Source: Synechococcus sp. ROS8604 (GTDB lineage: Bacteria; Cyanobacteriota; Cyanobacteriia; PCC-6307; Cyanobiaceae). Taken from it: 64,000 bases of DNA. Under the pieces are notes generated by a model. The model had not been told where the DNA came from, ran no database searches, and saw nothing but the letters and a program-made list of their open reading frames with translations. This document shows positions 1 to 64,000 of the stretch, one piece after another (position 1 is the first letter of the stretch; every line of letters starts with the position of its first letter). Location of the stretch: the NCBI RefSeq assembly GCF_014279655.1, contig NZ_CP047946.1, positions 806,001 to 870,000 of the forward strand, read 5' to 3'. Both the position numbers and the translations under genes were made by a program.

Positions 1-365
1 TCTTTGACAGGAACCTGAGATTTTGGGTCAAAGAGGAGTTTGAAACGGGCGATGCCCCCAAGGATTTTGCTAACTATGTTGAATCAAAGAATGCTCTTGT
101 TAGCTACATGGCTTCCAATTTGTTGATGCTTGCCGACAGGCGTTTGGAGATTGATCCTTCCACGAGTGATGCTGAGACGTTCGTCCGCCAGCATTGTGAT
201 CTTGATGACGACGTCATCGAATCCATGTGGATTACCAGGCTGAGCGAAGGGAGGCAGTTCAGTCATGAGAGATCAACTCCCCTGTCGCATCTGCTCTGCA
301 CTGGTCCCGCTCCCCCCAAGGTTCAGGCGGGTCAAAACGGCTGTCTGCCCAAGCTGTGCCCATGA
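1..365 (+). CDS. 3' part of an unknown protein (cut by window edge)
   Basis: An open frame enters the window at base 3 and runs about 120 codons to a stop at 363-365; its start lies outside the window. The visible part is hydrophilic, with aromatic and acidic residues, no membrane segment and no motif I recognise. The last ~30 residues are rich in Pro, Gly and Cys and look less protein-like than the rest, so the original reading frame may have ended differently. No function is offered. Confidence 0.4.
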   Translation, partial: FDRNLRFWVKEEFETGDAPKDFANYVESKNALVSYMASNLLMLADRRLEIDPSTSDAETFVRQHCDLDDDVIESMWITRLSEGRQFSHERSTPLSHLLCTGPAPPKVQAGQNGCLPKLCP

Positions 366-738
366 AGGTCTTGATAAAATGGTGACCATCAGGCTCTTCA
401 AAGAGCAGATCACTGCCTCTTTTGGCTGATCGATGCATCGTTCTCAATCAGTTGTCAAAGACAATTTCTGTCTGCATTCTTTCAGCTTTTACGGTTACAA
501 AAGTCTTTTCCATATCTGATTTGTTTTGAGGCAATTAGTATTGATCGGGTCCACAAGCCTTTTGCATTGTGCCTAGAAGGTATTGGGATGGTTTAACGCG
601 ATTGATTGATTTTTTATTATGTTTGCTTCAGGAGTTGCGTGCCTGAATGGGAGCCTTCTTCTTAGGCAAGTCACCATGCGGAATAACAGCCCGCCTTGAT
701 GAAAATCGCTGCAATGCCCCTCTGCTACTGAGAACGAA
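366..738. other. Intergenic, no gene seen
   Basis: AT-rich DNA between the partial gene and the displaced deacetylase 5' end. No convincing reading frame, RNA gene or terminator was seen. The promoter that originally served the deacetylase gene would have lain here. Confidence 0.4.
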
Positions 739-813
739 GTGGCAGTACCGCTTGTTTATCACCACCTCTATTCGGCGCCGCTACCCAGTAGCCATCGCTT
801 CCCGATGGGGTGA
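739..813 (+). pseudogene. Displaced 5' end of the histone-deacetylase-family gene
   Basis: GTG at 739 opens a frame whose product begins VAVPLVYH and continues with SAPLPSSHRFPM, then stops at TGA 811-813. The intact gene at 11721 begins VPVPLVYH and has the same SAPLPSSHRFPM. The GTG-to-core distance is 50 bases in both places, 36 of those 50 bases are identical, and the next 20 bases are identical. This is best read as the original 5' end of the chromosomal gene, cut off when the element at 789-11790 integrated. It now encodes only a 24-residue stub. Confidence 0.85.
789..808 (+). repeat. Left attachment site core (attL)
   Basis: These 20 bases are identical, in direct orientation, to 11771-11790; they begin TAGCCATCGC and end CCCGATGG. 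The flanks differ immediately on both sides. The copy lies in the displaced deacetylase 5' end, and the partner lies inside the intact gene beside a tyrosine integrase, which is the expected geometry of attL/attR flanking an integrated element. Confidence 0.85.
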
Positions 814-851
814 TGGTATACAAGTCTAGTAATAGCAATGGTTCTCAAGGT

Positions 852-888
852 GTGTTGTGATCCAGAATCACAACGCAGTTCACAACGC
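852..888. promoter_or_regulatory. Likely integrase arm-type sites, left end
   Basis: TCACAACGC occurs at 868-876 and again at 880-888, and an inverted TCACAACAC-like copy lies at 852-860. The same 9-mer recurs at the other end of the element (11597-11674). Tyrosine integrases with an N-terminal arm-binding domain use such repeats. Assignment rests on position and repetition only. Confidence 0.6.
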
Positions 889-1123
889 AGGGGGGACAGC
901 CTTTAAGTAAGACGAACATCAAACAATGGATGCCAACGTGCTTTAAGACAACTCTAGAAGTAGTAAGTCCTAGTCTTGACAAAGATTATTCGTCATATCA
1001 ACCAGAACGGCTTTAGGGCACGACCCCCCTCTTCTTGTTGGAGAGACAGAGGGGTATGGGGGGATGACGTGTCCTTGTACTAACGAATAGGGGCTCAGAA
1101 ATTTATGTTGAATATCTAAGAGT

Positions 1124-1330
1124 CTAATTCTTGTAGAGCTCACAGTGATCTTGGACTCTTTTGAATTGCCACTGAGCATCGTCAGATTTCAACTCCACTC
1201 CTAAATACTTTGCTGCTTCCTCAGTAGTAAGTTGACGGGCAGCATGCATGGCACATGTCTCTTCCTTTGACGTATATGAGACCAGCAGAAGTAGAGCAGG
1301 TAGCAGAGGTAACGTCTTTTTTGTTTCTGT
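1124..1330 (-). pseudogene. Decayed small lipoprotein, paralogue of the gene at 4029
   Basis: The minus-strand frame ending at TAG 1124-1126 reads KKTLPLLPALLLLVSYTS, then a region with Cys, TTEEAAKYLGVEL and a terminal HCELYKN. It aligns along its length with the 4029-4235 lipoprotein (MKKALLLLPVLFLLVSCT, then a similar Cys-containing tail). Here the start codon is lost (ACA precedes the first Lys) and the lipobox Cys is Tyr, so it can no longer be made or lipidated in the usual way. Confidence 0.6.
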
Positions 1331-1422
1331 CTCTAGAAGAGCCTGTGAGGCCGTCTAAACAATCAACGGTAATCTACTACTGATCATTTAAAACAACCCC
1401 TTTGTAGGCCCTAATCTGAGAA

Positions 1423-1629
1423 TCACATGCCGAAAAGGCTTGCACTGACTACATCGATTTGACCGAACTTACCAGGTTCAAAGCCTACTTGGTACTGACC
1501 AATGTTCCTTTCCCATTCCCTGCGTTCTTTAGCTGTTAGATCTCTACCAGGATTGGCAAGGAAGACCATCCGTGGGTCTTTTCTCCAGCCATCAATGATC
1601 TGCTTGTCTTTCTTTCTTTGTAGTGTCAT
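1423..1629 (-). CDS. Small hypothetical protein (68 aa)
   Basis: The ATG-initiated frame encodes a basic, charged 68-residue protein with a Lys/Arg-rich first third (MTLQRKKDKQ) and a charged helix-like segment (KERREWERNIGQY). It has no signal peptide or membrane segment. It lies within the integrated element on the same strand as the integrase and polymerase. I recognise no family. Confidence 0.4.
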   Translation of the reverse strand: MTLQRKKDKQIIDGWRKDPRMVFLANPGRDLTAKERREWERNIGQYQVGFEPGKFGQIDVVSASLFGM

Positions 1630-1795
1630 TTAAGTTCTAAAGTTTTAACTAATTTCTTGTTTACCCGTTTGGCAGCCATTACGCTTCAAGCATCGAATTG
1701 ATGCAACGGCACAGGTACTAATGAATGATTTCCAAGGGAGCCTCTTAATGGCTATCTCTTTTCTTTTCCGATGATTGACTGGTTCATATTGCTAT

Positions 1796-2713
1796 TTAGA
1801 TCACTGGTGTGTACCGAGACTCATGAGCAAGGTCAGCAATCAATCTGAGGGTTTCTTCCGTTGAATTCAATAATCTTCGTGCTTCTGTATCGGCTCTAAT
1901 AGCTGACCAGTCAATGGCCTTAGCCAAACCAGTGAACTGCTCAACTAGTTCCGCGTTGCTGATCTCACCACTTGCAAGTGTTGGCTGTAGTTGGATCTGC
2001 TGAGGATTCACTTCATCTGTTGGTTCTATTGGAGTGAGTCCACGTACTTGATCCAGCTGCGTACTGACCTTCTGGTCTTGCTTTTCTTGGCTTCGGCAAA
2101 ATCGGGCAGGCCGTCCACGCCTCTCTTTTGTCTTAGCGGGATGTCGTTTCTGGAGCTTCTCTAGTTCACGGGTTGTGAGTGGGATGTCACCATTTTCTTT
2201 GTATTTGTGTCGAGCTTCTACTAAACCTTTCCAATCCATTCGAGCCAGTTGATAGAGACCAGTCAGACCATGGTCACGTAGGTATTTGACCTGCCACAAA
2301 TAAGACTGTTCTTTTTCTTCCTTGGTCGATTCGAAGAAATCCCACTCATCTGTTGATGTGTCGTCGCGCCTTGATTTGTTGTCTGACATTTCACTGGCGA
2401 CAAACTCACCTGCTGTAATCAGTTTTGAGATCTTGCTAGGCCTGAAGCCAATCTCACCAAGACATTCACGAAGACGTTTCTTCAATCCATTCCGTTGCCA
2501 CCTCTCCATGTCTTGCTGAAAGAAAGCTGACACGAGTCGTAGGCCAGCCAACTCATATTTCGATTCACTCTCCTTGGTTAGGTTGTAGAAGTCAGATAGA
2601 TCACGGATACAGCCCTGACCTGCCCTTTCAATGATTTCACTTGTGACACTTACGTATCGATGATCAATGCTACCGTCATCGTTGATCGGATTAATACTGT
2701 TCTTTAAATTCAT
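1796..2713 (-). CDS. Hypothetical element protein, possibly DNA-binding (305 aa)
   Basis: A soluble 305-residue protein. Residues ~60-110 hold a basic helical stretch (RWQRNGLKKRLRECLGEIGF followed by RPSKISKLITAGEF) that resembles a helix-turn-helix region of plasmid or phage regulatory proteins. Residues ~190-205 are strongly basic (RHPAKTKERRGRPARF), including an AT-hook-like RGRP. The C-terminal third is Gln- and acid-rich, then helical. It sits near the left end of the integrated element on the integrase strand. A regulator or replication-associated role is possible but inferred from composition and context only. Confidence 0.55.
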   Translation of the reverse strand: MNLKNSINPINDDGSIDHRYVSVTSEIIERAGQGCIRDLSDFYNLTKESESKYELAGLRLVSAFFQQDMERWQRNGLKKRLRECLGEIGFRPSKISKLITAGEFVASEMSDNKSRRDDTSTDEWDFFESTKEEKEQSYLWQVKYLRDHGLTGLYQLARMDWKGLVEARHKYKENGDIPLTTRELEKLQKRHPAKTKERRGRPARFCRSQEKQDQKVSTQLDQVRGLTPIEPTDEVNPQQIQLQPTLASGEISNAELVEQFTGLAKAIDWSAIRADTEARRLLNSTEETLRLIADLAHESRYTPVI

Positions 2714-3206
2714 TAGTTACTTTTTTCAGCGCGGAAAATAATCGCACACACCACTTACTGGTAACTCTTTGTCCTGGTAAATGGTGTAGGTATATATTCA
2801 TCTGGATGTCAAGAAGGCGTGTTTCAGCGCCAGCTTCCGCTGGTACCTAGTCCTTATTACATCCTTGATGATCTTTCATCTTGGAGTGGTCTGCTATGCC
2901 GCTGTTCCATCACGTCATGCAAAGGGTAGGCTTCTTGGATCTAGCTGAGCTGCTGTTGGTCTCAGTTCCTTGGCTTCCTACTTGCTAATCGCGAGTTACT
3001 CCGTTTCTGGCATTCACAGCGACTAATTTCTTTTGACACGGTTCCAACCGTGTGGTGGAGAGTTTGCTTCTTCTCTCTACTATTAGTGTCCGTTTAGCTT
3101 AGATCGGTTGTGGTGTAATGGATCTACAAGTTGAATTTATTCCTTCTGGAAACTTGATTTAGTCGTATTCAAAGGACGATCTATATGACATTTTCATTGA
3201 ATATTA
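2714..3206. other. Intergenic, no gene seen
   Basis: About 490 bases upstream of the 305-residue gene. It should contain that gene's promoter, but I could not identify one. No RNA gene or plausible coding frame was seen. Confidence 0.35.
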
Positions 3207-3270
3207 TGCCTTGTTTTTACTGCTGCTGCCCGCTGCAGTAGGCAGTTTCAGCTTTGCTGCTATTCAGTAG
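3207..3270 (-). repeat. Barrel-gene leader repeat, copy A (orphan)
   Basis: On the + strand this contains TACTGCTGCTGCCCGCTGC, then a GCAGTTTCAGCTTTGCTG-type segment, and is nearly the same as 7411-7480, which lies just upstream of the intact barrel gene. In copy A no barrel gene follows, so it is a leftover leader/promoter of a lost gene copy. Confidence 0.65.
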
Positions 3271-3274
3271 GCAA

Positions 3275-3301
3275 CAAAAAACTCCCGCTGTTAAGCGAGA
3301 G
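3275..3301 (-). terminator. Rho-independent terminator of the DUF4278-like gene
   Basis: On the minus strand an 8-bp stem (CTCTCGCT pairing with AGCGGGAG, one G-U pair) with a TAAC loop is followed by a T run. It lies 24 bases past the stop codon of the 3325-3432 gene. Confidence 0.65.
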
Positions 3302-3324
3302 CTGATTGATGTGAAATCCTTGGT

Positions 3325-3432
3325 TTACTTGGCGTATGACACGCCGCGATAGGTCAATGGTGCCTTCTTGGTTGCATCAAAACCAACACCTTTGTGCTGG
3401 ACATACTGCTTACCACGATAGGTGAGAGTCAT
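3325..3432 (-). CDS. Tiny DUF4278-like protein (35 aa)
   Basis: ATG at 3430-3432 is preceded by a clear GAGGA ribosome site, with the stop at 3325-3327. The product has two copies of the LTYRG motif (near residues 3-7 and 28-32) separated by a short Lys/His-rich linker. LTYRG is the signature of the cyanobacterial DUF4278 family of tiny proteins of unknown function. A terminator follows directly, so this is a compact single-gene unit inside the integrated element. Confidence 0.7.
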   Translation of the reverse strand: MTLTYRGKQYVQHKGVGFDATKKAPLTYRGVSYAK

Positions 3433-3741
3433 TTGAGGTTCCTCAGAAATCCAGGTCCCCGTTCCGTGGCCTGGCGAGTCTGCGCCTCACAGAAGTGAGG
3501 TGAACGTTCTTTGTAGTTGGTACTACTTTATTTTTATAGCAACAACGTCAACGTTTCTGTTGTTCGTGCTGTTACACAAGTGAATCCAATCTTTCTATTG
3601 GCAGCATATCTATACAGAAACGAAAAACCCCCAACAGTTAGGGCAGGGTTAGAAGGCTTTAGCGTTGGTTGCCAGAGCTTCATCAGCAGTGCCACGCTTG
3701 CGCTTATCAGGCAGCTTGGTCGAAATGATGTCGTCATACAA

Positions 3742-3900
3742 CTAATCCAAGTCCTCACCCGTTATGGGTACAACACCTCCATAATTTCCCAACGGGACTG
3801 CAGACTCACGCCTAGCTGCCAAGCCATCAGCGTCATTCGCCCTCAGTGCCATCAGTAGCTCTTGCAGTAGAGCCAGCGTCATCTGTGTGTTGAGTGTCAT
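3742..3900 (-). CDS. Small hypothetical protein (52 aa), member of a local repeat family
   Basis: The frame runs from ATG 3898-3900 to TAG 3742-3744. The product starts MTLNTQMTLALLLQELLMAL, an amphipathic Leu-rich helix, then RANDADG and a short Gly/Pro tail. Partial copies of the same coding sequence occur at ~4263-4320 (5' end only) and 31766-31878. All copies lie just outside REP-transposase units. Function unknown; it may be a remnant rather than a working gene. Confidence 0.45.
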   Translation of the reverse strand: MTLNTQMTLALLQELLMALRANDADGLAARRESAVPLGNYGGVVPITGEDLD

Positions 3901-4028
3901 TTGTTTGGGTCAACTGGTTAAAGTATTTCCCTCTGCAATAAAAAACCCGCTCGTGGCAGCACGGAGGAGCTAATAGTGCCCGAAAACAAAAGCCTCACCT
4001 CATCGAGTTCCACAAGTAGAGTCATTGG

Positions 4029-4235
4029 ATGAAAAAGGCATTACTGCTGCTTCCTGTTCTTTTTCTGTTGGTGTCGTGTACCCCTAAGAAAAATACATGC
4101 ACTCTTGTGGCTACTAAACAGATTGATTACCCAACTGCAATGAAAAGGTTGGGGCTAGAGCCAGATTTAAGTGGAAAGATGGATGATGGCACGCTAGTAA
4201 AGGATTTCTGTGAGGCAGTTTGGGGTCCCCCTTAG
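4029..4235 (+). CDS. Small putative lipoprotein (68 aa)
   Basis: It begins MKKALLLLPVLFLLVSC, a classic signal peptide ending in a lipobox (LVSC), so Cys17 should be lipidated after cleavage. The mature part is about 50 residues with two further Cys, charged and without known domains. A decayed paralogue lies at 1124-1330. Inferred location: periplasmic face of a membrane. Function unknown. Confidence 0.6.
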   Translation: MKKALLLLPVLFLLVSCTPKKNTCTLVATKQIDYPTAMKRLGLEPDLSGKMDDGTLVKDFCEAVWGPP

Positions 4236-5050
4236 ATTTTGACTAAAAACAGTGAACCCTAATTTCGTAAACAGCTCCTGTAGAAGAACAAAGGTCATCT
4301 GAGTGTCGAGGGTCGTTGGGAAAAAGCAGCTGCTTGAAGCATTCCCCGCTGCCTGTAAGTCATTTCTTTCGTCAAGCCTGATAGTCCAGGCCAAGGTAGC
4401 GATTCTAAGGGCATCAGTTAAATGCCAATTGAAATCAGTTTGCAGCGACTGAGAGTTGAGTGGTGCTTTTCATGCCTTTGGCGGAAAACAGTAGTGATTC
4501 GCACCACGGCTAGCCCAGACAATTTTCTAGAGCAAGTTCAGTGAAGCTTGTCCTCATGGAAATCCATACAGCCCATGGCGAACCCATTTTCGCGCATTGG
4601 CTTGCCCAGTCGGCACCAGCTGTCGGCTCACAATCGCGAAAGAACTGACTCGGAAGACCTGAATCAGGATGATCAAGCCAGGAAGAACGTACTCCCCCCC
4701 CACTCCCGATAAACTCAAATATCATCTTCCCTATGAAGCTGGAAGATTTCTCTCTGCAAGTACGTGTTCTTGCTGGCTTCATCAGAGAAATATGTTTGTG
4801 GCGAACCGACACAACATCTGATGTGCTCGATAGTAATTTTAGTTGCTCAAGTACCTATGTCTAGAAGCACTTGGCTCAAAACACCAACTCGTTGCTCGGC
4901 TGCCTCTACATGGCGCTTCTCTCACCAGCCGTCAATAAAGAAGCTGGCATCACCTTCTGAGATCACGTCGAAAGAGTCCTCTTCTGTTCTCAGGGTCGCC
5001 TCATGTTCTCCGATGTAATTCAGTGTGTCTTTATGGTTGTGTGTTGACGG
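4236..5050. other. No confident gene; relic of the 52-aa family at ~4263-4320
   Basis: The minus strand at about 4263-4320 encodes TTLDTQMTFVLLQELFTKLG, recognisably the start of the 3742-3900 gene, and then loses the match. Open frames in 4500-5050 occur on both strands but none shows a ribosome site, coherent composition or homologous motif. Confidence 0.4.
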
Positions 5051-5065
5051 GTGTTGATTTGGCTC

Positions 5066-5233
5066 ATGGCGAAAGCAGGTTGGAGCGTTGCTGTTGTCGG
5101 AGCACTGGTGCTTGGTATCTGGGTTGCCAATACCTCTTGGCGTCAAAGAAAGCAATTATGGAAGATACAAAGTGCACTTATTGGTGGCTCAGTTGGTTTC
5201 GTAGCAGGCAGATTCACCAGCAAAAAGAATTAA
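5066..5233 (+). CDS. Small membrane protein (55 aa)
   Basis: From the ATG at 5066 the product is MAKAGWSVAVVGALVLGIWV, a transmembrane helix, followed by a basic loop (SWRQRKQLWK) and a second hydrophobic Gly/Ala segment (ALIGGSVGFVAGRF) ending in Lys. The pattern suggests a two-helix membrane peptide. It directly precedes the REP hairpin of the transposase unit. No family recognised. Confidence 0.45.
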   Translation: MAKAGWSVAVVGALVLGIWVANTSWRQRKQLWKIQSALIGGSVGFVAGRFTSKKN

Positions 5234-5261
5234 TCCCAAATACGGATTCTAGGCTGTGTAG

Positions 5262-5349
5262 AGCAACAAAAACCCCGCTCGTGGCGGGGCTGGTGAATAT
5301 TCAGTCGGGAGATTGATAGCCACAATCAGTAAGCCTGATCGTTTATGGA
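5262..5349 (+). repeat. REP-like hairpin and 5' flank of transposase unit 1
   Basis: The CCCCGC (5273-5278)/GCGGGG (5284-5289) hairpin and the next ~60 bases are nearly identical, in inverted orientation, to 31664-31755 in front of the second transposase copy. The match extends from just left of the hairpin through the coding region and is lost after the stop codon, so the mobile unit appears to be hairpin plus gene. Half-copies of the CCCGCTCGTGG stem occur at ~3946 and ~7487. Confidence 0.75.
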
Positions 5350-6135
5350 ATGGGACGTACGCAACGCAAGCTTCCAGCAGGTCACGCCTTTCACATCACG
5401 CTCAGGTGCAATAGCCGACAGTTTCTAATTGCCAAAGGCTTGAGAAGGGATGTGCTTCTTGCTGTGCTCACTAAAGCCAAACAAAAAGTGCCACACAAGT
5501 TGTATGCGGTGTGCCTGATGGCTAATCACCTGCACTTGCTAATCAGACCTGACGATGCATCACAGCTGCCAAAGCTGATGCATTGGTTTGGCTGGTATTC
5601 AGCCATGGCACTAAACCGCCTTTCTGGTCGTTGCGGGCATTTTTGGGAGGCGAGGTATTACGCCACTGCGATTGCTCCAACAGACCACAGGCGAGTGCTG
5701 AATACATTGCGTTATATCCACGCCAATCCAAAGGCAGCAGGAATAAGAAAAGGGTTTTATGACCCCTATTCCAATTACGGGCATTACGGAAGATTGGCGT
5801 GTGATGGCATCAGTGAGTGGCACCCAAGCTTTCTGCAACTGGCATCAAGCCTGAAGGGTTGTTCCAGGCGATATGCACGGTTCTGCCAGCACTACCGGCA
5901 CAAAAGCAAAGGCGGCTCTAGGTGCCATTGGGGCTCAAGAATGCTGAAACGATTAGTTGAAAAAGGCAGAAGCAGTCAAAGCAGGAAGAACCGGGTCTCA
6001 CCAGGACAACAGAAATTACCCTTTGCATTTGACATTCGTCTTAATCAAATTCCAGAAGAGTGGCATCAAGTCGCGGTGAGATTTAGAAGAGCAAATGGCA
6101 TCCGTGATGGCGATCAAATCCTCAAGCTGTGGTGA
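5350..6135 (+). CDS. REP-associated tyrosine (Y1/HUH) transposase, copy 1
   Basis: A 261-residue protein of the Y1 transposase superfamily, REP-associated (RAYT) type. It has the HUH-like histidine pair in MANHLHLLIRP (residues ~57-67). A catalytic Tyr is expected in the helix after FWEARYYATAI (~98-108), and RVLNTLRYIHANPKAAGI (~115-132) is the usual conserved helix of these enzymes. RAYTs nick single-stranded REP hairpins and are thought to move REP sequences. The copy at 30878 is about 90% identical in protein. The GC-rich hairpin 60 bases upstream is the likely substrate. Confidence 0.85.
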   Translation: MGRTQRKLPAGHAFHITLRCNSRQFLIAKGLRRDVLLAVLTKAKQKVPHKLYAVCLMANHLHLLIRPDDASQLPKLMHWFGWYSAMALNRLSGRCGHFWEARYYATAIAPTDHRRVLNTLRYIHANPKAAGIRKGFYDPYSNYGHYGRLACDGISEWHPSFLQLASSLKGCSRRYARFCQHYRHKSKGGSRCHWGSRMLKRLVEKGRSSQSRKNRVSPGQQKLPFAFDIRLNQIPEEWHQVAVRFRRANGIRDGDQILKLW

Positions 6136-6316
6136 TTTAAAGAAAATATGAACATATCCTTAGAGGCAACAAATAAAGACAGTGAGCTTATATTGCCTGA
6201 TTTTTTTATATGAATTATTGAATACTGAACTCACGATGCAAGCTCCTTTAGGACTCTGATCGTGCCAGGCATTGAAGGGCGATATGGACGGTTATTAGAG
6301 CTAATAAAGAAATAAA

Positions 6317-6340
6317 AAGCCCCAGCAATTGCAGGGGCTT
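6317..6340. terminator. Terminator of the barrel gene (bidirectional)
   Basis: GCCCC (6319-6323) pairs with GGGGC (6334-6338) around a GCAATTGC inner palindrome. On the minus strand it is followed by TTTTTATTTC, 46 bases past the barrel stop codon. The related gene fragment ending at 30612 has an equivalent hairpin at 30676-30700. Confidence 0.7.
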
Positions 6341-6386
6341 TGGGGGTTAGGGTCAATCAATCGTCCATCACAGTTTATAACGTGCA

Positions 6387-7385
6387 TCAGTCACCGCAGC
6401 CACCAACTGGACTGCCGGCGCCCAAACAAACTAATCCAGCAGCCAGTGATTTGTCGTCGTCGTGCACCCGAACATCCCTGTTCTTGGGTGATGCTGTTAA
6501 CGCATTAATTGTTGGATTCTCCCACTTTTTCTTCGTCGCTGCTGTTGTACTTGGGCCACCAAAGCGCACTTTAAGATCAGCTGAAACTCTTGTATCGAAT
6601 GCTTCGTCGTAGGAGATATTGACTCCTGCTGTGACGCCACTGGTCATTTCATAGGCTAAGCGTCCGAGTACGCCGGAACCATCTGCTTCTCCTAGGTCAC
6701 CGCTTTGGTAGTAATAACCAACAGAAGCATTAACGGCTGGAGTGATGAAATAACCAATATCAAGCCCGTAGGTATCAAGCGAGCCGCCTTGATAAACGCT
6801 ATTCAGCTGTTGCTCTGTATCACCAACAGGAACTAAGGCATAGGCATTGAAGTTCCAGCTATCAGAGACTGCTTCTGCATTAACTGCCACCTGCTGGAAG
6901 AAAGCACTCTTCTCTGTGCCGCTGACATTCACGCCTGTATCAGTTCCACCTGTATTCATCGGGCGGCTGTCATAGCCACCGTTAACGCCATACATCCAGC
7001 TGCGGTCGCTATTTAGCCAGCGATAACCCAATCGCGTTGAGGTACTGATCGTGGTGCCAGCTACGTCGGTATTGATGATGCTGCTATTGCCGCCGTAATC
7101 AGCAAAGTTGGCATTGAGCAGCACATCAGCAAAGAACACACTGTTCTCGCCAACAGCGAGGGGCAAGAACCCGCCAATACCTGCTTGGTTAGGCGTGCCT
7201 GCTCCTTGTAGTGCGCCTTGAAAACCCCAGTTGAACTTGACTGCATCCTTAAGGCTGATGCTCATCACCCCAAGGTCATCAGCATTGACGTCGTCTTGAG
7301 CAGCAGCAGGTAAGAGAGGAGCGTTGGCGAGGGCAAGAGCAGCAACACCGCTCAGCGATAACGACAGGCGCAAGGAACGCTGCAT
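6387..7385 (-). CDS. Outer-membrane beta-barrel protein (332 aa), intact copy
   Basis: Signal peptide (residues 1-29: basic start, then Leu/Ala-rich, ending PAAAQ) followed by alternating aromatic/polar strands typical of an outer-membrane barrel. Recognisable stretches are GFQGALQGAGTPNQAGIGGF (~55-74), TSTRLGYRWLNSDRSWMYG (~112-130) and VNGGYDSRP. The RLGYRWL...WMYGVN.GYD pattern resembles the beta-domain of inverse autotransporters (intimin/invasin type), but here the barrel stands alone with a short Asp-rich tail. Two broken relatives occur in this window (25750-26820 and 30076-30612). The gene is monocistronic, with its own leader repeat and terminator. Function uncertain; pore or adhesin-like anchor are possibilities. 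Confidence 0.7.
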   Translation of the reverse strand: MQRSLRLSLSLSGVAALALANAPLLPAAAQDDVNADDLGVMSISLKDAVKFNWGFQGALQGAGTPNQAGIGGFLPLAVGENSVFFADVLLNANFADYGGNSSIINTDVAGTTISTSTRLGYRWLNSDRSWMYGVNGGYDSRPMNTGGTDTGVNVSGTEKSAFFQQVAVNAEAVSDSWNFNAYALVPVGDTEQQLNSVYQGGSLDTYGLDIGYFITPAVNASVGYYYQSGDLGEADGSGVLGRLAYEMTSGVTAGVNISYDEAFDTRVSADLKVRFGGPSTTAATKKKWENPTINALTASPKNRDVRVHDDDKSLAAGLVCLGAGSPVGGCGD

Positions 7386-7410
7386 TGATAAGGATCTATT
7401 GAGCGCAGAA

Positions 7411-7489
7411 TGGCTTGCTTTTACTGCTGTTGCCCGCTGCTGTAGGCAGTTTCAGCTTTGCTGCATATCAGTGAGGCAATAAAAAACCC
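7411..7489 (-). promoter_or_regulatory. Barrel-gene leader/promoter repeat, copy B
   Basis: This ~70-base sequence lies 25-100 bases upstream of the barrel start codon and is shared with copy A (3207-3270) and copy C (25671-25722). Conservation of an upstream non-coding segment in front of different copies suggests a promoter or structured 5' leader. I could not assign -10/-35 boxes with confidence. Confidence 0.55.
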
Positions 7490-7555
7490 CGCTCGTGGCT
7501 TTGCATCGTATTTATTGGCTTTTGCACTTATATGATTTTTGCCTGCCTATTGTGA

Positions 7556-9991
7556 TTAGTTGAAAATGTATTTGCTGTCCAATGCTAAAAGCAAATTGCC
7601 ATCGCCTCGTGGAAGTCTCTCCTTTGCTAAATGATTTATTTTTAACGTATCTGCAAGCTCTGCTAATGGGTCACCATCACAGACCCTCACAAAGGCTTCT
7701 CTGATGCGTTCATGTGCCTCTTCCATATCGATTGGAAGCACGGCTATGCAGTCATGAATAGTGCTTAATGGCTTCTTCCAGTCATGGAATGCAGCTTTCA
7801 GAATTGAACCATCGTAAGAGTGAACGAAATGAGGGCTGAGACCGCTTTTCAACTTGTTGGTGTTGGGTATTTTTAGATTTCCTAGACCAATGCTGACCTT
7901 CCCAAGGAAATGCGTCTCAACCCTGATCGCTTCAGCAGGTTGGTATTCCACGTGTTGGATCCGATCACCATTTGGTGTTGTCCAGCTATGGGCTGTAGCA
8001 CCTTGTTCTAGTGCCGTTTCTGCGATCTCTTCTAACCAAGCAAGTGTTTCGAATACTGCTGGGAAGGCTTTTCTGCTCGCATTTCTTAGAAGACCAGTCA
8101 GAGCTTTGGTGTCTTCGTAAGACACTGGATTTGGGTATAGGTTTTCTTTGCGTAGGGCCTCAATGATGTCTTGACGGTTTGTCCGATATGACCCGCCGTA
8201 GATAGCCACCATCAACACTGGTTTCCCCAGGCTGCGATAGACGAGATGCTTTGAAAGCCAAGAGGTTGCAGAGTCTGCATCGGCTAACTCTCGTGCGACT
8301 CGTAGTACCTCCAAATAGGCATCCTTTGGCGGTGCTTCTGGGTCGTCCTGGGGTGTCAGGTTGCTGAACTCCATACCCTTTGGATCACGCCTCATAGCGC
8401 TCAGTAGCTGGAGACCTGAGGCTGTTGCATCTGCAGTGACCGGAACATGCCATTTCTCCTGCTGTTTTCGCAGAACAACCTTCACCCACTCCATGGCTAA
8501 TTGAAGGAACTGCCAGAGATCATCTGCCTGTTCCCATTCAGTCGAAGTACCGATGGGGTCGTCTGCAATTGCTTCAAGCAGTCGTGAGTGTGATCTTGTC
8601 CATGCGGCTCGTTCAGAGAGAGTCCCTCGACTGCCAAGAAATGCACCACCAACGGCCTGAGCAGCTACTTCCTCTGATCGCTTGTCGAGCTTGCATCCTT
8701 CGGCAAAGCGTGAGAGAGACTTTTCAAAATCAGATGATTGTCTTCCCAGCCACGCTTGCTGGTCATACAGGCGGCCTCTGAAATCACATTCCCAGCTCAG
8801 ATAAAACTTTGGTTCAGAAGCGAACTTTCTTGCCAACGACAAGACGGCCATTGTTGATCGAGCCTTTTCAATTTGATCGTGATGTGTTTCGTGTAGGGCA
8901 TGCATTTCTTTTCGCCAAGTAATTCTGTCCTCATGATCTGCAGCTAGTTCTTGTAGATACATAGGCATGCCCTCAGCCCTTCGAGGATCGTCTTGAACGG
9001 CCTTCAAGCTGCCAATGGTTAACCCTTTATCCCAGCAGCTTTCGACGGCCTTCAGGACCTCCTGGTCGACGCACCACGCTGTTCTTTGTAGTCAGTTAAG
9101 AAGTCCGATTGCTTCAGCTCCGAAATAACTATCAGAGTGCATTCCTTTTCTTCCACCACAAAGTGGATTGATCTGCCTTAGTAATTGGGAGTGGTATCCG
9201 CCAGATATGTTCTTTCTTGCTGGCTTCTCCTCCAGCTGCCAATCCAGTGGTGGTTCAATCAACGGCCAGGACAAATACGACCATGAATCAATGTCATTTC
9301 TTGCTTTTTCTAGCCAGTCACTTATTGCTTGAGCTGGCATCAAAACATTCTCTGTTTTGTTCTTTGCCATCCGTTTTGGCTGCCTAATGAACCAGCCACC
9401 TTGAATGGCAGCTTCAATCAAGAAAAGCCCGATACCTGTACGAACCTCATTAGCCCACGTCGGAAGGAGATCGTCCTGCGCCCATCCTTTCTCTAAGAGT
9501 TGCTTTTCTACGGACAGCTTGATGCCTATATGCTTATGCCTTGTGGATGAGTTTTTCTTTTTCTTCTTTGCTTTTATCAGTCCTGTGGTTTCTTCTCCTC
9601 CAATTTCAATGTAGTAATTAATTCTGGCTTCTGCTTCTAGTGTTCGGCCAATTATGGTTGCTATATCGACCAGCTTGTTTTTGCCAGTATCAATGAAGTC
9701 AATCATCTTCTTCATCGCGCAATAGGCGACATACTCAATGCCTAACTCTTCTGTTAGTTGATCAGTGTGATTGGCAAACTGAGCCCACTTACTTGCCTTG
9801 CCGCTTGTTACGTCGTCGATTCTGCTCCTTACAGTATCTGAATAAGGTAAGAAGAGGCCTCTGAATAACTCTCTGCCTTCAGTTGTTCCTGAAATATATC
9901 CTTTCTCTTTTGCCGATTGCAAGCCTCTACGTCGCTTGGCTACCGCTTCTCTGTGTGACTGCTCTTCTAGTTTTAGTTGGGTTTTATTCAT
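7556..9991 (-). pseudogene. T7-type single-subunit DNA-directed RNA polymerase, interrupted by one in-frame TGA
   Basis: The frame reads 811 codons (T7 enzyme 883) with a single stop, TGA at 9092-9094 (codon 300). The first 299 residues match the T7 N-terminal region: VAYCAMKKMIDFI...IGRTLEAEARI, then GGYHSQLLRQINPL. The rest has all catalytic motifs: DFRGRLY (~403), DATASGLQ (Asp ~521, equivalent of T7 Asp537), R...K...YGG (~586-598, T7 Arg627/Lys631/Tyr639), HFVHSYDGS (~728) and IHDCIAVLP (Asp ~747, T7 Asp812). The alignment continues without a gap across the stop (LLN-stop-LQRTAW...VLKAV against AQNTAW...VLAV), so this is a nonsense codon, not a frameshift. The start ATG overlaps the integrase stop by 8 bases, suggesting translational coupling. 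The stop may be a mutation or be suppressed (context TGA CTA). Confidence 0.9.
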
Positions 9992-11579
9992 AGGAGATAC
10001 CAGTTATTTGAGAGTGCCTAGCAAGTGATTCATTGAATTTGAAATTGATTTCAGTTCCGACAAATTCAATAGCTGTCGCTAATGCTTTCATTTTTTCACT
10101 GGTGTAGTGGGATGTGAGATTGCCTTTATGGCCCATTAGCTTTTGCTTCACTTCCTCAGTGCAGTGATAGCTGAGGTCACCTCCAAAAGCGTGTCTATAG
10201 GAGTGTGCATTTGCCGCACCATTAACTTTGAGATGCTTGGTCACATTTCGGATTCGGTCTCCAATCCAATCCTTGATGTTCTTTACATCGTGAATCTGTG
10301 AGGGCAATACATAGGAATTTGGATCACCTTGGTGTGGCAGCAATATTGATTTTAGTTTTTTGTTGATAGGTATTAAACGGATTCCGTCTGCTGTCTTCGA
10401 CCAAAGAAGATCAATGATCCAAGTCCCTGAAGGGTCTTTGCGAATGTGTTGCCATTTCAAAAATGGAGCTTCTGTGTTGCGCAGTCCAGCGAGTCTGTAC
10501 AGCGGGATTAGTAATTCAAGCTCTGGATAGATTTCAATCATTCCTCTTTGCATTGCCATGCAAGTTTCGTCACTTGCAGCACGCTCTCTATCCTTGAGAA
10601 CTTTTTTTCGCTTCTCTGTCTCAGAAAGCTGCATCAGCTCAATGCCTGGTACAGGCATCCTCTGGTTATCTTGTTTGCAGTGCTGATTGTGAGCCTTGAT
10701 AAGACTCCTGATCTTTAGTCCATAATTATTGGCCGAATCTTTTCCCATCCCCCGACCACCATTCGCAACAGGTAAAACAAGCCAACGTATGAAGCTGTTG
10801 AGAGATGAGGGTGTGACTGAAGCAAGCGTCGATGCCTTGATGTGTTCTTCCCAGGCTGCAATTTGTGTCGTGTAGTTGCTCAGTGTTCGTTCACCTAAGT
10901 CAGAGCGCTTGAGGTCCAAAGCTTGTTCCAGGGTGGATGGAAGTGGTTTGGCGGCCTCTGCTCTCAGCCTTTGGCCTAGCTCTGTTTCCTGGTGAAGCAA
11001 ACCTGAGGTGAAGACTGAGTCAGCATTTGTTCTCCCCTCAAGGATTGCTCTTTTAGAAGCCGCTGCATAGGCAGTGGCTTGGTCGTTGTCTAGGGCTATG
11101 CCTGCTTGTGCAGCGTTATTTCTTGCCATCTCCACCAGCAACTCCTTGAAGTCATTAGTGACCCTTTCCATGTAGTTATCAATTTGCTCTCGCGATGGCT
11201 TGGCTTGCAGAATGTTTTCTTGGATCTCGTTGATTGCTTGGAATGCTTTTGCTTGAGACGCTTGTGACCTTTGAGGGTTGTCAGCTGTCTGTAAGTACAA
11301 AATCCCAAGCTGTCGCCTAAGCCGATCATCTTCTGATTCGTGCAGCAAGTCAGAAGCCACTGCTAGTCGCTTCTGTAAATCCGCCATGATCGCCGGGAAT
11401 CTTTTTTTGGCCAGCGCAAGGCTGTCGGTACCCGTGGATTTCTGGAGACGTTTGACGGGTGTGCCTGATTTTGATGGAAGACGTGACTGCAGCTCCTTTG
11501 GCACGTTGAGCGTCACGACCCAGGATCCTGAGCTTCGATTCGTACGCCATATCAGGTTTTGGATGCCGGAATTAAGCAA
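9984..11579 (-). CDS. int: Tyrosine recombinase / integrase (531 aa)
   Basis: The catalytic domain (roughly residues 340-510) shows the tyrosine-recombinase set: Arg in YRLAGLRNTEAPFLKW, Lys in LLWSKTADGIRLIPI, HSYRHAFGG (HxxR), and GHKGNLTSHYTSEK with the final His and nucleophilic Tyr. The N-terminal ~90 residues (GSWVVTLNVPKELQSRL...) resemble the arm-binding domain of long integrases, followed by a SAM-like core-binding region. The apparent start is TTG at 11577-11579. It lies 192 bases from attR with repeated TCACAACGC motifs between, and its 3' end overlaps the RNA polymerase start. It presumably integrates and excises this element at the deacetylase gene. Confidence 0.9.
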   Translation of the reverse strand: MLNSGIQNLIWRTNRSSGSWVVTLNVPKELQSRLPSKSGTPVKRLQKSTGTDSLALAKKRFPAIMADLQKRLAVASDLLHESEDDRLRRQLGILYLQTADNPQRSQASQAKAFQAINEIQENILQAKPSREQIDNYMERVTNDFKELLVEMARNNAAQAGIALDNDQATAYAAASKRAILEGRTNADSVFTSGLLHQETELGQRLRAEAAKPLPSTLEQALDLKRSDLGERTLSNYTTQIAAWEEHIKASTLASVTPSSLNSFIRWLVLPVANGGRGMGKDSANNYGLKIRSLIKAHNQHCKQDNQRMPVPGIELMQLSETEKRKKVLKDRERAASDETCMAMQRGMIEIYPELELLIPLYRLAGLRNTEAPFLKWQHIRKDPSGTWIIDLLWSKTADGIRLIPINKKLKSILLPHQGDPNSYVLPSQIHDVKNIKDWIGDRIRNVTKHLKVNGAANAHSYRHAFGGDLSYHCTEEVKQKLMGHKGNLTSHYTSEKMKALATAIEFVGTEINFKFNESLARHSQITGISYE

Positions 11580-11596
11580 CTGTCAGAACAAGCAAA

Positions 11597-11674
11597 TCAC
11601 AACGCACCACAACACGGTGTCTTCCAGCCATCGTACTAAATCACAACACAGATCACAACGCGTTGTCACAACAT
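11597..11674. promoter_or_regulatory. Likely integrase arm-type sites, right end
   Basis: TCACAACGC occurs at 11597-11605 and 11653-11661, with close variants at 11607-11615, 11641-11649 and 11666-11674, between the integrase start and attR. These match the repeats at the left end (852-888). They may also overlap the integrase promoter, allowing autoregulation (inference). Confidence 0.65.
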
Positions 11675-11720
11675 ACTTGTTTGAACCCAATCAAAATCGA
11701 TTGCAAGAGCTGGAAAGCTA

Positions 11721-12635
11721 GTGCCAGTCCCACTTGTTTATCACCAGGCATATAGCGCGCCTCTACCGTCTAGCCATCGCTTCCCGATGGCGAAGTTCAG
11801 GATGTTGTTTGATGCTCTAAAGGCGTCGGGTCTAGCCGAATCCGCTCAGGTTCATACACCTCTCCCCGTTCCTCGCCGCTGGCTTGAATCAGTGCATCAG
11901 CGCTGCTATCACGAGGCCTTCGCTCGGGGCAAGCTCGATCGTCAAGCGCAGCGCAGGATTGGTCTTCCGGCCACCACACCCTTGGTGCAACGCACCTGGT
12001 TAGCCGTGGGGGGATCATTGCTCACGGCCCGATTGGCTCTTGAGCATGGTGTGTCATGCCATCTCGCTGGTGGTACGCACCATGCCTTTCCTCATTACGG
12101 CAGTGGCTTTTGCATCTTTAATGACATTGCCGTGTCAGCCAGGGTCCTGCTGGATGAGGGGCGCCTGGTGCGCTTGATGATCGTGGATCTGGATGTGCAT
12201 CAAGGCGATGCCACGGCGCTGATCTTTGCTGACGACCCACGGGTCTTCACGTTTTCTGCTCATGCTGCCTCTAACTTCCCAGCCCGGAAGCAATGCAGTG
12301 ATTGCGATATTCCATTGGAGGATGGCGTTGAGGATCAGGGGTATTTGGCTGCCGTGGGTGAGGTGCTGCCCTCACTTCTCGACCGCTTCCAACCTGAGCT
12401 GGTCTTCTACAACGCGGGCGTGGATCCGCATCGAGACGATCGCCTGGGCCGGCTTTGCTTATCCGATATAGGCCTATTGCAACGCGATCACCTCGTGTTT
12501 GATGCCTGTCTACGGCGACAGATCCCTGTTGCCAGCGTGATTGGCGGTGGCTACGACGCTCTTGACCCTCTGGTGAGGCGTCATTCACTGGTGTTTCGGG
12601 CTGCGGCCGACCAGGCGCGATTGCATGGTCTTTAG
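11721..12635 (+). CDS. Histone-deacetylase-family (AcuC/HDAC-like) hydrolase with element-supplied 5' end
   Basis: A 304-residue zinc-dependent deacetylase fold protein. It has the GGTHHAFPHYGSGFCIFND segment with the paired active-site His (~112-130), the metal ligands DLDVHQGDAT (~154-163), AGVDPHRDD (~235-243) and the terminal GGGYD. Substrate unknown; related bacterial enzymes act on acetylated small molecules or proteins. The GTG start at 11721 is supported by the displaced copy at 739, which starts identically. Codons before 11771 come from the integrated element and codons after it from the chromosome, so the gene is a functional hybrid. Convergent with pdhA. Confidence 0.9.
   Translation: MPVPLVYHQAYSAPLPSSHRFPMAKFRMLFDALKASGLAESAQVHTPLPVPRRWLESVHQRCYHEAFARGKLDRQAQRRIGLPATTPLVQRTWLAVGGSLLTARLALEHGVSCHLAGGTHHAFPHYGSGFCIFNDIAVSARVLLDEGRLVRLMIVDLDVHQGDATALIFADDPRVFTFSAHAASNFPARKQCSDCDIPLEDGVEDQGYLAAVGEVLPSLLDRFQPELVFYNAGVDPHRDDRLGRLCLSDIGLLQRDHLVFDACLRRQIPVASVIGGGYDALDPLVRRHSLVFRAAADQARLHGL
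11771..11790 (+). repeat. Right attachment site core (attR)
   Basis: Identical over 20 bases to 789-808. It encodes part of SSHRFPM in the deacetylase, codons 17-24. The integrase gene begins 192 bases to the left. Confidence 0.85.
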
Positions 12636-12653
12636 GGCTATGGGGATCAGTTT

Positions 12654-13760
12654 TCAGTCTTCGGCCCAGATGTAGCGCGTCAGTTCTGAGCTATCGGGCT
12701 CGGGGGCATTGAGGGCAAACTCCACGCAGTCCTGAACCTCAGCATCGATCTCTTTTTCGATCGCGCGAAGTTCATCAGCGCTCACCAATCCTTCGCCAAC
12801 AAGATCGCGCTCGAAGGCTTTCAGCGGATCCCGCTTGGCCCAGAATTGCTTTTCCTCCTCGGCGCGGAGCTCATCAGGGTCAGCCAATGAGTGGCCCCTG
12901 AAGCGATAGGTGAGGCATTCGAGAACGGTTGGCCCTTCCCCAGCCCGCGCCCGTTCGATGGCCCGTTCTGCAGCGGCCCGAACGGCGAGTACATCCATGC
13001 CATCCACCTCTTCTCCAGCCATGCCGAAGGCAGCCGCTTTGCGCCAAATTTCTGGATCGCTGGTGGCGCGGTCATGGGCCATGCCGATCGCCCATTTGTT
13101 GTTCTCCACTACAAACAGGATCGGCAACTTCCAAAGCTGGGCCATGTTCAGGCATTCAAAGAATTGCCCGTTGTTGCAGGTTCCATCCCCGAAAAAGGCT
13201 GCTGTAACGGAGTCGCTACTGGAATCACCCATGGCATCACGCTTGTAGCGGCTGGTGAAGGCAGCGCCTAGGGCCACGGGAATTCCCTCGCCGATGAAGG
13301 CAAAGCCGCCCAGGAGGTGATGGGCTTTGGAAAACAGGTGCATCGAGCCGCCACGCCCTTTGCTGCAGCCGGTTTCCTTGCCAAAGAGCTCACTCATCAC
13401 CTCGCGGGCTGGGACGCCTGCGCTCAAGGCATGCACGTGATCGCGGTAGGTGCTGCAAAACCAATCGTGCTGACGCTTCATGGCGCCGATCACGCCGGTA
13501 CTCACCGCTTCTTGGCCGTTGTAGAGGTGAACGAAACCAAACATCTTGCCGCGGTAGTACATCTCCGCGCACTTGTCCTCAAACCGCCGACCCAGGGTCA
13601 TATCGCGGTACAGCGCCAGTCCAGTTTCGCGGTCAACGCTGGCTCTTTTGGTCGTCACGAGCGACGACAAGCGTTCGGCGTGCGCTCCCATTGGGGACGC
13701 CCCACTAGCAAACTTTTGATCGATGCCTGCCGCTGCGCCTACTGCGATGTCCTGACTCAT
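12654..13760 (-). CDS. pdhA: Pyruvate dehydrogenase E1 component, alpha subunit
   Basis: 368 residues, usual for the family. It shows the thiamine-diphosphate binding motif [18 protein letters not shown] (~190-207) with the following [12 protein letters not shown], and the loop [15 protein letters not shown] (~285-300). Together with PdhB it forms the E1 heterotetramer that decarboxylates pyruvate and acetylates lipoyl-E2, feeding acetyl-CoA to lipid synthesis. The start ATG 13758-13760 gives a ~25-residue extension before the conserved core, which is common in cyanobacteria. Divergent from the ARC6-like gene, with an 85-base shared promoter region. Confidence 0.95.
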
Positions 13761-13845
13761 GGCACCACCTATTTGATTCGAACTTTAAGGGGCCGTGTTG
13801 AGGCAATGGGCAAAACCCCTTTCGCTGCCTAAAATTTCTCTTCTA

Positions 13846-16026
13846 ATGAGCGCAACGCTGGTGGAATTGCCCATCGATCATTTCCGCCTGTTGGGGGTGA
13901 GCCCTTCAGCCGAAACTGAGTCGGTGTTGCGGACGCTGCAGTTGCGTCTTGATCGCTGCCCCGATCAGGGCTTCACCCATGAGGTCCTCATGCAGAGGGC
14001 TGAATTGTTGAGGCTCTCTGCCGACCTTTTAAGCGATGCGGAGCGACGGCAGGACTACGAGAGCACCCTGCTCAAATTGAGTCGGGAGCATCCTGAAGAG
14101 ACGGCGGGTCTGGAAATGCCTTCCAGCCGTGAGGGTGCCGGTTTGATGTTGCTCTGGGAGGCCCACGCCCCGCACGAAACCTTTCAGCTCACCCGCCAGG
14201 TGCTGCAACCTCCGCAGGCACCCGCCCTGGGTAGTGGTCGAGAATCGGACCTGGCCCTCTTGGCGGCCTTGTCTTGCCGTGATGCAGCTCGCCAAGACCA
14301 GGACCAGCGCCGCTATGAATCCGCCGCCGGCCTGCTGACCGAGGGACTGCAGTTGCTCCAGCGCATGGGCAAGCTTCCCGATCAAAGGCGGCGGCTTGAA
14401 ACGGACTTAGAGCAGCTCACTCCGTATCGAATTCTGGATCTGCTCAGCCGTGATCTGGCGGAGCAATCAGCCCGGCAAGAGGGACTGGTGATGTTGGAAA
14501 CCTTTGTGCACAATCGCGGTGGTCTGGAGGGGGGTGCTGCTGAATTCACTACGTCTGGCATGGACCAGGGCAGTTTTGAGCTGTTTTTTCAGCAGATTCG
14601 ACGGTTCCTCACGGTTCAAGAACAAGTTGATTTGTATGGACGTTTGGAGCGATTTGGCTCCTCTGATGCCAGCTTCCTTTCTGTGATGGCCTTGGCAGCC
14701 GCTGGATTTTCCCAACGCAAGCCTGAGCGGGTTCAGGACGCACGCGGGAAACTTCAAGTCTTGGTTCTCGTGGGTTTAGATCTCTATCCAATGCTGGGTT
14801 GCATGGATCTCCTGCTCGGTGATGTGGAGCGGGCGTTGGAACACGTGCATGCCAGTCCGGATGTGGAGTTGCAGGAGTGGCTGGAGAACCACCCCAGTGA
14901 CGATCTCGCGGCCCTGTTCGATTACTGCCGCAGTTGGCTTGGCCAGGATGTCCTCCCCGGCTATCGCGATGTGGATGCCCAGGTTGTTGACCTGGAGGCG
15001 TGGTTTGCGGATCGCGATGTGCAGGCCTATGTGGAGCGCCTTGAGCGCAAGGAGGGGAGAAGCCCCCTAACGCCCTATCCGCCTGCAGCAACGGACGCAG
15101 ACACGGATTGGAACTTTGGCAATCTCCCTCCACTCGGGCTGGATCCTGAGGGCACGATGCCCCTTTCTCTCGGGGACGCGGAACCCTTTTCTGAGGAGAG
15201 CGCCAATCTCGGGGAGGAGGAGACAAGGGGGCGTGGGTTGCGCCGGATGATTCCCGCGGCCTGGACAAACCTGAAGCTCCGCCGCCCGTCCCTGTCGCGT
15301 TTGTCGATGTCTCGGCTTTCCATGTCTCGGCTTTCCATGTCTCGGCTGTCGATGTCTCGGCTGTCTCTGCCCCAGCTCTCGCTTTCTCGGCTGTCGGTGA
15401 AGAGACCTTCATTGCCCGAATCCAGGCGTTCTGTGTGGATCGGCTCCGGGGTGGTTGCCGTGCTCGTGGTGGTGGGATTCAGTCTGGTGGGGCTGAGGCG
15501 GGAGGCCCAGCAGGAGACGGCATCCAGCCCAACAGCAACTCCCACCGCTGATGCCCTGTCTTCTGATGCGCTGTCTTCTCAGCCGAAGGCCACCCTCAAG
15601 CAGGAGACCCCTAAGGCCAATGCGCTGATGGCGCCCCTGGATGTGAAAACTCCCAGTGATGTTCAGTTGCAAGCTCTCCTCCAGGTATGGCTGGATCTCA
15701 AAGCGACGGCGTTGCTCCAAGAGGGGGGTACGGAATCCTTGGCAGAGGTGGCCCGTCCTGTGCTTGTCGGTCGCGTGCGTGATCAGCAAGCCGCCTTATC
15801 AAGGGATGGCCTCGTCCAAAAGGTTCAAGCGTCGATCACCTCGATTCAGACGGTGAGTTCAACCCCCTCTCGCATTGAAGTGAGGGCACAACTCACCTAT
15901 CGCGATCAGACACTGAACGAACAGGGTGAAGTGGTGGCTGAGACTCCAGCAGGCAACTTGCCGGTGACGTACATCCTTGGCCGAGATCCTGAGGGCTGGC
16001 GTTTGCAGGCCTACATCCCTGGCTAA
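13846..16026 (+). CDS. ARC6/Ftn2 (ZipN)-like cell-division protein, IMS domain at C-terminus
   Basis: About 726 residues from the ATG at 13846. The N-terminal ~70 residues form a J-like domain (HFRLLGVSPSAE...ERRQDYE) in which the usual HPD is replaced. A long helical region follows. Residues ~485-520 contain a striking repeat of SRLSM/SRLSL units, then a transmembrane helix (SVWIGSGVVAVLVVVGFSLV, ~527-546). The last ~110 residues match the IMS/ARC6 domain (LQALLQVWLDLKA...YILGRDPEGWRLQAYIP). Cyanobacterial homologues anchor and stabilise the FtsZ ring at the inner membrane. The periplasmic linker is Ser/Thr/Pro-rich. Confidence 0.85.
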   Translation: MSATLVELPIDHFRLLGVSPSAETESVLRTLQLRLDRCPDQGFTHEVLMQRAELLRLSADLLSDAERRQDYESTLLKLSREHPEETAGLEMPSSREGAGLMLLWEAHAPHETFQLTRQVLQPPQAPALGSGRESDLALLAALSCRDAARQDQDQRRYESAAGLLTEGLQLLQRMGKLPDQRRRLETDLEQLTPYRILDLLSRDLAEQSARQEGLVMLETFVHNRGGLEGGAAEFTTSGMDQGSFELFFQQIRRFLTVQEQVDLYGRLERFGSSDASFLSVMALAAAGFSQRKPERVQDARGKLQVLVLVGLDLYPMLGCMDLLLGDVERALEHVHASPDVELQEWLENHPSDDLAALFDYCRSWLGQDVLPGYRDVDAQVVDLEAWFADRDVQAYVERLERKEGRSPLTPYPPAATDADTDWNFGNLPPLGLDPEGTMPLSLGDAEPFSEESANLGEEETRGRGLRRMIPAAWTNLKLRRPSLSRLSMSRLSMSRLSMSRLSMSRLSLPQLSLSRLSVKRPSLPESRRSVWIGSGVVAVLVVVGFSLVGLRREAQQETASSPTATPTADALSSDALSSQPKATLKQETPKANALMAPLDVKTPSDVQLQALLQVWLDLKATALLQEGGTESLAEVARPVLVGRVRDQQAALSRDGLVQKVQASITSIQTVSSTPSRIEVRAQLTYRDQTLNEQGEVVAETPAGNLPVTYILGRDPEGWRLQAYIPG

Positions 16027-16133
16027 CCCTTTCCTTTCAGCCCTCTCCTTTCAGCCCTTCACTTTCAATCGTGAACGTTCATCCAAGAAGCAGGACTTTT
16101 AGAGTTGGTTGAAGTGCTGCGCGGACTCCCTCC

Positions 16134-17606
16134 ATGTTTGACGAGCTTTCAGCCCGTTTTGAAGATGCCGTCAAAGGTCTGAGAGGCCAGGACACCATCT
16201 CCGAAACGAATGTGGAGGGGGCGCTGAAGGAGGTCCGTCGGGCGCTTCTTGATGCGGACGTGAGTCTGCCGGTGGTCAAGGATTTTGTCTCCGAAGTCCG
16301 CGAGAAAGCGGTTGGTGCTGAGGTTGTTCGTGGTGTAACGCCCGACCAGAAGTTCATTCAGGTGGTGCATGAGCAGCTGGTCGACGTGATGGGCGGCGGC
16401 AATGCTCCGCTCGCGAAGGCCGACCAAGCGCCCACGGTGGTGTTGATGGCTGGCTTGCAGGGGGCAGGCAAAACCACGGCGACGGCCAAGTTGGGGCTTC
16501 ATTTAAAAGATCAAGGACGCAAGGCCCTGATGGTGGGGGCGGATGTGTACCGCCCTGCAGCCATCGAGCAGTTGAAGACCCTCGGTGGTCAGATCGGTGT
16601 GGACGTCTTCAGTCTTGGGATCGAGGCCAAGCCTGAGGACATCGCTGCGGCCGGCTTGGCGAAGGCGAAACAGGAGGGATACGACACCCTGTTGGTCGAT
16701 ACGGCAGGCCGTCTGCAAATCGACTCCGAGATGATGGAGGAGATGGTTCGGATTCGCAGCGCCGTGCAGCCCGATGAGGTGCTGTTGGTGGTGGATTCGA
16801 TGATCGGCCAGGAGGCGGCCGAGCTCACCCGCGCCTTCCACGATCAGGTGGGGATCACCGGCGCCGTGCTCACCAAGCTTGATGGTGATTCCCGCGGTGG
16901 TGCGGCGCTCTCGATTCGCAAGGTGAGCGGTCAGCCGATCAAATTCATCGGCACGGGCGAAAAAGTGGAGGCTCTCCAGCCTTTCCACCCTGAGCGGATG
17001 GCGAGTCGCATCCTCGGGATGGGCGATGTGCTCACGCTGGTGGAGAAGGCACAGAAAGAGGTTGAACTCGCAGACGTTGAAAAAATGCAGAAAAAGCTGC
17101 AGGAGGCGTCGTTTGATTTTTCCGACTTCGTGCAGCAAATGCGCTTGATTAAGCGCATGGGCTCCCTGGGGGGGCTGATGAAAATGATCCCTGGGATGAA
17201 CAAAATCGACGATGGCATGCTCAAGCAGGGAGAGCAGCAGCTCAAGAAAATCGAAGCGATGATCGGTTCGATGACAGAGGCGGAACGCACGCAGCCCGAG
17301 TTGCTGGCAGCTCAGCCCTCAAGGCGCAGGCGGATTGCCTCCGGCTGTGGTTACCAAGCGGCTGATGTCGACAAAGTGCTCGCTGATTTCCAAAAGATGC
17401 GCGGGGTGATGCAGCAGATGACCAAAGGGGGCGGGATGCCAGGAATGCCAGGAATGGGCGGAGGTGGTTTTCCCGGAATGGGTGGAGGGATGCCAGGCAT
17501 GCCGGGAATGCCTGGCATGGGTGGTGGAATGCCCGCTGGGCAGCCTGGAGCAGCTCCCCGCCGGCAGCGCCCTTACAAGAAGAAGAAGGGGTTTGGTCAG
17601 CTTTGA
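16134..17606 (+). CDS. ffh: Signal recognition particle protein Ffh
   Basis: 490 residues with the N domain, the SRP GTPase domain (GLQGAGKTTATAKLG P-loop at ~107-121, DTAGRLQ ~189, TKLDGDSRGGAAL ~246) and the Met-rich M domain. The RNA-binding SRRRRIASGCG helix is at ~398-408. It binds signal sequences of nascent membrane proteins and targets them, via FtsY, to the translocon. The C-terminus carries a tail of GMPGM/GMGGG repeats ending in a basic KKKK segment, longer than in enteric Ffh but usual for cyanobacteria. It is followed in the same direction by rpsP. Confidence 0.97.
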   Translation: MFDELSARFEDAVKGLRGQDTISETNVEGALKEVRRALLDADVSLPVVKDFVSEVREKAVGAEVVRGVTPDQKFIQVVHEQLVDVMGGGNAPLAKADQAPTVVLMAGLQGAGKTTATAKLGLHLKDQGRKALMVGADVYRPAAIEQLKTLGGQIGVDVFSLGIEAKPEDIAAAGLAKAKQEGYDTLLVDTAGRLQIDSEMMEEMVRIRSAVQPDEVLLVVDSMIGQEAAELTRAFHDQVGITGAVLTKLDGDSRGGAALSIRKVSGQPIKFIGTGEKVEALQPFHPERMASRILGMGDVLTLVEKAQKEVELADVEKMQKKLQEASFDFSDFVQQMRLIKRMGSLGGLMKMIPGMNKIDDGMLKQGEQQLKKIEAMIGSMTEAERTQPELLAAQPSRRRRIASGCGYQAADVDKVLADFQKMRGVMQQMTKGGGMPGMPGMGGGGFPGMGGGMPGMPGMPGMGGGMPAGQPGAAPRRQRPYKKKKGFGQL

Positions 17607-17681
17607 GTCCACGGCACGGTAAGTTGGTGGCTCAGGGCAACTTTTTGCTGCGCTGAATTCCACCATTAAGCAAGCGCCACG

Positions 17682-18077
17682 ATGATCAAGCTCCGCCTGA
17701 AGCGGTTCGGTAAGAAGCGGGAAGCGAGTTTCCGTCTCGTGGCCTGCAACAGCACGTCACGCCGAGATGGCCGCCCCCTGCAGGAGCTGGGTTTTTACAA
17801 CCCACGCACCAAGGAGACCCGTCTAGACGCCGAGGCTCTTCGCGTGCGCCTCAGCCAGGGTGCTCAGCCCACCGATGCCGTTCGATTCTTGCTCGAGAAG
17901 GGCGGACTGCTCGAAAAGTCTGTGCGGCCTGCTGAGACCATCGGCAAGTTGAAGCAAGCTGCTGCTCGCGAAGCAGTTGTGAAGCAGGCTGCCAAAGATG
18001 CGGCAGAAGCCAAGGCTGCAGAAGCAGCAGCGGCCAGTGAAGCTGATGATTCAGCTACCGAATCAACCGAAAGCTGA
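17682..18077 (+). CDS. rpsP: Small ribosomal subunit protein bS16
   Basis: The first ~80 residues are the canonical S16 fold ([20 protein letters not shown], then [12 protein letters not shown]). Residues beyond ~90 form an Ala/Glu-rich helical extension ending in an acidic Ser-rich tail, giving 131 residues against ~82 in E. coli. It lies between ffh and phoH on the same strand, 8 bases before phoH. Confidence 0.97.
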
Positions 18078-18085
18078 TCAAACCC

Positions 18086-19105
18086 ATGCCCGAAGCTGCC
18101 GCAACAGGTCGCTTCGTCCTTGATCTACCCCATTCTGAAGCCGCTCTTGCGTTAGCAGGATCGGCAGAACAGACTCTGCATCAATTGGAGGCCCTCACCG
18201 GTGCATCCCTTGTGATGAGGGGTCTTCAACTTGAAATGTCTGGCCATCTCGTCCAGATTGAACGCGCCGCTGCGGTGGTTGAGTTGGTCCGCCCGATTTG
18301 GCAGGACGGCCAGGCGGTGTCTCAGATTGATTTGCAGTCGGCTCTCGGTGCTTTAAACACGGGCCAAGGCGCGGATCACGTCGCGATGGGCGATCAGGTG
18401 CTTGCCCGAAACCAAAAGGGCAACCTTCTGCGTCCACGCACTTTGCGTCAGAAGAAGTACGTGGATGCGATGGAGCGCCATGACCTCACCTTTGCGCTCG
18501 GTCCAGCTGGCACGGGAAAAACGTTTCTCGCCGCCGTGTTGGCCGTGCGCATGCTCACGGAGCGCAAGGTTGAGCGCTTGATTTTGACTCGGCCAGCGGT
18601 TGAGGCTGGTGAGCGTCTTGGCTTTCTTCCTGGCGACTTGCAGCAGAAAATTGACCCCTATCTCAGGCCCCTCTACGACTCCCTGCATGCCCTGCTTGGA
18701 CCCGAAAAAACCACCTCTCTGCTCGAGAGAGGTGTGATCGAAGTGGCTCCATTGGCTTATATGCGAGGCCGCACCCTCGCCGGCGCGTTTGTGATTCTTG
18801 ATGAGGCTCAAAACACCACACCGGCCCAGATGCGCATGGTGCTCACGCGTTTAGGTGAGCGCTCACGCATGGTGGTGACAGGTGATGTTACGCAGCAGGA
18901 TTTACCGTCTGGGCAGTTGAGTGGCTTGGTGGAAGCGGCCCAGGTGATGGAAGGGGTGCCTGGTGTTGCCGTTTGTCATCTCACCGCGGCTGATGTGGTG
19001 CGTCACCCGTTGGTGCAACGCGTGGTGGAGGCCTATGCCAGCTTTGATGAACAATCTCACCCACAAAGAGGCGCTGATTTGAGCCCGCTCGAGGGCCCTG
19101 AGTAG
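18086..19105 (+). CDS. phoH: PhoH-like ATPase
   Basis: 339 residues. An N-terminal KH-like region (~1-100) precedes the PhoH ATPase core: Walker A GPAGTGKTFLA (~138-148), Walker B with FVILDEAQNTTPAQM (~235-249) and GDVTQQDLPSGQLSG (~271-285). PhoH family proteins are RNA-associated ATPases or helicases linked to phosphate stress and ribosome maturation; here it sits directly after rpsP. Start ATG 18086 lies 8 bases past the rpsP stop, indicating co-transcription. Confidence 0.93.
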   Translation: MPEAAATGRFVLDLPHSEAALALAGSAEQTLHQLEALTGASLVMRGLQLEMSGHLVQIERAAAVVELVRPIWQDGQAVSQIDLQSALGALNTGQGADHVAMGDQVLARNQKGNLLRPRTLRQKKYVDAMERHDLTFALGPAGTGKTFLAAVLAVRMLTERKVERLILTRPAVEAGERLGFLPGDLQQKIDPYLRPLYDSLHALLGPEKTTSLLERGVIEVAPLAYMRGRTLAGAFVILDEAQNTTPAQMRMVLTRLGERSRMVVTGDVTQQDLPSGQLSGLVEAAQVMEGVPGVAVCHLTAADVVRHPLVQRVVEAYASFDEQSHPQRGADLSPLEGPE

Positions 19106-19225
19106 GGATCAGCAACGGCAAGTTGTTTGTTCCACCTGTTTGGAATTGATAGGGGGATCCACACTTCTGTAGCAGGCCATTCCCTTTTCTCGCTGGCAAG
19201 ATGTAGGGAGTCTTCAGTGAAAGGC

Positions 19226-19957
19226 ATGCCAGCCAGCAGTAATTTTCAAGAGGCCATCCGCGAGGCACAATCCAGTGCTCTTGTTGGCCCCAATGTTGTC
19301 AATAAAGCCCTGCCTTATGTAGGCGGTGGCATGGTTCTCACCGCCGCAGGTGTTCTTGGTGGCATGTCCACCATGGCCGCCATGGGGCCAGCCTTTAATG
19401 GGCTGTCGATGGTGGCGATTATCCCTTGGTTCATTCTGTTCTTTGTTGCACAGAATGCAGCCAAAAAAGGCAATAACGGCACTGCTTTGCCGTTGATGGC
19501 TGCTTTTAGTCTGCTCACGGGCTTCACGCTCACCGGTCTGGTGGTGCAAGCCGTTGCGGTGGCCGGTGTGGCTTCGATTGGCATCGCTGCTCTCGCCACG
19601 GGCCTCACCTTTGCGATTGCCTCCGTCGTCGGCCGGCGCATGAGCGACAGCGTTGGTCAAGCGTTGTCGGCAGTGGTGGGTCTTGGCTTGATCGGCCTTT
19701 TGATCGCCATGGTTGGCATCTTTGTCGCCGGCTTCTTCATCCCTGGGATCTTTGCAGCCACCAATCTTGCGATTGCAGGATTTGGAACGGTGCTGTTTGT
19801 GGGAATGGCCTTTGTGGACTTCTACACCATGCCCCGCACCTACAGCGACGATCAATATCTGGCAGGTGCCTTGGGTATGTATCTCACCTACATCAATCTG
19901 TTCATCTTCATCTTGCGCTTGATCATTGCCCTTCAGGGTGGTGGTCGTCGCGACTGA
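19226..19957 (+). CDS. Bax inhibitor-1 family membrane protein
   Basis: From ATG 19226 the product is about 243 residues with a ~30-residue soluble N-terminus and seven hydrophobic segments. The final helix (YLTYINLFIFILRLIIAL) with an upstream acidic loop (DFYTMPRTYSDDQY) is typical of the BI-1/YccA/YbhL family. GTG 19217, closer to an AGGGAG ribosome site, is an alternative start adding three residues. Family members are proton-coupled calcium leak channels or modulators of the FtsH membrane protease. A strong terminator follows at 20000. Confidence 0.75.
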   Translation: MPASSNFQEAIREAQSSALVGPNVVNKALPYVGGGMVLTAAGVLGGMSTMAAMGPAFNGLSMVAIIPWFILFFVAQNAAKKGNNGTALPLMAAFSLLTGFTLTGLVVQAVAVAGVASIGIAALATGLTFAIASVVGRRMSDSVGQALSAVVGLGLIGLLIAMVGIFVAGFFIPGIFAATNLAIAGFGTVLFVGMAFVDFYTMPRTYSDDQYLAGALGMYLTYINLFIFILRLIIALQGGGRRD

Positions 19958-19999
19958 TTGGCCTTGATTGATCAAAGGTCATTTGATGCTGTTTGTTTC

Positions 20000-20025
20000 A
20001 TCCCGGCCTCGCCCGGGATTTTTTT
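20000..20025 (+). terminator. Rho-independent terminator after the BI-1-like gene
   Basis: ATCCCGG (20000-20006) pairs perfectly with CCGGGAT (20013-20019) and is followed by a run of seven T. It lies 43 bases after the BI-1-like stop codon. Confidence 0.9.
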
Positions 20026-20395
20026 ATGGACCGGTGTCGTTGCCCATGACCCTCAACAACTTGGTGTTGGATGGAAAGCTTTGGGCGAATGCATCGCTTG
20101 GATGAATTCCGATGTGCAGCAGATTCCTGTGTTTTATGCCGGTGGTTGGGTTGGGAAAGGATTATTTCGGAATTGCCCCGATGACTCGGTGGTGCTCGGC
20201 TTCTCCCATGCCAGCTGGAGTCCATCGGTTCCGACAGATCAGGGCTGGGAATCGATTGTTCAATTGGGGTATCAAGTTGCTTTCGGTGACAACGTGACCC
20301 TTCAGCCAAACCTTCAATGGGTGTTCAATCCTTCAGGGACGGGTTCGGTGCCGGATGCTTTGGTGTTGGGAATGCAAATGTCTTTCTTGTTCTGA
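20026..20395 (+). pseudogene. 3' relic of an OprB-type porin
   Basis: The frame ends with QPNLQWVFNPSGTGSVPDAL and VLGMQMSFLF, the classic last strands of carbohydrate-selective (OprB/SLH) porins of cyanobacteria, ending in Phe as outer-membrane barrels do. Only the final ~120 residues of a ~500-residue porin remain. The coding sequence begins right at a terminator, with no signal peptide, SLH domain or promoter. It is a non-functional remnant. Confidence 0.7.
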
Positions 20396-20425
20396 TTTGA
20401 ACATCACGCATTTACACGTCACGAC

Positions 20426-20995
20426 TTAGTCGGCGACCGCTTCAATCGCGCGTGCAATCGCTTTCTTCTGGTTTGCGTCGTATCCCCAGCGATCGAGAAA
20501 AGCTACATCCTGTCCTTGATTGTCGCTTGCTGCTGCCAACAAGGTTTCTAAGCGTGCCTTGACGCTGTGGGGTTCGAGTTGGCGTAGCAACTCGGTGCAG
20601 CGCAGATTGACGCGCTCCGAACCTGCAGCTTGCAAGTCATCCGATTGCTTGCGGTGGTGCACCACCATCGCGGCGCTCATGGCGAGATTGCGAGCGGTGA
20701 GATCCACCACACCTTCACCACAGGAACGCAGTTTGCCCACAAGGGCTTCAGGCAATCGATCCATCAGGGCACTGTCTCCAGCCAGGCTGACCACAAAAAA
20801 GCCCCGCGCTCCATCGCGACTGGCCACAAGCTCCCCGACCCGATCGGCAATCACTTCATCACTGATTTCTTCTTGATCCCATTGCTGGAGCCAGACAGCG
20901 GCGATCTCCATCGCTTGTTGAAAGCTGGGCGCTGGTACGGAATCCGAAACGTGTGACTCGGTTTCTGACGGAACAGTCGAGTCCTGATCAGTCAT
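20426..20995 (-). CDS. Hypothetical soluble protein (189 aa)
   Basis: An acidic 189-residue protein, ATG 20993-20995, with a Ser/Thr-rich first ~25 residues, then predicted helices (FQQAMEIAAVWLQQWDQEEI; RLEQLLRQLEPHS-like segments) and a final KKAIARAIEAV. No signal peptide, membrane helix or catalytic motif. Composition and GC match the surrounding core genes, so it is probably a conserved picocyanobacterial protein rather than an island gene. Function unknown. Confidence 0.65.
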   Translation of the reverse strand: MTDQDSTVPSETESHVSDSVPAPSFQQAMEIAAVWLQQWDQEEISDEVIADRVGELVASRDGARGFFVVSLAGDSALMDRLPEALVGKLRSCGEGVVDLTARNLAMSAAMVVHHRKQSDDLQAAGSERVNLRCTELLRQLEPHSVKARLETLLAAASDNQGQDVAFLDRWGYDANQKKAIARAIEAVAD

Positions 20996-21087
20996 GGTGC
21001 GGAGGTGAGCTCTGCTATGAGATTAGGAAGACAAGGCTTGTGCAGACGTTCCTTCTCGCCAAAGTAAGGACAAGCCGTTGATGAGGA

Positions 21088-21935
21088 GTGGAAGAGAAAC
21101 AAGGTCATGATCTGAATCTCAGGCTGCCTGCTGGGCATTGGCAGGCGTTGCCGCGTCATTGCCAGCAAAGCGGCGAGACGCTAAGCGCGGTGGTTCGCAA
21201 AGCGTTGACCGATTACCTCGACCTCGAGCATCAGACTCTTTGGCAGCTCTCCACCTCACCGGCCGTGGTGGAAGGGGTTTTTGGCGGTGCCCTCCAGGTA
21301 AAAGACCTGATCGACCACGGCGACTTTGGTCTTGCACCTTTGAACAACTCGATGGCGAAGAGATTCTTCTCGATGGCGTCTGTTGGCAGGCGAGGGCCGA
21401 TGGCAGCCTGATCCAGGCCCCGCCTGAGGAGGCCATTCCTTTTTGGGTGGCGACCCATTTTCAGGCTGAGCATCAGATGCGTGTCTCTGACATCGGCAGC
21501 ATTGAGGATCTTGTTGGCCGCATCGATCCGGTTCGTCCTGGCGCCAACTTGTTCGTGGCGATCAAAATCCAAGGCTTGTTTGAACAGGTGGACATGCGAA
21601 CGGTGTCGAGGGTGCCTGAAGGGATGGGCCTGCTCGAGGCTTCCAAAAACCAAACCATGGTCCGCCTGGAAAAGGTGTCTGGAACGCTGGTGGGGTTTTG
21701 GAGCCCTGCGCACACCACCAGCTTGAACATCCCTGGCTATCACTTTCATTTTTTATACGACGATTACGGCAGCGGTGGTCATGTCCTGAATGTGAAAGCG
21801 GATTCGTTGAACGTTGAACTGGACTTTCAATCGAATCTCCGGTTGGCGCTTCCAGAAACCAAGCAGTTTCTTGAGGCTGATCTTTCGCGAGATATCAGTG
21901 AGGAACTTCATCAAGCCGAAGGTGTGAGCCGATGA
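21088..21935 (+). pseudogene. budA: Alpha-acetolactate decarboxylase with N-terminal RHH-like domain, one frameshift
   Basis: Residues ~9-45 (DLNLRLPAGHWQAL...AVVRKALTDYLDLE) look like a ribbon-helix-helix domain. The rest is acetolactate decarboxylase: VVEGVFGGALQVKDLIDHGD, ILLDGVCWQARADG, LVGRIDPVRPGANLFVAI, SGTLVGFWSPAH, and the zinc ligands in NIPGYHFHF. The frame shifts near 21347: FGLAPLNN continues in one frame and LDGEEILLDG in the next. Adding one C to AACAAC would restore LNQLDGE. The enzyme converts 2-acetolactate to acetoin. Either a recent pseudogene or a sequencing error; the rest is undamaged. The next gene, era, starts 17 bases downstream. Confidence 0.85.
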
Positions 21936-21952
21936 CAGCGCAGACTTGATCC

Positions 21953-22906
21953 ATGGTTGAGTCTTCCTCTCGTTCGTTCACAAGCAGTACGCCTGAGGGA
22001 TTTCGCTCTGGTTTTGTGGCCCTGATCGGCCGGCCCAATGTGGGGAAGTCCACGCTGGTGAACCAGCTCATCGGCGACAAGATTGCGATCACCTCGCCCG
22101 TGGCACAAACCACCCGCAATCGGCTGCGCGCGATCCTCACAACCGATGAGGCCCAGCTGATTCTGGTGGATACGCCTGGCATTCATAAGCCCCATCACCT
22201 CCTGGGAGAGCGGCTTGTTCGCAGTGCCCGCTCAGCGATTGGAGAGGTGGATCAGGTGCTGCTCTTGCTGGAGGGAAATGAGCCCCCAGGACGGGGTGAT
22301 GCCTTCATCGTCCAACTGCTGCGTCAGCAATCCTTGCCGGTGCAGGTGCTGCTTAATAAGTGGGATCTGGTCCCACTGGAGCAGAAGGATGCGGCCGACG
22401 CGGCCTATCGAGAGCTGTTGGCTGACACCGATTGGCCGGTGCATCGCTGTAGTGCTCTCAGCGGAGACGGCTGCCCAGAGTTGGTGAAAGCGATCAGTTC
22501 GTTGATGCCCGAGGGGCCCCAGCTTTATCCAGCGGACATGGTGAGCGATCAGCCCGAACGCCTGCTGATGGGAGAGCTGATCCGTGAACAGGTGTTGCTG
22601 AATACGCGCGAAGAGGTGCCCCACAGCGTTGCCGTGAGCATTGATCGGATTGAGGAGATGCCTGCCAAGGGCAAGGGCTCTGGGCGAACGGCCGTGTTGG
22701 CAACGGTGTTGGTGGAGCGCAAAAGCCAGAAGGGAATCCTGATTGGCAAAGGGGGAGCCATGCTCAAAACGATCGGCCAGGGCGCCCGGTTGCAGATGCA
22801 GACCTTGATCGATGGTCCGGTGTATCTGGAGCTGTTCGTGAAAGTGGTTCCCGATTGGCGCAGCAAGCCGGCCCGACTGGCGGAGTTGGGATACGTGGGC
22901 GATTAA
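21953..22906 (+). CDS. era: GTPase Era
   Basis: 317 residues with the G1 motif GRPNVGKSTL (~25), G3 DTPGIHKPHH (~71), G4 NKWDL (~137) and a C-terminal KH domain containing GKGGAMLKTIGQGAR (~264-278). Era binds the 3' end of 16S rRNA and acts in 30S subunit maturation. The ~20-residue Ser-rich N-terminal extension before the G domain is typical of cyanobacteria. It is in line with the lyase and trmD downstream. Confidence 0.96.
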   Translation: MVESSSRSFTSSTPEGFRSGFVALIGRPNVGKSTLVNQLIGDKIAITSPVAQTTRNRLRAILTTDEAQLILVDTPGIHKPHHLLGERLVRSARSAIGEVDQVLLLLEGNEPPGRGDAFIVQLLRQQSLPVQVLLNKWDLVPLEQKDAADAAYRELLADTDWPVHRCSALSGDGCPELVKAISSLMPEGPQLYPADMVSDQPERLLMGELIREQVLLNTREEVPHSVAVSIDRIEEMPAKGKGSGRTAVLATVLVERKSQKGILIGKGGAMLKTIGQGARLQMQTLIDGPVYLELFVKVVPDWRSKPARLAELGYVGD

Positions 22907-22939
22907 GTGCTGGTTGCTGCGCCTGCGAAGATGCAACGC

Positions 22940-23407
22940 ATGAGCGATCAAACTCCGTTCCCTCCGTCAGATCTCGACGGTTTTCTTGCCCTCTGCGTGG
23001 GCCGTTGGATGAGCTTGCGTAGCCGCTTTCTGATCAATGCATCCGAGCAGGAATGGCATAGCAGCGAACGGGGCGAGGTTGAGGTGTCAGCTTCCGTTGC
23101 CTCTGGCGTGCCCTGTTTGGACGTGACTCCCGCCGAGGGTGGCAAGAGCACCCTCGCGTTTCAAGCCGATGGGTGTCTTGCGATCGAGGCAGGCGGCACC
23201 GAGCAGACCGGGCGTTGGCAGCTGCTTCCTGATGCCAGCCTCGAGCTCCGCGTCCAAGCCAAGAATGGCGATCAGGTGCTGGAGCGTATTTGGTTCACCA
23301 AACCCAATTTGCGCCTGCGCAGCACCACGGCGGTTGGTGAGGATGGCCAGCCCAGGCAGGGCAGTTTCTGCTCGGAGATCAGGCGCGTCAGTCGTCCGCA
23401 GAACTGA
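22940..23407 (+). CDS. Phycobiliprotein chromophore lyase, CpcS/CpeS family
   Basis: About 155 residues from ATG 22940 (22931 is an alternative). It has the lipocalin-like CpcS pattern: FLALCVGRWMSLRSRFL (~14-30), GRWQLLPDASLELRV, ERIWFTKPNLRLRSTTA (~112-128) and FCSEIRRV at the end. Members attach phycocyanobilin or phycoerythrobilin to phycobiliprotein cysteines. Which of CpcS, CpeS, CpeU or a related type this is cannot be decided by eye. It supports a phycobilisome-containing host such as marine Synechococcus. Confidence 0.85.
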   Translation: MSDQTPFPPSDLDGFLALCVGRWMSLRSRFLINASEQEWHSSERGEVEVSASVASGVPCLDVTPAEGGKSTLAFQADGCLAIEAGGTEQTGRWQLLPDASLELRVQAKNGDQVLERIWFTKPNLRLRSTTAVGEDGQPRQGSFCSEIRRVSRPQN

Positions 23408-23413
23408 GATCTG

Positions 23414-24130
23414 ATGGCTTCCTATCGCCTCGATGTGATCAGCTTGGCGCCGCAGGCCTTTGCGCCATTGCTGGAGGTTGGGGTGATCGGTCGTGCCTTT
23501 GGGGCAGGTATTGCTGAGCTGTACCTTCACAATCCTCGCGACTACGCCATCGACCGTTACCGCAAGGTGGACGATCTGCCTTACGGGGGTGGGGCCGGCA
23601 TGGTTCTGAAGCCGGAACCGGTGTTTGCCGCTTATGAGGCGGTGCCGGTTTGTCCACGCCGGCGAGTGCTGTTGATGTCGCCCCAGGGGCAACCCTTGCG
23701 TCAGGTGGATTTACAGCGCTGGTCGAAGGAGTACGACCAATTGGTGTTTCTGTGCGGCCACTACGAAGGCTTTGATGAACGCATCCGCTCTCTGGCTGAT
23801 GAGGAAGTATCGATGGGGGATTTCGTGCTCACGGGCGGTGAACTTCCAGCGATGACAATCATTAATGGGGTGGTGCGCTTGCTGCCAGGCACGGTGGGCA
23901 CGCCGGAATCCTTAGTGGAAGAAAGCCATAGCGATCTGTTGCTTGAGCATTCGCACTACACGCGCCCGGCGGATTTCCGCGGCATGACCGTGCCCGATGT
24001 ATTGCGCAGCGGTGATCATGGAGCTGTGGCCCTTTGGCGTCAGCAGCAGCGTGAGCAGCGCACCCAGGAACGCCGGCCAGATCTATGGAAGCGTTGGCAG
24101 CAGATCCAAAATCCACCTGCGAAACCTTAG
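23414..24130 (+). CDS. trmD: tRNA (guanine-N1-)-methyltransferase TrmD
   Basis: 238 residues. It has the substrate-binding DLPYGGGAGMVLKPEPVF (~54-71) and the trefoil-knot SAM site: LCGHYEGFDERI (~113-124) and MGDFVLTGGELPAM (~133-146). It forms m1G37 in tRNAs that read codons starting with C or G and prevents frameshifting. The start ATG lies 6 bases after the lyase stop, so the two are probably co-transcribed. Confidence 0.96.
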   Translation: MASYRLDVISLAPQAFAPLLEVGVIGRAFGAGIAELYLHNPRDYAIDRYRKVDDLPYGGGAGMVLKPEPVFAAYEAVPVCPRRRVLLMSPQGQPLRQVDLQRWSKEYDQLVFLCGHYEGFDERIRSLADEEVSMGDFVLTGGELPAMTIINGVVRLLPGTVGTPESLVEESHSDLLLEHSHYTRPADFRGMTVPDVLRSGDHGAVALWRQQQREQRTQERRPDLWKRWQQIQNPPAKP

Positions 24131-24353
24131 TGTTCTGGATCAGAAAAAATCTCTGCAGATGTGGATGCTGAGGTTTTGCAGGTTGAATTCATGTCATTCC
24201 ATTCTTGTTGAAAAGATTGAATGCAATGAAGGGATGTAGGCCTTCAAGGCTAAAAATATAATTTGTAGGTTTTAACGCTTAAGGGTTTAGTCTTTATCCT
24301 CATTTTTACCATATTGATCTAGCTTTATAATCATTGTTGGATTCAGGTTTCTG

Positions 24354-24608
24354 ATGCGTCAGTTGATTGCTGCGCTTGTGTTGATGTCATCGGTTGGTGC
24401 ACCGGCCGCGCTTGCCCAACGCGAAATTCCTAAAGCCGAAGGACACGATCAATGCCCACTCGGCTACGTCAATACGTTGGGTAGTACCTGCGTGTCTCCG
24501 ATTTATTACGAGGTGGCTCCAACCTATGGAAAAGCCTGTCTGTCTGGCTGGATGAATATCGGTGCTGGCTACTGCAGGAAAAAGAAAGGGCCCCTAGGGA
24601 TTTTTTGA
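24354..24608 (+). CDS. Small secreted four-cysteine protein (84 aa)
   Basis: It has a signal peptide (MRQLIAALVLMSSVGAPAAL, cleavage near ALA-QRE), then about 60 residues containing four Cys in the pattern CPLGYV...TCVSP...ACLSGW...YCRKK, suggesting two disulfides in the periplasm. The tail is basic. No known domain. Monocistronic between trmD and the decayed island. Confidence 0.65.
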   Translation: MRQLIAALVLMSSVGAPAALAQREIPKAEGHDQCPLGYVNTLGSTCVSPIYYEVAPTYGKACLSGWMNIGAGYCRKKKGPLGIF

Positions 24609-25197
24609 TGAAGGCCCCTGAAATCTTCGGGTTCAAGCGTGTAGGGATGCTTGAAGTCAGCAAGCCAGACCATGGGCACGTCATTCCTAATTTCGGTGGT
24701 TTTCGCTGTGAAGGCAATGCGCCTTTACACCGATGGCAAGGGGGCGCTGCTGGCACAAACTATGGACATCGAGATCGGAGGCGCTTTTGACAGACGACAC
24801 TCCACCTGAGTTATCAGCAGAAGCAAGCTGACTTCAGGTCCCTGCTCCAACAGTCTCAACAAGACGTGGGTTGTTCCTTTGGTAGGCAATGCCTTGCGCG
24901 CCACGCCAATCGATGCTCCAACTGCACCGTCTTAGGTGCCCTACGGAGAAAACGACCCCACACCTAGAGCCCCGGCCCCAGGTGATCCTGCAGACAGTCG
25001 CTTCGCACCAATCTTTCAGTTCACTGTTTTCGATACGAGGTTCAGACTTCAGCGATACAGGTTCACTGATTAATGGTTTGCGATATGCATAAACGAGCGA
25101 GTTAGGCCGTCTCTTCCATCCGGGAGGGGCGGCCTCTCTTTATGGGCTTGCAACTGGTCAAGGCGAGAACGTCGCTGCACAGCTACGGCAGAAGCGG
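24609..25197. other. No confident gene; hairpin near the end
   Basis: Short frames on both strands show no ribosome site and no recognisable product; a stretch at 24640-24790 may be remnant coding DNA. A G/C-rich hairpin is annotated separately at 25105-25141. Confidence 0.35.
25105..25141 (+). terminator. Putative rho-independent terminator
   Basis: GGCCG (25105-25109) pairs with CGGCC (25130-25134), and the stem continues inward through CTC/GAG-type pairs, followed by a T-rich TCTCTTTA. No gene clearly ends just before it. Confidence 0.5.
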
Positions 25198-25362
25198 ATG
25201 GAAAAGCGCGATGCAATCAAAGAGCTAGAAGTCTGCTGGAAGCAGGTAATCAGACACGCTGTGATGAAGCTATCCGCAGATCAGATACGGAAGCTCTACC
25301 CCGCAGTCAGCACCCATTGCGACGAACTGCAAGAGCAGGTGGATTGGATCAGCCAGCACTAG
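25198..25362 (+). CDS. Small helical hypothetical protein (54 aa)
   Basis: The frame from ATG 25198 to TAG 25360-25362 encodes a charged helical peptide (EKRDAIKELEVCWKQVIRHA, then LSADQIRKLYPAV and QEQVDWISQH). No signal or known motif. The composition is protein-like, but there is no clear ribosome site. It may form a pair with the frame at 25364-25666. Confidence 0.35.
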   Translation: MEKRDAIKELEVCWKQVIRHAVMKLSADQIRKLYPAVSTHCDELQEQVDWISQH

Positions 25363-25363
25363 A

Positions 25364-25666
25364 CAGCAGCTGGACCACGCAAACGAGCCAAACTGCACCC
25401 ATTGGCAGCAACAGCCTGATTACGCCCGATACAAGGAAAAGCTCAACGGTGAAGGCTGGCTGGTCAACAGGCAAGAAGGGATGCTCTTGCAGATCAAGCC
25501 CGATACAGCAACGCAACATGCGCAGTTTTTTTTGGTGAGCTACTGGCGCTTGTCAGCACGGCTTGGAAAACCCGTTAGGCAGCAAAGGATGCTCAGACAG
25601 CTCGGCATCAAGGTGTGGATCAACCTGCAGAAGATCGGTTGGCAACGCTGCACACCGCCTAACTGA
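25364..25666 (+). CDS. Hypothetical protein or remnant (~100 aa, start unclear)
   Basis: A continuous frame ends at TGA 25664-25666 and encodes a Gln- and Trp-rich basic sequence (HANEPNCTHWQQQPDYARYK, FLVSYWRLSARLGKPV, LGIKVWINLQKIGWQRC). No ATG/GTG/TTG with a ribosome site opens it near 25364, so it may be a truncated gene. No family recognised. Confidence 0.3.
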   Translation, partial: QQLDHANEPNCTHWQQQPDYARYKEKLNGEGWLVNRQEGMLLQIKPDTATQHAQFFLVSYWRLSARLGKPVRQQRMLRQLGIKVWINLQKIGWQRCTPPN

Positions 25667-25670
25667 CTTC

Positions 25671-25722
25671 TTGCAAAGCTGAAACTGCATACCGCAGCTC
25701 GCAATAGCAGCACAAGCAAGGC
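25671..25722 (+). promoter_or_regulatory. Barrel-gene leader repeat, copy C
   Basis: The reverse complement resembles copies A and B (GCAGTTTCAGCTTTGC core with an adjacent GCTGCT segment). It lies 28-79 bases upstream of the barrel ATG at 25750, the same relative position as copy B before the intact gene. Confidence 0.55.
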
Positions 25723-25749
25723 ATCGTCACGGCATCTAATCAACGCTCC

Positions 25750-26820
25750 ATGCAGCATCGTCTCTCTTTGGGGCTGTTGGCTTCTGCCATCTCTGTTGCT
25801 TCCCTGCCTGCCATTGCTCAAGAGGACGGCAGTGCTGATGATCTTGGTGTGATGAGCATCAGTCTTAATGACGTGGTCAAACCAACCCTTGGTTTTCAAG
25901 GGGCATTGCAGGGCGCAGGCACACCAAACCAAGCAGGTATAGGCGGGTTCTTGCCTCTCTCTGCTGGAGACAACAGCGTCTGGTTCGTTGATGTCCTCGC
26001 TAACGCTAATTTCGCTGATTACGAGAGCTACAGCAGCATTGGACAAACGACCGTTGCTGGCACCACCATCTCGACCTCAACGCGCTTCGGCTACCGCTGG
26101 CTGAATGGTGACCGCTCTTGGATGTATGGCATCAATGCTGGCTATGACAGCAGACCGATGTCAACAGGTGCAACAACCAATGGCATCGAAGTCTTTAATT
26201 CACAAACACCGTTCTTTCAGCAGGTTGCTGTGAATGCAGAACTACAAAGCAACCAATGGGGTGCGAATGTCTATGGATTAATACCGGTTGGGGAATATGG
26301 CTATGGCTCAGACAATGTCGCGTTGATTAATAGTAGCTTTGGAGCAGAGCCGTTAACAACTGTCGGTCTTGATGTTAATTACAACATAAGCAATTCATTG
26401 TCTTTATTGGCAGGTTATTACTACCAAACATGTGAGAAAGAGCCAGAAGTATTTGAAAACTATGCTGAAGGATCTGGTGTTAAAGCACGGCTATAATATG
26501 ACATCAGCAATCAACTACAGGCTGGTGTTGGTTATTCCTATGACGAAAATTTTGAATCCAGGGTGACTGCTGATTTGAAATTACGTTTTGGTGGACCCAA
26601 AACAACAGCAATGAGTAAAGAAGTTCAACAACAACCTGTGATTAAGGCTTTAACCGCAACGCCAAGCAACCGAGACGTAAGGGCGGGGAATTCGTTTATA
26701 TATCTTAACGTTATTCGAATAGGCGAACAAGTTGAGTTTAGAGACAACTTTGGAGATAGGGACAATTGCGGCCCAAACTTCTTGATCCCGTTTGGGGTAA
26801 CGACATGCCAAGCACAATAG
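25750..26820 (+). pseudogene. Outer-membrane barrel gene, broken by an in-frame stop
   Basis: It has a signal peptide (MQHRLSLGLLASAISVASLPA) and then the barrel: GFQGALQGAGTPNQAGIGGF, TSTRFGYRWLNGDRSWMYG and INAGYDSRP, as in the intact 6387-7385 gene. The frame stops at TAA 26494-26496 within GSGVKARL-stop-YDISNQLQ; the intact gene has RLAYEMTSG there. The same frame then continues with RVTADLKLRFGGPKTT, the equivalent 3' part, to 26820. A single nonsense codon therefore removes the last barrel strands. The middle and tail diverge from the intact copy, so this is a separate paralogue, not a recent duplicate. Confidence 0.8.
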
Positions 26821-26999
26821 TAGAAATCCTGTCAAGCACAACCGCATTACCTATGGCATTATCTGGCGCTTTCAACCCTTTATTCACGCCTAAATGCCAT
26901 CCAATACCTGGCACTAATTAATACTTAGTTGAACCACTAGCGGCTTAACTACTGAACCAGTGCTATAACAGCTCCATTAGCTCCATTGGCACTTTTCCC

Positions 27000-27248
27000 A
27001 TTTTAGAAGAGCAATTCAAAGCGTTCCTCGAAAAGGTTCAGAGCGACACCAGCCTTCAGGAGAAGCTCAAAGCAGCTGCTGATGCCAATGCTGTTGTTGA
27101 CATTGTCAAGGAAGCAGGTTTCAGTATTTCTGCTGATGGCTTGAAGAACGCTCAATCAGCGATGACAGAACTTTCAGACGAAGAACTGGATGGCGTGGCT
27201 GGTGGAAATAGAATTCGGGCTTTAAATATCATAAGTCTGGACAAATAG
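27000..27248 (+). pseudogene. Nif11-type RiPP leader peptide gene with lost start codon
   Basis: The frame reads EEQFKAFLEKVQSDTSLQEK, then LKAAADANAVVDIVKEAGFS and ISADGLKNAQSAMTELSDEE followed by LDGVAGG, the textbook Nif11 leader with its double-glycine cleavage site, as in prochlorosin-type lanthipeptide precursors. The putative core after GG is NRIRALNIISLDK, with no Cys, so no lanthionine ring could form. The codon where ATG is expected is ATT (27000). No LanM enzyme lies in the window. Probably inactive, or initiated at ATT. Confidence 0.75.
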
Positions 27249-27496
27249 TCATATTAAAAAATCCAACATCCCGATGGCGTCGGTAGTGTGATTCGGCGCC
27301 TAGGCTCTCATGATTGCAGGGCTTTTTTATTTCTTCAATAAGCCAACTGGTCAAATAAATCAGTTACTAATACCAGGCAGTAATCAAAGCTTTGCATCGC
27401 AGAAAGCGGCATAGCTACCAAAGTAGTGTTAGCAGTTACTGAAGTAATGTTAAAATGTTATTAATATTGTATCAACACTTGCCCACGCAGTAAAAA

Positions 27497-27601
27497 GAGC
27501 TACTCAAAACCTTCGAGGAAGCCATCAAAGCTGATACAGCTTTGCAAGAAAAACTCAAAGCTGCAGATGTTCCCAAAGGGAATACTACTTGGGCTGAATA
27601 G
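27497..27601 (+). pseudogene. Truncated Nif11-like leader relic
   Basis: ELLKTFEEAIKADTALQEKL followed by KAADVP matches the first helix of the Nif11 leader (compare QFKAFLEKVQSDTSLQEKLK at 27000). It then drifts into unrelated sequence and stops at 27599-27601; the start codon and double-glycine end are missing. A second decayed copy near the first indicates a former precursor cluster. Confidence 0.6.
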
Positions 27602-28124
27602 AAGGAAATGTCAATGGAATATTTAATTTAGGGAAGGCGTTGACTCTTTCCAGGTAATATACAAGTAGTGTAACATCACCATTGGCACGTCTTCCTAATT
27701 GAGAAAGTCTCAATGTTTTGCTGTCTATAAAATGAACATATCCTGAACCTCTCGTTCCTGGGGTCTGGCTTGCATAAGGAGCACGACGATCATCGGCTGA
27801 TTTAGCCTCTTGGTAAGAAAGAATTTTCGGCGTAACTGAAGAAGCTAATGCATATTCTTTTACCCGAATTTTTGACTCTGGGTTCCACCATTCGAAACCA
27901 ATCTTCCAACCACCTTTCTTGCCTACTTTGTCGAGACTCATGCAAGTATTACCGCTTGAAACGTAGTTCACATTTCCAAGATAGTTGATACTTGCAAGGG
28001 AGTTAGCTTTATCAAAAGTGCACCATTTACTTCCATCTAACTGCTCTGAAATATTTACTTGAGACAAAGCTTGATTAGGCCAAGCAGCTGCGATTAAAGC
28101 TGCTGAGATCAAAAGCCTGTTCAT
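27585..28124 (-). CDS. Secreted hypothetical protein (~179 aa)
   Basis: From ATG 28122-28124 the product starts MNRLLISAALIAAAWPNQAL, a signal peptide with likely cleavage after ALS. The mature protein has two Cys, several Trp/Tyr-rich segments (GGWKIGFEWWNPESKIRV) and a C-terminal beta-like stretch (VTLLVYYLERV). An upstream ATG at 28160 would add 12 residues. No domain recognised; periplasmic or cell-surface location inferred. Confidence 0.55.
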   Translation of the reverse strand: MNRLLISAALIAAAWPNQALSQVNISEQLDGSKWCTFDKANSLASINYLGNVNYVSSGNTCMSLDKVGKKGGWKIGFEWWNPESKIRVKEYALASSVTPKILSYQEAKSADDRRAPYASQTPGTRGSGYVHFIDSKTLRLSQLGRRANGDVTLLVYYLERVNAFPKLNIPLTFPSIQPK

Positions 28125-28196
28125 TAGGAGCTTAAATGATTTAACGGAACCATAGCTCAAGACACATGCCCGGGAAAGCTGTAATGAGCACTCCGG

Positions 28197-28325
28197 CTAT
28201 CCCGCCAGAGCGCTCCCGACAACCGCCACTGTGGTGATCAGCCCCCCGCCAATCCGCAGCGCCCAAGGCCGTTCACCCAAGATGGCTTTCACCCCAAGGC
28301 GATGTTGCTGAATCACGGCTCCCAT
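28197..28325 (-). pseudogene. 3' fragment of a membrane protein gene
   Basis: The minus-strand frame ends QQHRLGVKAILGERPWALRI followed by GGGLITTVAVVGSALAG and stop: a basic loop and a final hydrophobic helix. The arrangement resembles the last helix of EamA-type transporters, but this is only a guess. It has no start and is cut after ~43 codons. Confidence 0.4.
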
Positions 28326-28422
28326 CACTTGCAACGGATGCAGTAATTAGCGCAGATTGCAAAGAAGTCTGGTTAAGGCGGCACGCTGAGATCACTAGAC
28401 AATCGACAGCAACAACGTTTGA

Positions 28423-29492
28423 TCAATTGGTGATGAGGCTGGACATTGTTCGACCCCAATGCCAGGTACCCAAGGCAGCAAAGTTATAGAGCAGCGAAAC
28501 TAACAACATGGCTGGCATAACATCAATGGCTTGTCCAATACCTCCTATGAAGAGGCTGCCAAAGATTACGCCAATCGCCAGAGAACGACTTAAGATTTTT
28601 TTACAGAGCGAGAGCTCGCCATGTTGTTTAAGGGAATCGGTTAGATCTAATTCTATGCGGCTGATCGCAGCGCCTAGGGGAACAAAAACGATGACATCAA
28701 GTCAGAGTGGAACGTGTGGTAAAAACGCAATAAAAATCAGCGTAGAACATACAAAATAGAGAGTGACTCGAACTAGCCTAGGGAGAAGTCTGTTTGTGAA
28801 TATTCGGCCAAGCATGAAAGCACCAACTACGAGGGAATAATCAATTGATGAACCCTTTTTGATACTGATCACCCATAATTGTACTAGAGCAGAAAGCGTG
28901 CCAAAGCAGAAGCCTTGCAGTAAGCACCAGCAGTCGATTGGAGGTGCTCGTTTATTCGCTTCAGTTTTTATTGAGAATTGTTCAATTGATTTCTGCATAA
29001 GGCTTTTATTCAGCAAAGTCGGTGCAAGTGCCAGCAGAGTTGCGGGCGGCAATCACTTGAAGTAGGGATAGGTAATTCCAGCGGCAATGGTGCCAATTGA
29101 GCTCCCAATATCTGAACTTTGCTGGAGAAACCGATTGGTTATATTGTTGCCTTTCAATACAATCTCTGTTATGGGTAATAGGCTGATAGTGGTACCATAA
29201 AAGGCCAGTAGAGAGACCCCAAGTTTTAATACAATGAGCAACCGGTTTGGCAGTAGATTAAAATAAAGGAAAACAACAAGCAACTCTAGAAGTATCGTGG
29301 CAAAAAAAATTTATTGATACCTTTGTTTGATCTCTGAAGTGGCAGAAAAGCTGGAAAATATTGGGCTGCGAACAACAAGCTATTAATGACTGGTGATAAA
29401 GATACTTCAGCCAGTAACCAGGCTGAAGTGATTACCACCGCCCTTCTTGAAGCCATCCAGCTTGCCCAGGTCAACACTTTTTGAGAGTTCAA
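28423..29492 (-). pseudogene. Decayed polytopic transporter gene (MFS-like)
   Basis: Hydrophobic segments separated by short charged loops run from ATG 29490-29492 to TGA 28423-28425, interrupted by a frame change near 29285 and in-frame stops at 29053-29055 and 28702-28704. Stretches such as SSIDYSLVVGAFMLGRIF and SLAIGVIFGSLFIGGIGQAI fit a major-facilitator-type transporter. The whole length (~355 codons) would suit one. Clearly non-functional as it stands. Confidence 0.6.
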
Positions 29493-29541
29493 TTCACAGA
29501 CTCAATCGATACTTTTTATTCTGTTCCTTTTGATGGAATTG

Positions 29542-30612
<1,071 letters not shown>

Positions 30613-30675
30613 TGTGAGAGTACGCGAAGATGTCGGAGACGACTTATAAACCCTGGATGCAACTTATCACTCAAC

Positions 30676-30700
30676 GCCTCTGCGACCACAGGGGCTTTTT
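30676..30700 (+). terminator. Terminator after the barrel fragment
   Basis: GCCTCTG (30676-30682) pairs with CAGGGGC (30689-30695), followed by TTTTTATTTC. It is equivalent to the 6317-6340 terminator of the intact barrel gene. Confidence 0.7.
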
Positions 30701-30877
30701 ATTTCTTCAACCAACACCATAAACCCTTAAATCAGCCTCCAATACCTGGCACCATTGGAATTCAGAAAGCTGCCTTGATGGCTTATTTGGCAGGAGCCAA
30801 TAAGAATTATTTTGCGTATTCATGACAAATATACCTCGACTAATTTGCTCTAACTCTATCTATATTCCCTAGTCTAA

Positions 30878-31663
30878 TCACCACAGCTTGAGGATTTGAT
30901 CGCCATCACGGATGCCATTTGCTCGTCTAAATCTCACCGCAACTTGATGCCAGTCTTCTGGCATTTGATTGAGCCGACAATCAAACGCAAACGGTAGTTG
31001 CTGCTGCCCTGGTGAGACCCGGTTCTTCCTGCTTTGACTGCTTCTGCCTTTTTCAACCAGTCGTTTCAGCATGCTTGAGCCCCAATGGCACTTAGGTGTT
31101 CCTTTGGCGTGATGGCGATACTTCTGGCAGAACCGTGCATATCGCCTGGAACAGCCTTTCAGGCTTGAAGCCAGTTGCAGAAAGCTGGGGTGCCACTCAC
31201 TGATGCCATCACATTCCAATCTTCCGTAATGCCCATAATTGGAATAGGGGTCATAAAACCCTTTCCTGATTCTTGCTGCCTTTGGATTGGCGTGGATATA
31301 CCGCAACGTATTCAGCACTCGCCTGTGGTCTCTAGGCGCAATCGCAATGGCGTAATACCTTGCCTCCCAAAAATGCCCGCAACGTCCAGAAAGACGATTC
31401 AGTGCCATCGCTGAGTACCAGCCAACCCAATGCATCAGCTTTGGCAGCTGTGATGCATCATTAGGACGCAGAAGCAGATGCAGGTGATTAGCCATCAGGC
31501 ACACCGCATACAAGCGATGAGGTACTTTCTGCTTTGCCTTAGCGAGCACAGCAAGAAGCACATCCCTTCTCAAGCCCTTGGCAATCAAGAACTGACGGCT
31601 ATTGCACCTGAGTGTGATGTGAAAGGAATGACCTGCTGGAAGCTTGCGTTGCGTACGTCCCAT
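30878..31663 (-). CDS. REP-associated tyrosine (Y1/HUH) transposase, copy 2
   Basis: 261 residues, about 90% identical to the 5350-6135 copy and equally intact: MANHLHLLLRP carries the HUH-like histidines, and FWEARYYAIAIAP and RVLNTLRYIHANPKAA are conserved. Differences cluster in the last third (CQKYRHHAKGTPKC against CQHYRHKSKGGSRC). Its 5' flank with the REP hairpin (31664-31755) matches copy 1, and similarity ends after the stop codon. Two intact, similar copies suggest recent movement or gene conversion. Confidence 0.85.
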   Translation of the reverse strand: MGRTQRKLPAGHSFHITLRCNSRQFLIAKGLRRDVLLAVLAKAKQKVPHRLYAVCLMANHLHLLLRPNDASQLPKLMHWVGWYSAMALNRLSGRCGHFWEARYYAIAIAPRDHRRVLNTLRYIHANPKAARIRKGFYDPYSNYGHYGRLECDGISEWHPSFLQLASSLKGCSRRYARFCQKYRHHAKGTPKCHWGSSMLKRLVEKGRSSQSRKNRVSPGQQQLPFAFDCRLNQMPEDWHQVAVRFRRANGIRDGDQILKLW

Positions 31664-31755
31664 TCCATAAACGAACAGGTTCGCTGATTGTGGCTATCAA
31701 TCTCCCGACTGAATATTCACTAGCCCCGCTACGAGCGGGGTTTGTTATTGCAACG
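31664..31755 (-). repeat. REP-like hairpin and 5' flank of transposase unit 2
   Basis: The CCCCGCT (31724-31730)/AGCGGGG (31734-31740) hairpin and ~60 adjoining bases match 5262-5349 in inverted orientation. It forms the outer end of the mobile unit. Confidence 0.75.
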
Positions 31756-31765
31756 GGGAATGCTT

Positions 31766-31878
31766 GGCGCTGGCTCTACTGCAGGAGCTACTGATGGCAC
31801 TAAGGGCAAATGACGTTGATGGAACCAAAGATTGGCTGGCATTGGGCGTAAGGCTCTACCTCGTTAGGGGAATTGTTC
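31766..31878 (+). pseudogene. Fragment of the 52-aa small-protein family
   Basis: The frame reads ALALLQELLMALRANDVDG, matching TLALLLQELLMALRANDADG of the 3742-3900 gene, then diverges to a stop. There is no start codon in frame. It lies just outside the REP hairpin, as its relatives do near the first transposase. Confidence 0.55.
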
Positions 31879-32048
31879 ATTGATTTGTTCTGTGCAGTTG
31901 GCGGTGCGAGTGGAGAGAATGGTTTGATCGACAACGTTGCGTTTTTGGAGTTGGTGATGTCTGGTCTTACATCACCTCAATCCTCCTCTTTGGGACGTTC
32001 AACGGGCAGTCTCAACATCACCTCAGCACTGGTTGTATCGGTTAACAG

Positions 32049-32570
32049 ATGAGTAACGGCACCCCACAAACCCCAGTGACCAAAACCTCCTTTCGTATTG
32101 GCAACGGCTATGACATCCACCGTTTGGTGCCGGGCAGGCCTCTCATCCTTGGTGGTCAGCAGCTGGAGCATCCAGCAGGGCTAGGTCTTGATGGTCACAG
32201 CGATGCGGATGTGTTGGTGCACGCGATCATGGATGCTCTGTTGGGGGCGTTGTCTTTGGGGGACATCGGCAAATACTTTCCTCCCGACGACCCTCAATGG
32301 AAAGGTGCCGACAGCCTCGTGCTCTTGGAGCAGGTTGTCGCTTTGGTGAAGGCGCGTGGCTGGGGCGTGGTCAATGTGGATGCGGTGTTGATCGCCGAGC
32401 GGCCCAAGCTCAAGCCCCACATTGAGGAGATGCGATCGGCCATTGCCCTCAGGATTGGGATTGCTCCAGACCAGGTGGGTGTGAAAGCCACGACAAACGA
32501 ACAGTTGGGCCCTGAAGGCCGGGAAGAGGGAATCTCATGTCAGGCCGTGGCCCTTTTGCAGTCGTTTTGA
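32049..32570 (+). CDS. ispF: 2-C-methyl-D-erythritol 2,4-cyclodiphosphate synthase
   Basis: 173 residues. The zinc-binding GNGYDIHRL (~19-27), the [20 protein letters not shown] segment and the [17 protein letters not shown] loop define IspF. The C-terminal [17 protein letters not shown] is also conserved. It cyclises CDP-ME-2-phosphate in the MEP isoprenoid pathway. Its stop overlaps the next start (TGATG), so the three genes ispF, TIGR03792 and larB form an overlapping operon. Confidence 0.96.
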
Positions 32571-33028
32571 TGCCAAGCCTTATGCAGCGATTCCAGCCGT
32601 TCATGATTAGGGTCATCAACCTGATATGCGTTTTTTTGGTGCTTGTGGGTCAAACGGCGAATGTGCGGTTTGCTGCGTTTGCGGATCCAGAGGGTGGTTA
32701 CGACGTTGCGGTGATTGAGCACCTGCGCATTTCTGTTCCCTCCCATGGGCGCGAGGCTTGGCTGGAAGCCGAACGTGGCAGCTGGGAGCCTTGGTTGGCG
32801 CAACAGACGGGATTTCTCGGTCGTGATCTGCTTTGGGACCCTGAAACGGAAGAGGGCACCCTTTTGATTCGCTGGTCGAGTCGGCAGGCTTGGAAGGCCA
32901 TCTCCAGCGGTCAGGTGGAAGAGGTTCAGGCTCGTTTTGAGCAGCTCGCGCGCGACGCCATGGCGCTGCCTCAGGCGATGGATAATCCCTTCCCTCTGGT
33001 CTTTGAGGGAGAGCTGTTGCCCCCATGA
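32570..33028 (+). CDS. TIGR03792-family cyanobacterial protein
   Basis: About 152 residues from the ATG overlapping the ispF stop. The N-terminus is hydrophobic (MIRVINLICVFLVLVGQTAN), probably a signal or anchor. It is followed by the family core: VAVIEHLRISVPSHGREAWL, WEPWLAQQTGFLGRDLLW, GTLLIRWSSRQAWKAI and the final NPFPLVFEGE. These are small proteins with a ferredoxin-like, antibiotic-monooxygenase-type fold, of unknown function. Overlaps larB by 4 bases. Confidence 0.75.
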   Translation: MPSLMQRFQPFMIRVINLICVFLVLVGQTANVRFAAFADPEGGYDVAVIEHLRISVPSHGREAWLEAERGSWEPWLAQQTGFLGRDLLWDPETEEGTLLIRWSSRQAWKAISSGQVEEVQARFEQLARDAMALPQAMDNPFPLVFEGELLPP

Positions 33029-33690
33029 GCAGCGCTGACGTCCGTCTCGACTGGCAACGGAGCGATCGGCTTGGTATCAGCGAAGCGATCTGGGGTCTGC
33101 ACAAAACGGTGGACCAGATCGTAGCCATTCTTGAAGCCTTTGTGGCCAGGGATCAGCCAGCACTGGTGACGCGAGTGGATGAGGCCAAGGCCGAGGCGGT
33201 TCTCAAGCGCTGCAACACAACGCTTGTCCGTTTTGAGGCCCGGGCCCGATGTTTAACGTCGGGGACTCCTCCGTCGTTGCGACCGGAGCTTGGGACAGTG
33301 ACGGTGCTCAGTGGCGGCACCAGCGATCTCCCGGTCGCTGCAGAAGCGCAACTGGCCTTGAAGTGGCATGGCATTCAGTCAGAGCTGTTGCTGGATGTTG
33401 GAGTTGCTGGCTTGCATCGGCTCTTGGATCAACTCCCGAAACTTCAGCAGTCGTCGGTTTTGATTGCTTGCGCTGGTATGGAAGGAGCCTTGCCCACCGT
33501 GCTTGCGGGCCTGTTGCCCCAACCGGTGATCGGCGTTCCCGTGTCGGTGGGCTATGGCGTGAGTGCGGGGGGCCGGGCCGCTCTCGATGGAATGCTTGCG
33601 AGCTGTGCTCCAGGTCTTGCGGTGGTCAATATCGATAACGGTTACGGAGCTGCTATGGCGGCGTTGCGAATTTTGCAACGACGGGTCTGA
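33025..33690 (+). CDS. larB: LarB-type nickel-pincer cofactor protein (AIR-carboxylase-like)
   Basis: 221 residues with the PurE-like core: VTVLSGGTSDLPVAAEAQLA (~91-110), LDVGVAGLHRLL, VLIACAGMEGALPTVLAGLL (~146-165) and IGVPVSVGYGVSAGGRAALDG (split over ~169-189). LarB carboxylates and hydrolyses nicotinic acid adenine dinucleotide in pincer-cofactor synthesis. LarC/LarE partners are not in this window, so the pathway assignment rests on family membership. Confidence 0.85.
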   Translation: MSSADVRLDWQRSDRLGISEAIWGLHKTVDQIVAILEAFVARDQPALVTRVDEAKAEAVLKRCNTTLVRFEARARCLTSGTPPSLRPELGTVTVLSGGTSDLPVAAEAQLALKWHGIQSELLLDVGVAGLHRLLDQLPKLQQSSVLIACAGMEGALPTVLAGLLPQPVIGVPVSVGYGVSAGGRAALDGMLASCAPGLAVVNIDNGYGAAMAALRILQRRV

Positions 33691-33723
33691 TCTAGATCAA
33701 CTACTTCTGCGCGGGACAACGGT

Positions 33724-33858
33724 TTAGGGCTGTTGCTTGTGTTTATGCCCTAAGCGTGAAAGCTCATCACTGTGCTGGTCGCATTCCACATTGCGGAGGT
33801 GGCAAACCAATTCGATCAGGTCGCCTTGATCGAGCTCACCGTTGGTCTGCCACTGCAT
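33724..33858 (-). CDS. Small hypothetical protein (44 aa)
   Basis: The frame from ATG 33856-33858 encodes a polar peptide (MQWQTNGELDQGDLIELVCH, then a Cys/His-containing tail, DELSRLGHKHKQQP). The density of His and Cys could allow metal binding, but this is speculative. GC-rich like its neighbours. Confidence 0.35.
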   Translation of the reverse strand: MQWQTNGELDQGDLIELVCHLRNVECDQHSDELSRLGHKHKQQP

Positions 33859-33993
33859 GGCCCTGGGATCTAAGCGTGGTGCAGTGGAGGTCAAGGCTCA
33901 ACAAGGTAAGTAGTGATTTAAACCTATTGAGTTGAAACCCTGACCGCTTGTTTGATGTCGCGAAATGGGCGGAAGATTTTCTTAAATCAGACC

Positions 33994-34974
33994 TTAGAGG
34001 TGCTGAAGGTTTGGATAGGCCATCACCAGCTCATCGGCGCTGAGAACGTCGCCGCTTCCATCCGGTTGCCAAATCACCTCAAGAGCCATCAGGTCTGAGG
34101 AGGATGTGGAGCCAAGGATGCGCAGCGTTTCGCGCAGGTCTTCACCGCTATTGGCTTGCTTGAGCTTCACGCTTTGGCGGCTTGCTACGAGCACCGTCAC
34201 CACGATGAATTCGTTGGTGGCATCGGCATCACCGCTGTTGCTCAATTCCGCGGCATTGCCATTGCGCACCCCGCCCACATTGGTGGTGATTTCAGCGCGC
34301 AACTTGCTGCGTTCGGTCATCGACAAACGGTTGAATGTCGACTCTGAAGCGTTGAAGGGAACGCTGCCCGATTCCACGTTGGCGTACACCCAGAGCTCGG
34401 GCTGGCGCAGGAGGGCGAGGGTTGTTTCCTGCAGCACCCGTTGCAGACCAGAGGAGGTGCTGGTGTCCGAGGATGCGGCGAGCTGACGCAGGTCGGTTTG
34501 CAGAGCTTTGGCACTGGCGAGCAGTCCGATCTGCATTTGCAGCATCGACACGGGTCCGGTGGACAGCTCCCGGGGGGCTCGATAACCCCCTCCGATCGCA
34601 GGGCCGCCTCCACCACCGCTGTTGCGCACGGCATTCACCAACACACCCACGATCGCCGCCAGCACTAAGAAGCCAAACAGGCCGCCGCCGCCAAATCCAA
34701 AGATCGGGATGATGAACGGAAAGCCCATCCCACCCCCATAGCCGCGACCATATCCACCGCCTCCGTAGCTGCGGCTATATCCCCCGCTTCTGGGCATGGA
34801 CGGGGCGCGGAAGCTGCCACCCCCGATCCGACCACCGCGGGCGGCTTCGCTGGGTTGGGGATGAAGGACTAAAAGGCCAACAACCAGGACTGGCACCAGC
34901 AATCCCGAGAGCCAGCGTCTGATTTGACCAACCTGGGGGCGGAGTTTGGAGGAGGCCAAGACGGCATATCGCAC
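33994..34974 (-). CDS. DUF1517 membrane protein
   Basis: An N-terminal hydrophobic segment (LVPVLVVGLLVLHP) ending in EAARGG is followed by a Gly/Ser/Tyr/Arg-rich stretch (GGGSFRAPSMPRSGGYSRS), a Phe/Gly-rich membrane segment (FIIPIFGFGGGGLFGFLVLA) and a soluble C-terminal ~200 residues (MLQMQIGLLASAKALQTDLR...FIVVTVLVASR). This is the cyanobacterial/plastid DUF1517 family, membrane-bound and of unknown function. GTG 34974 avoids overlap with thiS; ATG 35028 would overlap it by 44 bases. Confidence 0.75.
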   Translation of the reverse strand: MRYAVLASSKLRPQVGQIRRWLSGLLVPVLVVGLLVLHPQPSEAARGGRIGGGSFRAPSMPRSGGYSRSYGGGGYGRGYGGGMGFPFIIPIFGFGGGGLFGFLVLAAIVGVLVNAVRNSGGGGGPAIGGGYRAPRELSTGPVSMLQMQIGLLASAKALQTDLRQLAASSDTSTSSGLQRVLQETTLALLRQPELWVYANVESGSVPFNASESTFNRLSMTERSKLRAEITTNVGGVRNGNAAELSNSGDADATNEFIVVTVLVASRQSVKLKQANSGEDLRETLRILGSTSSSDLMALEVIWQPDGSGDVLSADELVMAYPNLQHL

Positions 34975-34984
34975 TCCGGTAACT

Positions 34985-35191
34985 CTAGGAACCACCGCCC
35001 ACGATGGTGACGATCTCGAGGTTGTCACCGTCTTGGACCTGCTGAGCTTCCCAGCGTTCCGGCGTCAGGATCAAGCCGTTGTATTCCACAACAACCAGCC
35101 GTGGGTGATGACCCAGCTGCTGGATCACTTGATCCAGACTTGCGGCGGATGGATCCAGGCTGTGCCGTTCGCCGTTCACCGTGAATTGCAT
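34985..35191 (-). CDS. thiS: Sulfur carrier protein ThiS
   Basis: A 68-residue ubiquitin-like protein starting MQFTVNGERHSL and ending with the diglycine tail VGGGS after IVTIV. In ThiS proteins the C-terminal Gly-Gly is adenylated and thiocarboxylated for thiazole synthesis. The extra Ser after the glycines suggests processing or tolerance, as seen in some cyanobacteria. Adjacent and co-directional with thiE, a pathway partner. Confidence 0.88.
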   Translation of the reverse strand: MQFTVNGERHSLDPSAASLDQVIQQLGHHPRLVVVEYNGLILTPERWEAQQVQDGDNLEIVTIVGGGS

Positions 35192-35210
35192 GGCACCAAA
35201 GCAAGGGGGG

Positions 35211-36272
35211 TTACGTGAGGGTTTGGAGCAGGGTCCGGCTGGCTGCTTCCGGATCATTGGAGCCCATGATCGCGCTCACAACAGCGACGCGCTCCGCGCC
35301 AGCAGCGCGAACCGAGCGGATCGTTTCAGCATCGATGCCACCGATGGCAAACCAGGGCACGGTTGCGTGACGACTGGCTTCCGTCACCCAGCTCAGGCCT
35401 GCTGGGCTGCGATCGCGTTTGGTCTGGGTGGCAAACACGGGGCCAACGCCGAGATAATCAGCGCCCTCTTCTTGGGCCGTGAGCAGGTGCTCGAGGCGGT
35501 GGGTGCTGCGTCCCAGCAAGCGCTCTGGGCCGAGCAGCTGTCTCGCTTCTGAGAGGGGGAGGTCGTCCTGGCCGAGATGGACGCCATCGGCATCCACCAA
35601 AAGCGCCAGATCGATGCGGTCATTGATGATGAGCAGGGCATCAAAGCGCCTGCAAAGGGCTTTGAGGGCTTGCGCTTCCCGCAGGCGTTGTTGGTCATGG
35701 CCCTGTTTGCGGCGGTACTGAACCAGGCTGACGCCGGCCAGCAGAGCGGCTTCAACTCCCTGCAGCAACCGCTCAAGATCGTTGTCTCGATCGGGATCCG
35801 TAATCAGGCAAAGCTTGGCGGCCTCGAGGCGTTCCTGCCTGTGTTGACGCCCGCAGGCTTCGAGAATGCGCACCTCGAGGTCATAGAGCCCGTAGCGGAT
35901 CTCGGCGGCGGTGCTGGCCAGGTCTGGATCGAGATTGCGAGCAAATTCTTCCAACACGCGTAGGGCTTCCTGCACCCGGCTGGCATTGGCTTTGACAATC
36001 GCTGGGGCAGAGCAACGACTCGCTTGAGCGGGATGGCCTAGGCCGGCGGCAACGTCTGTGGCGCTGGAGCGGGCCCGGCGGTAACGATCGTGATGCTGTT
36101 GCCCGAGGCGCTGCCTCCAGTCTTTCAGCGGCACGACGAGATCGTCCCGATCGAGTCCAAAGCGGCACCAGTCTTCAATGACACGCAGCCCTTCCCGTGC
36201 TCGATCGAGGTTGGCATCGATTAGCCGCGCCACTCGCAGGTTGGCGTCTGCTTCGACAACCATCGGCTCCAT
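35211..36272 (-). CDS. thiE: Thiamine-phosphate synthase with cyanobacterial N-terminal domain
   Basis: 353 residues from ATG 36272 (an upstream ATG at 36341 is possible). Residues ~1-140 form the helical ThiD2-like domain found fused to ThiE in cyanobacteria (IDANLDRAREGLRVIEDWCR...ASRVQEALRVLEEFARN). The rest is the ThiE barrel: LVQYRRKQGHDQQRL, LLIINDRIDLALLVDADGVH, LGQDDLPLSEARQLLG, DYLGVGPVFATQTK and AIGGIDAETI. It couples HMP-PP with the thiazole phosphate. thiS follows. Confidence 0.93.
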   Translation of the reverse strand: MEPMVVEADANLRVARLIDANLDRAREGLRVIEDWCRFGLDRDDLVVPLKDWRQRLGQQHHDRYRRARSSATDVAAGLGHPAQASRCSAPAIVKANASRVQEALRVLEEFARNLDPDLASTAAEIRYGLYDLEVRILEACGRQHRQERLEAAKLCLITDPDRDNDLERLLQGVEAALLAGVSLVQYRRKQGHDQQRLREAQALKALCRRFDALLIINDRIDLALLVDADGVHLGQDDLPLSEARQLLGPERLLGRSTHRLEHLLTAQEEGADYLGVGPVFATQTKRDRSPAGLSWVTEASRHATVPWFAIGGIDAETIRSVRAAGAERVAVVSAIMGSNDPEAASRTLLQTLT

Positions 36273-36308
36273 GGCAGTCTGTGAAGGATCGCATGCTCCC
36301 CGGCGGCC

Positions 36309-36428
36309 ATGGACAACAGCGGATCCGAGAGCACCATGCACGTGTTGGTTTGGGGAATCATCCTCCTGGGCGGCATTGGTGTGTTCATCGTCTGGGGACT
36401 CTCGAATGCTTACCCCGCCGGGGCCTGA
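36309..36428 (+). CDS. Tiny single-helix membrane protein (39 aa)
   Basis: The frame from ATG 36309 to TGA 36426-36428 encodes a short polar start (MDNSGSESTM) and one transmembrane helix (HVLVWGIILLGGIGVFIVWG), then SNAYPAGA. It fits exactly between the divergently placed ends of thiE and ribF, overlapping ribF by 19 bases on the other strand. The clean membrane pattern argues that it is real. Function unknown. Confidence 0.55.
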   Translation: MDNSGSESTMHVLVWGIILLGGIGVFIVWGLSNAYPAGA

Positions 36429-37396
36429 AGCCGTTGACGGGCTGCTTCGGCGTCCTGACCGATTTGTGCACTGAGCTCCTCGAGGCCTGAAAAGCGTTGC
36501 TGTCCGCGCAGCCGTTCCACCGGCTCCACGACCAGCTCCTGGCCCATCAGTTCGATGCGCCTATCGAGCAGGTGCACCTCAACGGCGGAAGGCGAGTTGG
36601 GGTCCACCGTGGGCTGGGGGCCGAGATTCATGACGGCCGGCAAGGCTTCGCTTTTTCCTTCGCCCTTTCCTTCGCCATCACGCTGTGTCCAGGCGCGGGC
36701 GGCATAGACGCCAAGACCTGGCAGAAATTTGCGCCCATCCACTTGCAGATTGGCGGTGGGCCAGCCCAAATCGCGACCCAAGCCGCGACCGCGCACCACC
36801 GTTCCCCGGAAGCGGTAGGGACGGCCGAGCAGTTCGCTGGCGCTTTGGAGGTCGCCATTCGAGAGCGCTGCGCGAATGCGGCTGCTGCTCATCCGTCCGC
36901 CGGCATCCTCCAAAATCGGCAACACCGACACCTGCACCCCAGCGGCTTCCGCTAGGGCCCGCAAGGTGTTGGTGTCGCCTTCCCGGCCCCGACCAAATCG
37001 GAAGTTGGCTCCCACGGCGATTTGGCGCGCCTTGAGGCAACCGAGCAGCACCTGCTCGACAAACTCGGCGGCGCTGAGCTGGGCCAGTTGGCGATTGAAG
37101 GGCACCAAGACCAGCTGCTGGATGCCGAGGGGCTCGAGGAGCTCGAGCTTTTCCTCGGGGAGATCGAGGCGCAGGCGGGGTTCACCATGCAGCACTTCGC
37201 GTGGATGGGGCCAGAAGCTCACCACCGTGGGAATGGCCTCAAGGTGATCCGTTTCGGTCACAGACGCGATCACCCGCCGATGGCCCGCATGCAGGCCATC
37301 GAAGCTCCCCAACGCCAGGGTGGTGGGGGTTTTGGCCTGCTGTGGGGAGCAGAGAGGAATCAACGGCGTTGTGCACGGATCTGTGGTTAATGGCAA
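36410..37396 (-). CDS. ribF: Bifunctional riboflavin kinase / FAD synthetase
   Basis: 328 residues. The N-terminal nucleotidyltransferase domain has GSFDGLHAGHRRVI (~28-41) and SSSRIRAAL (~170). The C-terminal kinase has PYRFRGTVVRGRGLGRDLGW, the PTAN motif (LGWPTANLQ), GVYAARAW and VMNLGPQPTV. It makes FMN and FAD from riboflavin. The apparent start is TTG at 37396, just 27 bases from the divergent DUF3611 start, so the two promoters must overlap. Confidence 0.95.
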   Translation of the reverse strand: MPLTTDPCTTPLIPLCSPQQAKTPTTLALGSFDGLHAGHRRVIASVTETDHLEAIPTVVSFWPHPREVLHGEPRLRLDLPEEKLELLEPLGIQQLVLVPFNRQLAQLSAAEFVEQVLLGCLKARQIAVGANFRFGRGREGDTNTLRALAEAAGVQVSVLPILEDAGGRMSSSRIRAALSNGDLQSASELLGRPYRFRGTVVRGRGLGRDLGWPTANLQVDGRKFLPGLGVYAARAWTQRDGEGKGEGKSEALPAVMNLGPQPTVDPNSPSAVEVHLLDRRIELMGQELVVEPVERLRGQQRFSGLEELSAQIGQDAEAARQRLQAPAG

Positions 37397-37423
37397 GTTT
37401 GGACGACAGACCTCCTACATCGC

Positions 37424-37984
37424 ATGGCCGATCGGCTCGATCTCCAACTGCTTGCCCTTGGCTTGCGCCGTTCCGCCTGGATCCGCTTTTGGACCCAAAC
37501 CGGGCTTGGGATTGTGATTTTGGGAGTGTTGACGTTCAACAACATCGGCGGAAGTTTGAGCAGAAACGCCGATAAAGCCTTGGGATTGGGTCCGGGGCTG
37601 TCGCTGACCACGCTGTCGTTTTTGGTGTTGCTGTTCAGCCTTTGGCAGGGCTGGTTAGTGGTGCGGCTCGGTCGCGCTCTTGATAGTGGTGCGCGACCAA
37701 GTCGGGGGGAGGCGAGCCGCACGATCAAGCGCAGTTTGTTGGCGGATCTGTTGGGCTTGGTGCTCGCGGCTGTGGGGTATCAATCCCTCGCCGGGGCCTT
37801 GTTTGTGCAGGCGTCGCAGCAGACGCCAGGCATTGCCATTGGTGCCAGAGGGGCGAGTGAAAACATGGCGATCACCTCCCTGGAAATGCTCTCGGTGCTG
37901 AGCAACACGCAGGTGTTATTTGCCCACGTGATTGGCTTGATTTTTTCGCTGTGGATGCTGCAGAGGATTTATCGTACGTCTTGA
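37424..37984 (+). CDS. DUF3611 family membrane protein
   Basis: 186 residues with four transmembrane helices (WTQTGLGIVILGVLTF; GLSLTTLSFLVLLFSLWQGW; SLLADLLGLVLAAVGYQSLA; LFAHVIGLIFSLWMLQRIY). The LGxxLRRSAWIRFWTQT start and the final helix fit the cyanobacterial DUF3611 family, which has plastid relatives and no assigned function. Confidence 0.75.
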   Translation: MADRLDLQLLALGLRRSAWIRFWTQTGLGIVILGVLTFNNIGGSLSRNADKALGLGPGLSLTTLSFLVLLFSLWQGWLVVRLGRALDSGARPSRGEASRTIKRSLLADLLGLVLAAVGYQSLAGALFVQASQQTPGIAIGARGASENMAITSLEMLSVLSNTQVLFAHVIGLIFSLWMLQRIYRTS

Positions 37985-38707
37985 TAATTCATAAGGGATT
38001 GTCTCTGAAATCAAAACTATCAGCTTGCAGTTTTTAGGTATAATAATAGAGATCCCTGGCGTCATTTGATAAAAGGTTGGCAACATTTATGATGGTACGA
38101 TTTGAATCCATCAATGACGGCATTTTTGTTGTAACTCAATCAATTTGGGCTTGTACATTGTGCAATAATAGTGATTTCTTGTTGACAATGAATAGATTCT
38201 TTTTGGGGAGAGTATATCGATTTTGCTGATTAGCCCTGCAGCTGGTACCTCCTAATTCGCCGCGCTTGTGTTTGGAGTAATGTTTCTCGCGTCTTAGTAA
38301 GAAAATTTGTGGCTGCCCGCTAATGAATCACTGAAGAATTGGTATATTTGTTGGATAGATTTAGTATATACTGGAGCATCAACCAATAATAAGAATCGAC
38401 CAATCAATTTTTTTAGAAGCTAGCAGTACTTTTAAGCTACTAGTAATAGCCTTTTTAAGCTAAGTTGGAATACTGCCAAAAACTTGAGACGGCAGACGTA
38501 GCATGTTCCATTAGACCCTAATTGTAAGTTGTTGCGCGTTTAAAACTTTTATATTTGTAAAATCATCTCTCTAAATAATTTAAATCTATGGCCTGTACAG
38601 GCTTATCTATTTGCTGTTAGATATCGTATGAACGCAATCTTCAACGAAATTTTAAAAACGTTGATAAGACCAAAGCAGGAGTTAAAGGATTCCGTAAATA
38701 TAAATAA
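37985..38707. other. AT-rich intergenic region, no gene seen
   Basis: About 720 bases, markedly AT-rich compared with the core blocks. No coherent coding frame, RNA gene or terminator was recognised. It is the left part of a nearly empty island that reaches 40136. Confidence 0.4.
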
Positions 38708-38956
38708 TCAAATGTTGGCTTTTGTTAGCTCTAAGAATAATATCTTTCGTGTTTTTGTCCAAGGCCAATAAGGAGCTCCTAAGTCGTCTTTGAGATAGCG
38801 AAGGGTTGAAGGTTCAATGTCACAATCGTAATTTTTCGCAAGAAGGCAAATTTCTTTAAAATTTTGACATATTTTTACTTTTCGTTGTATTGATGGTGAT
38901 GTTGATATTAATTCGGTAAATGTACTTAAATTTTGAACCTGGCTTGATTCTAACAT
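38708..38956 (-). CDS. Nif11-like small protein without double-glycine site (82 aa)
   Basis: Residues ~8-60 follow the Nif11 helix pattern: LSTFTELISTSPSIQRKVKI (compare LKAFLEKVQ.D..LQEKLK) and then KEICLLAKNYDCDIEPSTLR. There is no GG cleavage motif; instead it ends PYWPWTKTRKILFLELTK. Such proteins may derive from RiPP leaders or be nitrogen-fixation-like helical proteins of unknown role. Isolated in AT-rich DNA with no modifying enzyme nearby. Confidence 0.55.
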   Translation of the reverse strand: MLESSQVQNLSTFTELISTSPSIQRKVKICQNFKEICLLAKNYDCDIEPSTLRYLKDDLGAPYWPWTKTRKILFLELTKANI

Positions 38957-40136
38957 TGAATAAGGTATTCTGTTGTATATAATAAACTTATTTTTTCAAT
39001 GGACTGTGAGACGTTTGTGTGAAGCTTGTGAGAATCCCCTGAGTGCTTCTGCCCGGCTGTTTGTAAAATAAATATTTCCTAGCAAGGAAAGCGGTTTGAT
39101 CGAAAAGATCTCATAGGTAATTGAGGAGGCTGTTGAAAACTCATCCTGTCAATACTGGTTTAAGTGATGGTAAATTGTGAACTGTGGTTATGTGTGGCAA
39201 ATAGGGGGGATTCCTGATTTTCCTGACCATGGCCACTAGCAACGTAGAGTATCCTGCGTGACAAGTTTCTATGTGAGGTGGAGGCGTAGTCACGTGGTGG
39301 GCGCTCCTCGATTTGATTGAGCCCCACCGCTTCAAAACGAGTAAGAAAACAGCCTGCCACCACTACCATTCGCATTAATGATGAGTACTCACTTTCTGCA
39401 AAAGTGTTATTCGCTCAGTGATCGAGCCGAGGAGGCGGTGTAAGGCGATGCCTGTTACAAGGGCATCGCCTAAACCTCCGAGATGAAAGCCAAGGAAATG
39501 GAATTGATGGTCGCGGTGCGACCTTGCAAACGCTGGGATCTACCGGGTATGCCAGAAGGCGGGCTGCTAGATCTGATCGAAACGGCCATAACCAAAATTC
39601 GTCCAGGGTTGAGCATCATTTCCAGCTTATCTAGACCCAGTCGAACAGAGGCAATAGCAGCAGTTCGGCTTTCAGAAGACCCGACATGAGCGTTCTGGCC
39701 AAATTGGCTACATCCGAACAAGTTTCTGGTGTGCTTAAACTTTTACACACATCCTTATAGCAAGCACAGAGAAGCTAAACGTAACAGCAAAAGTGATCAA
39801 AAAAGCCACAGAAGTAATTCAGAGAAAAAACAACTTTTCTTGCTCACAGCTGCTGCTCATCCCCAATTTCTCCAGATTTTCTGAGGCAAATGTATGTCAT
39901 TTTTGTCTGGAGCGGGTCATTGGCCATGGTGATAGAGGGTAATGATATTTAATTGATAAAATTAATATTTTTTGGGTTGATCGTTGAAGGTTAAAGTTTA
40001 TTGGTACGTGATGGATTATGGATGATTAGGCTTTAGTTCGTAAAATGCACTAGTGATCCCAACTCAATTAAAGAGTTGAGATGGCTGGAATATGTTACGC
40101 CTGCTAGTCAAAAAATCGTTTTTTCGTAAGTATCAA
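38957..40136. other. Mostly empty AT-rich region, one perfect hairpin
   Basis: No confident gene. Frames near 39470-39720 are open on both strands and neither is convincing. A perfect inverted repeat at 39443-39471 is annotated separately. Confidence 0.4.
39443..39471. repeat. Perfect 10-bp inverted repeat
   Basis: AGGCGATGCC (39443-39452) and GGCATCGCCT (39462-39471) pair perfectly around a 9-base loop. Outer GGAGG/CCTCC bases could extend the structure. There is no T run on either side, so a terminator is not clear; it may be a REP-type element or protein site. Confidence 0.6.
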
Positions 40137-40934
40137 CTAATTGATGGGTTCTAAAGATGGCAAGGAGGCTAAGCCTCCCCGCCAGAAGAGCTCAGGTTGA
40201 ATCGGTGTGAGCGACGGTGCGTTCGCTTGGATTTGGGCCACATCCGTGGGCCAGTCGCGGGGGCCATCACCGCCCGACTCGAAATCTTCGACGGCTTCAC
40301 CGGCCAACCAGTAATAGGTGCGGCCACGGGGGTCGACCCGAGGACTGAACTGTTCGTCGTAGCGTCGGATCGACAGGCGGGTCCAGCTCAGTTTCCCCAT
40401 GGCCTCCGGCTTGCAGGGGGGGACGTTGAGATTGAGCAAGAGATTCTCTGGCCATCGATCGGCCAGGGCTGCTTCCGCCACCTCGATGGCCAAGTTGGCG
40501 GCGGCTTGGAATTCTCTCCACTGAAAACAGGCGCTGCTCACGGCCATCGCCGGCAGGCCCTCCAGCGTGCCCTCCATGGCCGCTGCCACGGTTCCGGAGC
40601 AAAACACATCGGTGCCGAGGTTGGGGCCGTGGTTGATCCCCGAAAGCACCAGATCGGGCTTTTCAGGCAACAGCTCAAACAGGGCCAATTTCATGCAATC
40701 GGCTGGGGTGCCGCTGCAGGCCCAGGCTTGGATTCCAGGCTCAAACAGTTCATCGGCGCGTTCGGCACGGATGGGGGTCTGAAGGGTTAATCCATGGCCC
40801 GTGGCGGAGCGCTCCTGGTCGGGGCAAACCACTGTGACCTGATGGCCAGCGGCGGCTGCCGCTGCCGCCAGGCTGCGGATGCCGTCGGCAAATACGCCGT
40901 CGTCGTTGCTGATCAGTATCCGCAGGGGAGCCAT
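40137..40934 (-). CDS. surE: 5'-nucleotidase SurE
   Basis: 265 residues. The N-terminal [18 protein letters not shown] carries the metal-binding paired Asp. [25 protein letters not shown] and [20 protein letters not shown] are the other SurE signatures. It is a phosphatase of nucleoside 5'- or 3'-monophosphates linked to stress survival. Divergent from pheS, with starts only ~10-40 bases apart. Confidence 0.94.
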
Positions 40935-40972
40935 CCGAAGGGTTGGTAAGCGTTGGTTGGAACCTAGTCGTG

Positions 40973-42016
40973 ATGGCTGCCTACAGTCATGGCCGCGAAA
41001 CCAATGCCTTGAGCGCCACGATCTCCCTGCAGCAGCTCACTGATCAGCTCGATGCCCTCGAGGCGGAGGCGGCGGTTGAAATCCAGGCGGCCGCCGATGC
41101 CGCTGCCCTCGAGCAGCTTCGGGTGGGCCTGTTGGGCAAGAAGGGGCGGCTGTCAGCCGTGCTCGGGGCGATGGGCAAGCTGCCGGGAGATGAACGGCCG
41201 TTGGTGGGCCAGCGCGCCAATGTGCTGAAAACGTTGGTGCAGCAGCTGCTGTCTGAGCGCCTTGAGGCGGTGAACAGTGCTGCGATGGCCGCAAGAATGG
41301 CAGCGGAAACCCTGGATGTCACAGCGGCTCCGCTGGGCGTGCCGATGGGGCACCGGCATCCGTTGATCACCACCACGGAGGAGATTGTTGATCTGTTCTG
41401 TGGCCTTGGGTATCAGGTGGAGGAAGGTCCTGAGGTGGAGACGGATCACCACAACTTCACGGCCTTGAATATTCCTCCTGAGCACCCTGCTCGAGACATG
41501 CAGGACACGTTTTATCTGCAAGACAACTTGTTGTTGCGCACCCACACCTCGCCGGTGCAGATCCGACACCTGGAAATCAATCCACCACCGGTGCGGATTG
41601 TGGCTCCAGGCCGGGTGTATCGGCGGGATGCGGTGGATGCCACCCATTCGCCTGTGTTTCATCAGGTGGAGGTGCTGGCGATTGATGAGGGCTTGGATTT
41701 CAGCCACCTGCGCGGAACGGTGATGCAGTTCCTCAAGGCGTTCTTTGGCGACCTACCGGTGCGCTTTCGCGCCAGTTACTTCCCGTTCACAGAACCCTCT
41801 GCGGAGGTGGACGTCCAATGGCGAGGGCGTTGGTTGGAAGTGATGGGGTGCGGAATGGTGGATCCGGCGGTGCTGGAGGGGTTAGGCCTGGACCCCGATC
41901 GATGGAGCGGTTTTGCGGCCGGTTTGGGCGTGGAACGGTTCTGCATGGTGCGTCATGGCATTGACGACATCCGCCGCCTGTACACCAGTGATCTGCGCTT
42001 TCTCGATCAGTTTTGA
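40973..42016 (+). CDS. pheS: Phenylalanyl-tRNA synthetase alpha subunit
   Basis: About 347 residues from ATG 40973; TTG 41009 (giving [17 protein letters not shown]) is a possible later start. The helical N-terminal arm ([20 protein letters not shown]) precedes the class II core: motif 1 region [11 protein letters not shown]-equivalent ([14 protein letters not shown]), motif 2 [11 protein letters not shown] and [21 protein letters not shown], and motif 3 [18 protein letters not shown]. It charges tRNA-Phe together with PheT, which is not in this window. Confidence 0.95.
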
Positions 42017-42406
42017 TGCAAATCATTCATTTTGTTGATCTGCAGATCACCCGTATCAAAACAAGAGTTGATCTCGATACCAATTGCAGAATTTGACCAA
42101 GATTTTTAAGCTAAGTATCTGTAAGTCCAGAAATATTGAATTTGCAATCTTAAATGGTTGAAGGGCATAGGAAGTTGATTAAGCCATCTGAGATGCCAAT
42201 GCTTTTCGTGATTCAGAGGTGTTGCTGTTCCATACTCATAAAGCTGACAGTACTGATTTCTTGTGTGACGAGCATCGATGTTTTTTCTTTTGCGCGTTGA
42301 CTCAAGGGCTTGATGAATATTCAGACTTTAAGGTGATTGAAAATAATAATTTTTTGCAAACCTGCTTGATTGCATGAACATTGAGCATCACTCAGCATTT
42401 GATTTA
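42017..42406. other. Intergenic, no gene seen
   Basis: About 390 AT-rich bases between pheS and the amidotransferase-like gene. No gene, RNA or terminator recognised. Confidence 0.35.
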
Positions 42407-43779
42407 TTACTCCATCAGACTGTCATGTAGTATTCGGATAAGCAATCTAATTCCATCGTCTTTTTTTAAATGATCGAATGAAGGGATGCCGCTTTCTTTG
42501 AATTCTCTCAGATCATCTCTTAATTCTGGATGGAATTGACAAGTAAACGATCTGCGTGTCTGCCGAGTGTCGTAGTCTCTGTAGTTGATGCATGTAGCGG
42601 CAACTTCTGTGCATAGCCTCCCTTCAGCAGTTGTTGAACACAGTATCTCAATACTGCTTGGAAGGTTGAACAGCCAAGATAGTTCAGATATTACAAGCTG
42701 GTTCCTAGCTGGCAGAAGCGTTTGATAGAGATTGCGATAGGCCCAATTAGCAAATAATATAGCTTCTTCGTTAACTTCATCGGTATGGAACATAACAATG
42801 TTTAGGTCCTTTTCGTGAGAGATTGATTCTTCAATTACGCCATCATATTCTTCTGCTGTTATTGCTTGAGCGGTCAGTAATTCGGATAGTTCAAGGTCAG
42901 GATGGGGATTGGATTTTTCATAGTGAACGATTTCACAGTGACCCGCCTCCGGAACCTCATTAATCCCTACGGCAAATTCTGGATGATCCCAGCCCTCCGC
43001 GACGATTTTGTCGTCTTTTACTATTCTAAGTTTTGCGCCTAGGGTCTGAATTCTATTGCAGACTTGCTTTAAAGCATTTCTAGAATTAGGTTGATTGATT
43101 AGGATTTCATCAATCGTTTCCATGATTTCATAAGTTGCTTTTTTGATTAACCGTATGTGTGCTTGAGCGGCAAGCTGATGCCCAAGGCATATGAATATAG
43201 AGGGAGCACTTCTAAGTCGCCTGGATAAAATAAGTTCTTCACTTAAATAGAGGAGATCGCTATGTGAGCAATTGGTATTTTTAAATGATTTGCTGTCGCG
43301 TACTGTTGGATGTCCGCCTTCAAATACAACAGCTAGAGAAGAAGTAAGAACATGAGCAAGTTTTTTTTATCCATTAGACCTGATTTCCACAAAGGGAAAA
43401 CGATTGAGTCACAATCGGCAATTCTCTGAGCAAGCCATGCAACATTGATAGAAGCTCTCACGGGTTCGCCAATCGTGTTGAATCCAACATGATCAGCAGG
43501 TTCGACAATGCAAATGGATTGATTGAATGAGAATGGAGTATTGATTAGAGTATCAAGATCTTCTTGGGATGCAATCTCTTTTTCTAGTGGAGCAGAATCA
43601 CCCCATCCATATTTTATTGAATCAGATGTATCATTGCTATAATGAGTTTGTAATAAGCTTGGAGAATGCCTATCTCTTAAGAATTCAGACAATAGGATCT
43701 GAATGGATTTGAAGCTTGACTTTCCAGGTCGGTAAAATCCAGGAAGCACTCGCCAGGATATTTTTTTATCCATCATCAA
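42407..43779 (-). pseudogene. Class I glutamine-amidotransferase-like gene split at an A8 run (possible -1 frameshift)
   Basis: The first frame (from ATG 43777-43779) ends with LMDKKNLLMFLLLL and stop. Shifting by -1 at the A8 run (43361-43368 on the + strand as T8) continues without a stop as KKLAHVLTSSLAVVFEGGHP to 42407. The combined product is ~458 residues and gains the amidotransferase elbow IFICLGHQLAAQ (nucleophilic Cys) and, later, FTCQFHPEL with the His/Glu of the triad. The junction contains A AAA AAC, a known efficient -1 ribosomal slip sequence, in the right phase. It could be programmed frameshifting, a deletion in a homopolymer or a sequencing error. The ~190-residue N-terminal part is unknown. 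Confidence 0.75.
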
Positions 43780-44425
43780 GTCAGCAATTTATATATCTAA
43801 ATTCTATACCATTAGTTCATTCGCTTGCCTTGCAGAACTTGCCGCTATTTTCTTTGTATCTGTAGTTTTTGCTACATTCTTGCGAATAGGTTGGACGAAT
43901 TCGTATTGAATCAGTGAGGTTCGACCTTTTGAATTGAGAAAAAGATGGAGTGATTCTGTTTTTCATGTACTCGCCCTTGTAATGCTTTTGTGATTGTCAG
44001 GTCTTTAGTATTTGTTTAGTGGCGCCAGCGAAGCAGCTCGCTGTCGATATTTTTTTATTAATAATGTGTACGTTTGCAGTATGTGCTTATTAGCTTGAGT
44101 CTGCATCTCTGTCTAGGTTCTGGTATTGAATTGAATTTATATCATCTATTTCTTGTTGCTGAGATTAAATGTGTTTAGGAACTGGATTGAATTGGAGCTC
44201 TTGGCTGAGATTGCTGAAAAGTCCGTTGATTTCAAGGTTGTGGTGGTTCAGACTTGCTTTGCCTATCAAGACTCCTCCAATGCAGGCTATGTCGATTCTT
44301 TGGGGGTATGGGGACCGCTTTTGCAAGTGTCGCTTGAGTGAAGGTCAATTGAAGTCTTCATACCCTCTGATGACTGCTCCAGTCCATTGATGCACCCAAG
44401 ACTTTTGTTGTTTACCGCTGCTTAA
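43780..44425. other. Intergenic, no confident gene
   Basis: About 645 AT-rich bases. Two short overlapping frames around 44150-44390 lack ribosome sites and recognisable motifs. The ABC1-kinase promoter presumably lies at the right end. Confidence 0.35.
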
Positions 44426-46069
44426 ATGTCAGTCCTCAGTGTGTTCGATGGTTCCTCACGAGCCTTGGAGATCGTTCGGATCGTCTCCCGCCATGAGTGG
44501 TCGTTTCTCTCTCAGCTCCTCAACCGAGGCGATGCTTCTGAAACGCGGCTGCCCCTGCCCTCGGTGCTGTGCAACATCCTCACGGAATTGGGCCCCGTTT
44601 ACGTGAAGCTGGGCCAGCTGTTGAGCACACGCCCCGATCTCCTGGGGGACGACTACATCGCGGCGTTGAGCCAATTGCAGGCGGATGTTCCGGCTGTGCC
44701 CTGGGAGCAATTGAAACCCCAATTGGAGCAAGAGCTGGGCTGCTCGGTTGACGAGGCCTTCTCAACCTTCGATGAAACGCCGATTGCGGCTGGAAGTGTG
44801 GGGCAGGTATATAGGGCGAGCTTGCCTGAGCTGGGTGCCGTGGCGGTGAAGGCCTTGCGGCCCGGGATTGCTGCCCAGGTGGAAGAAGACGGTCGCTTGC
44901 TGCGCAAGATTGCCGCCCTTGCTGCAGCCACGTCTCTCGGCAGTTTGTATGACTTTGTCGGTCTTGCCGACCAGGTGCTGGAGGCCTTGGTGCGCGAGCT
45001 GGATTTCAGAATTGAGGCCTCCAACACGCTGCGGTTGCAGCGCAGTTTGGAGGAATCGAACTTTGTTCCAAACGGACAGATTCGCCTTCCTCAGGTGGTG
45101 AAGTCCTTGTCGGGCCGTAGCGTTTTGGTGCTCGAGTGGATCGAGGGCGCATCGATCCTCAGCCCTGCAGGTCGGGAGGCCCTCGAGGCTGGGCCGGGCT
45201 TGGTGGCCACCACCACGGCCCTGCTTGGCGCTTTTGTGCAGCAATACTTCGTGGATGGGTTCTTTCATGCCGATCCCCATCCCGGCAATCTCAAAGTGCT
45301 CGCCGATGGCAAGGTGATCCTGCTGGATGCGGGCATGGTGGGTCAGTTTGATCCGCGCACGCGCAGCAACCTGCTGGATCTTGTCTTGGCGCTGATCAAT
45401 CAGGACGGTGCCCGTGCAACCGATGTGTTGGAGCAAATTGCGCCACCGGCACGGGGGGGGAAAGTGGATCGTCAGCATTTGCAGCGCCAGCTGGATCAGC
45501 TGATTGCTCTCAGTTTTTCCAAGCCGTTGGAGGAATTGAATTTCGCCCTGTTCCTCGCTTCCTTGCTGCAGCTGGCGAACCGCTCTGGGTTAAGGGTGCC
45601 GGGAACCCTGGGCCTGTTTGTGAAGTCCGTCACCAATTTGGAAGGGGTGGGCAATTCTTTGAACCCGGCCTTCAGTTTCACCGGGGAGATGCAGCCGTTG
45701 GTGGCCCAGCTCCTGGCCCGTGCCGTGATGCTGCCTCAAGAACGGCTGATGCAGTTTGGCCTCGATTTACGCAATCTCACGATTGATTCTCCGCGGCAGT
45801 TGAGTCAGCTGTTGCGGCGCTTTAGCAGTGATGAATTGGTGTTTGCCATTCAGCTGGAGGGGCTTGATGCCATGCGCGCCAGCTTGGACCGGATGTCGCA
45901 ACGGGTGTCGTTGGCGATTCTTGTGGCATCGCTGCTGCTGAGTGCCACGGTGATGGCCACCTTGGCCCAACAACCTCTGCTGAGGGATGTCAGCGAGGGG
46001 TTATTTGTTGGGGCCACTCTGTTTGGCCTCTGGTTGATCGTCTCGTTGCTGCGCTCGAGTCGTCGATGA
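44426..46069 (+). CDS. ABC1/UbiB-family atypical kinase
   Basis: 547 residues. It has the family KxGQ motif (LGPVYVKLGQLLSTRPDLLG, ~54-73), the Ala-rich loop AAGSVGQVYRA replacing the P-loop (~121-131), VAVKALRPG, ELDFRIEASNTLRLQ, and the catalytic/metal motifs FFHADPHPGN (~278) and LLDAGMVG (~298). The C-terminus carries two hydrophobic segments (LAILVASLLLSATVMATLA; LFVGATLFGLWLIVSLL) that anchor it in the membrane. Relatives (UbiB, plastid ABC1K) act in prenyl-quinone or tocopherol metabolism. Convergent with the next gene, 6 bases apart. Confidence 0.93.
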   Translation: MSVLSVFDGSSRALEIVRIVSRHEWSFLSQLLNRGDASETRLPLPSVLCNILTELGPVYVKLGQLLSTRPDLLGDDYIAALSQLQADVPAVPWEQLKPQLEQELGCSVDEAFSTFDETPIAAGSVGQVYRASLPELGAVAVKALRPGIAAQVEEDGRLLRKIAALAAATSLGSLYDFVGLADQVLEALVRELDFRIEASNTLRLQRSLEESNFVPNGQIRLPQVVKSLSGRSVLVLEWIEGASILSPAGREALEAGPGLVATTTALLGAFVQQYFVDGFFHADPHPGNLKVLADGKVILLDAGMVGQFDPRTRSNLLDLVLALINQDGARATDVLEQIAPPARGGKVDRQHLQRQLDQLIALSFSKPLEELNFALFLASLLQLANRSGLRVPGTLGLFVKSVTNLEGVGNSLNPAFSFTGEMQPLVAQLLARAVMLPQERLMQFGLDLRNLTIDSPRQLSQLLRRFSSDELVFAIQLEGLDAMRASLDRMSQRVSLAILVASLLLSATVMATLAQQPLLRDVSEGLFVGATLFGLWLIVSLLRSSRR

Positions 46070-46075
46070 GTGCGA

Positions 46076-47701
46076 TCAGGACAAGCCCATCAGCCAGGGG
46101 TATTTGAGTCCAAACAGATCCAGTTGATCCATCACGCGTTTGTTGATGCTGCGCCCGAGCACAACCTGTGGTTCGTCGGCGCGAATCGGGATCACAGGGT
46201 GTGGAAGGGCCTGAGATGGCGTTGTTCCGGAGATGATCTCGCGTCTGAGCAGTGAATTTCCGGCTTCTAAACCACAGACATAGGCACGCTCCTGGCAGAG
46301 CCCTTTGGCGCCGAATTCCCGATCTCCCATTCGCACCCAGTCGCCCGCGCAGACGATCGAGGCCACGGAGGTTTCCAGCGGTGGGCGCTGCTGGAAACTT
46401 CCCGGGGAAAACAGCGACACCGACCCCGGATAACGCTGCACCTCCTGATCCACCACCTGGGCTGTGCGGAAGGCCGGCTGCACCATCGGCAACAACTCCT
46501 GCATCAGGGAATCGACAATCCCCTGATCGCTGAGTTCAGCTATCGCTGTGGCGTTATAGAAGTCGCTTGCGACCACAGACCCTTGCACGGGATCAGCACC
46601 CCAGAGCTCCTGCTGACTGTCCGCTTGCAGCTGATCCAGCATGAAGAAGGTGGCGCCGGATCCTTGCAGGGCCGGACAACGCGACAACACATTGGCGGGA
46701 TCGGCAACCGGCACCTTGCGATCAAGCCACAAGCGCACGGACACCACGTCAATGGCGTTGAGATGGCCGGCTTGCACCAGCTCCGGGGATAGAGCCGCAC
46801 ACTCCGGTGAGTTGGCCATCAGGGCCCCCATCCCCTTGGCGCCCACCGCCAGCACCACGGCATCCACAGCCTTGATCACAGCGCTGCGGCCGCTGCTGAC
46901 CGAGAGGGTCTCCACCGAGCTCACCGATCTGCCATTGGGGGAGACGTTCAGGCGTGATGCCAACGTTCCGCCGAGGACTTCCAGATGATGTTGGTGGCGC
47001 AAGCGCTGACTGAGTGGAGCCAACAGTTGCTCTGCGATGCTCTTGCGCTTGATCCAGCGCACATCAAAAGAATCCTGATGGGCCAAGGCGTAGTAGTACA
47101 GCAACTCCATCGTCACCGCCGCTGAGAGCTCTTCCGGTGGCTTGAACAGCCCCACCAGCAGGATTGGCCGCAGGAACTCATTGATCATCCGATCGCTGAT
47201 CCGCAACTGCTTGAACAGCGTGAGGGCATCGATGCCGTCGTACTGCTGGTACACCGCGTCGTTGCGGTTTAAATCGAGCATGGCGACCAGCAGCCCGGCG
47301 ATGCTGAGTCGATCGGAGACCGGCAACCGCTTGAAGTTGTTGAAGGTGGCGAAGGCCTGGCCCAGAGGGCTGGGTAGCTGAGGGCCATCACCAAACACCG
47401 GCGCTGTGGCTTCTAAGCCATCGGGAGACCAGAAGGCGCTGGTGGTGAACTCGGTGAAAATCTCGCCGAGCTGGAGCTCTTCCGTGAGGGCGTTGATGTT
47501 GGGATAGTCCTTCCAAAATCCCCGCGTCCCGGCCTCGAAGGGTTTGCCGCTTGGGGTGGTGAGCGGCGTGCTGCCGGTGGGATCACTGATCCCGTCGATC
47601 AAGGTCACGCGCACCCCGGCCTGGCAGAGGGATTTGGCGGCACCCCAGCCGGCCCATCCCGCTCCGATCACAACCACATGGGACGGGGTGTTGCTTGGCA
47701 T
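46076..47701 (-). CDS. FAD-dependent oxidoreductase (amine-oxidase / desaturase-like)
   Basis: 541 residues. The dinucleotide fold VVIGAGWAGWGAAKSLCQAG with the following VTLIDG lies at ~9-37, and a second FAD contact is at the C-terminal end (CAGDWVRMGDREFGAKGLCQ region, ~478-498). The arrangement suits the flavin amine oxidase/carotenoid-desaturase superfamily, common in cyanobacteria next to pigment or quinone genes. Substrate unknown. The start ATG is close to the nadK promoter on the other side. Confidence 0.85.
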   Translation of the reverse strand: MPSNTPSHVVVIGAGWAGWGAAKSLCQAGVRVTLIDGISDPTGSTPLTTPSGKPFEAGTRGFWKDYPNINALTEELQLGEIFTEFTTSAFWSPDGLEATAPVFGDGPQLPSPLGQAFATFNNFKRLPVSDRLSIAGLLVAMLDLNRNDAVYQQYDGIDALTLFKQLRISDRMINEFLRPILLVGLFKPPEELSAAVTMELLYYYALAHQDSFDVRWIKRKSIAEQLLAPLSQRLRHQHHLEVLGGTLASRLNVSPNGRSVSSVETLSVSSGRSAVIKAVDAVVLAVGAKGMGALMANSPECAALSPELVQAGHLNAIDVVSVRLWLDRKVPVADPANVLSRCPALQGSGATFFMLDQLQADSQQELWGADPVQGSVVASDFYNATAIAELSDQGIVDSLMQELLPMVQPAFRTAQVVDQEVQRYPGSVSLFSPGSFQQRPPLETSVASIVCAGDWVRMGDREFGAKGLCQERAYVCGLEAGNSLLRREIISGTTPSQALPHPVIPIRADEPQVVLGRSINKRVMDQLDLFGLKYPWLMGLS

Positions 47702-47855
47702 CGCTTGGGTTCGCCTCAGGGGGTGACTGAAACGCTACGCAGGGCCGGCTCTTAGGGGAGGGGCTGAGGGGAGGGGCTGGATTCAAAAAACAACCCGACG
47801 CTGCTGGGCGCCGATTTTTCTCATAAAGTGGTGCCGTTCTTTTGAAGCGCGATCG

Positions 47856-48764
47856 GTGCCCAGGGTCGGACTGATCGTGAATGACGGGAAGTCACTTGCC
47901 GTTGAGACCGCTCAAACGATTCAGGAGCGGCTGGAACTCGCCGGCCATGAGGTGGTGCGGGCAAGCAGTTCTGGAGGAATGGTGGGTTTCGCCAACCCAG
48001 ACCAGCACCTGCGCATGCTCGGGTACAACGCCTGTGTGCCCGAGGGATTTGATCCTTCGATGGTGCTGGCGATTGTGTTGGGAGGCGATGGCACCGTGCT
48101 GTCAGCAGCCCGCCAAACAGCACCGATTGGGGTGCCGATTTTAACGATCAACACCGGTCATCTCGGCTTTCTTGCGGAGGCTTACCTCGGTGATCTCGAC
48201 AAGGCTCTCGAGCAGATTCTCACCGAGCGCTGGACGATCGAAGAGCGCGCCAACATGGTGGTGAGCGTGATGCGCGGAGATCAAAGGCGCTGGGAAGCCT
48301 TGTCTCTCAACGAGATGGCGTTGCACCGAGAGCCGCTCACCAGCATGTGCCATTTCGAAATTGCGATTGGCCGGCATGCACCTGTTGATATTTCTGCTGA
48401 TGGAGTGATCCTGTCGACCCCGACAGGATCGACGGCCTATGCCCTTAGCGCTGGCGGCCCTGTGATCACCCCCGAATGCCCGGTGTTGCAACTCACGCCG
48501 ATTGCGGCCCATTCCTTGGCATCGCGTGCGCTCGTTTTTAGCGATCAGGAACCCGTCACCGTCTTTCCAGCCACGCCGGAGCGCCTGATGATGGTGGTGG
48601 ATGGAAGCGCAGGTTGTTACGTGTGGCCTGAGGACAGGGTTTTGATCCGGCGAAGTGACCATCCCGTGCGTTTTGTGCGCCTGTCGGACCATGAGTTTTT
48701 CCAGGTGTTGCGCAACAAGCTGGGCTGGGGCTTGCCCCATGTGGCGAAGCCTGATCGTCCATGA
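47856..48764 (+). CDS. nadK: NAD kinase
   Basis: 302 residues from GTG 47856. [11 protein letters not shown] (~75-85) is the kinase signature. [24 protein letters not shown] and the second Gly-rich motif [15 protein letters not shown] (~187-201) complete the fold. It phosphorylates NAD to NADP; cyanobacteria usually have two such genes. Its stop overlaps the start of the regulator gene (ATGA), so they are co-translated. Confidence 0.95.
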
Positions 48765-49444
48765 ACGATCAGGGGGTGTTGTTGTTGGTTGGTTCTGAGG
48801 CCTTGCAGCTCAAAGATCGCCTAGAAGCCTCGGGCTACACAGCTTTGGAGTGGAGGGCTGGGGATCGAGCCATTGCCTCTGATGGCCAGCAGCCGATGGC
48901 TGCGCTTGTATCGCCGGGCCAGCTGCCTCAAGTGGGGCAGCTCCGCCAGTGGTTTGGAGCGCTGCCGATTTTGTTTGGTGTGAGCGAAGACAGCATTGAG
49001 GCGCGAGAGCTCTGCTTCAGTTCCGGGGCGGATGATTTCTGGTTGTCCAGAAGTGCACCAAGCGATCTCTTGCAACGCTTGCGCCTCCATCTGTCTCTTC
49101 AGAAACGCAGGGAAGAGCACTGTTCTGTGGTGGTGGTGGGTGATTTGCAGCTTGAAACCGCTAGCGGCCTCGTGCGTCGTGGCACGCGGCTGATTGGCCT
49201 AACGGAGCGCGAATCGTCGTTGCTGCTGTTGCTGTTCAAGCAGCGGGGCAAGGTGGTGAGTCGTGAGCAAATCCTGCGCGAGGTTTGGAACGATGAGCAG
49301 GGGATGTCGAGCAATGTGGTGGAGGTGTACATCCGCTATCTCCGCCAAAAGCTTGAGGAGGGTGGTGACACCCGCTTGATTCACACCATTCGTGGCCGTG
49401 GTTATTGCCTGAACCATGGCGTTCCTTTCCTGAAGAGCTCCTGA
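48761..49444 (+). CDS. OmpR-type regulator with degenerate receiver domain
   Basis: 227 residues. The C-terminal ~100 form an OmpR/PhoB winged helix ([62 protein letters not shown]). The N-terminal ~115 resemble a receiver fold, but the beta-3 segment reads [11 protein letters not shown] with no phospho-accepting Asp, and the conserved Lys region reads DFWLSRSAP. The acidic pair after beta-1 is also absent. It is therefore probably a phosphorylation-independent pseudo-receiver regulator. It lies between nadK and a DUF192 gene, overlapping both. Confidence 0.85.
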
Positions 49445-49890
49445 TGGATGTATCTCCCCCGCAGCAATTGCCCCTTGAGGCGCAATGGTGCGTTCGCCCC
49501 GACACCTGTGTGCTCTTGGAAGTGGCAGATCAGCCCAACGAGCAACGGTTGGGTTTGATGCAGCGCCCGGCCTTGCCACCGCTGAGGGGAATGTGGTTTC
49601 CGTTTAAGCCGGCACGGCCGTTGCGCTTTTGGATGCTGAACACGCTTGCGCCACTCGACATGGTGTTTGTGCACCAGGATGAGGTGATTGCGATCGAGGC
49701 TGAGGTGCCGACCTGTCCGGCGTTGCCTTGCAAGAGCTTTGGACCGATGGCTGATGCGGACAGCGTGATTGAGCTAGGGGCAGGAGAGGCCAAGCGCCTG
49801 GGGCTTGCGATCGGAGACGCGGTGGTGATCGAAACGATCCAACCGGCAATGTCAGCCAATGAAGCAGAGATGGTACGTCCTAGAGACTAA
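49444..49890 (+). CDS. DUF192 family protein
   Basis: 148 residues. It shows the DUF192 pattern: EVADQPNEQRLGLMQRPALP, GMWFPFKPARPLRFWMLNTL, PLDMVFVHQDEVIAIEAEVP, and VIELGAGEAKRLGLAIGDAV. The usual family start MxPxxGMLFxF is here PPLRGMWFPF. No clear signal peptide, so it is probably cytoplasmic in this form. The ATG overlaps the regulator stop (TGATG). Function of the family is unknown. Confidence 0.85.
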   Translation: MDVSPPQQLPLEAQWCVRPDTCVLLEVADQPNEQRLGLMQRPALPPLRGMWFPFKPARPLRFWMLNTLAPLDMVFVHQDEVIAIEAEVPTCPALPCKSFGPMADADSVIELGAGEAKRLGLAIGDAVVIETIQPAMSANEAEMVRPRD

Positions 49891-49919
49891 AGTGTTACGT
49901 ATAGGTAACACAAAAGTGT

Positions 49920-50045
49920 CTAGCTGAAGAATCCTTTGGATTGGAGCCACAGCCCAACAGCGAGTAGGGGGCCAACCCCTGCAATGAAAAGGGTGATCTT
50001 GAGGCGCAGGGGTGACACCTGCGGTTTGCTTTCTCGAATCGACAT
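49920..50045 (-). CDS. Tiny single-helix membrane protein (41 aa)
   Basis: ATG 50043-50045 to TAG 49920-49922. The sequence is MSIRESKPQVSPLRLKITLF, then IAGVGPLLAVGLWLQSKGFF: a basic cytoplasmic tail and one transmembrane helix. It resembles the small photosynthesis-associated peptides of cyanobacteria in size and layout, but I cannot match it to a named subunit. It lies just downstream of cobL on the same strand. Confidence 0.6.
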   Translation of the reverse strand: MSIRESKPQVSPLRLKITLFIAGVGPLLAVGLWLQSKGFFS

Positions 50046-50101
50046 CCTGACCACCTTCAAAGGGCATGATTCTGCTCCTTTTTCGTTCGATCGCGTCAGG
50101 C

Positions 50102-51367
50102 TCAGTCCTGCCGAGGGGCGCTTCCCTTGAGGATCAACACCGGATTCATCGGAGCAAGCCGGGTGCCATCGGCCAGCGGTTGGCCGCGCCAGGCCTGCTG
50201 CTGACTCACCTTCACCGAGTACTTGGCGGCCTCGAGCACTGGCCTCAGCTCCGCTAAGGCTTCCAAGGTGGCAAGAGGAATCACCACGTCACCCTCGGGG
50301 GCCATGCACTGGATCACCTGCTCCAGCAGGGCCCTGCGTTTGCGGCCACCGCCACCAATCAGCACCCGGTCGGGGGCAGCTAAGGCAGCGGGAAGGTTGG
50401 GGAGTTCTTCCATGGCATCCCCCTCCAGCACTGCTGCTGGTTGAACCCCGAGGCGTTTGGCATTGGCGGCGATGAGCGAAGAACCACCGCTGCGCTGTTC
50501 AATGCAAAGCAACTGCAACTGCGGCCGCAGCCGCAGCGCTTCCAGGCCCACGCTGCCGGTGCCAGCACCAAGATCCCAGAGCACGCCGCTTGCAGGAAGG
50601 TTGAGCTCAGCGAGCAATTGGATCCGCACCTCCCGTTTGGTCATCAAGCCGGGGCGGTCGCTGTGTTGGAGAAACACACCATCCTCCAGGCCAAACAGAG
50701 GAAGTTGATCGGCGGGTGGAGCCGCTTGAGCTTCCGCGAGCAACACCACCAAATGCAGGGGGTGCAAATCGCTAGGCGTGGCTTGGCAGGGGGCCAGCCG
50801 TTGCACGCGCTCACTGCTGTGACCAAGCGATTCGCAGAGCCAGAGGGCATAGGCCGATTCCAGGCCGCTGCTGCGCAAGCTTTGGCGCACCTCGTCTACG
50901 CCACCGCGACTGGGATCGGTGAGCACGGCCAAGGCGCTGGGGCGTTGTTGCAAGCGCTGAGCGAGGGGTGCTGGGTCACGGCCATGCAGGCTGAGCCATT
51001 GCGCGTCCTGCCAGGGCCTGCCCAGTCGGGAAAATGCCAGTTGCAAGGACGAGGGGCCTGGATGAAAGCGCAGACGTTCGCGTCCCAGACGCTCGATCAA
51101 GATCCGGCCGATACCGAACCACAACGGATCACCGCTGGCCAGCACCACCGCGCGCTGATCCCTCCCGAGGGCCAACAACTCCTCGCTTAGAGCGATTGGA
51201 TTGTCACTGGCGATGCAACGCTGGCCTGCTGGGCACGCAGACCATTGCTGCAGTGCAGGGAGCATCCGTTTTGGGGCTGCCAGCAGGTGGGCTTGCTCCA
51301 CCAAGCGTTGAGCTCCGGGTTGGAGCGAGCCAGGGGCACCGGCGTCGGTGCCGATCACATCGATCAT
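50102..51367 (-). CDS. cobL: Precorrin-6Y C5,15-methyltransferase (CbiE-CbiT fusion)
   Basis: 421 residues from ATG 51367. The N-terminal half is a CbiE tetrapyrrole methylase (MIDVIGTDAGAPGSLQPGAQ, VVLASGDPLWFGIGRILIER, FHPGPSSLQLAFSRLG). The C-terminal half is CbiT, with the SAM motif GVLWDLGAGTGSVGLEAL (~258-275) after MTKREVRIQLLAELNL. It methylates C5 and C15 and decarboxylates in cobalamin-type corrin synthesis. It marks the left border of the replication/repair locus. Confidence 0.93.
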   Translation of the reverse strand: MIDVIGTDAGAPGSLQPGAQRLVEQAHLLAAPKRMLPALQQWSACPAGQRCIASDNPIALSEELLALGRDQRAVVLASGDPLWFGIGRILIERLGRERLRFHPGPSSLQLAFSRLGRPWQDAQWLSLHGRDPAPLAQRLQQRPSALAVLTDPSRGGVDEVRQSLRSSGLESAYALWLCESLGHSSERVQRLAPCQATPSDLHPLHLVVLLAEAQAAPPADQLPLFGLEDGVFLQHSDRPGLMTKREVRIQLLAELNLPASGVLWDLGAGTGSVGLEALRLRPQLQLLCIEQRSGGSSLIAANAKRLGVQPAAVLEGDAMEELPNLPAALAAPDRVLIGGGGRKRRALLEQVIQCMAPEGDVVIPLATLEALAELRPVLEAAKYSVKVSQQQAWRGQPLADGTRLAPMNPVLILKGSAPRQD

Positions 51368-51461
51368 GATGCAATTTCTCCAGATATACACCAGCTAAAA
51401 AGCAGTGGTTGCAATGGTTTTGCGCTTGTCATACAGATGGTGTGCACCTTGATTTCACGTT

Positions 51462-51632
51462 GTGAAGCCACTAATTCGGGAACAGCCAACAGAGCCCCTG
51501 GCGGTTCGCGCTGCCCCCAGTTTGATCCGCGAGCTAAATCGTGCCTCTGAGCAAACAGGCGCAAGCCGCAGCCGTCTTGTCCGCGAGTTCATCGAGATCG
51601 GGCTTAAGCGCCTGCCGAAGGACTGCGCCTGA
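51462..51632 (+). CDS. Small ribbon-helix-helix-like protein (56 aa)
   Basis: The only in-frame start is GTG 51462; stop TGA 51630-51632. After a Pro-rich lead the sequence APSLIRELNRASEQTGASRS, RLVREFIEIGLKRL fits the strand-helix-helix layout of Arc/CopG-type DNA-binding domains. It is the first gene of the locus that continues with the polymerase fusion and could be its regulator (inference). No strong ribosome site is visible. Confidence 0.5.
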   Translation: MKPLIREQPTEPLAVRAAPSLIRELNRASEQTGASRSRLVREFIEIGLKRLPKDCA

Positions 51633-51701
51633 GAAAAAAAATTCCCCCTGCCTTGCCGGGCCGGAGGGATCGTTCATGCAAATTTCACCCCCTTAATTCT
51701 A

Positions 51702-51866
51702 ATGAGCAACGGCATAGAAGACTTCTGGTCAGCACTTGAAATTGGTGCTCAAGAGGTGATTGAAGCTGATAAGGATTGGATTGAATCAGATGTCGAAATT
51801 CGTCTGATACGTGATCAGTTACGTGCTGAGTATCGACAGCGTTTTAAACGCAAACAGTTCGACTGA
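51702..51866 (+). CDS. Small hypothetical protein (54 aa) upstream of the polymerase fusion
   Basis: ATG 51702 to TGA 51864-51866. An acidic first half (SNGIEDFWSALEIGAQEVIE) is followed by a basic helix (RLIRDQLRAEYRQRFKRKQF). No family recognised. It is co-directional with the 51953 gene and 86 bases upstream of it, so it is probably in the same transcript. Confidence 0.5.
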   Translation: MSNGIEDFWSALEIGAQEVIEADKDWIESDVEIRLIRDQLRAEYRQRFKRKQFD

Positions 51867-51952
51867 CATGACCCTGCCCGGGTTCATAGGGCGCTTACTT
51901 AATCAACCTCAATAAATGACATGCGCTCTCAGACACTTGCGAGGCAAGACTT

Positions 51953-54900
51953 ATGGACCACAAGTTCGACCAGCTACAGGCACAAGAGTTCTTAGGTGCT
52001 CTTGGTAAAGAGCCCGAGACCACAAGGATTCGAGGTTTCTATGAAAAAACTGATCTTCGAAAAGGTGGTCGCAAAGGGAATCTATGCCCGAATCTAATAA
52101 ATGAATGGCAGGAGGATGGTCGCGGTGTTTATGTCGTTATCAATGAAGGAGGTGATAGGGATGAAGACATCACCCACTGCAATGCATTGTTCAACGAATG
52201 GGATGATCAGCCCAAGGAATGGCAGAAAACAGTATGGAAAGCCCTAGGCCTGCCTGAACCATCAATACAGGCCGATTCAGGTAATAAAAGCATCCACTCC
52301 TATTGGGTCTTAAGTGATTCGATATCAGCAAAGCAATTCAGAGAGCTACAAACGCGCCTAGCTGAATTCTGCAACTCTGACAGCACCCTTTTCAATCCAT
52401 CACGAGTGATGCGCCTTCCTGGCACCTGTCGTGGTGATGGCAAACCTGTTCGGCTGATTAGCAATACGGGGTATCAATATGACCACGCATTTTTTGATCA
52501 ACTGCTGCCACTACTCGAACAGGTTGAAAAGGAGAAGAAGGCACGCCGGTATAAATACGAACCAAGATCATTAGAAGAGATTCGCGATGCCCTAAGCACA
52601 ATTCCCCCACGGGTGCCTGGTACTGGCACTTACATCCAATACCGCAACATCCTGTGGGGCTTGATCAAAGCTGTTGGAGAAGCAGGTGGAACAAAGGACG
52701 ATGCAATTGCACTGATGAAGCAACACAGTCCGCAGTGGACTCACATCGACCAAGTTGCAAACTCTGGTGGTGATTTAGTGAATGCAGGATCGTTTTGGTT
52801 TCACGCAAAGGAAAACGGCTATCAGCTGAAGAACAACGGCACCTCATTTGGGTATCGGAAACAAGACCCCACACGCAAAGAAGTAGAGCAGCGCACCTAC
52901 TTAGAGCTGCTTAATGATCTTTTGGATGACACTGTGCGGAATCGAACTGATGAGGCAATGCCACTTCGAGCGGAATTGATCTCCAGATTTCGCGTGACAG
53001 GAGCCCAAGTCGAGGCTGCTCTATTCAAGATGCAGTTGCAGAAGGAGACAGGCAGTAAGACCAAGGCACCTCCTGACTCTCTTGATCTGAGTCGTATCAC
53101 AGGTCTGGATTATCAGGTTGATGGATTCATCGTCGAAAACGACCAAACCCAGATCTGGGGCAACGCTGGTAGCGGCAAAACCACGGTTGCCATCGGCATA
53201 TCCATAAGCGTGATTTACAGCGAAGGTTTCCTTGACCACGAACATCCGGCAAGGCGTGGCGCTGTTCTATTCATTGCTTCTGACAGCGGTCCTGCACCAC
53301 TTAAAGGAGCGATCCAAGATTTCGGTGTAGCCGAGCGACCTGAATTCAATGAAGGGCCAGGCAAACGATTTCATGTCTGGGCATCAGATCAAGATCAAGG
53401 CATGAGTGCTTGGTCTGCAGATCTACAGGGATGCATAAAGCTCCTCCATTTCGTTAAGGAATACTCCATTGACCTGGTGATCATCGACAGCTGTAAGGCC
53501 GCTCTTGCAGCTACTGATCTCGAATACACCGACAACAAAGGTGTAACAGCCCTTCTGACGTTCTTTAAGGAGGTGATCTGTCCGCACACCACGGTGATCT
53601 GGCTCAACCATGACGGTGCAAAGTCACGAGGTGGTGACTGTCCTGCTGGTGCAAAGGCGTGGAAGGAAATTCCATCCACTGTGCATCACATCACGGTGCC
53701 GTTTGATGAGGAGACAAAAAGACCAGCCAAGACTTATCGCCAATGGTTTGTTCAGAAGAACAGGCTTGGCGGCACGAGAGATTTTCTCTATAAATTTGCC
53801 GATGGCGAATTATCGGTCTTGAAAGGGCAAACAACTCATGGCAATTGCCATTCAGAGTTGGTGGAGGGGATGAGGCAGAAATATCTGAATTCGGACCTTG
53901 AGACATTTACTAAGCAAGATCTTTATAAGGTCTGCCCCACACATGGAGCAAAGACGGTCGCAAACACCCTGACCACAGCCACTAGGGCGAAGCACCCTGA
54001 GATATGCCGACGGGGTCGCGGTCTGTATGCATTGGCGCCCCGCCTTTTAGATGCACTTAAAAACGTGAGGTCTGAATCGGGAGGAACTTCTTCTAAATCA
54101 AGTTCTGAAAGGGCTTCTTCCAATATCCCGTCAACTTCCCGACCACCTGAATCGGGAAGTTCTCCAGGGTCGAGTGTTATTCCCGAGCCTGACCCTTGGG
54201 AAGATGTCGGGAAGAAGGCAAATCCCAGTCACACCAATGGATCTAATGGAAAGTCCTCCCACTCAAGTCCGCATGTAAAAGGGCTTTCGGGAACTGCTGG
54301 TGCATTGATGCCCAAGCCAAATCCCGCTCCAGTAAAGGGGTCTTGCGCGCCGGGCCAAACTGCGGACCTAAAAACAGCCACTAAAACGCCGCTTTGTGAA
54401 ACAAAATCGGCAGCTCAAGGCGCTTTTACGATTGACATTGAGCCAGTTGTTAACTCCTCGTCAACCAAAAAGAAGGCCAAACCGGTTCATAAGACGGCTG
54501 CGTTGTTAACACCGCCTCCAGCTGTCATTGCACCAGTGCCGCGGCCATATTTAGGAAAGCCACTCCCTGGGATCGATTACATCCACCGCGCGCAGGATCT
54601 ACCGAATCCCGATGGCCTGCCGATGTTGTGTGGCTTCGACTTAGAGACCTGGAACAAGCGCACTGATGTCTGGCGGCACAAAGCTTCGTTGTTCCCATCC
54701 CTGGGCGGTGAGATCCGTTTAGCCCAGGTGTTCGATGGCACCAACACCCTGGTAATCGATGTGGCATTGATCGGCCAGAAAGCAATCGATTGGCTCCGCG
54801 TACTTGCCCGGGATTGCGAGCGCACCTTGGTTGGCCACAACTTGTTATTCGAGGCAACCCATTTGATCGGCGCTGGGATTCGTCCGCTGTGCAATTGGTG

Positions 54901-56656
54901 GGACACGATGCTTGCGAGCCAGACCATTGGTGGCTTGAAGGAGGCCAACCTGCAGGCGGTGGCAAAGCACTACATCAGAGAGGACCTCAGCAAGATCGAA
55001 CAGGCTGGTGATTGGGGCAATGCAATCACCGAGTCGAAACTGCGTTACGCGGCTATCGATGCGCAGGTTGTCTTACCTCTGCGTGAAGCGTTGTTAGCGG
55101 AGCTGGAAGCAACCAAGCAGGTGGAAGTGCACAGGCTGGACTGTTGCCGGATCAGCCCTGCTGCCGATGGGCAGGATCGTGGCTTGGCGATTGACTCTGC
55201 TGCTCTCGATGAGATTGAGGCGGCGGCCACAGCGGAATGGGATCCAAAGCGGACGCAACTCCACGCAATGCTCGGGCTGCCGAACCCTGAACCCACAGAG
55301 AGCCAGCCTTATGCCTCAACGGAGCAGGTGCACCCACGCCTTGTTGAAGCACTAGATGGTGAGCAACTCACCAAGGGAGTGAAGAACAAGGAAACCGGCG
55401 AGTGGGAGGATCGTCCCTCTACAGAGAAAAAAGTTCTCCAGAAGTTTGCTGGCGTTCCTGTTGTGGATTTACTGCTGGAGGTAAGAGACCTGGACCGCAC
55501 GCTGTTGGAGGTGAATCAGTTGCGCCGTGATTTGGAGTTTGCAGGTGGTCGTACTCGCCCCGATTACAGGCTGCTGGGGGCCAACACCGGCAGGATCACC
55601 ACAAGCGGTCAGATCGGCGCAAAAGACCTGGGCACTACAGGCCGAGTGATTAATGGGAAGAAGGAGCGGATCACATCCGACTCTGAGGTTTACAAGACAG
55701 GTAAACGGAAGGGCTTGCCTCGGGAAATCAAGCTACCCAGCCAGATCGGTTCCAATTTCCAAGGTCTATCTTCCAGAGTTAAGCGCGCGCTGTGGACTGG
55801 CAACCCTGACTCTTTGCTGCTGGATATCGACTGGGGCAGCCAGGAGATCCGGTTGCAGGCAAGCCCGCGCCTCTACAACGACAGAGGCTTCCGCCGCATG
55901 ATCCTCGACGGGATCGATCCCCACGCCTTGATGGCGTGCACACTGTTCGACTTGGAATTGCCAGAAGACGGCATCGTGAAAAAGGATTGGGTGGAACCCC
56001 ACCAACGCTCCGCAGCGAAGCCAGCCAACTTTTCGTTGCCCTACGGCTGCTTTGTTGCCTCTCTGCGCAGAGCACTCTCGGCAGCACAAGCCGTTGCAGT
56101 GAGCTGGGAGAAAGCTCAGGCCGTTTACGACACCTGGCACGAATTTCACCGCGAGACATCACTGCAGATGGACCGCTTCGATCCCAAGAAGCCTGGTGGG
56201 GGGAACATCTACGAATGCCGCTCTCTGGCTGGTCGCAGGGTTTGCCACTGGGGTCAAGCACCCAAGCCTGATGGCACAGTGCCTCAGTTTCGTATCGGCA
56301 GGACCAATGGCGTTAATTGGCCGATCCAAAGCAGTGGTGCAGACATGATGTCCGAGACCCTGGCAGAAATCTGGCCAGCCCTGGATCGATTCCCTGGCAC
56401 ACGCATCATCGGCTTGGTGCACGATGCTCTGCTTCTTGAAGTTCCTCGCTCTATGGCTGAGGAGGTGAAGGCGGTTGTTGTCGGTGCAATGACCAGTGAC
56501 CGCTTGCGTGATCGCTATTACGGCGACATCCCTTTGGTGGCTGATGCCAACTTCGGGGAGAACTGGGAGGTGGCTCACAACCCACTTTCAAAGCCGAATT
56601 CAGAGGAGGTAGGCAATCTGATGGGACATCGATGTTGCCCATGCCCGTCCGCCTAA
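51953..56656 (+). CDS. Primase-helicase-exonuclease-DNA polymerase A fusion (1567 aa)
   Basis: Domains in order: an AEP/RepB-type primase (~55-185; acidic pair in LFNEWDDQ at 79-86, SGNKSIHSYW at 109-118, RVMRLPGT at 151-158); a PriCT-like domain (~205-290); a RecA/RepA-like ATPase (Walker A GNAGSGKTT 403-411, Walker B DLVIIDS 507-513, VIWLNHDG 548-555); a winged-helix-like region (~640-700); a ~190-residue Ser/Pro/Lys linker; a DEDDy 3'-5' exonuclease (FDLET at 895-899, GHNLLFEA at 961-968, YAAIDA at 1032-1037); and a family A polymerase (TGRITTSG 1212-1219, motif A DWGSQEIR from Asp1293, motif B RSAAKPANF at 1352-1360, motif C LVHDALLLEV with Asp1491). Phe1360 is the usual dNTP-selecting position. 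Motif C has HDA instead of HDE. This would prime, unwind, copy and proofread DNA in one chain. Overlaps the next gene by 25 bases. Confidence 0.9.
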   Translation: MDHKFDQLQAQEFLGALGKEPETTRIRGFYEKTDLRKGGRKGNLCPNLINEWQEDGRGVYVVINEGGDRDEDITHCNALFNEWDDQPKEWQKTVWKALGLPEPSIQADSGNKSIHSYWVLSDSISAKQFRELQTRLAEFCNSDSTLFNPSRVMRLPGTCRGDGKPVRLISNTGYQYDHAFFDQLLPLLEQVEKEKKARRYKYEPRSLEEIRDALSTIPPRVPGTGTYIQYRNILWGLIKAVGEAGGTKDDAIALMKQHSPQWTHIDQVANSGGDLVNAGSFWFHAKENGYQLKNNGTSFGYRKQDPTRKEVEQRTYLELLNDLLDDTVRNRTDEAMPLRAELISRFRVTGAQVEAALFKMQLQKETGSKTKAPPDSLDLSRITGLDYQVDGFIVENDQTQIWGNAGSGKTTVAIGISISVIYSEGFLDHEHPARRGAVLFIASDSGPAPLKGAIQDFGVAERPEFNEGPGKRFHVWASDQDQGMSAWSADLQGCIKLLHFVKEYSIDLVIIDSCKAALAATDLEYTDNKGVTALLTFFKEVICPHTTVIWLNHDGAKSRGGDCPAGAKAWKEIPSTVHHITVPFDEETKRPAKTYRQWFVQKNRLGGTRDFLYKFADGELSVLKGQTTHGNCHSELVEGMRQKYLNSDLETFTKQDLYKVCPTHGAKTVANTLTTATRAKHPEICRRGRGLYALAPRLLDALKNVRSESGGTSSKSSSERASSNIPSTSRPPESGSSPGSSVIPEPDPWEDVGKKANPSHTNGSNGKSSHSSPHVKGLSGTAGALMPKPNPAPVKGSCAPGQTADLKTATKTPLCETKSAAQGAFTIDIEPVVNSSSTKKKAKPVHKTAALLTPPPAVIAPVPRPYLGKPLPGIDYIHRAQDLPNPDGLPMLCGFDLETWNKRTDVWRHKASLFPSLGGEIRLAQVFDGTNTLVIDVALIGQKAIDWLRVLARDCERTLVGHNLLFEATHLIGAGIRPLCNWWDTMLASQTIGGLKEANLQAVAKHYIREDLSKIEQAGDWGNAITESKLRYAAIDAQVVLPLREALLAELEATKQVEVHRLDCCRISPAADGQDRGLAIDSAALDEIEAAATAEWDPKRTQLHAMLGLPNPEPTESQPYASTEQVHPRLVEALDGEQLTKGVKNKETGEWEDRPSTEKKVLQKFAGVPVVDLLLEVRDLDRTLLEVNQLRRDLEFAGGRTRPDYRLLGANTGRITTSGQIGAKDLGTTGRVINGKKERITSDSEVYKTGKRKGLPREIKLPSQIGSNFQGLSSRVKRALWTGNPDSLLLDIDWGSQEIRLQASPRLYNDRGFRRMILDGIDPHALMACTLFDLELPEDGIVKKDWVEPHQRSAAKPANFSLPYGCFVASLRRALSAAQAVAVSWEKAQAVYDTWHEFHRETSLQMDRFDPKKPGGGNIYECRSLAGRRVCHWGQAPKPDGTVPQFRIGRTNGVNWPIQSSGADMMSETLAEIWPALDRFPGTRIIGLVHDALLLEVPRSMAEEVKAVVVGAMTSDRLRDRYYGDIPLVADANFGENWEVAHNPLSKPNSEEVGNLMGHRCCPCPSA

Positions 56657-59600
56657 TCACCCCAAGCCAGCTGTCGCTGTTTTCGATCAGCCCGGTGATC
56701 GGGGCATGGTGGCAGGAGCTGGAAGCGCGCAAACTATTCGAGGGCAATAAACCAGCGGTAAGCGAGCTGGTTCAACAGTTGCGTGACGATGGCTTGCGTC
56801 ATGAAGAGGTGTTGCTCGAGAAGCTGGAGAAAGAGGGGCATCGCATCGCTCGTTTGCCTGGCAAGCAAACGGAGGCTGATTACGCCGCCACGAAGCAAGC
56901 GATGGCTGAGGGGTATGACTTCATCCATCAAGCCTCGTTTTGTGATGGCGGAATGCGGGGCAGCGCCGATCTGCTCAGGAAGATTGAGCAACCGTCAGCT
57001 TTAGGTGAGTGGAGCTACATCCCTATTGAGTGCAAGCTCGCCAGTAAGCCAAAAACCACGTTTCTGGTGCAGGCTTCTGCCTATTGCGAACTGCTGCTCC
57101 CGCTTCTAGGTAGTCGGCCGGATCAGTTCGATCTGTATCTAGGTGGCGGCAGGTTTCAGCGATACAACACGGATCAGTTCTGGGCTTGGTATCAGCATCT
57201 ACGCCAACGCTTCTCAGCCTTTCAGGAACGTTTTGACCCCAGCCAATCGCCTGAGGATGCACCGGGTGATCACAGCAACTGGACAGCGTTCATTGAGGAA
57301 CGGCTAGAGCAGCAGCGCGATTTAATCCTGGTGGCGGGGATGCGCCAAAGCCAACGCAAGAAGCTGCGTGCAAAAGGCATCACCACGATCGAGGAGTTGG
57401 CTGTACTGCCAGGTGGCAGCAGCGTGAAAGGACTGTCAGGCGAGGCGTTGCATGAGTTGCGCCAACAAGCTGAACTGCAGCTCACTCCAGTTGGTCCTGA
57501 TGGCCGTCCGGCCTATCGACTGCGACCTGCCATCACTGGCAAAGGGTTGAGTGCCTTGCCTGCAGCTGATCCCGGCGACATCTGGTTTGACATGGAGGGA
57601 ATCCAGGATTCGGTGGCTGGCACCAAGCTCGAATATCTGTTCGGCGCTTGTTACCGCGATACGCCTGATACCTGTCCAGTGTTCAAGGCTTGGTGGGCCC
57701 ACACCCCAGACGAAGAAAAGGCCGCCTTTGCTGCTTGGGTGGATTGGGTAGAGGACCGGCGCAGGAGCCATCCAGGGCTGCACATCTACCACTATGCGGC
57801 CTATGAAAAAACAGCGATGCGGCGGCTCGCGCAGCAGCACGCCACACGGGAGGCGGAGATCGACGATTGGCTGCGCACCGGTTTGCTGGTGGATCTGTTG
57901 CCAGTGGTGACTAGTTCGATCGTGCTGGGTGAACCGAGCTACTCGATCAAGAAAGTGGAGCACCTTTATATGGAGCAGCGCGAGGCAGGGGTCACCAACG
58001 CTGGTGATTCAGTGGTGGCCTATCTGCACTGGCAACTCTCTGACGAGCCACAGGTTCCAGGCGAGGCTCCTACTTACAGCCCAAAGCTGAAAGCAATTGA
58101 GGACTACAACCGGGAGGATTGCGAAAGCACTGCGCTTTTGCACGACTGGCTGCGTCAACGCAAAGAGGAACTGGGTCTGCCGGAATACCCACTGCAGCAA
58201 TCAAGCGAAGACGAGCAGGAGCTACGGGAGCCGCAACCGCTGGAGCTGCTTAGCCAACAACTCCTTGTTGAGATTCCTGACCCACTTGCTGATGACAATG
58301 CGACCGGACCGCTTGGCTTGAGCTGGAGAGCCCACAAGCTTCTCGCTCAATTGCTGCCCTTCCATCACCGGGAAGCCAAGGTGGGCTGGTGGGCCTATTT
58401 CGATCGCAGGAGCAAAGCTGAACTGAGCCCGGATGAGCTGATTGACGACGGAGAAGCAATCGCGGAAGTTAAGTGGGTAGGGATGGACGAGCGTCCCAGC
58501 GCCAGGACAGGCGCAGACATTCATCACTTCCGTTTTGACCCCAGCCAGCCACTAAAACTGCATGCCGGGAATGGCGACGGGCGGCTGACCGTGGAGCTAC
58601 CAGCCACCGGCCTGAAACTGGATGTCGATGCCCTCGATAGCAAGCAGGGCAGCGTGAGCTTGAAGTTGCCTTGGCGGAAACGCGATCAACGCCTCGCCAA
58701 TGGCGAAGGAGAGGGCATCCCTAAAGAGCCCACTTCGGTGATCAAGGTGCCTGCGGACATCAGCAAACCGTTGCGAGAACGGCTTGAAGAGCAGGCCATG
58801 GAGTGGGTCCACGAGAACAAACCAATTCCCAAAGCAATCGTGCAGCTGCTTGAACGGAAGCCGCTGAAGGAACTCAATGACCTGAATGCAGCGATTGCTG
58901 GAGATCCCAATGCTGTAGCGGGTGCACTGGCGAACTACCTGCAGGAGCATTCCGGCATCAGCCTGGCGCTGCAGGGTCCACCGGGCACCGGCAAAACCAC
59001 AGTCACCGGCCAGGTCATCGCTCAATTAGTGAAAGATGGCCAGCGAGTAGCGATCAGCTCAAACAGCCATCCGGCGATCAACAACCTGCTCAGGAAAGCC
59101 AAGAGCACATGCACTGCCGCAGGCGTGGCGAGCGAGGTGGTGAAGTGCAGCAATGCCAAGGAGGATCCACTGGCGGCTGAAGGCTTCTCTGTTGTCAGGC
59201 CGGACCAGCTCTCAGAAGAGATGGCAGTGGTGGGCGGCACCACCTGGATGTTCTGCAAAGAAGAACTTGATGATCAGTTCGATCTTTTGGTGGTGGATGA
59301 GGCCGGGCAGATGTCGCTCGCCAATCTTCTGGTGATGGCACGCTGTGCTCGCTCAATCCTTCTAGTCGGCGATCAACAGCAACTAGCTCAGCCGTCTCAG
59401 GCCGATCATCCCGGCGATTCAGGCCAAAGCTGCTTGGAGTATTGGATGGAGGGAGCATCTGTGGTGCCCTCCGATCGTGGCGTGTTTCTAGGCACTAGCT
59501 GGCGGATGGAACCCAGCCTCACGGCAATGGTGAGTGAGCTGTTTTATGAGGGCCGGCTCAAGGCCAATCCAGGAAATTGCGCAAACCGCATTGAATGGGC

Positions 59601-60135
59601 AAAACCATGCCAAAGCAAAGCGGGATTGCTATTGCCTCAGCAGGGCCTCGTGTTTGAAGCAGTGGACCACAGCGGTAATAGCGTCTGCAGCGAGGAAGAA
59701 ATCAATCGCATCGAAGAACTGGTGGATGCCCTGCTGGGAGGCCACTACCAACACGCCAAAGCTGGAGAACTTGATAAAGGCCCGCTGACTGCGAGCAAGA
59801 TCTTGGTGACAGCGCCATACAACGTGCAGGTGAACCGGCTGAAGCAACGGCTGGCTGGCAAAGCCCGGGTGGGAACAGTGGACAAGTTCCAGGGCCAGGA
59901 GGCTCCGGTTGCCATTCATTCGCTTACGGCAAGCAGCGGTGATGACGCACCCAGAGGGTTGAGTTTCTTGTTGGAGCCGAATCGATTGAACGTGGCAATC
60001 AGTAGGGCTCAGTGCCTTTCGATTGTTGTGGGCTCCACCAACTTGGCCAGTGGTATCGCAAACACGGTGGCGGAAGCTGAGCAGATCAATCGGTTATGCA
60101 GGCTTCAATCGCACCAATGGTCAAGTAATAAATGA
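56632..60135 (+). CDS. TM0106-type RecB-like nuclease with RNase H-like domain and SF1 helicase (1167 aa)
   Basis: Residues ~1-230: RecB/Cas4-like nuclease (GSADLL with Asp113, then IPIECKL with the ExK pair at ~132-135). ~245-285: helix-hairpin-helix-like (TTIEELAVLPGGSSVKGLSG). ~315-510: RNase H-like exonuclease of the YprB type (IWFDMEG, HIYHYAAYEKTAM, YNREDCESTALLHDWL). ~760-1150: Upf1/Dna2-like SF1 helicase (GPPGTGKTT 782-790, VVDEAGQMSLANLL from 887, LLVGDQQQLAQPSQ, GTSWRMEPSLTAMV, GTVDKFQGQEAPVAIHSL, NRLNVAISRAQ). The whole fits the COG2251 family. A Dna2-like role in end or flap processing is plausible beside a polymerase. The start lies inside the end of the polymerase gene, indicating an operon. 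Confidence 0.88.
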   Translation: MLPMPVRLITPSQLSLFSISPVIGAWWQELEARKLFEGNKPAVSELVQQLRDDGLRHEEVLLEKLEKEGHRIARLPGKQTEADYAATKQAMAEGYDFIHQASFCDGGMRGSADLLRKIEQPSALGEWSYIPIECKLASKPKTTFLVQASAYCELLLPLLGSRPDQFDLYLGGGRFQRYNTDQFWAWYQHLRQRFSAFQERFDPSQSPEDAPGDHSNWTAFIEERLEQQRDLILVAGMRQSQRKKLRAKGITTIEELAVLPGGSSVKGLSGEALHELRQQAELQLTPVGPDGRPAYRLRPAITGKGLSALPAADPGDIWFDMEGIQDSVAGTKLEYLFGACYRDTPDTCPVFKAWWAHTPDEEKAAFAAWVDWVEDRRRSHPGLHIYHYAAYEKTAMRRLAQQHATREAEIDDWLRTGLLVDLLPVVTSSIVLGEPSYSIKKVEHLYMEQREAGVTNAGDSVVAYLHWQLSDEPQVPGEAPTYSPKLKAIEDYNREDCESTALLHDWLRQRKEELGLPEYPLQQSSEDEQELREPQPLELLSQQLLVEIPDPLADDNATGPLGLSWRAHKLLAQLLPFHHREAKVGWWAYFDRRSKAELSPDELIDDGEAIAEVKWVGMDERPSARTGADIHHFRFDPSQPLKLHAGNGDGRLTVELPATGLKLDVDALDSKQGSVSLKLPWRKRDQRLANGEGEGIPKEPTSVIKVPADISKPLRERLEEQAMEWVHENKPIPKAIVQLLERKPLKELNDLNAAIAGDPNAVAGALANYLQEHSGISLALQGPPGTGKTTVTGQVIAQLVKDGQRVAISSNSHPAINNLLRKAKSTCTAAGVASEVVKCSNAKEDPLAAEGFSVVRPDQLSEEMAVVGGTTWMFCKEELDDQFDLLVVDEAGQMSLANLLVMARCARSILLVGDQQQLAQPSQADHPGDSGQSCLEYWMEGASVVPSDRGVFLGTSWRMEPSLTAMVSELFYEGRLKANPGNCANRIEWAKPCQSKAGLLLPQQGLVFEAVDHSGNSVCSEEEINRIEELVDALLGGHYQHAKAGELDKGPLTASKILVTAPYNVQVNRLKQRLAGKARVGTVDKFQGQEAPVAIHSLTASSGDDAPRGLSFLLEPNRLNVAISRAQCLSIVVGSTNLASGIANTVAEAEQINRLCRLQSHQWSSNK

Positions 60136-60367
60136 GGTTAAAGAGCCTCTCGTATAACCCAATTAATAGAGGACGATTTATGAAGGCTGCGATGCCCATG
60201 AAAACTTCCACGCCTTGATTGATAAGGTATTGATCACCTGGGACACTCCCTGCAGCATGAAAGCTAATAAAAGATCATTGTTCCCAGTGCTCAACACATA
60301 AATAGTCGAATGAGGTTGCGACAAGGAGAGTGAAGCCTTAGTCTGCTGGCGTTGTATAGAAAAATGT

Positions 60368-60577
60368 ATGAACTACAGCAAAGAATTGCTTATTAAGTGC
60401 TTGACAAATGAATATGCGCACTTGCTCCATGACAGCGAAGAGCCAGGAGACATGACTGTCGAAGAGCGTAGAGAATGGTTCAATACTCTCTCTGTTGAGC
60501 AGCTCATTGGAGAGACAGGTTGGGATGATGAAGAAGACCTAAAAGAGTTTATCGAAAATTGGAAGGGTGAGGAATAG
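60368..60577 (+). CDS. Small acidic protein, local paralogue family member 1 (69 aa)
   Basis: The core pattern is LLIKCLTNEYAHLLHDSEEP, then MTVEERREWFNTLSVEQLIG and an acidic LKEFIENWKGEE end. The same layout (L...L..EY.YL.HD..DP....S.......LS...L) recurs at 61579-61827, 61883-62132 and in the C-terminal half of 60895-61539. No known domain and strongly acidic. Function unknown. Confidence 0.6.
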   Translation: MNYSKELLIKCLTNEYAHLLHDSEEPGDMTVEERREWFNTLSVEQLIGETGWDDEEDLKEFIENWKGEE

Positions 60578-60894
60578 AGAGGACTAGCTTATAAGTGCAT
60601 ATGCATAAACTCATCAGGAGGATGGAAACGAATGGGAGGAGGATGATCTTTATGTTTCTACAAGAGGATTTCACAAAGATGATAAATCAATGCATTCTCT
60701 TTATATGAAATTCCCAAACGACAATCCTGGCTTCGACTTTTGAGCAAGAGTGTGACTAAACTATAATTTAATCATGCCAAGTACGGGGCAACTATTTTAA
60801 GAAAAGCAAAAACAATCTTTCGACGTCATCTCAAAACCAGTACAAGCAATCAAAGCAAAGTATGATTCTAATCAACTGAAGATCTCGATGCTTA
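60578..60894. other. Intergenic; possible short remnant frame
   Basis: A frame at about 60620-60742 would encode GNEWEEDDLYVSTRGFHKDD and end GFDF, protein-like but without a start codon. No other feature seen. Confidence 0.3.
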
Positions 60895-61539
60895 TCAATT
60901 CTCCTCTATTAAACTTGTGCTGCCATCTTCGTTCTTGGTGTAAATTAATTCTGCATAATTTGATCTTGCTCCCCAAATATTCACGTACTCCTCAAGAGTC
61001 ATATCATAAGGATTGTCTGATGGTTCATCAACATTGACACTGCTCTCTTGCATCAACTCCTCCCATGACATTTCCGAAACAGACTTTTTATAATCATCTA
61101 AAGACATCTCATCAGATTCTGTACCTCCGTCGTCAGCGCAGATGTATGCATAATCATTAATTACTGATTGTCTGAGTTGTTCAATTGTTATTTCATTTGA
61201 CGATAGAGTTGAAGATTCTTTATTCCGTACAAACTCAGAGCAGTCAAGATCTATAATATTATGACTACTGGCATAGTCTAATAGCAAAAGAGCATTCTCA
61301 TGTCTCTCAACGCTAATAAGATCAAGGTCATTAAAAATCGCAAGAGCGTATAAAATAGAGAAATTTCCTCCATTGCTAAATTCATTCTCCCATCGATTAA
61401 ATAGATCTACTGCATCGCCTGCCACTGAGACTGCATTTATAACAGGGAAGATATCTTTATAGGTCTCCTGGATATGTCTTTTTACCTCATCAGGATCTTG
61501 CCCAGACTCCTTACTAAAAGAGTTCAATGACTCAGACAT
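60895..61539 (-). CDS. Two-part acidic protein carrying the small-paralogue domain (214 aa)
   Basis: The N-terminal ~125 residues (DEVKRHIQETYKDIFPVINA, then LYALAIFNDLDLISVERHEN) are helical and unknown. The C-terminal ~85 (TIEQLRQSVINDYAYICADD, SLDDYKKSVSEMSWEELMQE, MTLEEYVNIWG) match the small acidic family of 60368, 61579 and 61883. So this is that domain fused to a second one. AT-rich, no signal peptide. Confidence 0.6.
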   Translation of the reverse strand: MSESLNSFSKESGQDPDEVKRHIQETYKDIFPVINAVSVAGDAVDLFNRWENEFSNGGNFSILYALAIFNDLDLISVERHENALLLLDYASSHNIIDLDCSEFVRNKESSTLSSNEITIEQLRQSVINDYAYICADDGGTESDEMSLDDYKKSVSEMSWEELMQESSVNVDEPSDNPYDMTLEEYVNIWGARSNYAELIYTKNEDGSTSLIEEN

Positions 61540-61578
61540 AATTCGACTAAAACCATCAAAACCATTTTACATCAAAAT

Positions 61579-61827
61579 TCATGCTTTCCACATTTCCATG
61601 TACTCATCGAACAAAATCTTGTCCTCATCTTCTTTGCAGCAGTTTTCTGTAAGAATACTCTCCTCAATCGCCTTCTTTAACTCCGCAACAGAAAGTAAAT
61701 TTATACCCTTCAAGTGATCCTCAGAACTCATATCCTCTTCTGGGTCAAATTCGTCATGTATGAGGTATTCATACTCTTTCTGAAGAGCAGTAATGAGTTG
61801 CTGCCTAGAATACTCTGAATTAGTCAC
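61579..61827 (-). CDS. Small acidic protein, local paralogue family member 2 (82 aa)
   Basis: It begins MTNSEYSRQQLITALQKEYE, YLIHDEFDPEEDMSSEDHLK, then LLSVAELKKAIEES and an EDKILFDEYMEMWKA end. It is the clearest full-length member of the family and nearly identical at its N-terminus to the broken neighbour at 61883-62132. ATG start in AT-rich context. Function unknown. Confidence 0.6.
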   Translation of the reverse strand: MTNSEYSRQQLITALQKEYEYLIHDEFDPEEDMSSEDHLKGINLLSVAELKKAIEESILTENCCKEDEDKILFDEYMEMWKA

Positions 61828-61882
61828 AATAAGATTTCATTGCGCTTAATCATTATACTTGCCTAATTAACACATGTCAAAG

Positions 61883-62132
61883 TCATAACCATCTATTCAT
61901 ATAATCGGCAACTGTGACACTGTCGCCTTCGTCTTGATTACTGTCATCTGCTTCAACCATTTCAGCAACCTCCGCCATAAGAGTATGAAGCGAAAGAGAT
62001 TGCAACCATTCTACATTTTCATCTGGAGACTTATCAACATCTGGATCAAAGTCATCATGTATTAAGATACTCATACTCGTTCTGAAGAGCAGTAATCAAT
62101 TGTTGCTGAGAGTACTGAGAGACAGAATCCAT
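61883..62132 (-). pseudogene. Small acidic protein, family member 3, frameshifted
   Basis: ATG 62130-62132 opens MDSVSQYSQQQLITALQNEY, EYLNT and stop. Removing one base in TATCTTAAT joins it to ILIHDDFDPDVDKSPDENVE, HTLMAEVAEMVEADD...YMNRWL, exactly the layout of the 61579 paralogue (EYEYLIHDEFDPE). A one-base insertion, or a sequencing error, separates the halves; an internal ATG at 62072-62074 could still give the 63-residue C-terminal part. Confidence 0.65.
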
Positions 62133-62221
62133 ATTGATGTAGCAATACAGGAGTAATCTAATCCACCAATGATAGAGTTAACAAGTGTTGAACAAACATC
62201 GAACCATTAAAGAAAAGGACA

Positions 62222-62728
62222 ATGGAATTTGATTTTGCATCGCGCTCCAAACAAGAGAAATTAAAGATATTCAAGTATTGGTTGCATCTCAAAGACTTCA
62301 AGAAAGGTGTGAACGCCTCTTGGGAGTCAGATAAAGATTATTCTGAAGAATTCATTGTTGAATTCATGAACAGTACTTTCATGACCTTAGTCAACACAAT
62401 TGAAAAGTTCTGGGAGTGGGATGAAGATCATAATTTATTTGCTTATGTGAAGGACGAATACATAGAAAAAATGAAAGACTCAGGTTATGAGCAGAGTGAG
62501 TTAAGAGAAGGAATATCAGAAGTAGAGTTTGATGAAGACGATGACGAAGATGAAGACGAACCAGGATTAATTTATCCAGAGAAGTTCTATGTTGCCGGTG
62601 CGCCTTACTTCTGGATGTCTGAAATCCCATTACCATTCAAGAAGCAATGGTTCTTTCAAAAGTATCCAACGATAAAAGAAGAGTGGTTGCGGTTTGACAA
62701 CAACTTTGAACAAAGCATTGGTTGTTAA
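62222..62728 (+). CDS. Acidic hypothetical protein (168 aa)
   Basis: ATG 62222 follows an AAAGGA-like ribosome site. It is rich in aromatic and charged residues (KLKIFKYWLHLKDFKKGVNA; TLVNTIEKFWEWDEDHNLFA), with an Asp/Glu run in the middle (EVEFDEDDDEDEDEPG) and a C-terminal LPFKKQWFFQKYPTIKEEWL. Cytoplasmic by appearance. No family recognised. The neighbourhood of other acidic small proteins suggests an accessory gene. Confidence 0.6.
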   Translation: MEFDFASRSKQEKLKIFKYWLHLKDFKKGVNASWESDKDYSEEFIVEFMNSTFMTLVNTIEKFWEWDEDHNLFAYVKDEYIEKMKDSGYEQSELREGISEVEFDEDDDEDEDEPGLIYPEKFYVAGAPYFWMSEIPLPFKKQWFFQKYPTIKEEWLRFDNNFEQSIGC

Positions 62729-62746
62729 TCACTCCTATCCCTTGAC

Positions 62747-63820
62747 TCATCGCATATTAAGGCACCATGAACCATTTTCACTGCTTAAGTATTGGATAGT
62801 TGCTTTATGATCAAGAGACGCTGCTTTTTTGAAGTCGGCACATGCTCCATGAGAATCTTTTAATCCAATCTTGGCATTAGCGCGATTCGAATAGGCGGGG
62901 GCAAACTGAGGATTAATTACAATTGCCTTGTTAGAATCAGCAATTGCTCCTTGATAATCCCCCAAATAATCCTTGGCAATCCCACGGTTTGAATAATAGT
63001 CAGGAGAAGATGAATCAATCTTTATCGCATTGCTGTAATCAATAATTGACCCTTTAATATCCTTTAACGCAAACTTGGCATTACCTCGCTTAAAATAATT
63101 ATCAGAGTCATGCGGATCAATATCAATCGATTTATTGTAATCGAGAATTGCTCCTTGCAAATCATTTAACTTATGCTTAGCGAGACCTCGATTATTATAA
63201 GCGTATGCATTGTTTGGATCAAGCAATAGTGCTTTATTGAAATCAACAATTGCCCCTTGCGGATCATTCTTGAATTCCAACTTGGCACTAGCAAGATTTA
63301 CATGAGCAGCAGCAAACTGTGGATTAATTGCAATTGCGTTGCTTAAATCAGAGATTGCGCCTTCAGCATCCTTGATCTTAAACTTAGCATTACCACGATT
63401 GTATAGGGCATTGGCATTATTCGGATTGATCTCTATTGCTATACTATAGTCTGAGATTGCTCCTTGAATATCATTCAACTCCAACCTAGCATTACCTCGA
63501 TTAGAGTAGAAAGCGGAATAACTAGGATTGATCTCTATTGCCCTATTGAAATCAAGAATTGAACCCTGAATATCCTTTAATTTGAACTTTGCGACACCAC
63601 GATCATTGTAAGCATTGGCATCTTGAGGGTTAGTATCTATTGACAATGAGAGTTCAGCAATCTCATTCTTAATAGCAAGAATATCATCACTGTTTGAATC
63701 TGCAGAAATATTAGAAACTTCCCCAGCAACATTCGATTGAGCACGACACCCAGCAATCAAAGGTGCCCCAAGCGCAACCAGCGAAAGGACAGCAGCAATG
63801 GCAGAAGTCCTGCGAGACAT
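62747..63820 (-). CDS. TPR-repeat lipoprotein
   Basis: From ATG 63820 the product starts MSRRTSAIAAVLSLVALGAP followed by the lipobox LIAGC, so it is a lipoprotein of the outer or inner membrane; an ATG 17 codons upstream is less likely. Residues ~70-340 are about eight tandem 34-residue TPR units with the pattern NRG.AK..L.D..GAI.D...AI.I.P. The repeats are regular and similar to one another, suggesting recent expansion. The end (HGACADFKKAASLDHKATIQ) is a final TPR with two nearby Cys. Role: protein-protein scaffold, partner unknown. Confidence 0.85.
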   Translation of the reverse strand: MSRRTSAIAAVLSLVALGAPLIAGCRAQSNVAGEVSNISADSNSDDILAIKNEIAELSLSIDTNPQDANAYNDRGVAKFKLKDIQGSILDFNRAIEINPSYSAFYSNRGNARLELNDIQGAISDYSIAIEINPNNANALYNRGNAKFKIKDAEGAISDLSNAIAINPQFAAAHVNLASAKLEFKNDPQGAIVDFNKALLLDPNNAYAYNNRGLAKHKLNDLQGAILDYNKSIDIDPHDSDNYFKRGNAKFALKDIKGSIIDYSNAIKIDSSSPDYYSNRGIAKDYLGDYQGAIADSNKAIVINPQFAPAYSNRANAKIGLKDSHGACADFKKAASLDHKATIQYLSSENGSWCLNMR

Positions 63821-64000
63821 ATATGGGGTGCCTACTTCCGTCAAGGTAGTCAAAGCAGACTGTGAGGGCAATCAGCAACTAATGCAAAGACGCCTTCATC
63901 TTGAGTTTTGCAATCAATTTTCGTGGAAATCATCGAATTGCTCAACCATGGCAGAGTCCTAGTTGAGATCATTCATCCCAATATCTAAAATCACGAACAA
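63821..64000. other. Upstream region of the TPR lipoprotein, no gene seen
   Basis: It should hold the promoter of the TPR lipoprotein gene. No other feature recognised before the window ends. Confidence 0.3.

Follow-up and report, generated by a model that had tools for sequence, protein, structure and literature searches.

Can a whole replisome be carried on a single gene, and what would such a gene replicate? As a rule, a replisome forms transiently from separate proteins, but the frame described here, in the 64,000-nt stretch of Synechococcus sp. ROS8604 DNA (genome positions 806001-870000) that we call the window, appears from its sequence to fix four functions in one chain. The preliminary description of this frame gave its coordinates, strand and length exactly, and its proposal that a primase, a RecA-like ATPase, a proofreading exonuclease and a PolA core are joined in one polypeptide was borne out by Pfam, by a match to the crystal structure 6zp9, by predicted fold and by motifs (Table 1). 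The order in the single chain is AEP, PriCT-2, RepA-like ATPase, winged helix, linker, 3′-5′ exonuclease and family A polymerase. The complete, 2.88-Mb host genome has a separate polA elsewhere. Our reading, with a probability of about 0.7, is that this single chain is the replicase of a satellite-like mobile element of the integrative kind and has been stranded at the margin of a genomic island. The next gene overlaps the replicase ORF by 25 nt, and the two are probably cotranscribed.

Table 1. Features at and around the replicase ORF (window positions; aa numbering of the replicase)
Feature	Position	Strand	Basis
Left border of the ~74-kb island	51367		Synteny with siblings ends, at the 5′ end (first codons) of a cbiET-like gene
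56-aa ORF, likeness to ribbon-helix-helix regulators by eye	51462..51632	+	Kept in G075 at the same place
54-aa ORF just upstream of the replicase, no function assigned	51702..51866	+	ORF list
Putative all-in-one replication protein, 1567 codons, 173 kDa	51953..56656	+	Open frame with ATG start; Pfam, PDB homology, mass
AEP primase-polymerase domain, aa 5-186	51965..52510	+	6zp9 sequence and fold match; catalytic map
PriCT-2-like helical domain, about aa 200-290	52550..52822	+	Collinear S-2L PrimPol homology; all-helical in the model
RecA-like ATPase, RepA/SF4 type, aa 366-626	53048..53830	+	AAA_25 at aa 374-549, E=1e-9, over curated cut-off; predicted fold
Winged-helix-like segment, aa 633-694	53849..54034	+	Three helices and two strands in the model
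Low-complexity linker, aa 701-862	54053..54538	+	57% S/P/T/G/A, Ser/Pro-rich; low pLDDT from 711
DEDDy-type 3′-5′ exonuclease domain, about aa 890-1070	54620..55162	+	DNA_pol_A_exo1 (PF01612) at aa 919-1052, E=8e-16, over curated cut-off; motifs
Family A DNA polymerase domain, about aa 1205-1542	55565..56578	+	DNA_pol_A (PF00476) at aa 1274-1539, E=4e-28, over curated cut-off; motifs; relatives stop at the same His
C-terminal extension, 25 aa past the relatives' ends	56579..56653	+	Comparison of C termini
Downstream gene, 1167 aa, TM0106-type RecB-like nuclease and IGHMBP2-type SF1 helicase	56632..60135	+	TIGR03491, E=1.5e-59, over cut-off

The N-terminal 190 aa of the replicase matched the AEP domain of cyanophage S-2L PrimPol in 6zp9 with E=4e-31 (phmmer), and the protein encoded in the S-2L genome is 41% identical over residues 5-290. 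The latter alignment includes the PriCT-2 region, whose name and limits we take from PMC8065100 and to which the PriCT-like region of the preliminary description corresponds. All eight catalytic positions published for S-2L PrimPol (PMC8065100) are kept, namely Y60, E82, D84, S109, K112, H115, D143 and R154, one of them by a similar residue (Ser for T112 at S109). S-2L PrimPol, the closest AEP that has been studied, polymerizes DNA, and primase activity was absent from it in standard assays (PMC8065100).

An AlphaFold model of aa 1-745, built on 33 sequences, reached a pLDDT of 81. Over 184 aa, its AEP domain superimposes on 6zp9 at an rmsd of 1.3 (Z 29.5). The best fold match of the modeled ATPase was the hexameric replicative helicase RepA of RSF1010 (1olo; Z 21.6, 214 aa), followed at a small margin by KaiC (Z 20.3) and by T7 gp4 (1e0j; Z 18.8), while a profile search of PDB sequences returned RecA and KaiC and not RepA. 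In the model, therefore, the ATPase has a RecA fold that is nearest to RepA. It was modeled as a monomer, and it may form a hexamer and unwind DNA. The stretch of the relatives that is analogous to the winged-helix segment matches LexA_DNA_bind. HMMs and predicted fold back both front domains. Structure prediction, which the preliminary description had proposed for the full chain, succeeded for this part and not for the exonuclease-polymerase half, whose model (pLDDT 52) was set aside; because of this poor model, the evidence for the latter half is its sequence.

The Walker A and B motifs lie at aa 403-410 and 508-513, Exo I, II and III at aa 895, 961 and 1032, and Pol A, B and C at aa 1291, 1352 and 1488. 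From the catalytic residues and folds we infer that the protein primes, unwinds and extends DNA. The exonuclease and polymerase motifs are in the order described previously, with two deviations that had gone unmentioned. Exo II has Glu instead of the Asp of Pol I, and this Glu is common to nearly all relatives. Motif C reads HDA in the window copy alone among those aligned and HDE in its relatives, a change that could lower polymerase activity. The HDA motif raises the question of whether the gene is a decaying remnant, in which the frame looks intact, the function is gone and the polymerase is impaired. The way in which the C terminus runs on for 25 aa into the next gene, the lack of an integrase and the fact that two of the 17 family copies (G227 and G120) are shortened or broken would fit such decay. 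However, all 1567 codons are open, motif C keeps its catalytic Asp, and the residues of the exonuclease, of motifs A and B and of the AEP are intact, so that we regard decay as improbable.

The long linker was the place at which an assembly or sequencing error might have fused two genes, and the base composition does step at this joint. GC3 (third codon positions) rises from 0.47 ahead of the module border to 0.65 behind it. The strongest change point, at codon 872, has z 7.2, against at most 3.6 in 100 shuffles, and lies next to residue 863, the first of the exonuclease-polymerase module. This step at the module border indicates that the two halves of the replicase have different histories. 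It does not point to an artifact: the genome is a single contig that is 99.97% complete, the frame stays open through the linker, which is of the same type in the relatives, and seven further fused frames in related genomes have the same module order and are joined at the same place. The replicase frame is not a join error, for which we see practically no chance.

We searched for the exonuclease-polymerase (exo-PolA) module in whole genomes, and this search recovered its relatives. The module is present in 17 copies, about 50% identical, in 16 of 400 Cyanobiaceae genomes, and in a sample of 291 genomes from the phylum it was not found outside this family (E<=1e-50). Besides the two shortened or broken copies, there are eight long fused frames and seven stand-alone genes of about 650 aa. 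The fused copies are those of the window, G045, G004, G054 (two), G064, G124 (Synechococcus sp. 1G10) and G346, and their front ends differ. By Pfam and PHROG, G045 and G004 carry a D5_N/DUF5906 helicase with a PHROG 'DNA primase' region, and the front half of G346 is nearly identical to that of G004. Both G054 copies contain AAA_25, which in G124 accompanies a DUF3854 primase (over cut-off) and a sub-threshold Toprim match, and the front end of G064 is a VapE helicase. The AEP + AAA_25 (RepA-like) front end on PolA was seen once, in the window copy only, in public collections that are samples. A search for the same architecture, as suggested in the preliminary description, thus found that exo-PolA recurs with different fronts, whereas the exact order AEP, RepA-like ATPase and PolA occurred once.

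In the tree of the module, the window copy pairs with G045, which has a primase-D5 front (support 100/99), while G004 and G346, whose front is of the G045 type, cluster with stand-alone copies instead. As the module tree is at odds with the front-end types, the front ends must have been exchanged. The front half is also modular in itself. ATPases about 39-48% identical to that of the replicase stand behind other primase-type N termini at two loci (L045 and L048); AEP + RepA-like proteins without Pol are encoded on three viral contigs (L172, L173 and L180; 34% over 5-695), and an AEP + ATPase protein without Pol lies inside an 18-kb tRNA-Ala element (L046). A broader generalization, to which we give slightly less than even odds, is that integrative elements of picocyanobacteria carry a family of covalent replisomes made of one exo-PolA and interchangeable fronts (an AEP or DnaG-like primase; a RepA-like, D5 or VapE helicase), each self-sufficient and with one polymerase per helicase subunit.

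Stand-alone genes of the same genus were located at L037:8194-10146, L040:1974-3926, L041:8443-10407 and L042:9350-11302, and no element-type integrase was found in the 18-20 kb that hold each of these four. The stand-alone copies have either lost a front end or are free-standing polymerases. Among viral contigs, the exonuclease-polymerase profile found nothing with strict patterns and, with looser ones, PolA proteins only about 20-30% identical; the Pol module was absent from 80 AEP loci and 21 ATPase loci of viruses. The full-length replicase as query returned no relatives from species genomes or from viral contigs, as the sampled peptides were too specific.

The genomic settings of the fused relatives point to what such a protein would replicate. 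Of the seven fused genes outside the window, six have a divergent tyrosine recombinase (PHROG integrase, phrog_1) 1.5-3.6 kb away, and in two a TerS-like gene follows the polymerase. Three elements are bordered by direct repeats: 33 bp in G045 (17.6 kb), 20 bp in G004 (14.2 kb) and 47 bp of tRNA-Arg in G064 (19.0 kb). The att repeats searched for around both G054 elements were not found. These integrase-linked relatives are located in satellite-like integrative elements, and the template of the replicase would likewise be an element rather than the chromosome. The link to integrated elements or satellites made in the preliminary description is therefore supported, although the window copy lies in no intact element but in an island free of tyrosine integrase. 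An element of this kind does occur elsewhere in the window genome, at 2.07 Mb: its 50-bp tRNA-like repeats are spaced 19.6 kb apart, and it contains an integrase and an AEP-ATPase protein that lacks Pol. Near-identical ORFs are repeated at window positions 5350-6135, 25750-26496 and 30878-31663 and occur again in the region of that element (L050); these are probably insertion sequences.

Comparison with six sibling genomes delimited the surroundings of the window copy. Synteny stops at the position given in Table 1 in five of them and extends to 51647 in G075. In G034 the next gene follows about 60 nt on, and its counterpart in the window genome starts at 931.56 kb, outside the window. The break and the resumption of synteny at ~931.6 kb therefore bound an island of about 74 kb, with the replicase at its left end. 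Neither a tyrosine integrase nor a tRNA was found in this island, nor direct-repeat att borders around it; a tRNA or integrase as its driver was thus rejected. The missing integrase and att repeats weigh against the element reading for the window copy itself. In G101, a 181-bp 5′ piece of the cbiET-like gene occurs twice, 3.7 kb apart (L094:3987-4167 and 7652-7832), which suggests that the start of this gene is a repeated insertion site.

The island contains genes of defense type: an MTES_1575 nuclease-helicase (PADLOC PDC-S37 match) and a type I restriction subunit that resembles HsdR. In such a variable island, and with no integrase at its side, the replicase might no longer replicate an element and might instead benefit the host, in repair synthesis or in defense together with the RecB-like nuclease and SF1 helicase encoded downstream. 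We consider this use unlikely, though less so than decay. Defense models match the replicase over the exonuclease only, most fused relatives adjoin integrases, and the downstream-type nuclease-helicase gene often occurs where the polymerase is absent: 25 of 201 family genomes have it, and its presence does not depend on the polymerase. This independence also led us to reject an obligate two-gene system of replicase and RecB-helicase. No finding favors the specialized repair replisome that the preliminary description offered as an alternative. Some 11 kb past the replicase and its neighboring helicase gene, the MTES_1575-type nuclease-helicase of the same island (PDC-S37; L055:8988-14254) adjoins a trypsin-like protease, which resembles the protease part of RT-Protease defense proteins.

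The preliminary description knew of no described case of such a fusion, but apicomplexan PREX (plastid replication-repair enzyme), GP55 of the lactococcal phage 1706 and OS3173 are close precedents. PREX pairs a bacterial TOPRIM-type primase with a Twinkle-like helicase, whereas the window replicase combines an AEP with a RepA-like ATPase. All three have already been described as all-in-one replicases (PREX, PMC8113025; GP55, PMC12205980; OS3173, PMC7689252). The single PREX chain contains primase, helicase, 3′-5′ exonuclease and family A polymerase in the same order; it differs in serving the apicoplast and in its apparent cleavage into separate pieces (PMC8113025). Among relatives of the exonuclease-polymerase module with a solved structure, the PREX polymerase is one of those that score best (E about 5e-46). 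In a 16-row tree, the support of 58/73 and the long branches do not resolve common descent of PREX and the window family, and a descent of PREX from this family was set aside as unsupported. GP55, the 'four-in-one replicase', likewise has helicase, AEP primase, polymerase and 3′-5′ exonuclease in one chain, but its polymerase is of family B rather than A, its helicase comes first and it lacks PriCT or a helix bundle. All four of its activities have been demonstrated biochemically, and it shows that a one-chain fusion with separate primase and polymerase centers can work (PMC12205980). The 1,606-aa Pol polyprotein of OS3173/TOSV ('Pyrovirus') joins a helicase or primase/helicase-like N terminus to exo-PolA (PMC7689252); it comes from thermophilic viruses of Aquificae and has DUF927 in front instead of AAA_25. 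In sister viruses, the parts of the OS3173 type are unfused (PMC7689252).

Other systems share parts of the architecture. S-2L PrimPol has the AEP and PriCT-2 region in common with the replicase, as described above, but is a 737-aa protein with a VirE/SF3-type helicase in place of the RepA-like one and without PolA. By domain order, the PrimPol-PV1 primases (PrimQH and all3500 families) resemble the replicase in AEP, PriCT and winged helix; the domain-organization section of PMC5862659 mentions no PolA fused to them, and it gives their helicases as interchangeable (RepA, VirE, DUF927 and D5), and these primases are often in tRNA-integrated elements (PMC5862659). The fused relatives are similar to tycheposon-type picocyanobacterial islands in their tRNA or repeat borders and tyrosine recombinase, both of which the window copy lacks. 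In the open-licence literature, we found no paper on AEP + RepA-like + exo-PolA or on its front-end-swapping family. What is new is this combination, the exchangeable fronts on one PolA module and their home in picocyanobacterial integrative elements.

In the mechanism that we propose for a one-polypeptide element replicase, the AEP/PriCT-2 unit would prime single-stranded DNA, the RepA-like ATPase would ring one strand and unwind the duplex, and the winged helix may place the replicase at an origin. The exo-PolA part, tethered by the flexible linker, would receive the primer and carry out proofread extension. With a hexameric ring, each helicase would be accompanied by about six primases and as many polymerases. 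According to a passage of Kazlauskas et al., AEPs without proofreading are mainly primases in vivo (PMC5862659), which fits their fusion to a proofreading polymerase. The simplest origin would be an in-frame fusion of adjoining helicase and exonuclease-polymerase genes, in which a virus-type primase-helicase gene was joined to an exo-PolA gene and the front end was then exchanged repeatedly within the exo-PolA family. In a Cyanobacterium aponinum plasmid, a DnaB-like helicase gene is followed directly by an exonuclease-polymerase gene whose product is about 29% identical to the module, and in Microbacterium phage Lynlen the primase/helicase and Pol I genes overlap by 4 nt.

The family offers a bacterial counterpart of PREX as well as a series of natural chimeras, in which the polymerase is constant and the front end varies, RecA-fold and SF3-type helicases included. 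With such a series it can be tested whether specific contacts with the helicase are required by the polymerase or tethering suffices, and it can be asked how many polymerases one ring helicase can use. The proteins are also candidate single-enzyme systems for primer-free DNA amplification.

The viral searches also returned long polymerase and primase frames of other kinds. A 1459-aa family A polymerase (L295:2518-6894) was rejected as a viral long fused frame, as its length is due to an intein with splicing and LAGLIDADG domains within the polymerase domain. In an S-2L-type primase-helicase (L122:7503-11681), the Walker A region is split by a LAGLIDADG homing-endonuclease stretch, apparently also an intein. 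At two further viral loci (L287:3763-6870 and L248:78-3134), a uracil-DNA glycosylase-like domain is fused to a 3′-5′ exonuclease and a family A polymerase.
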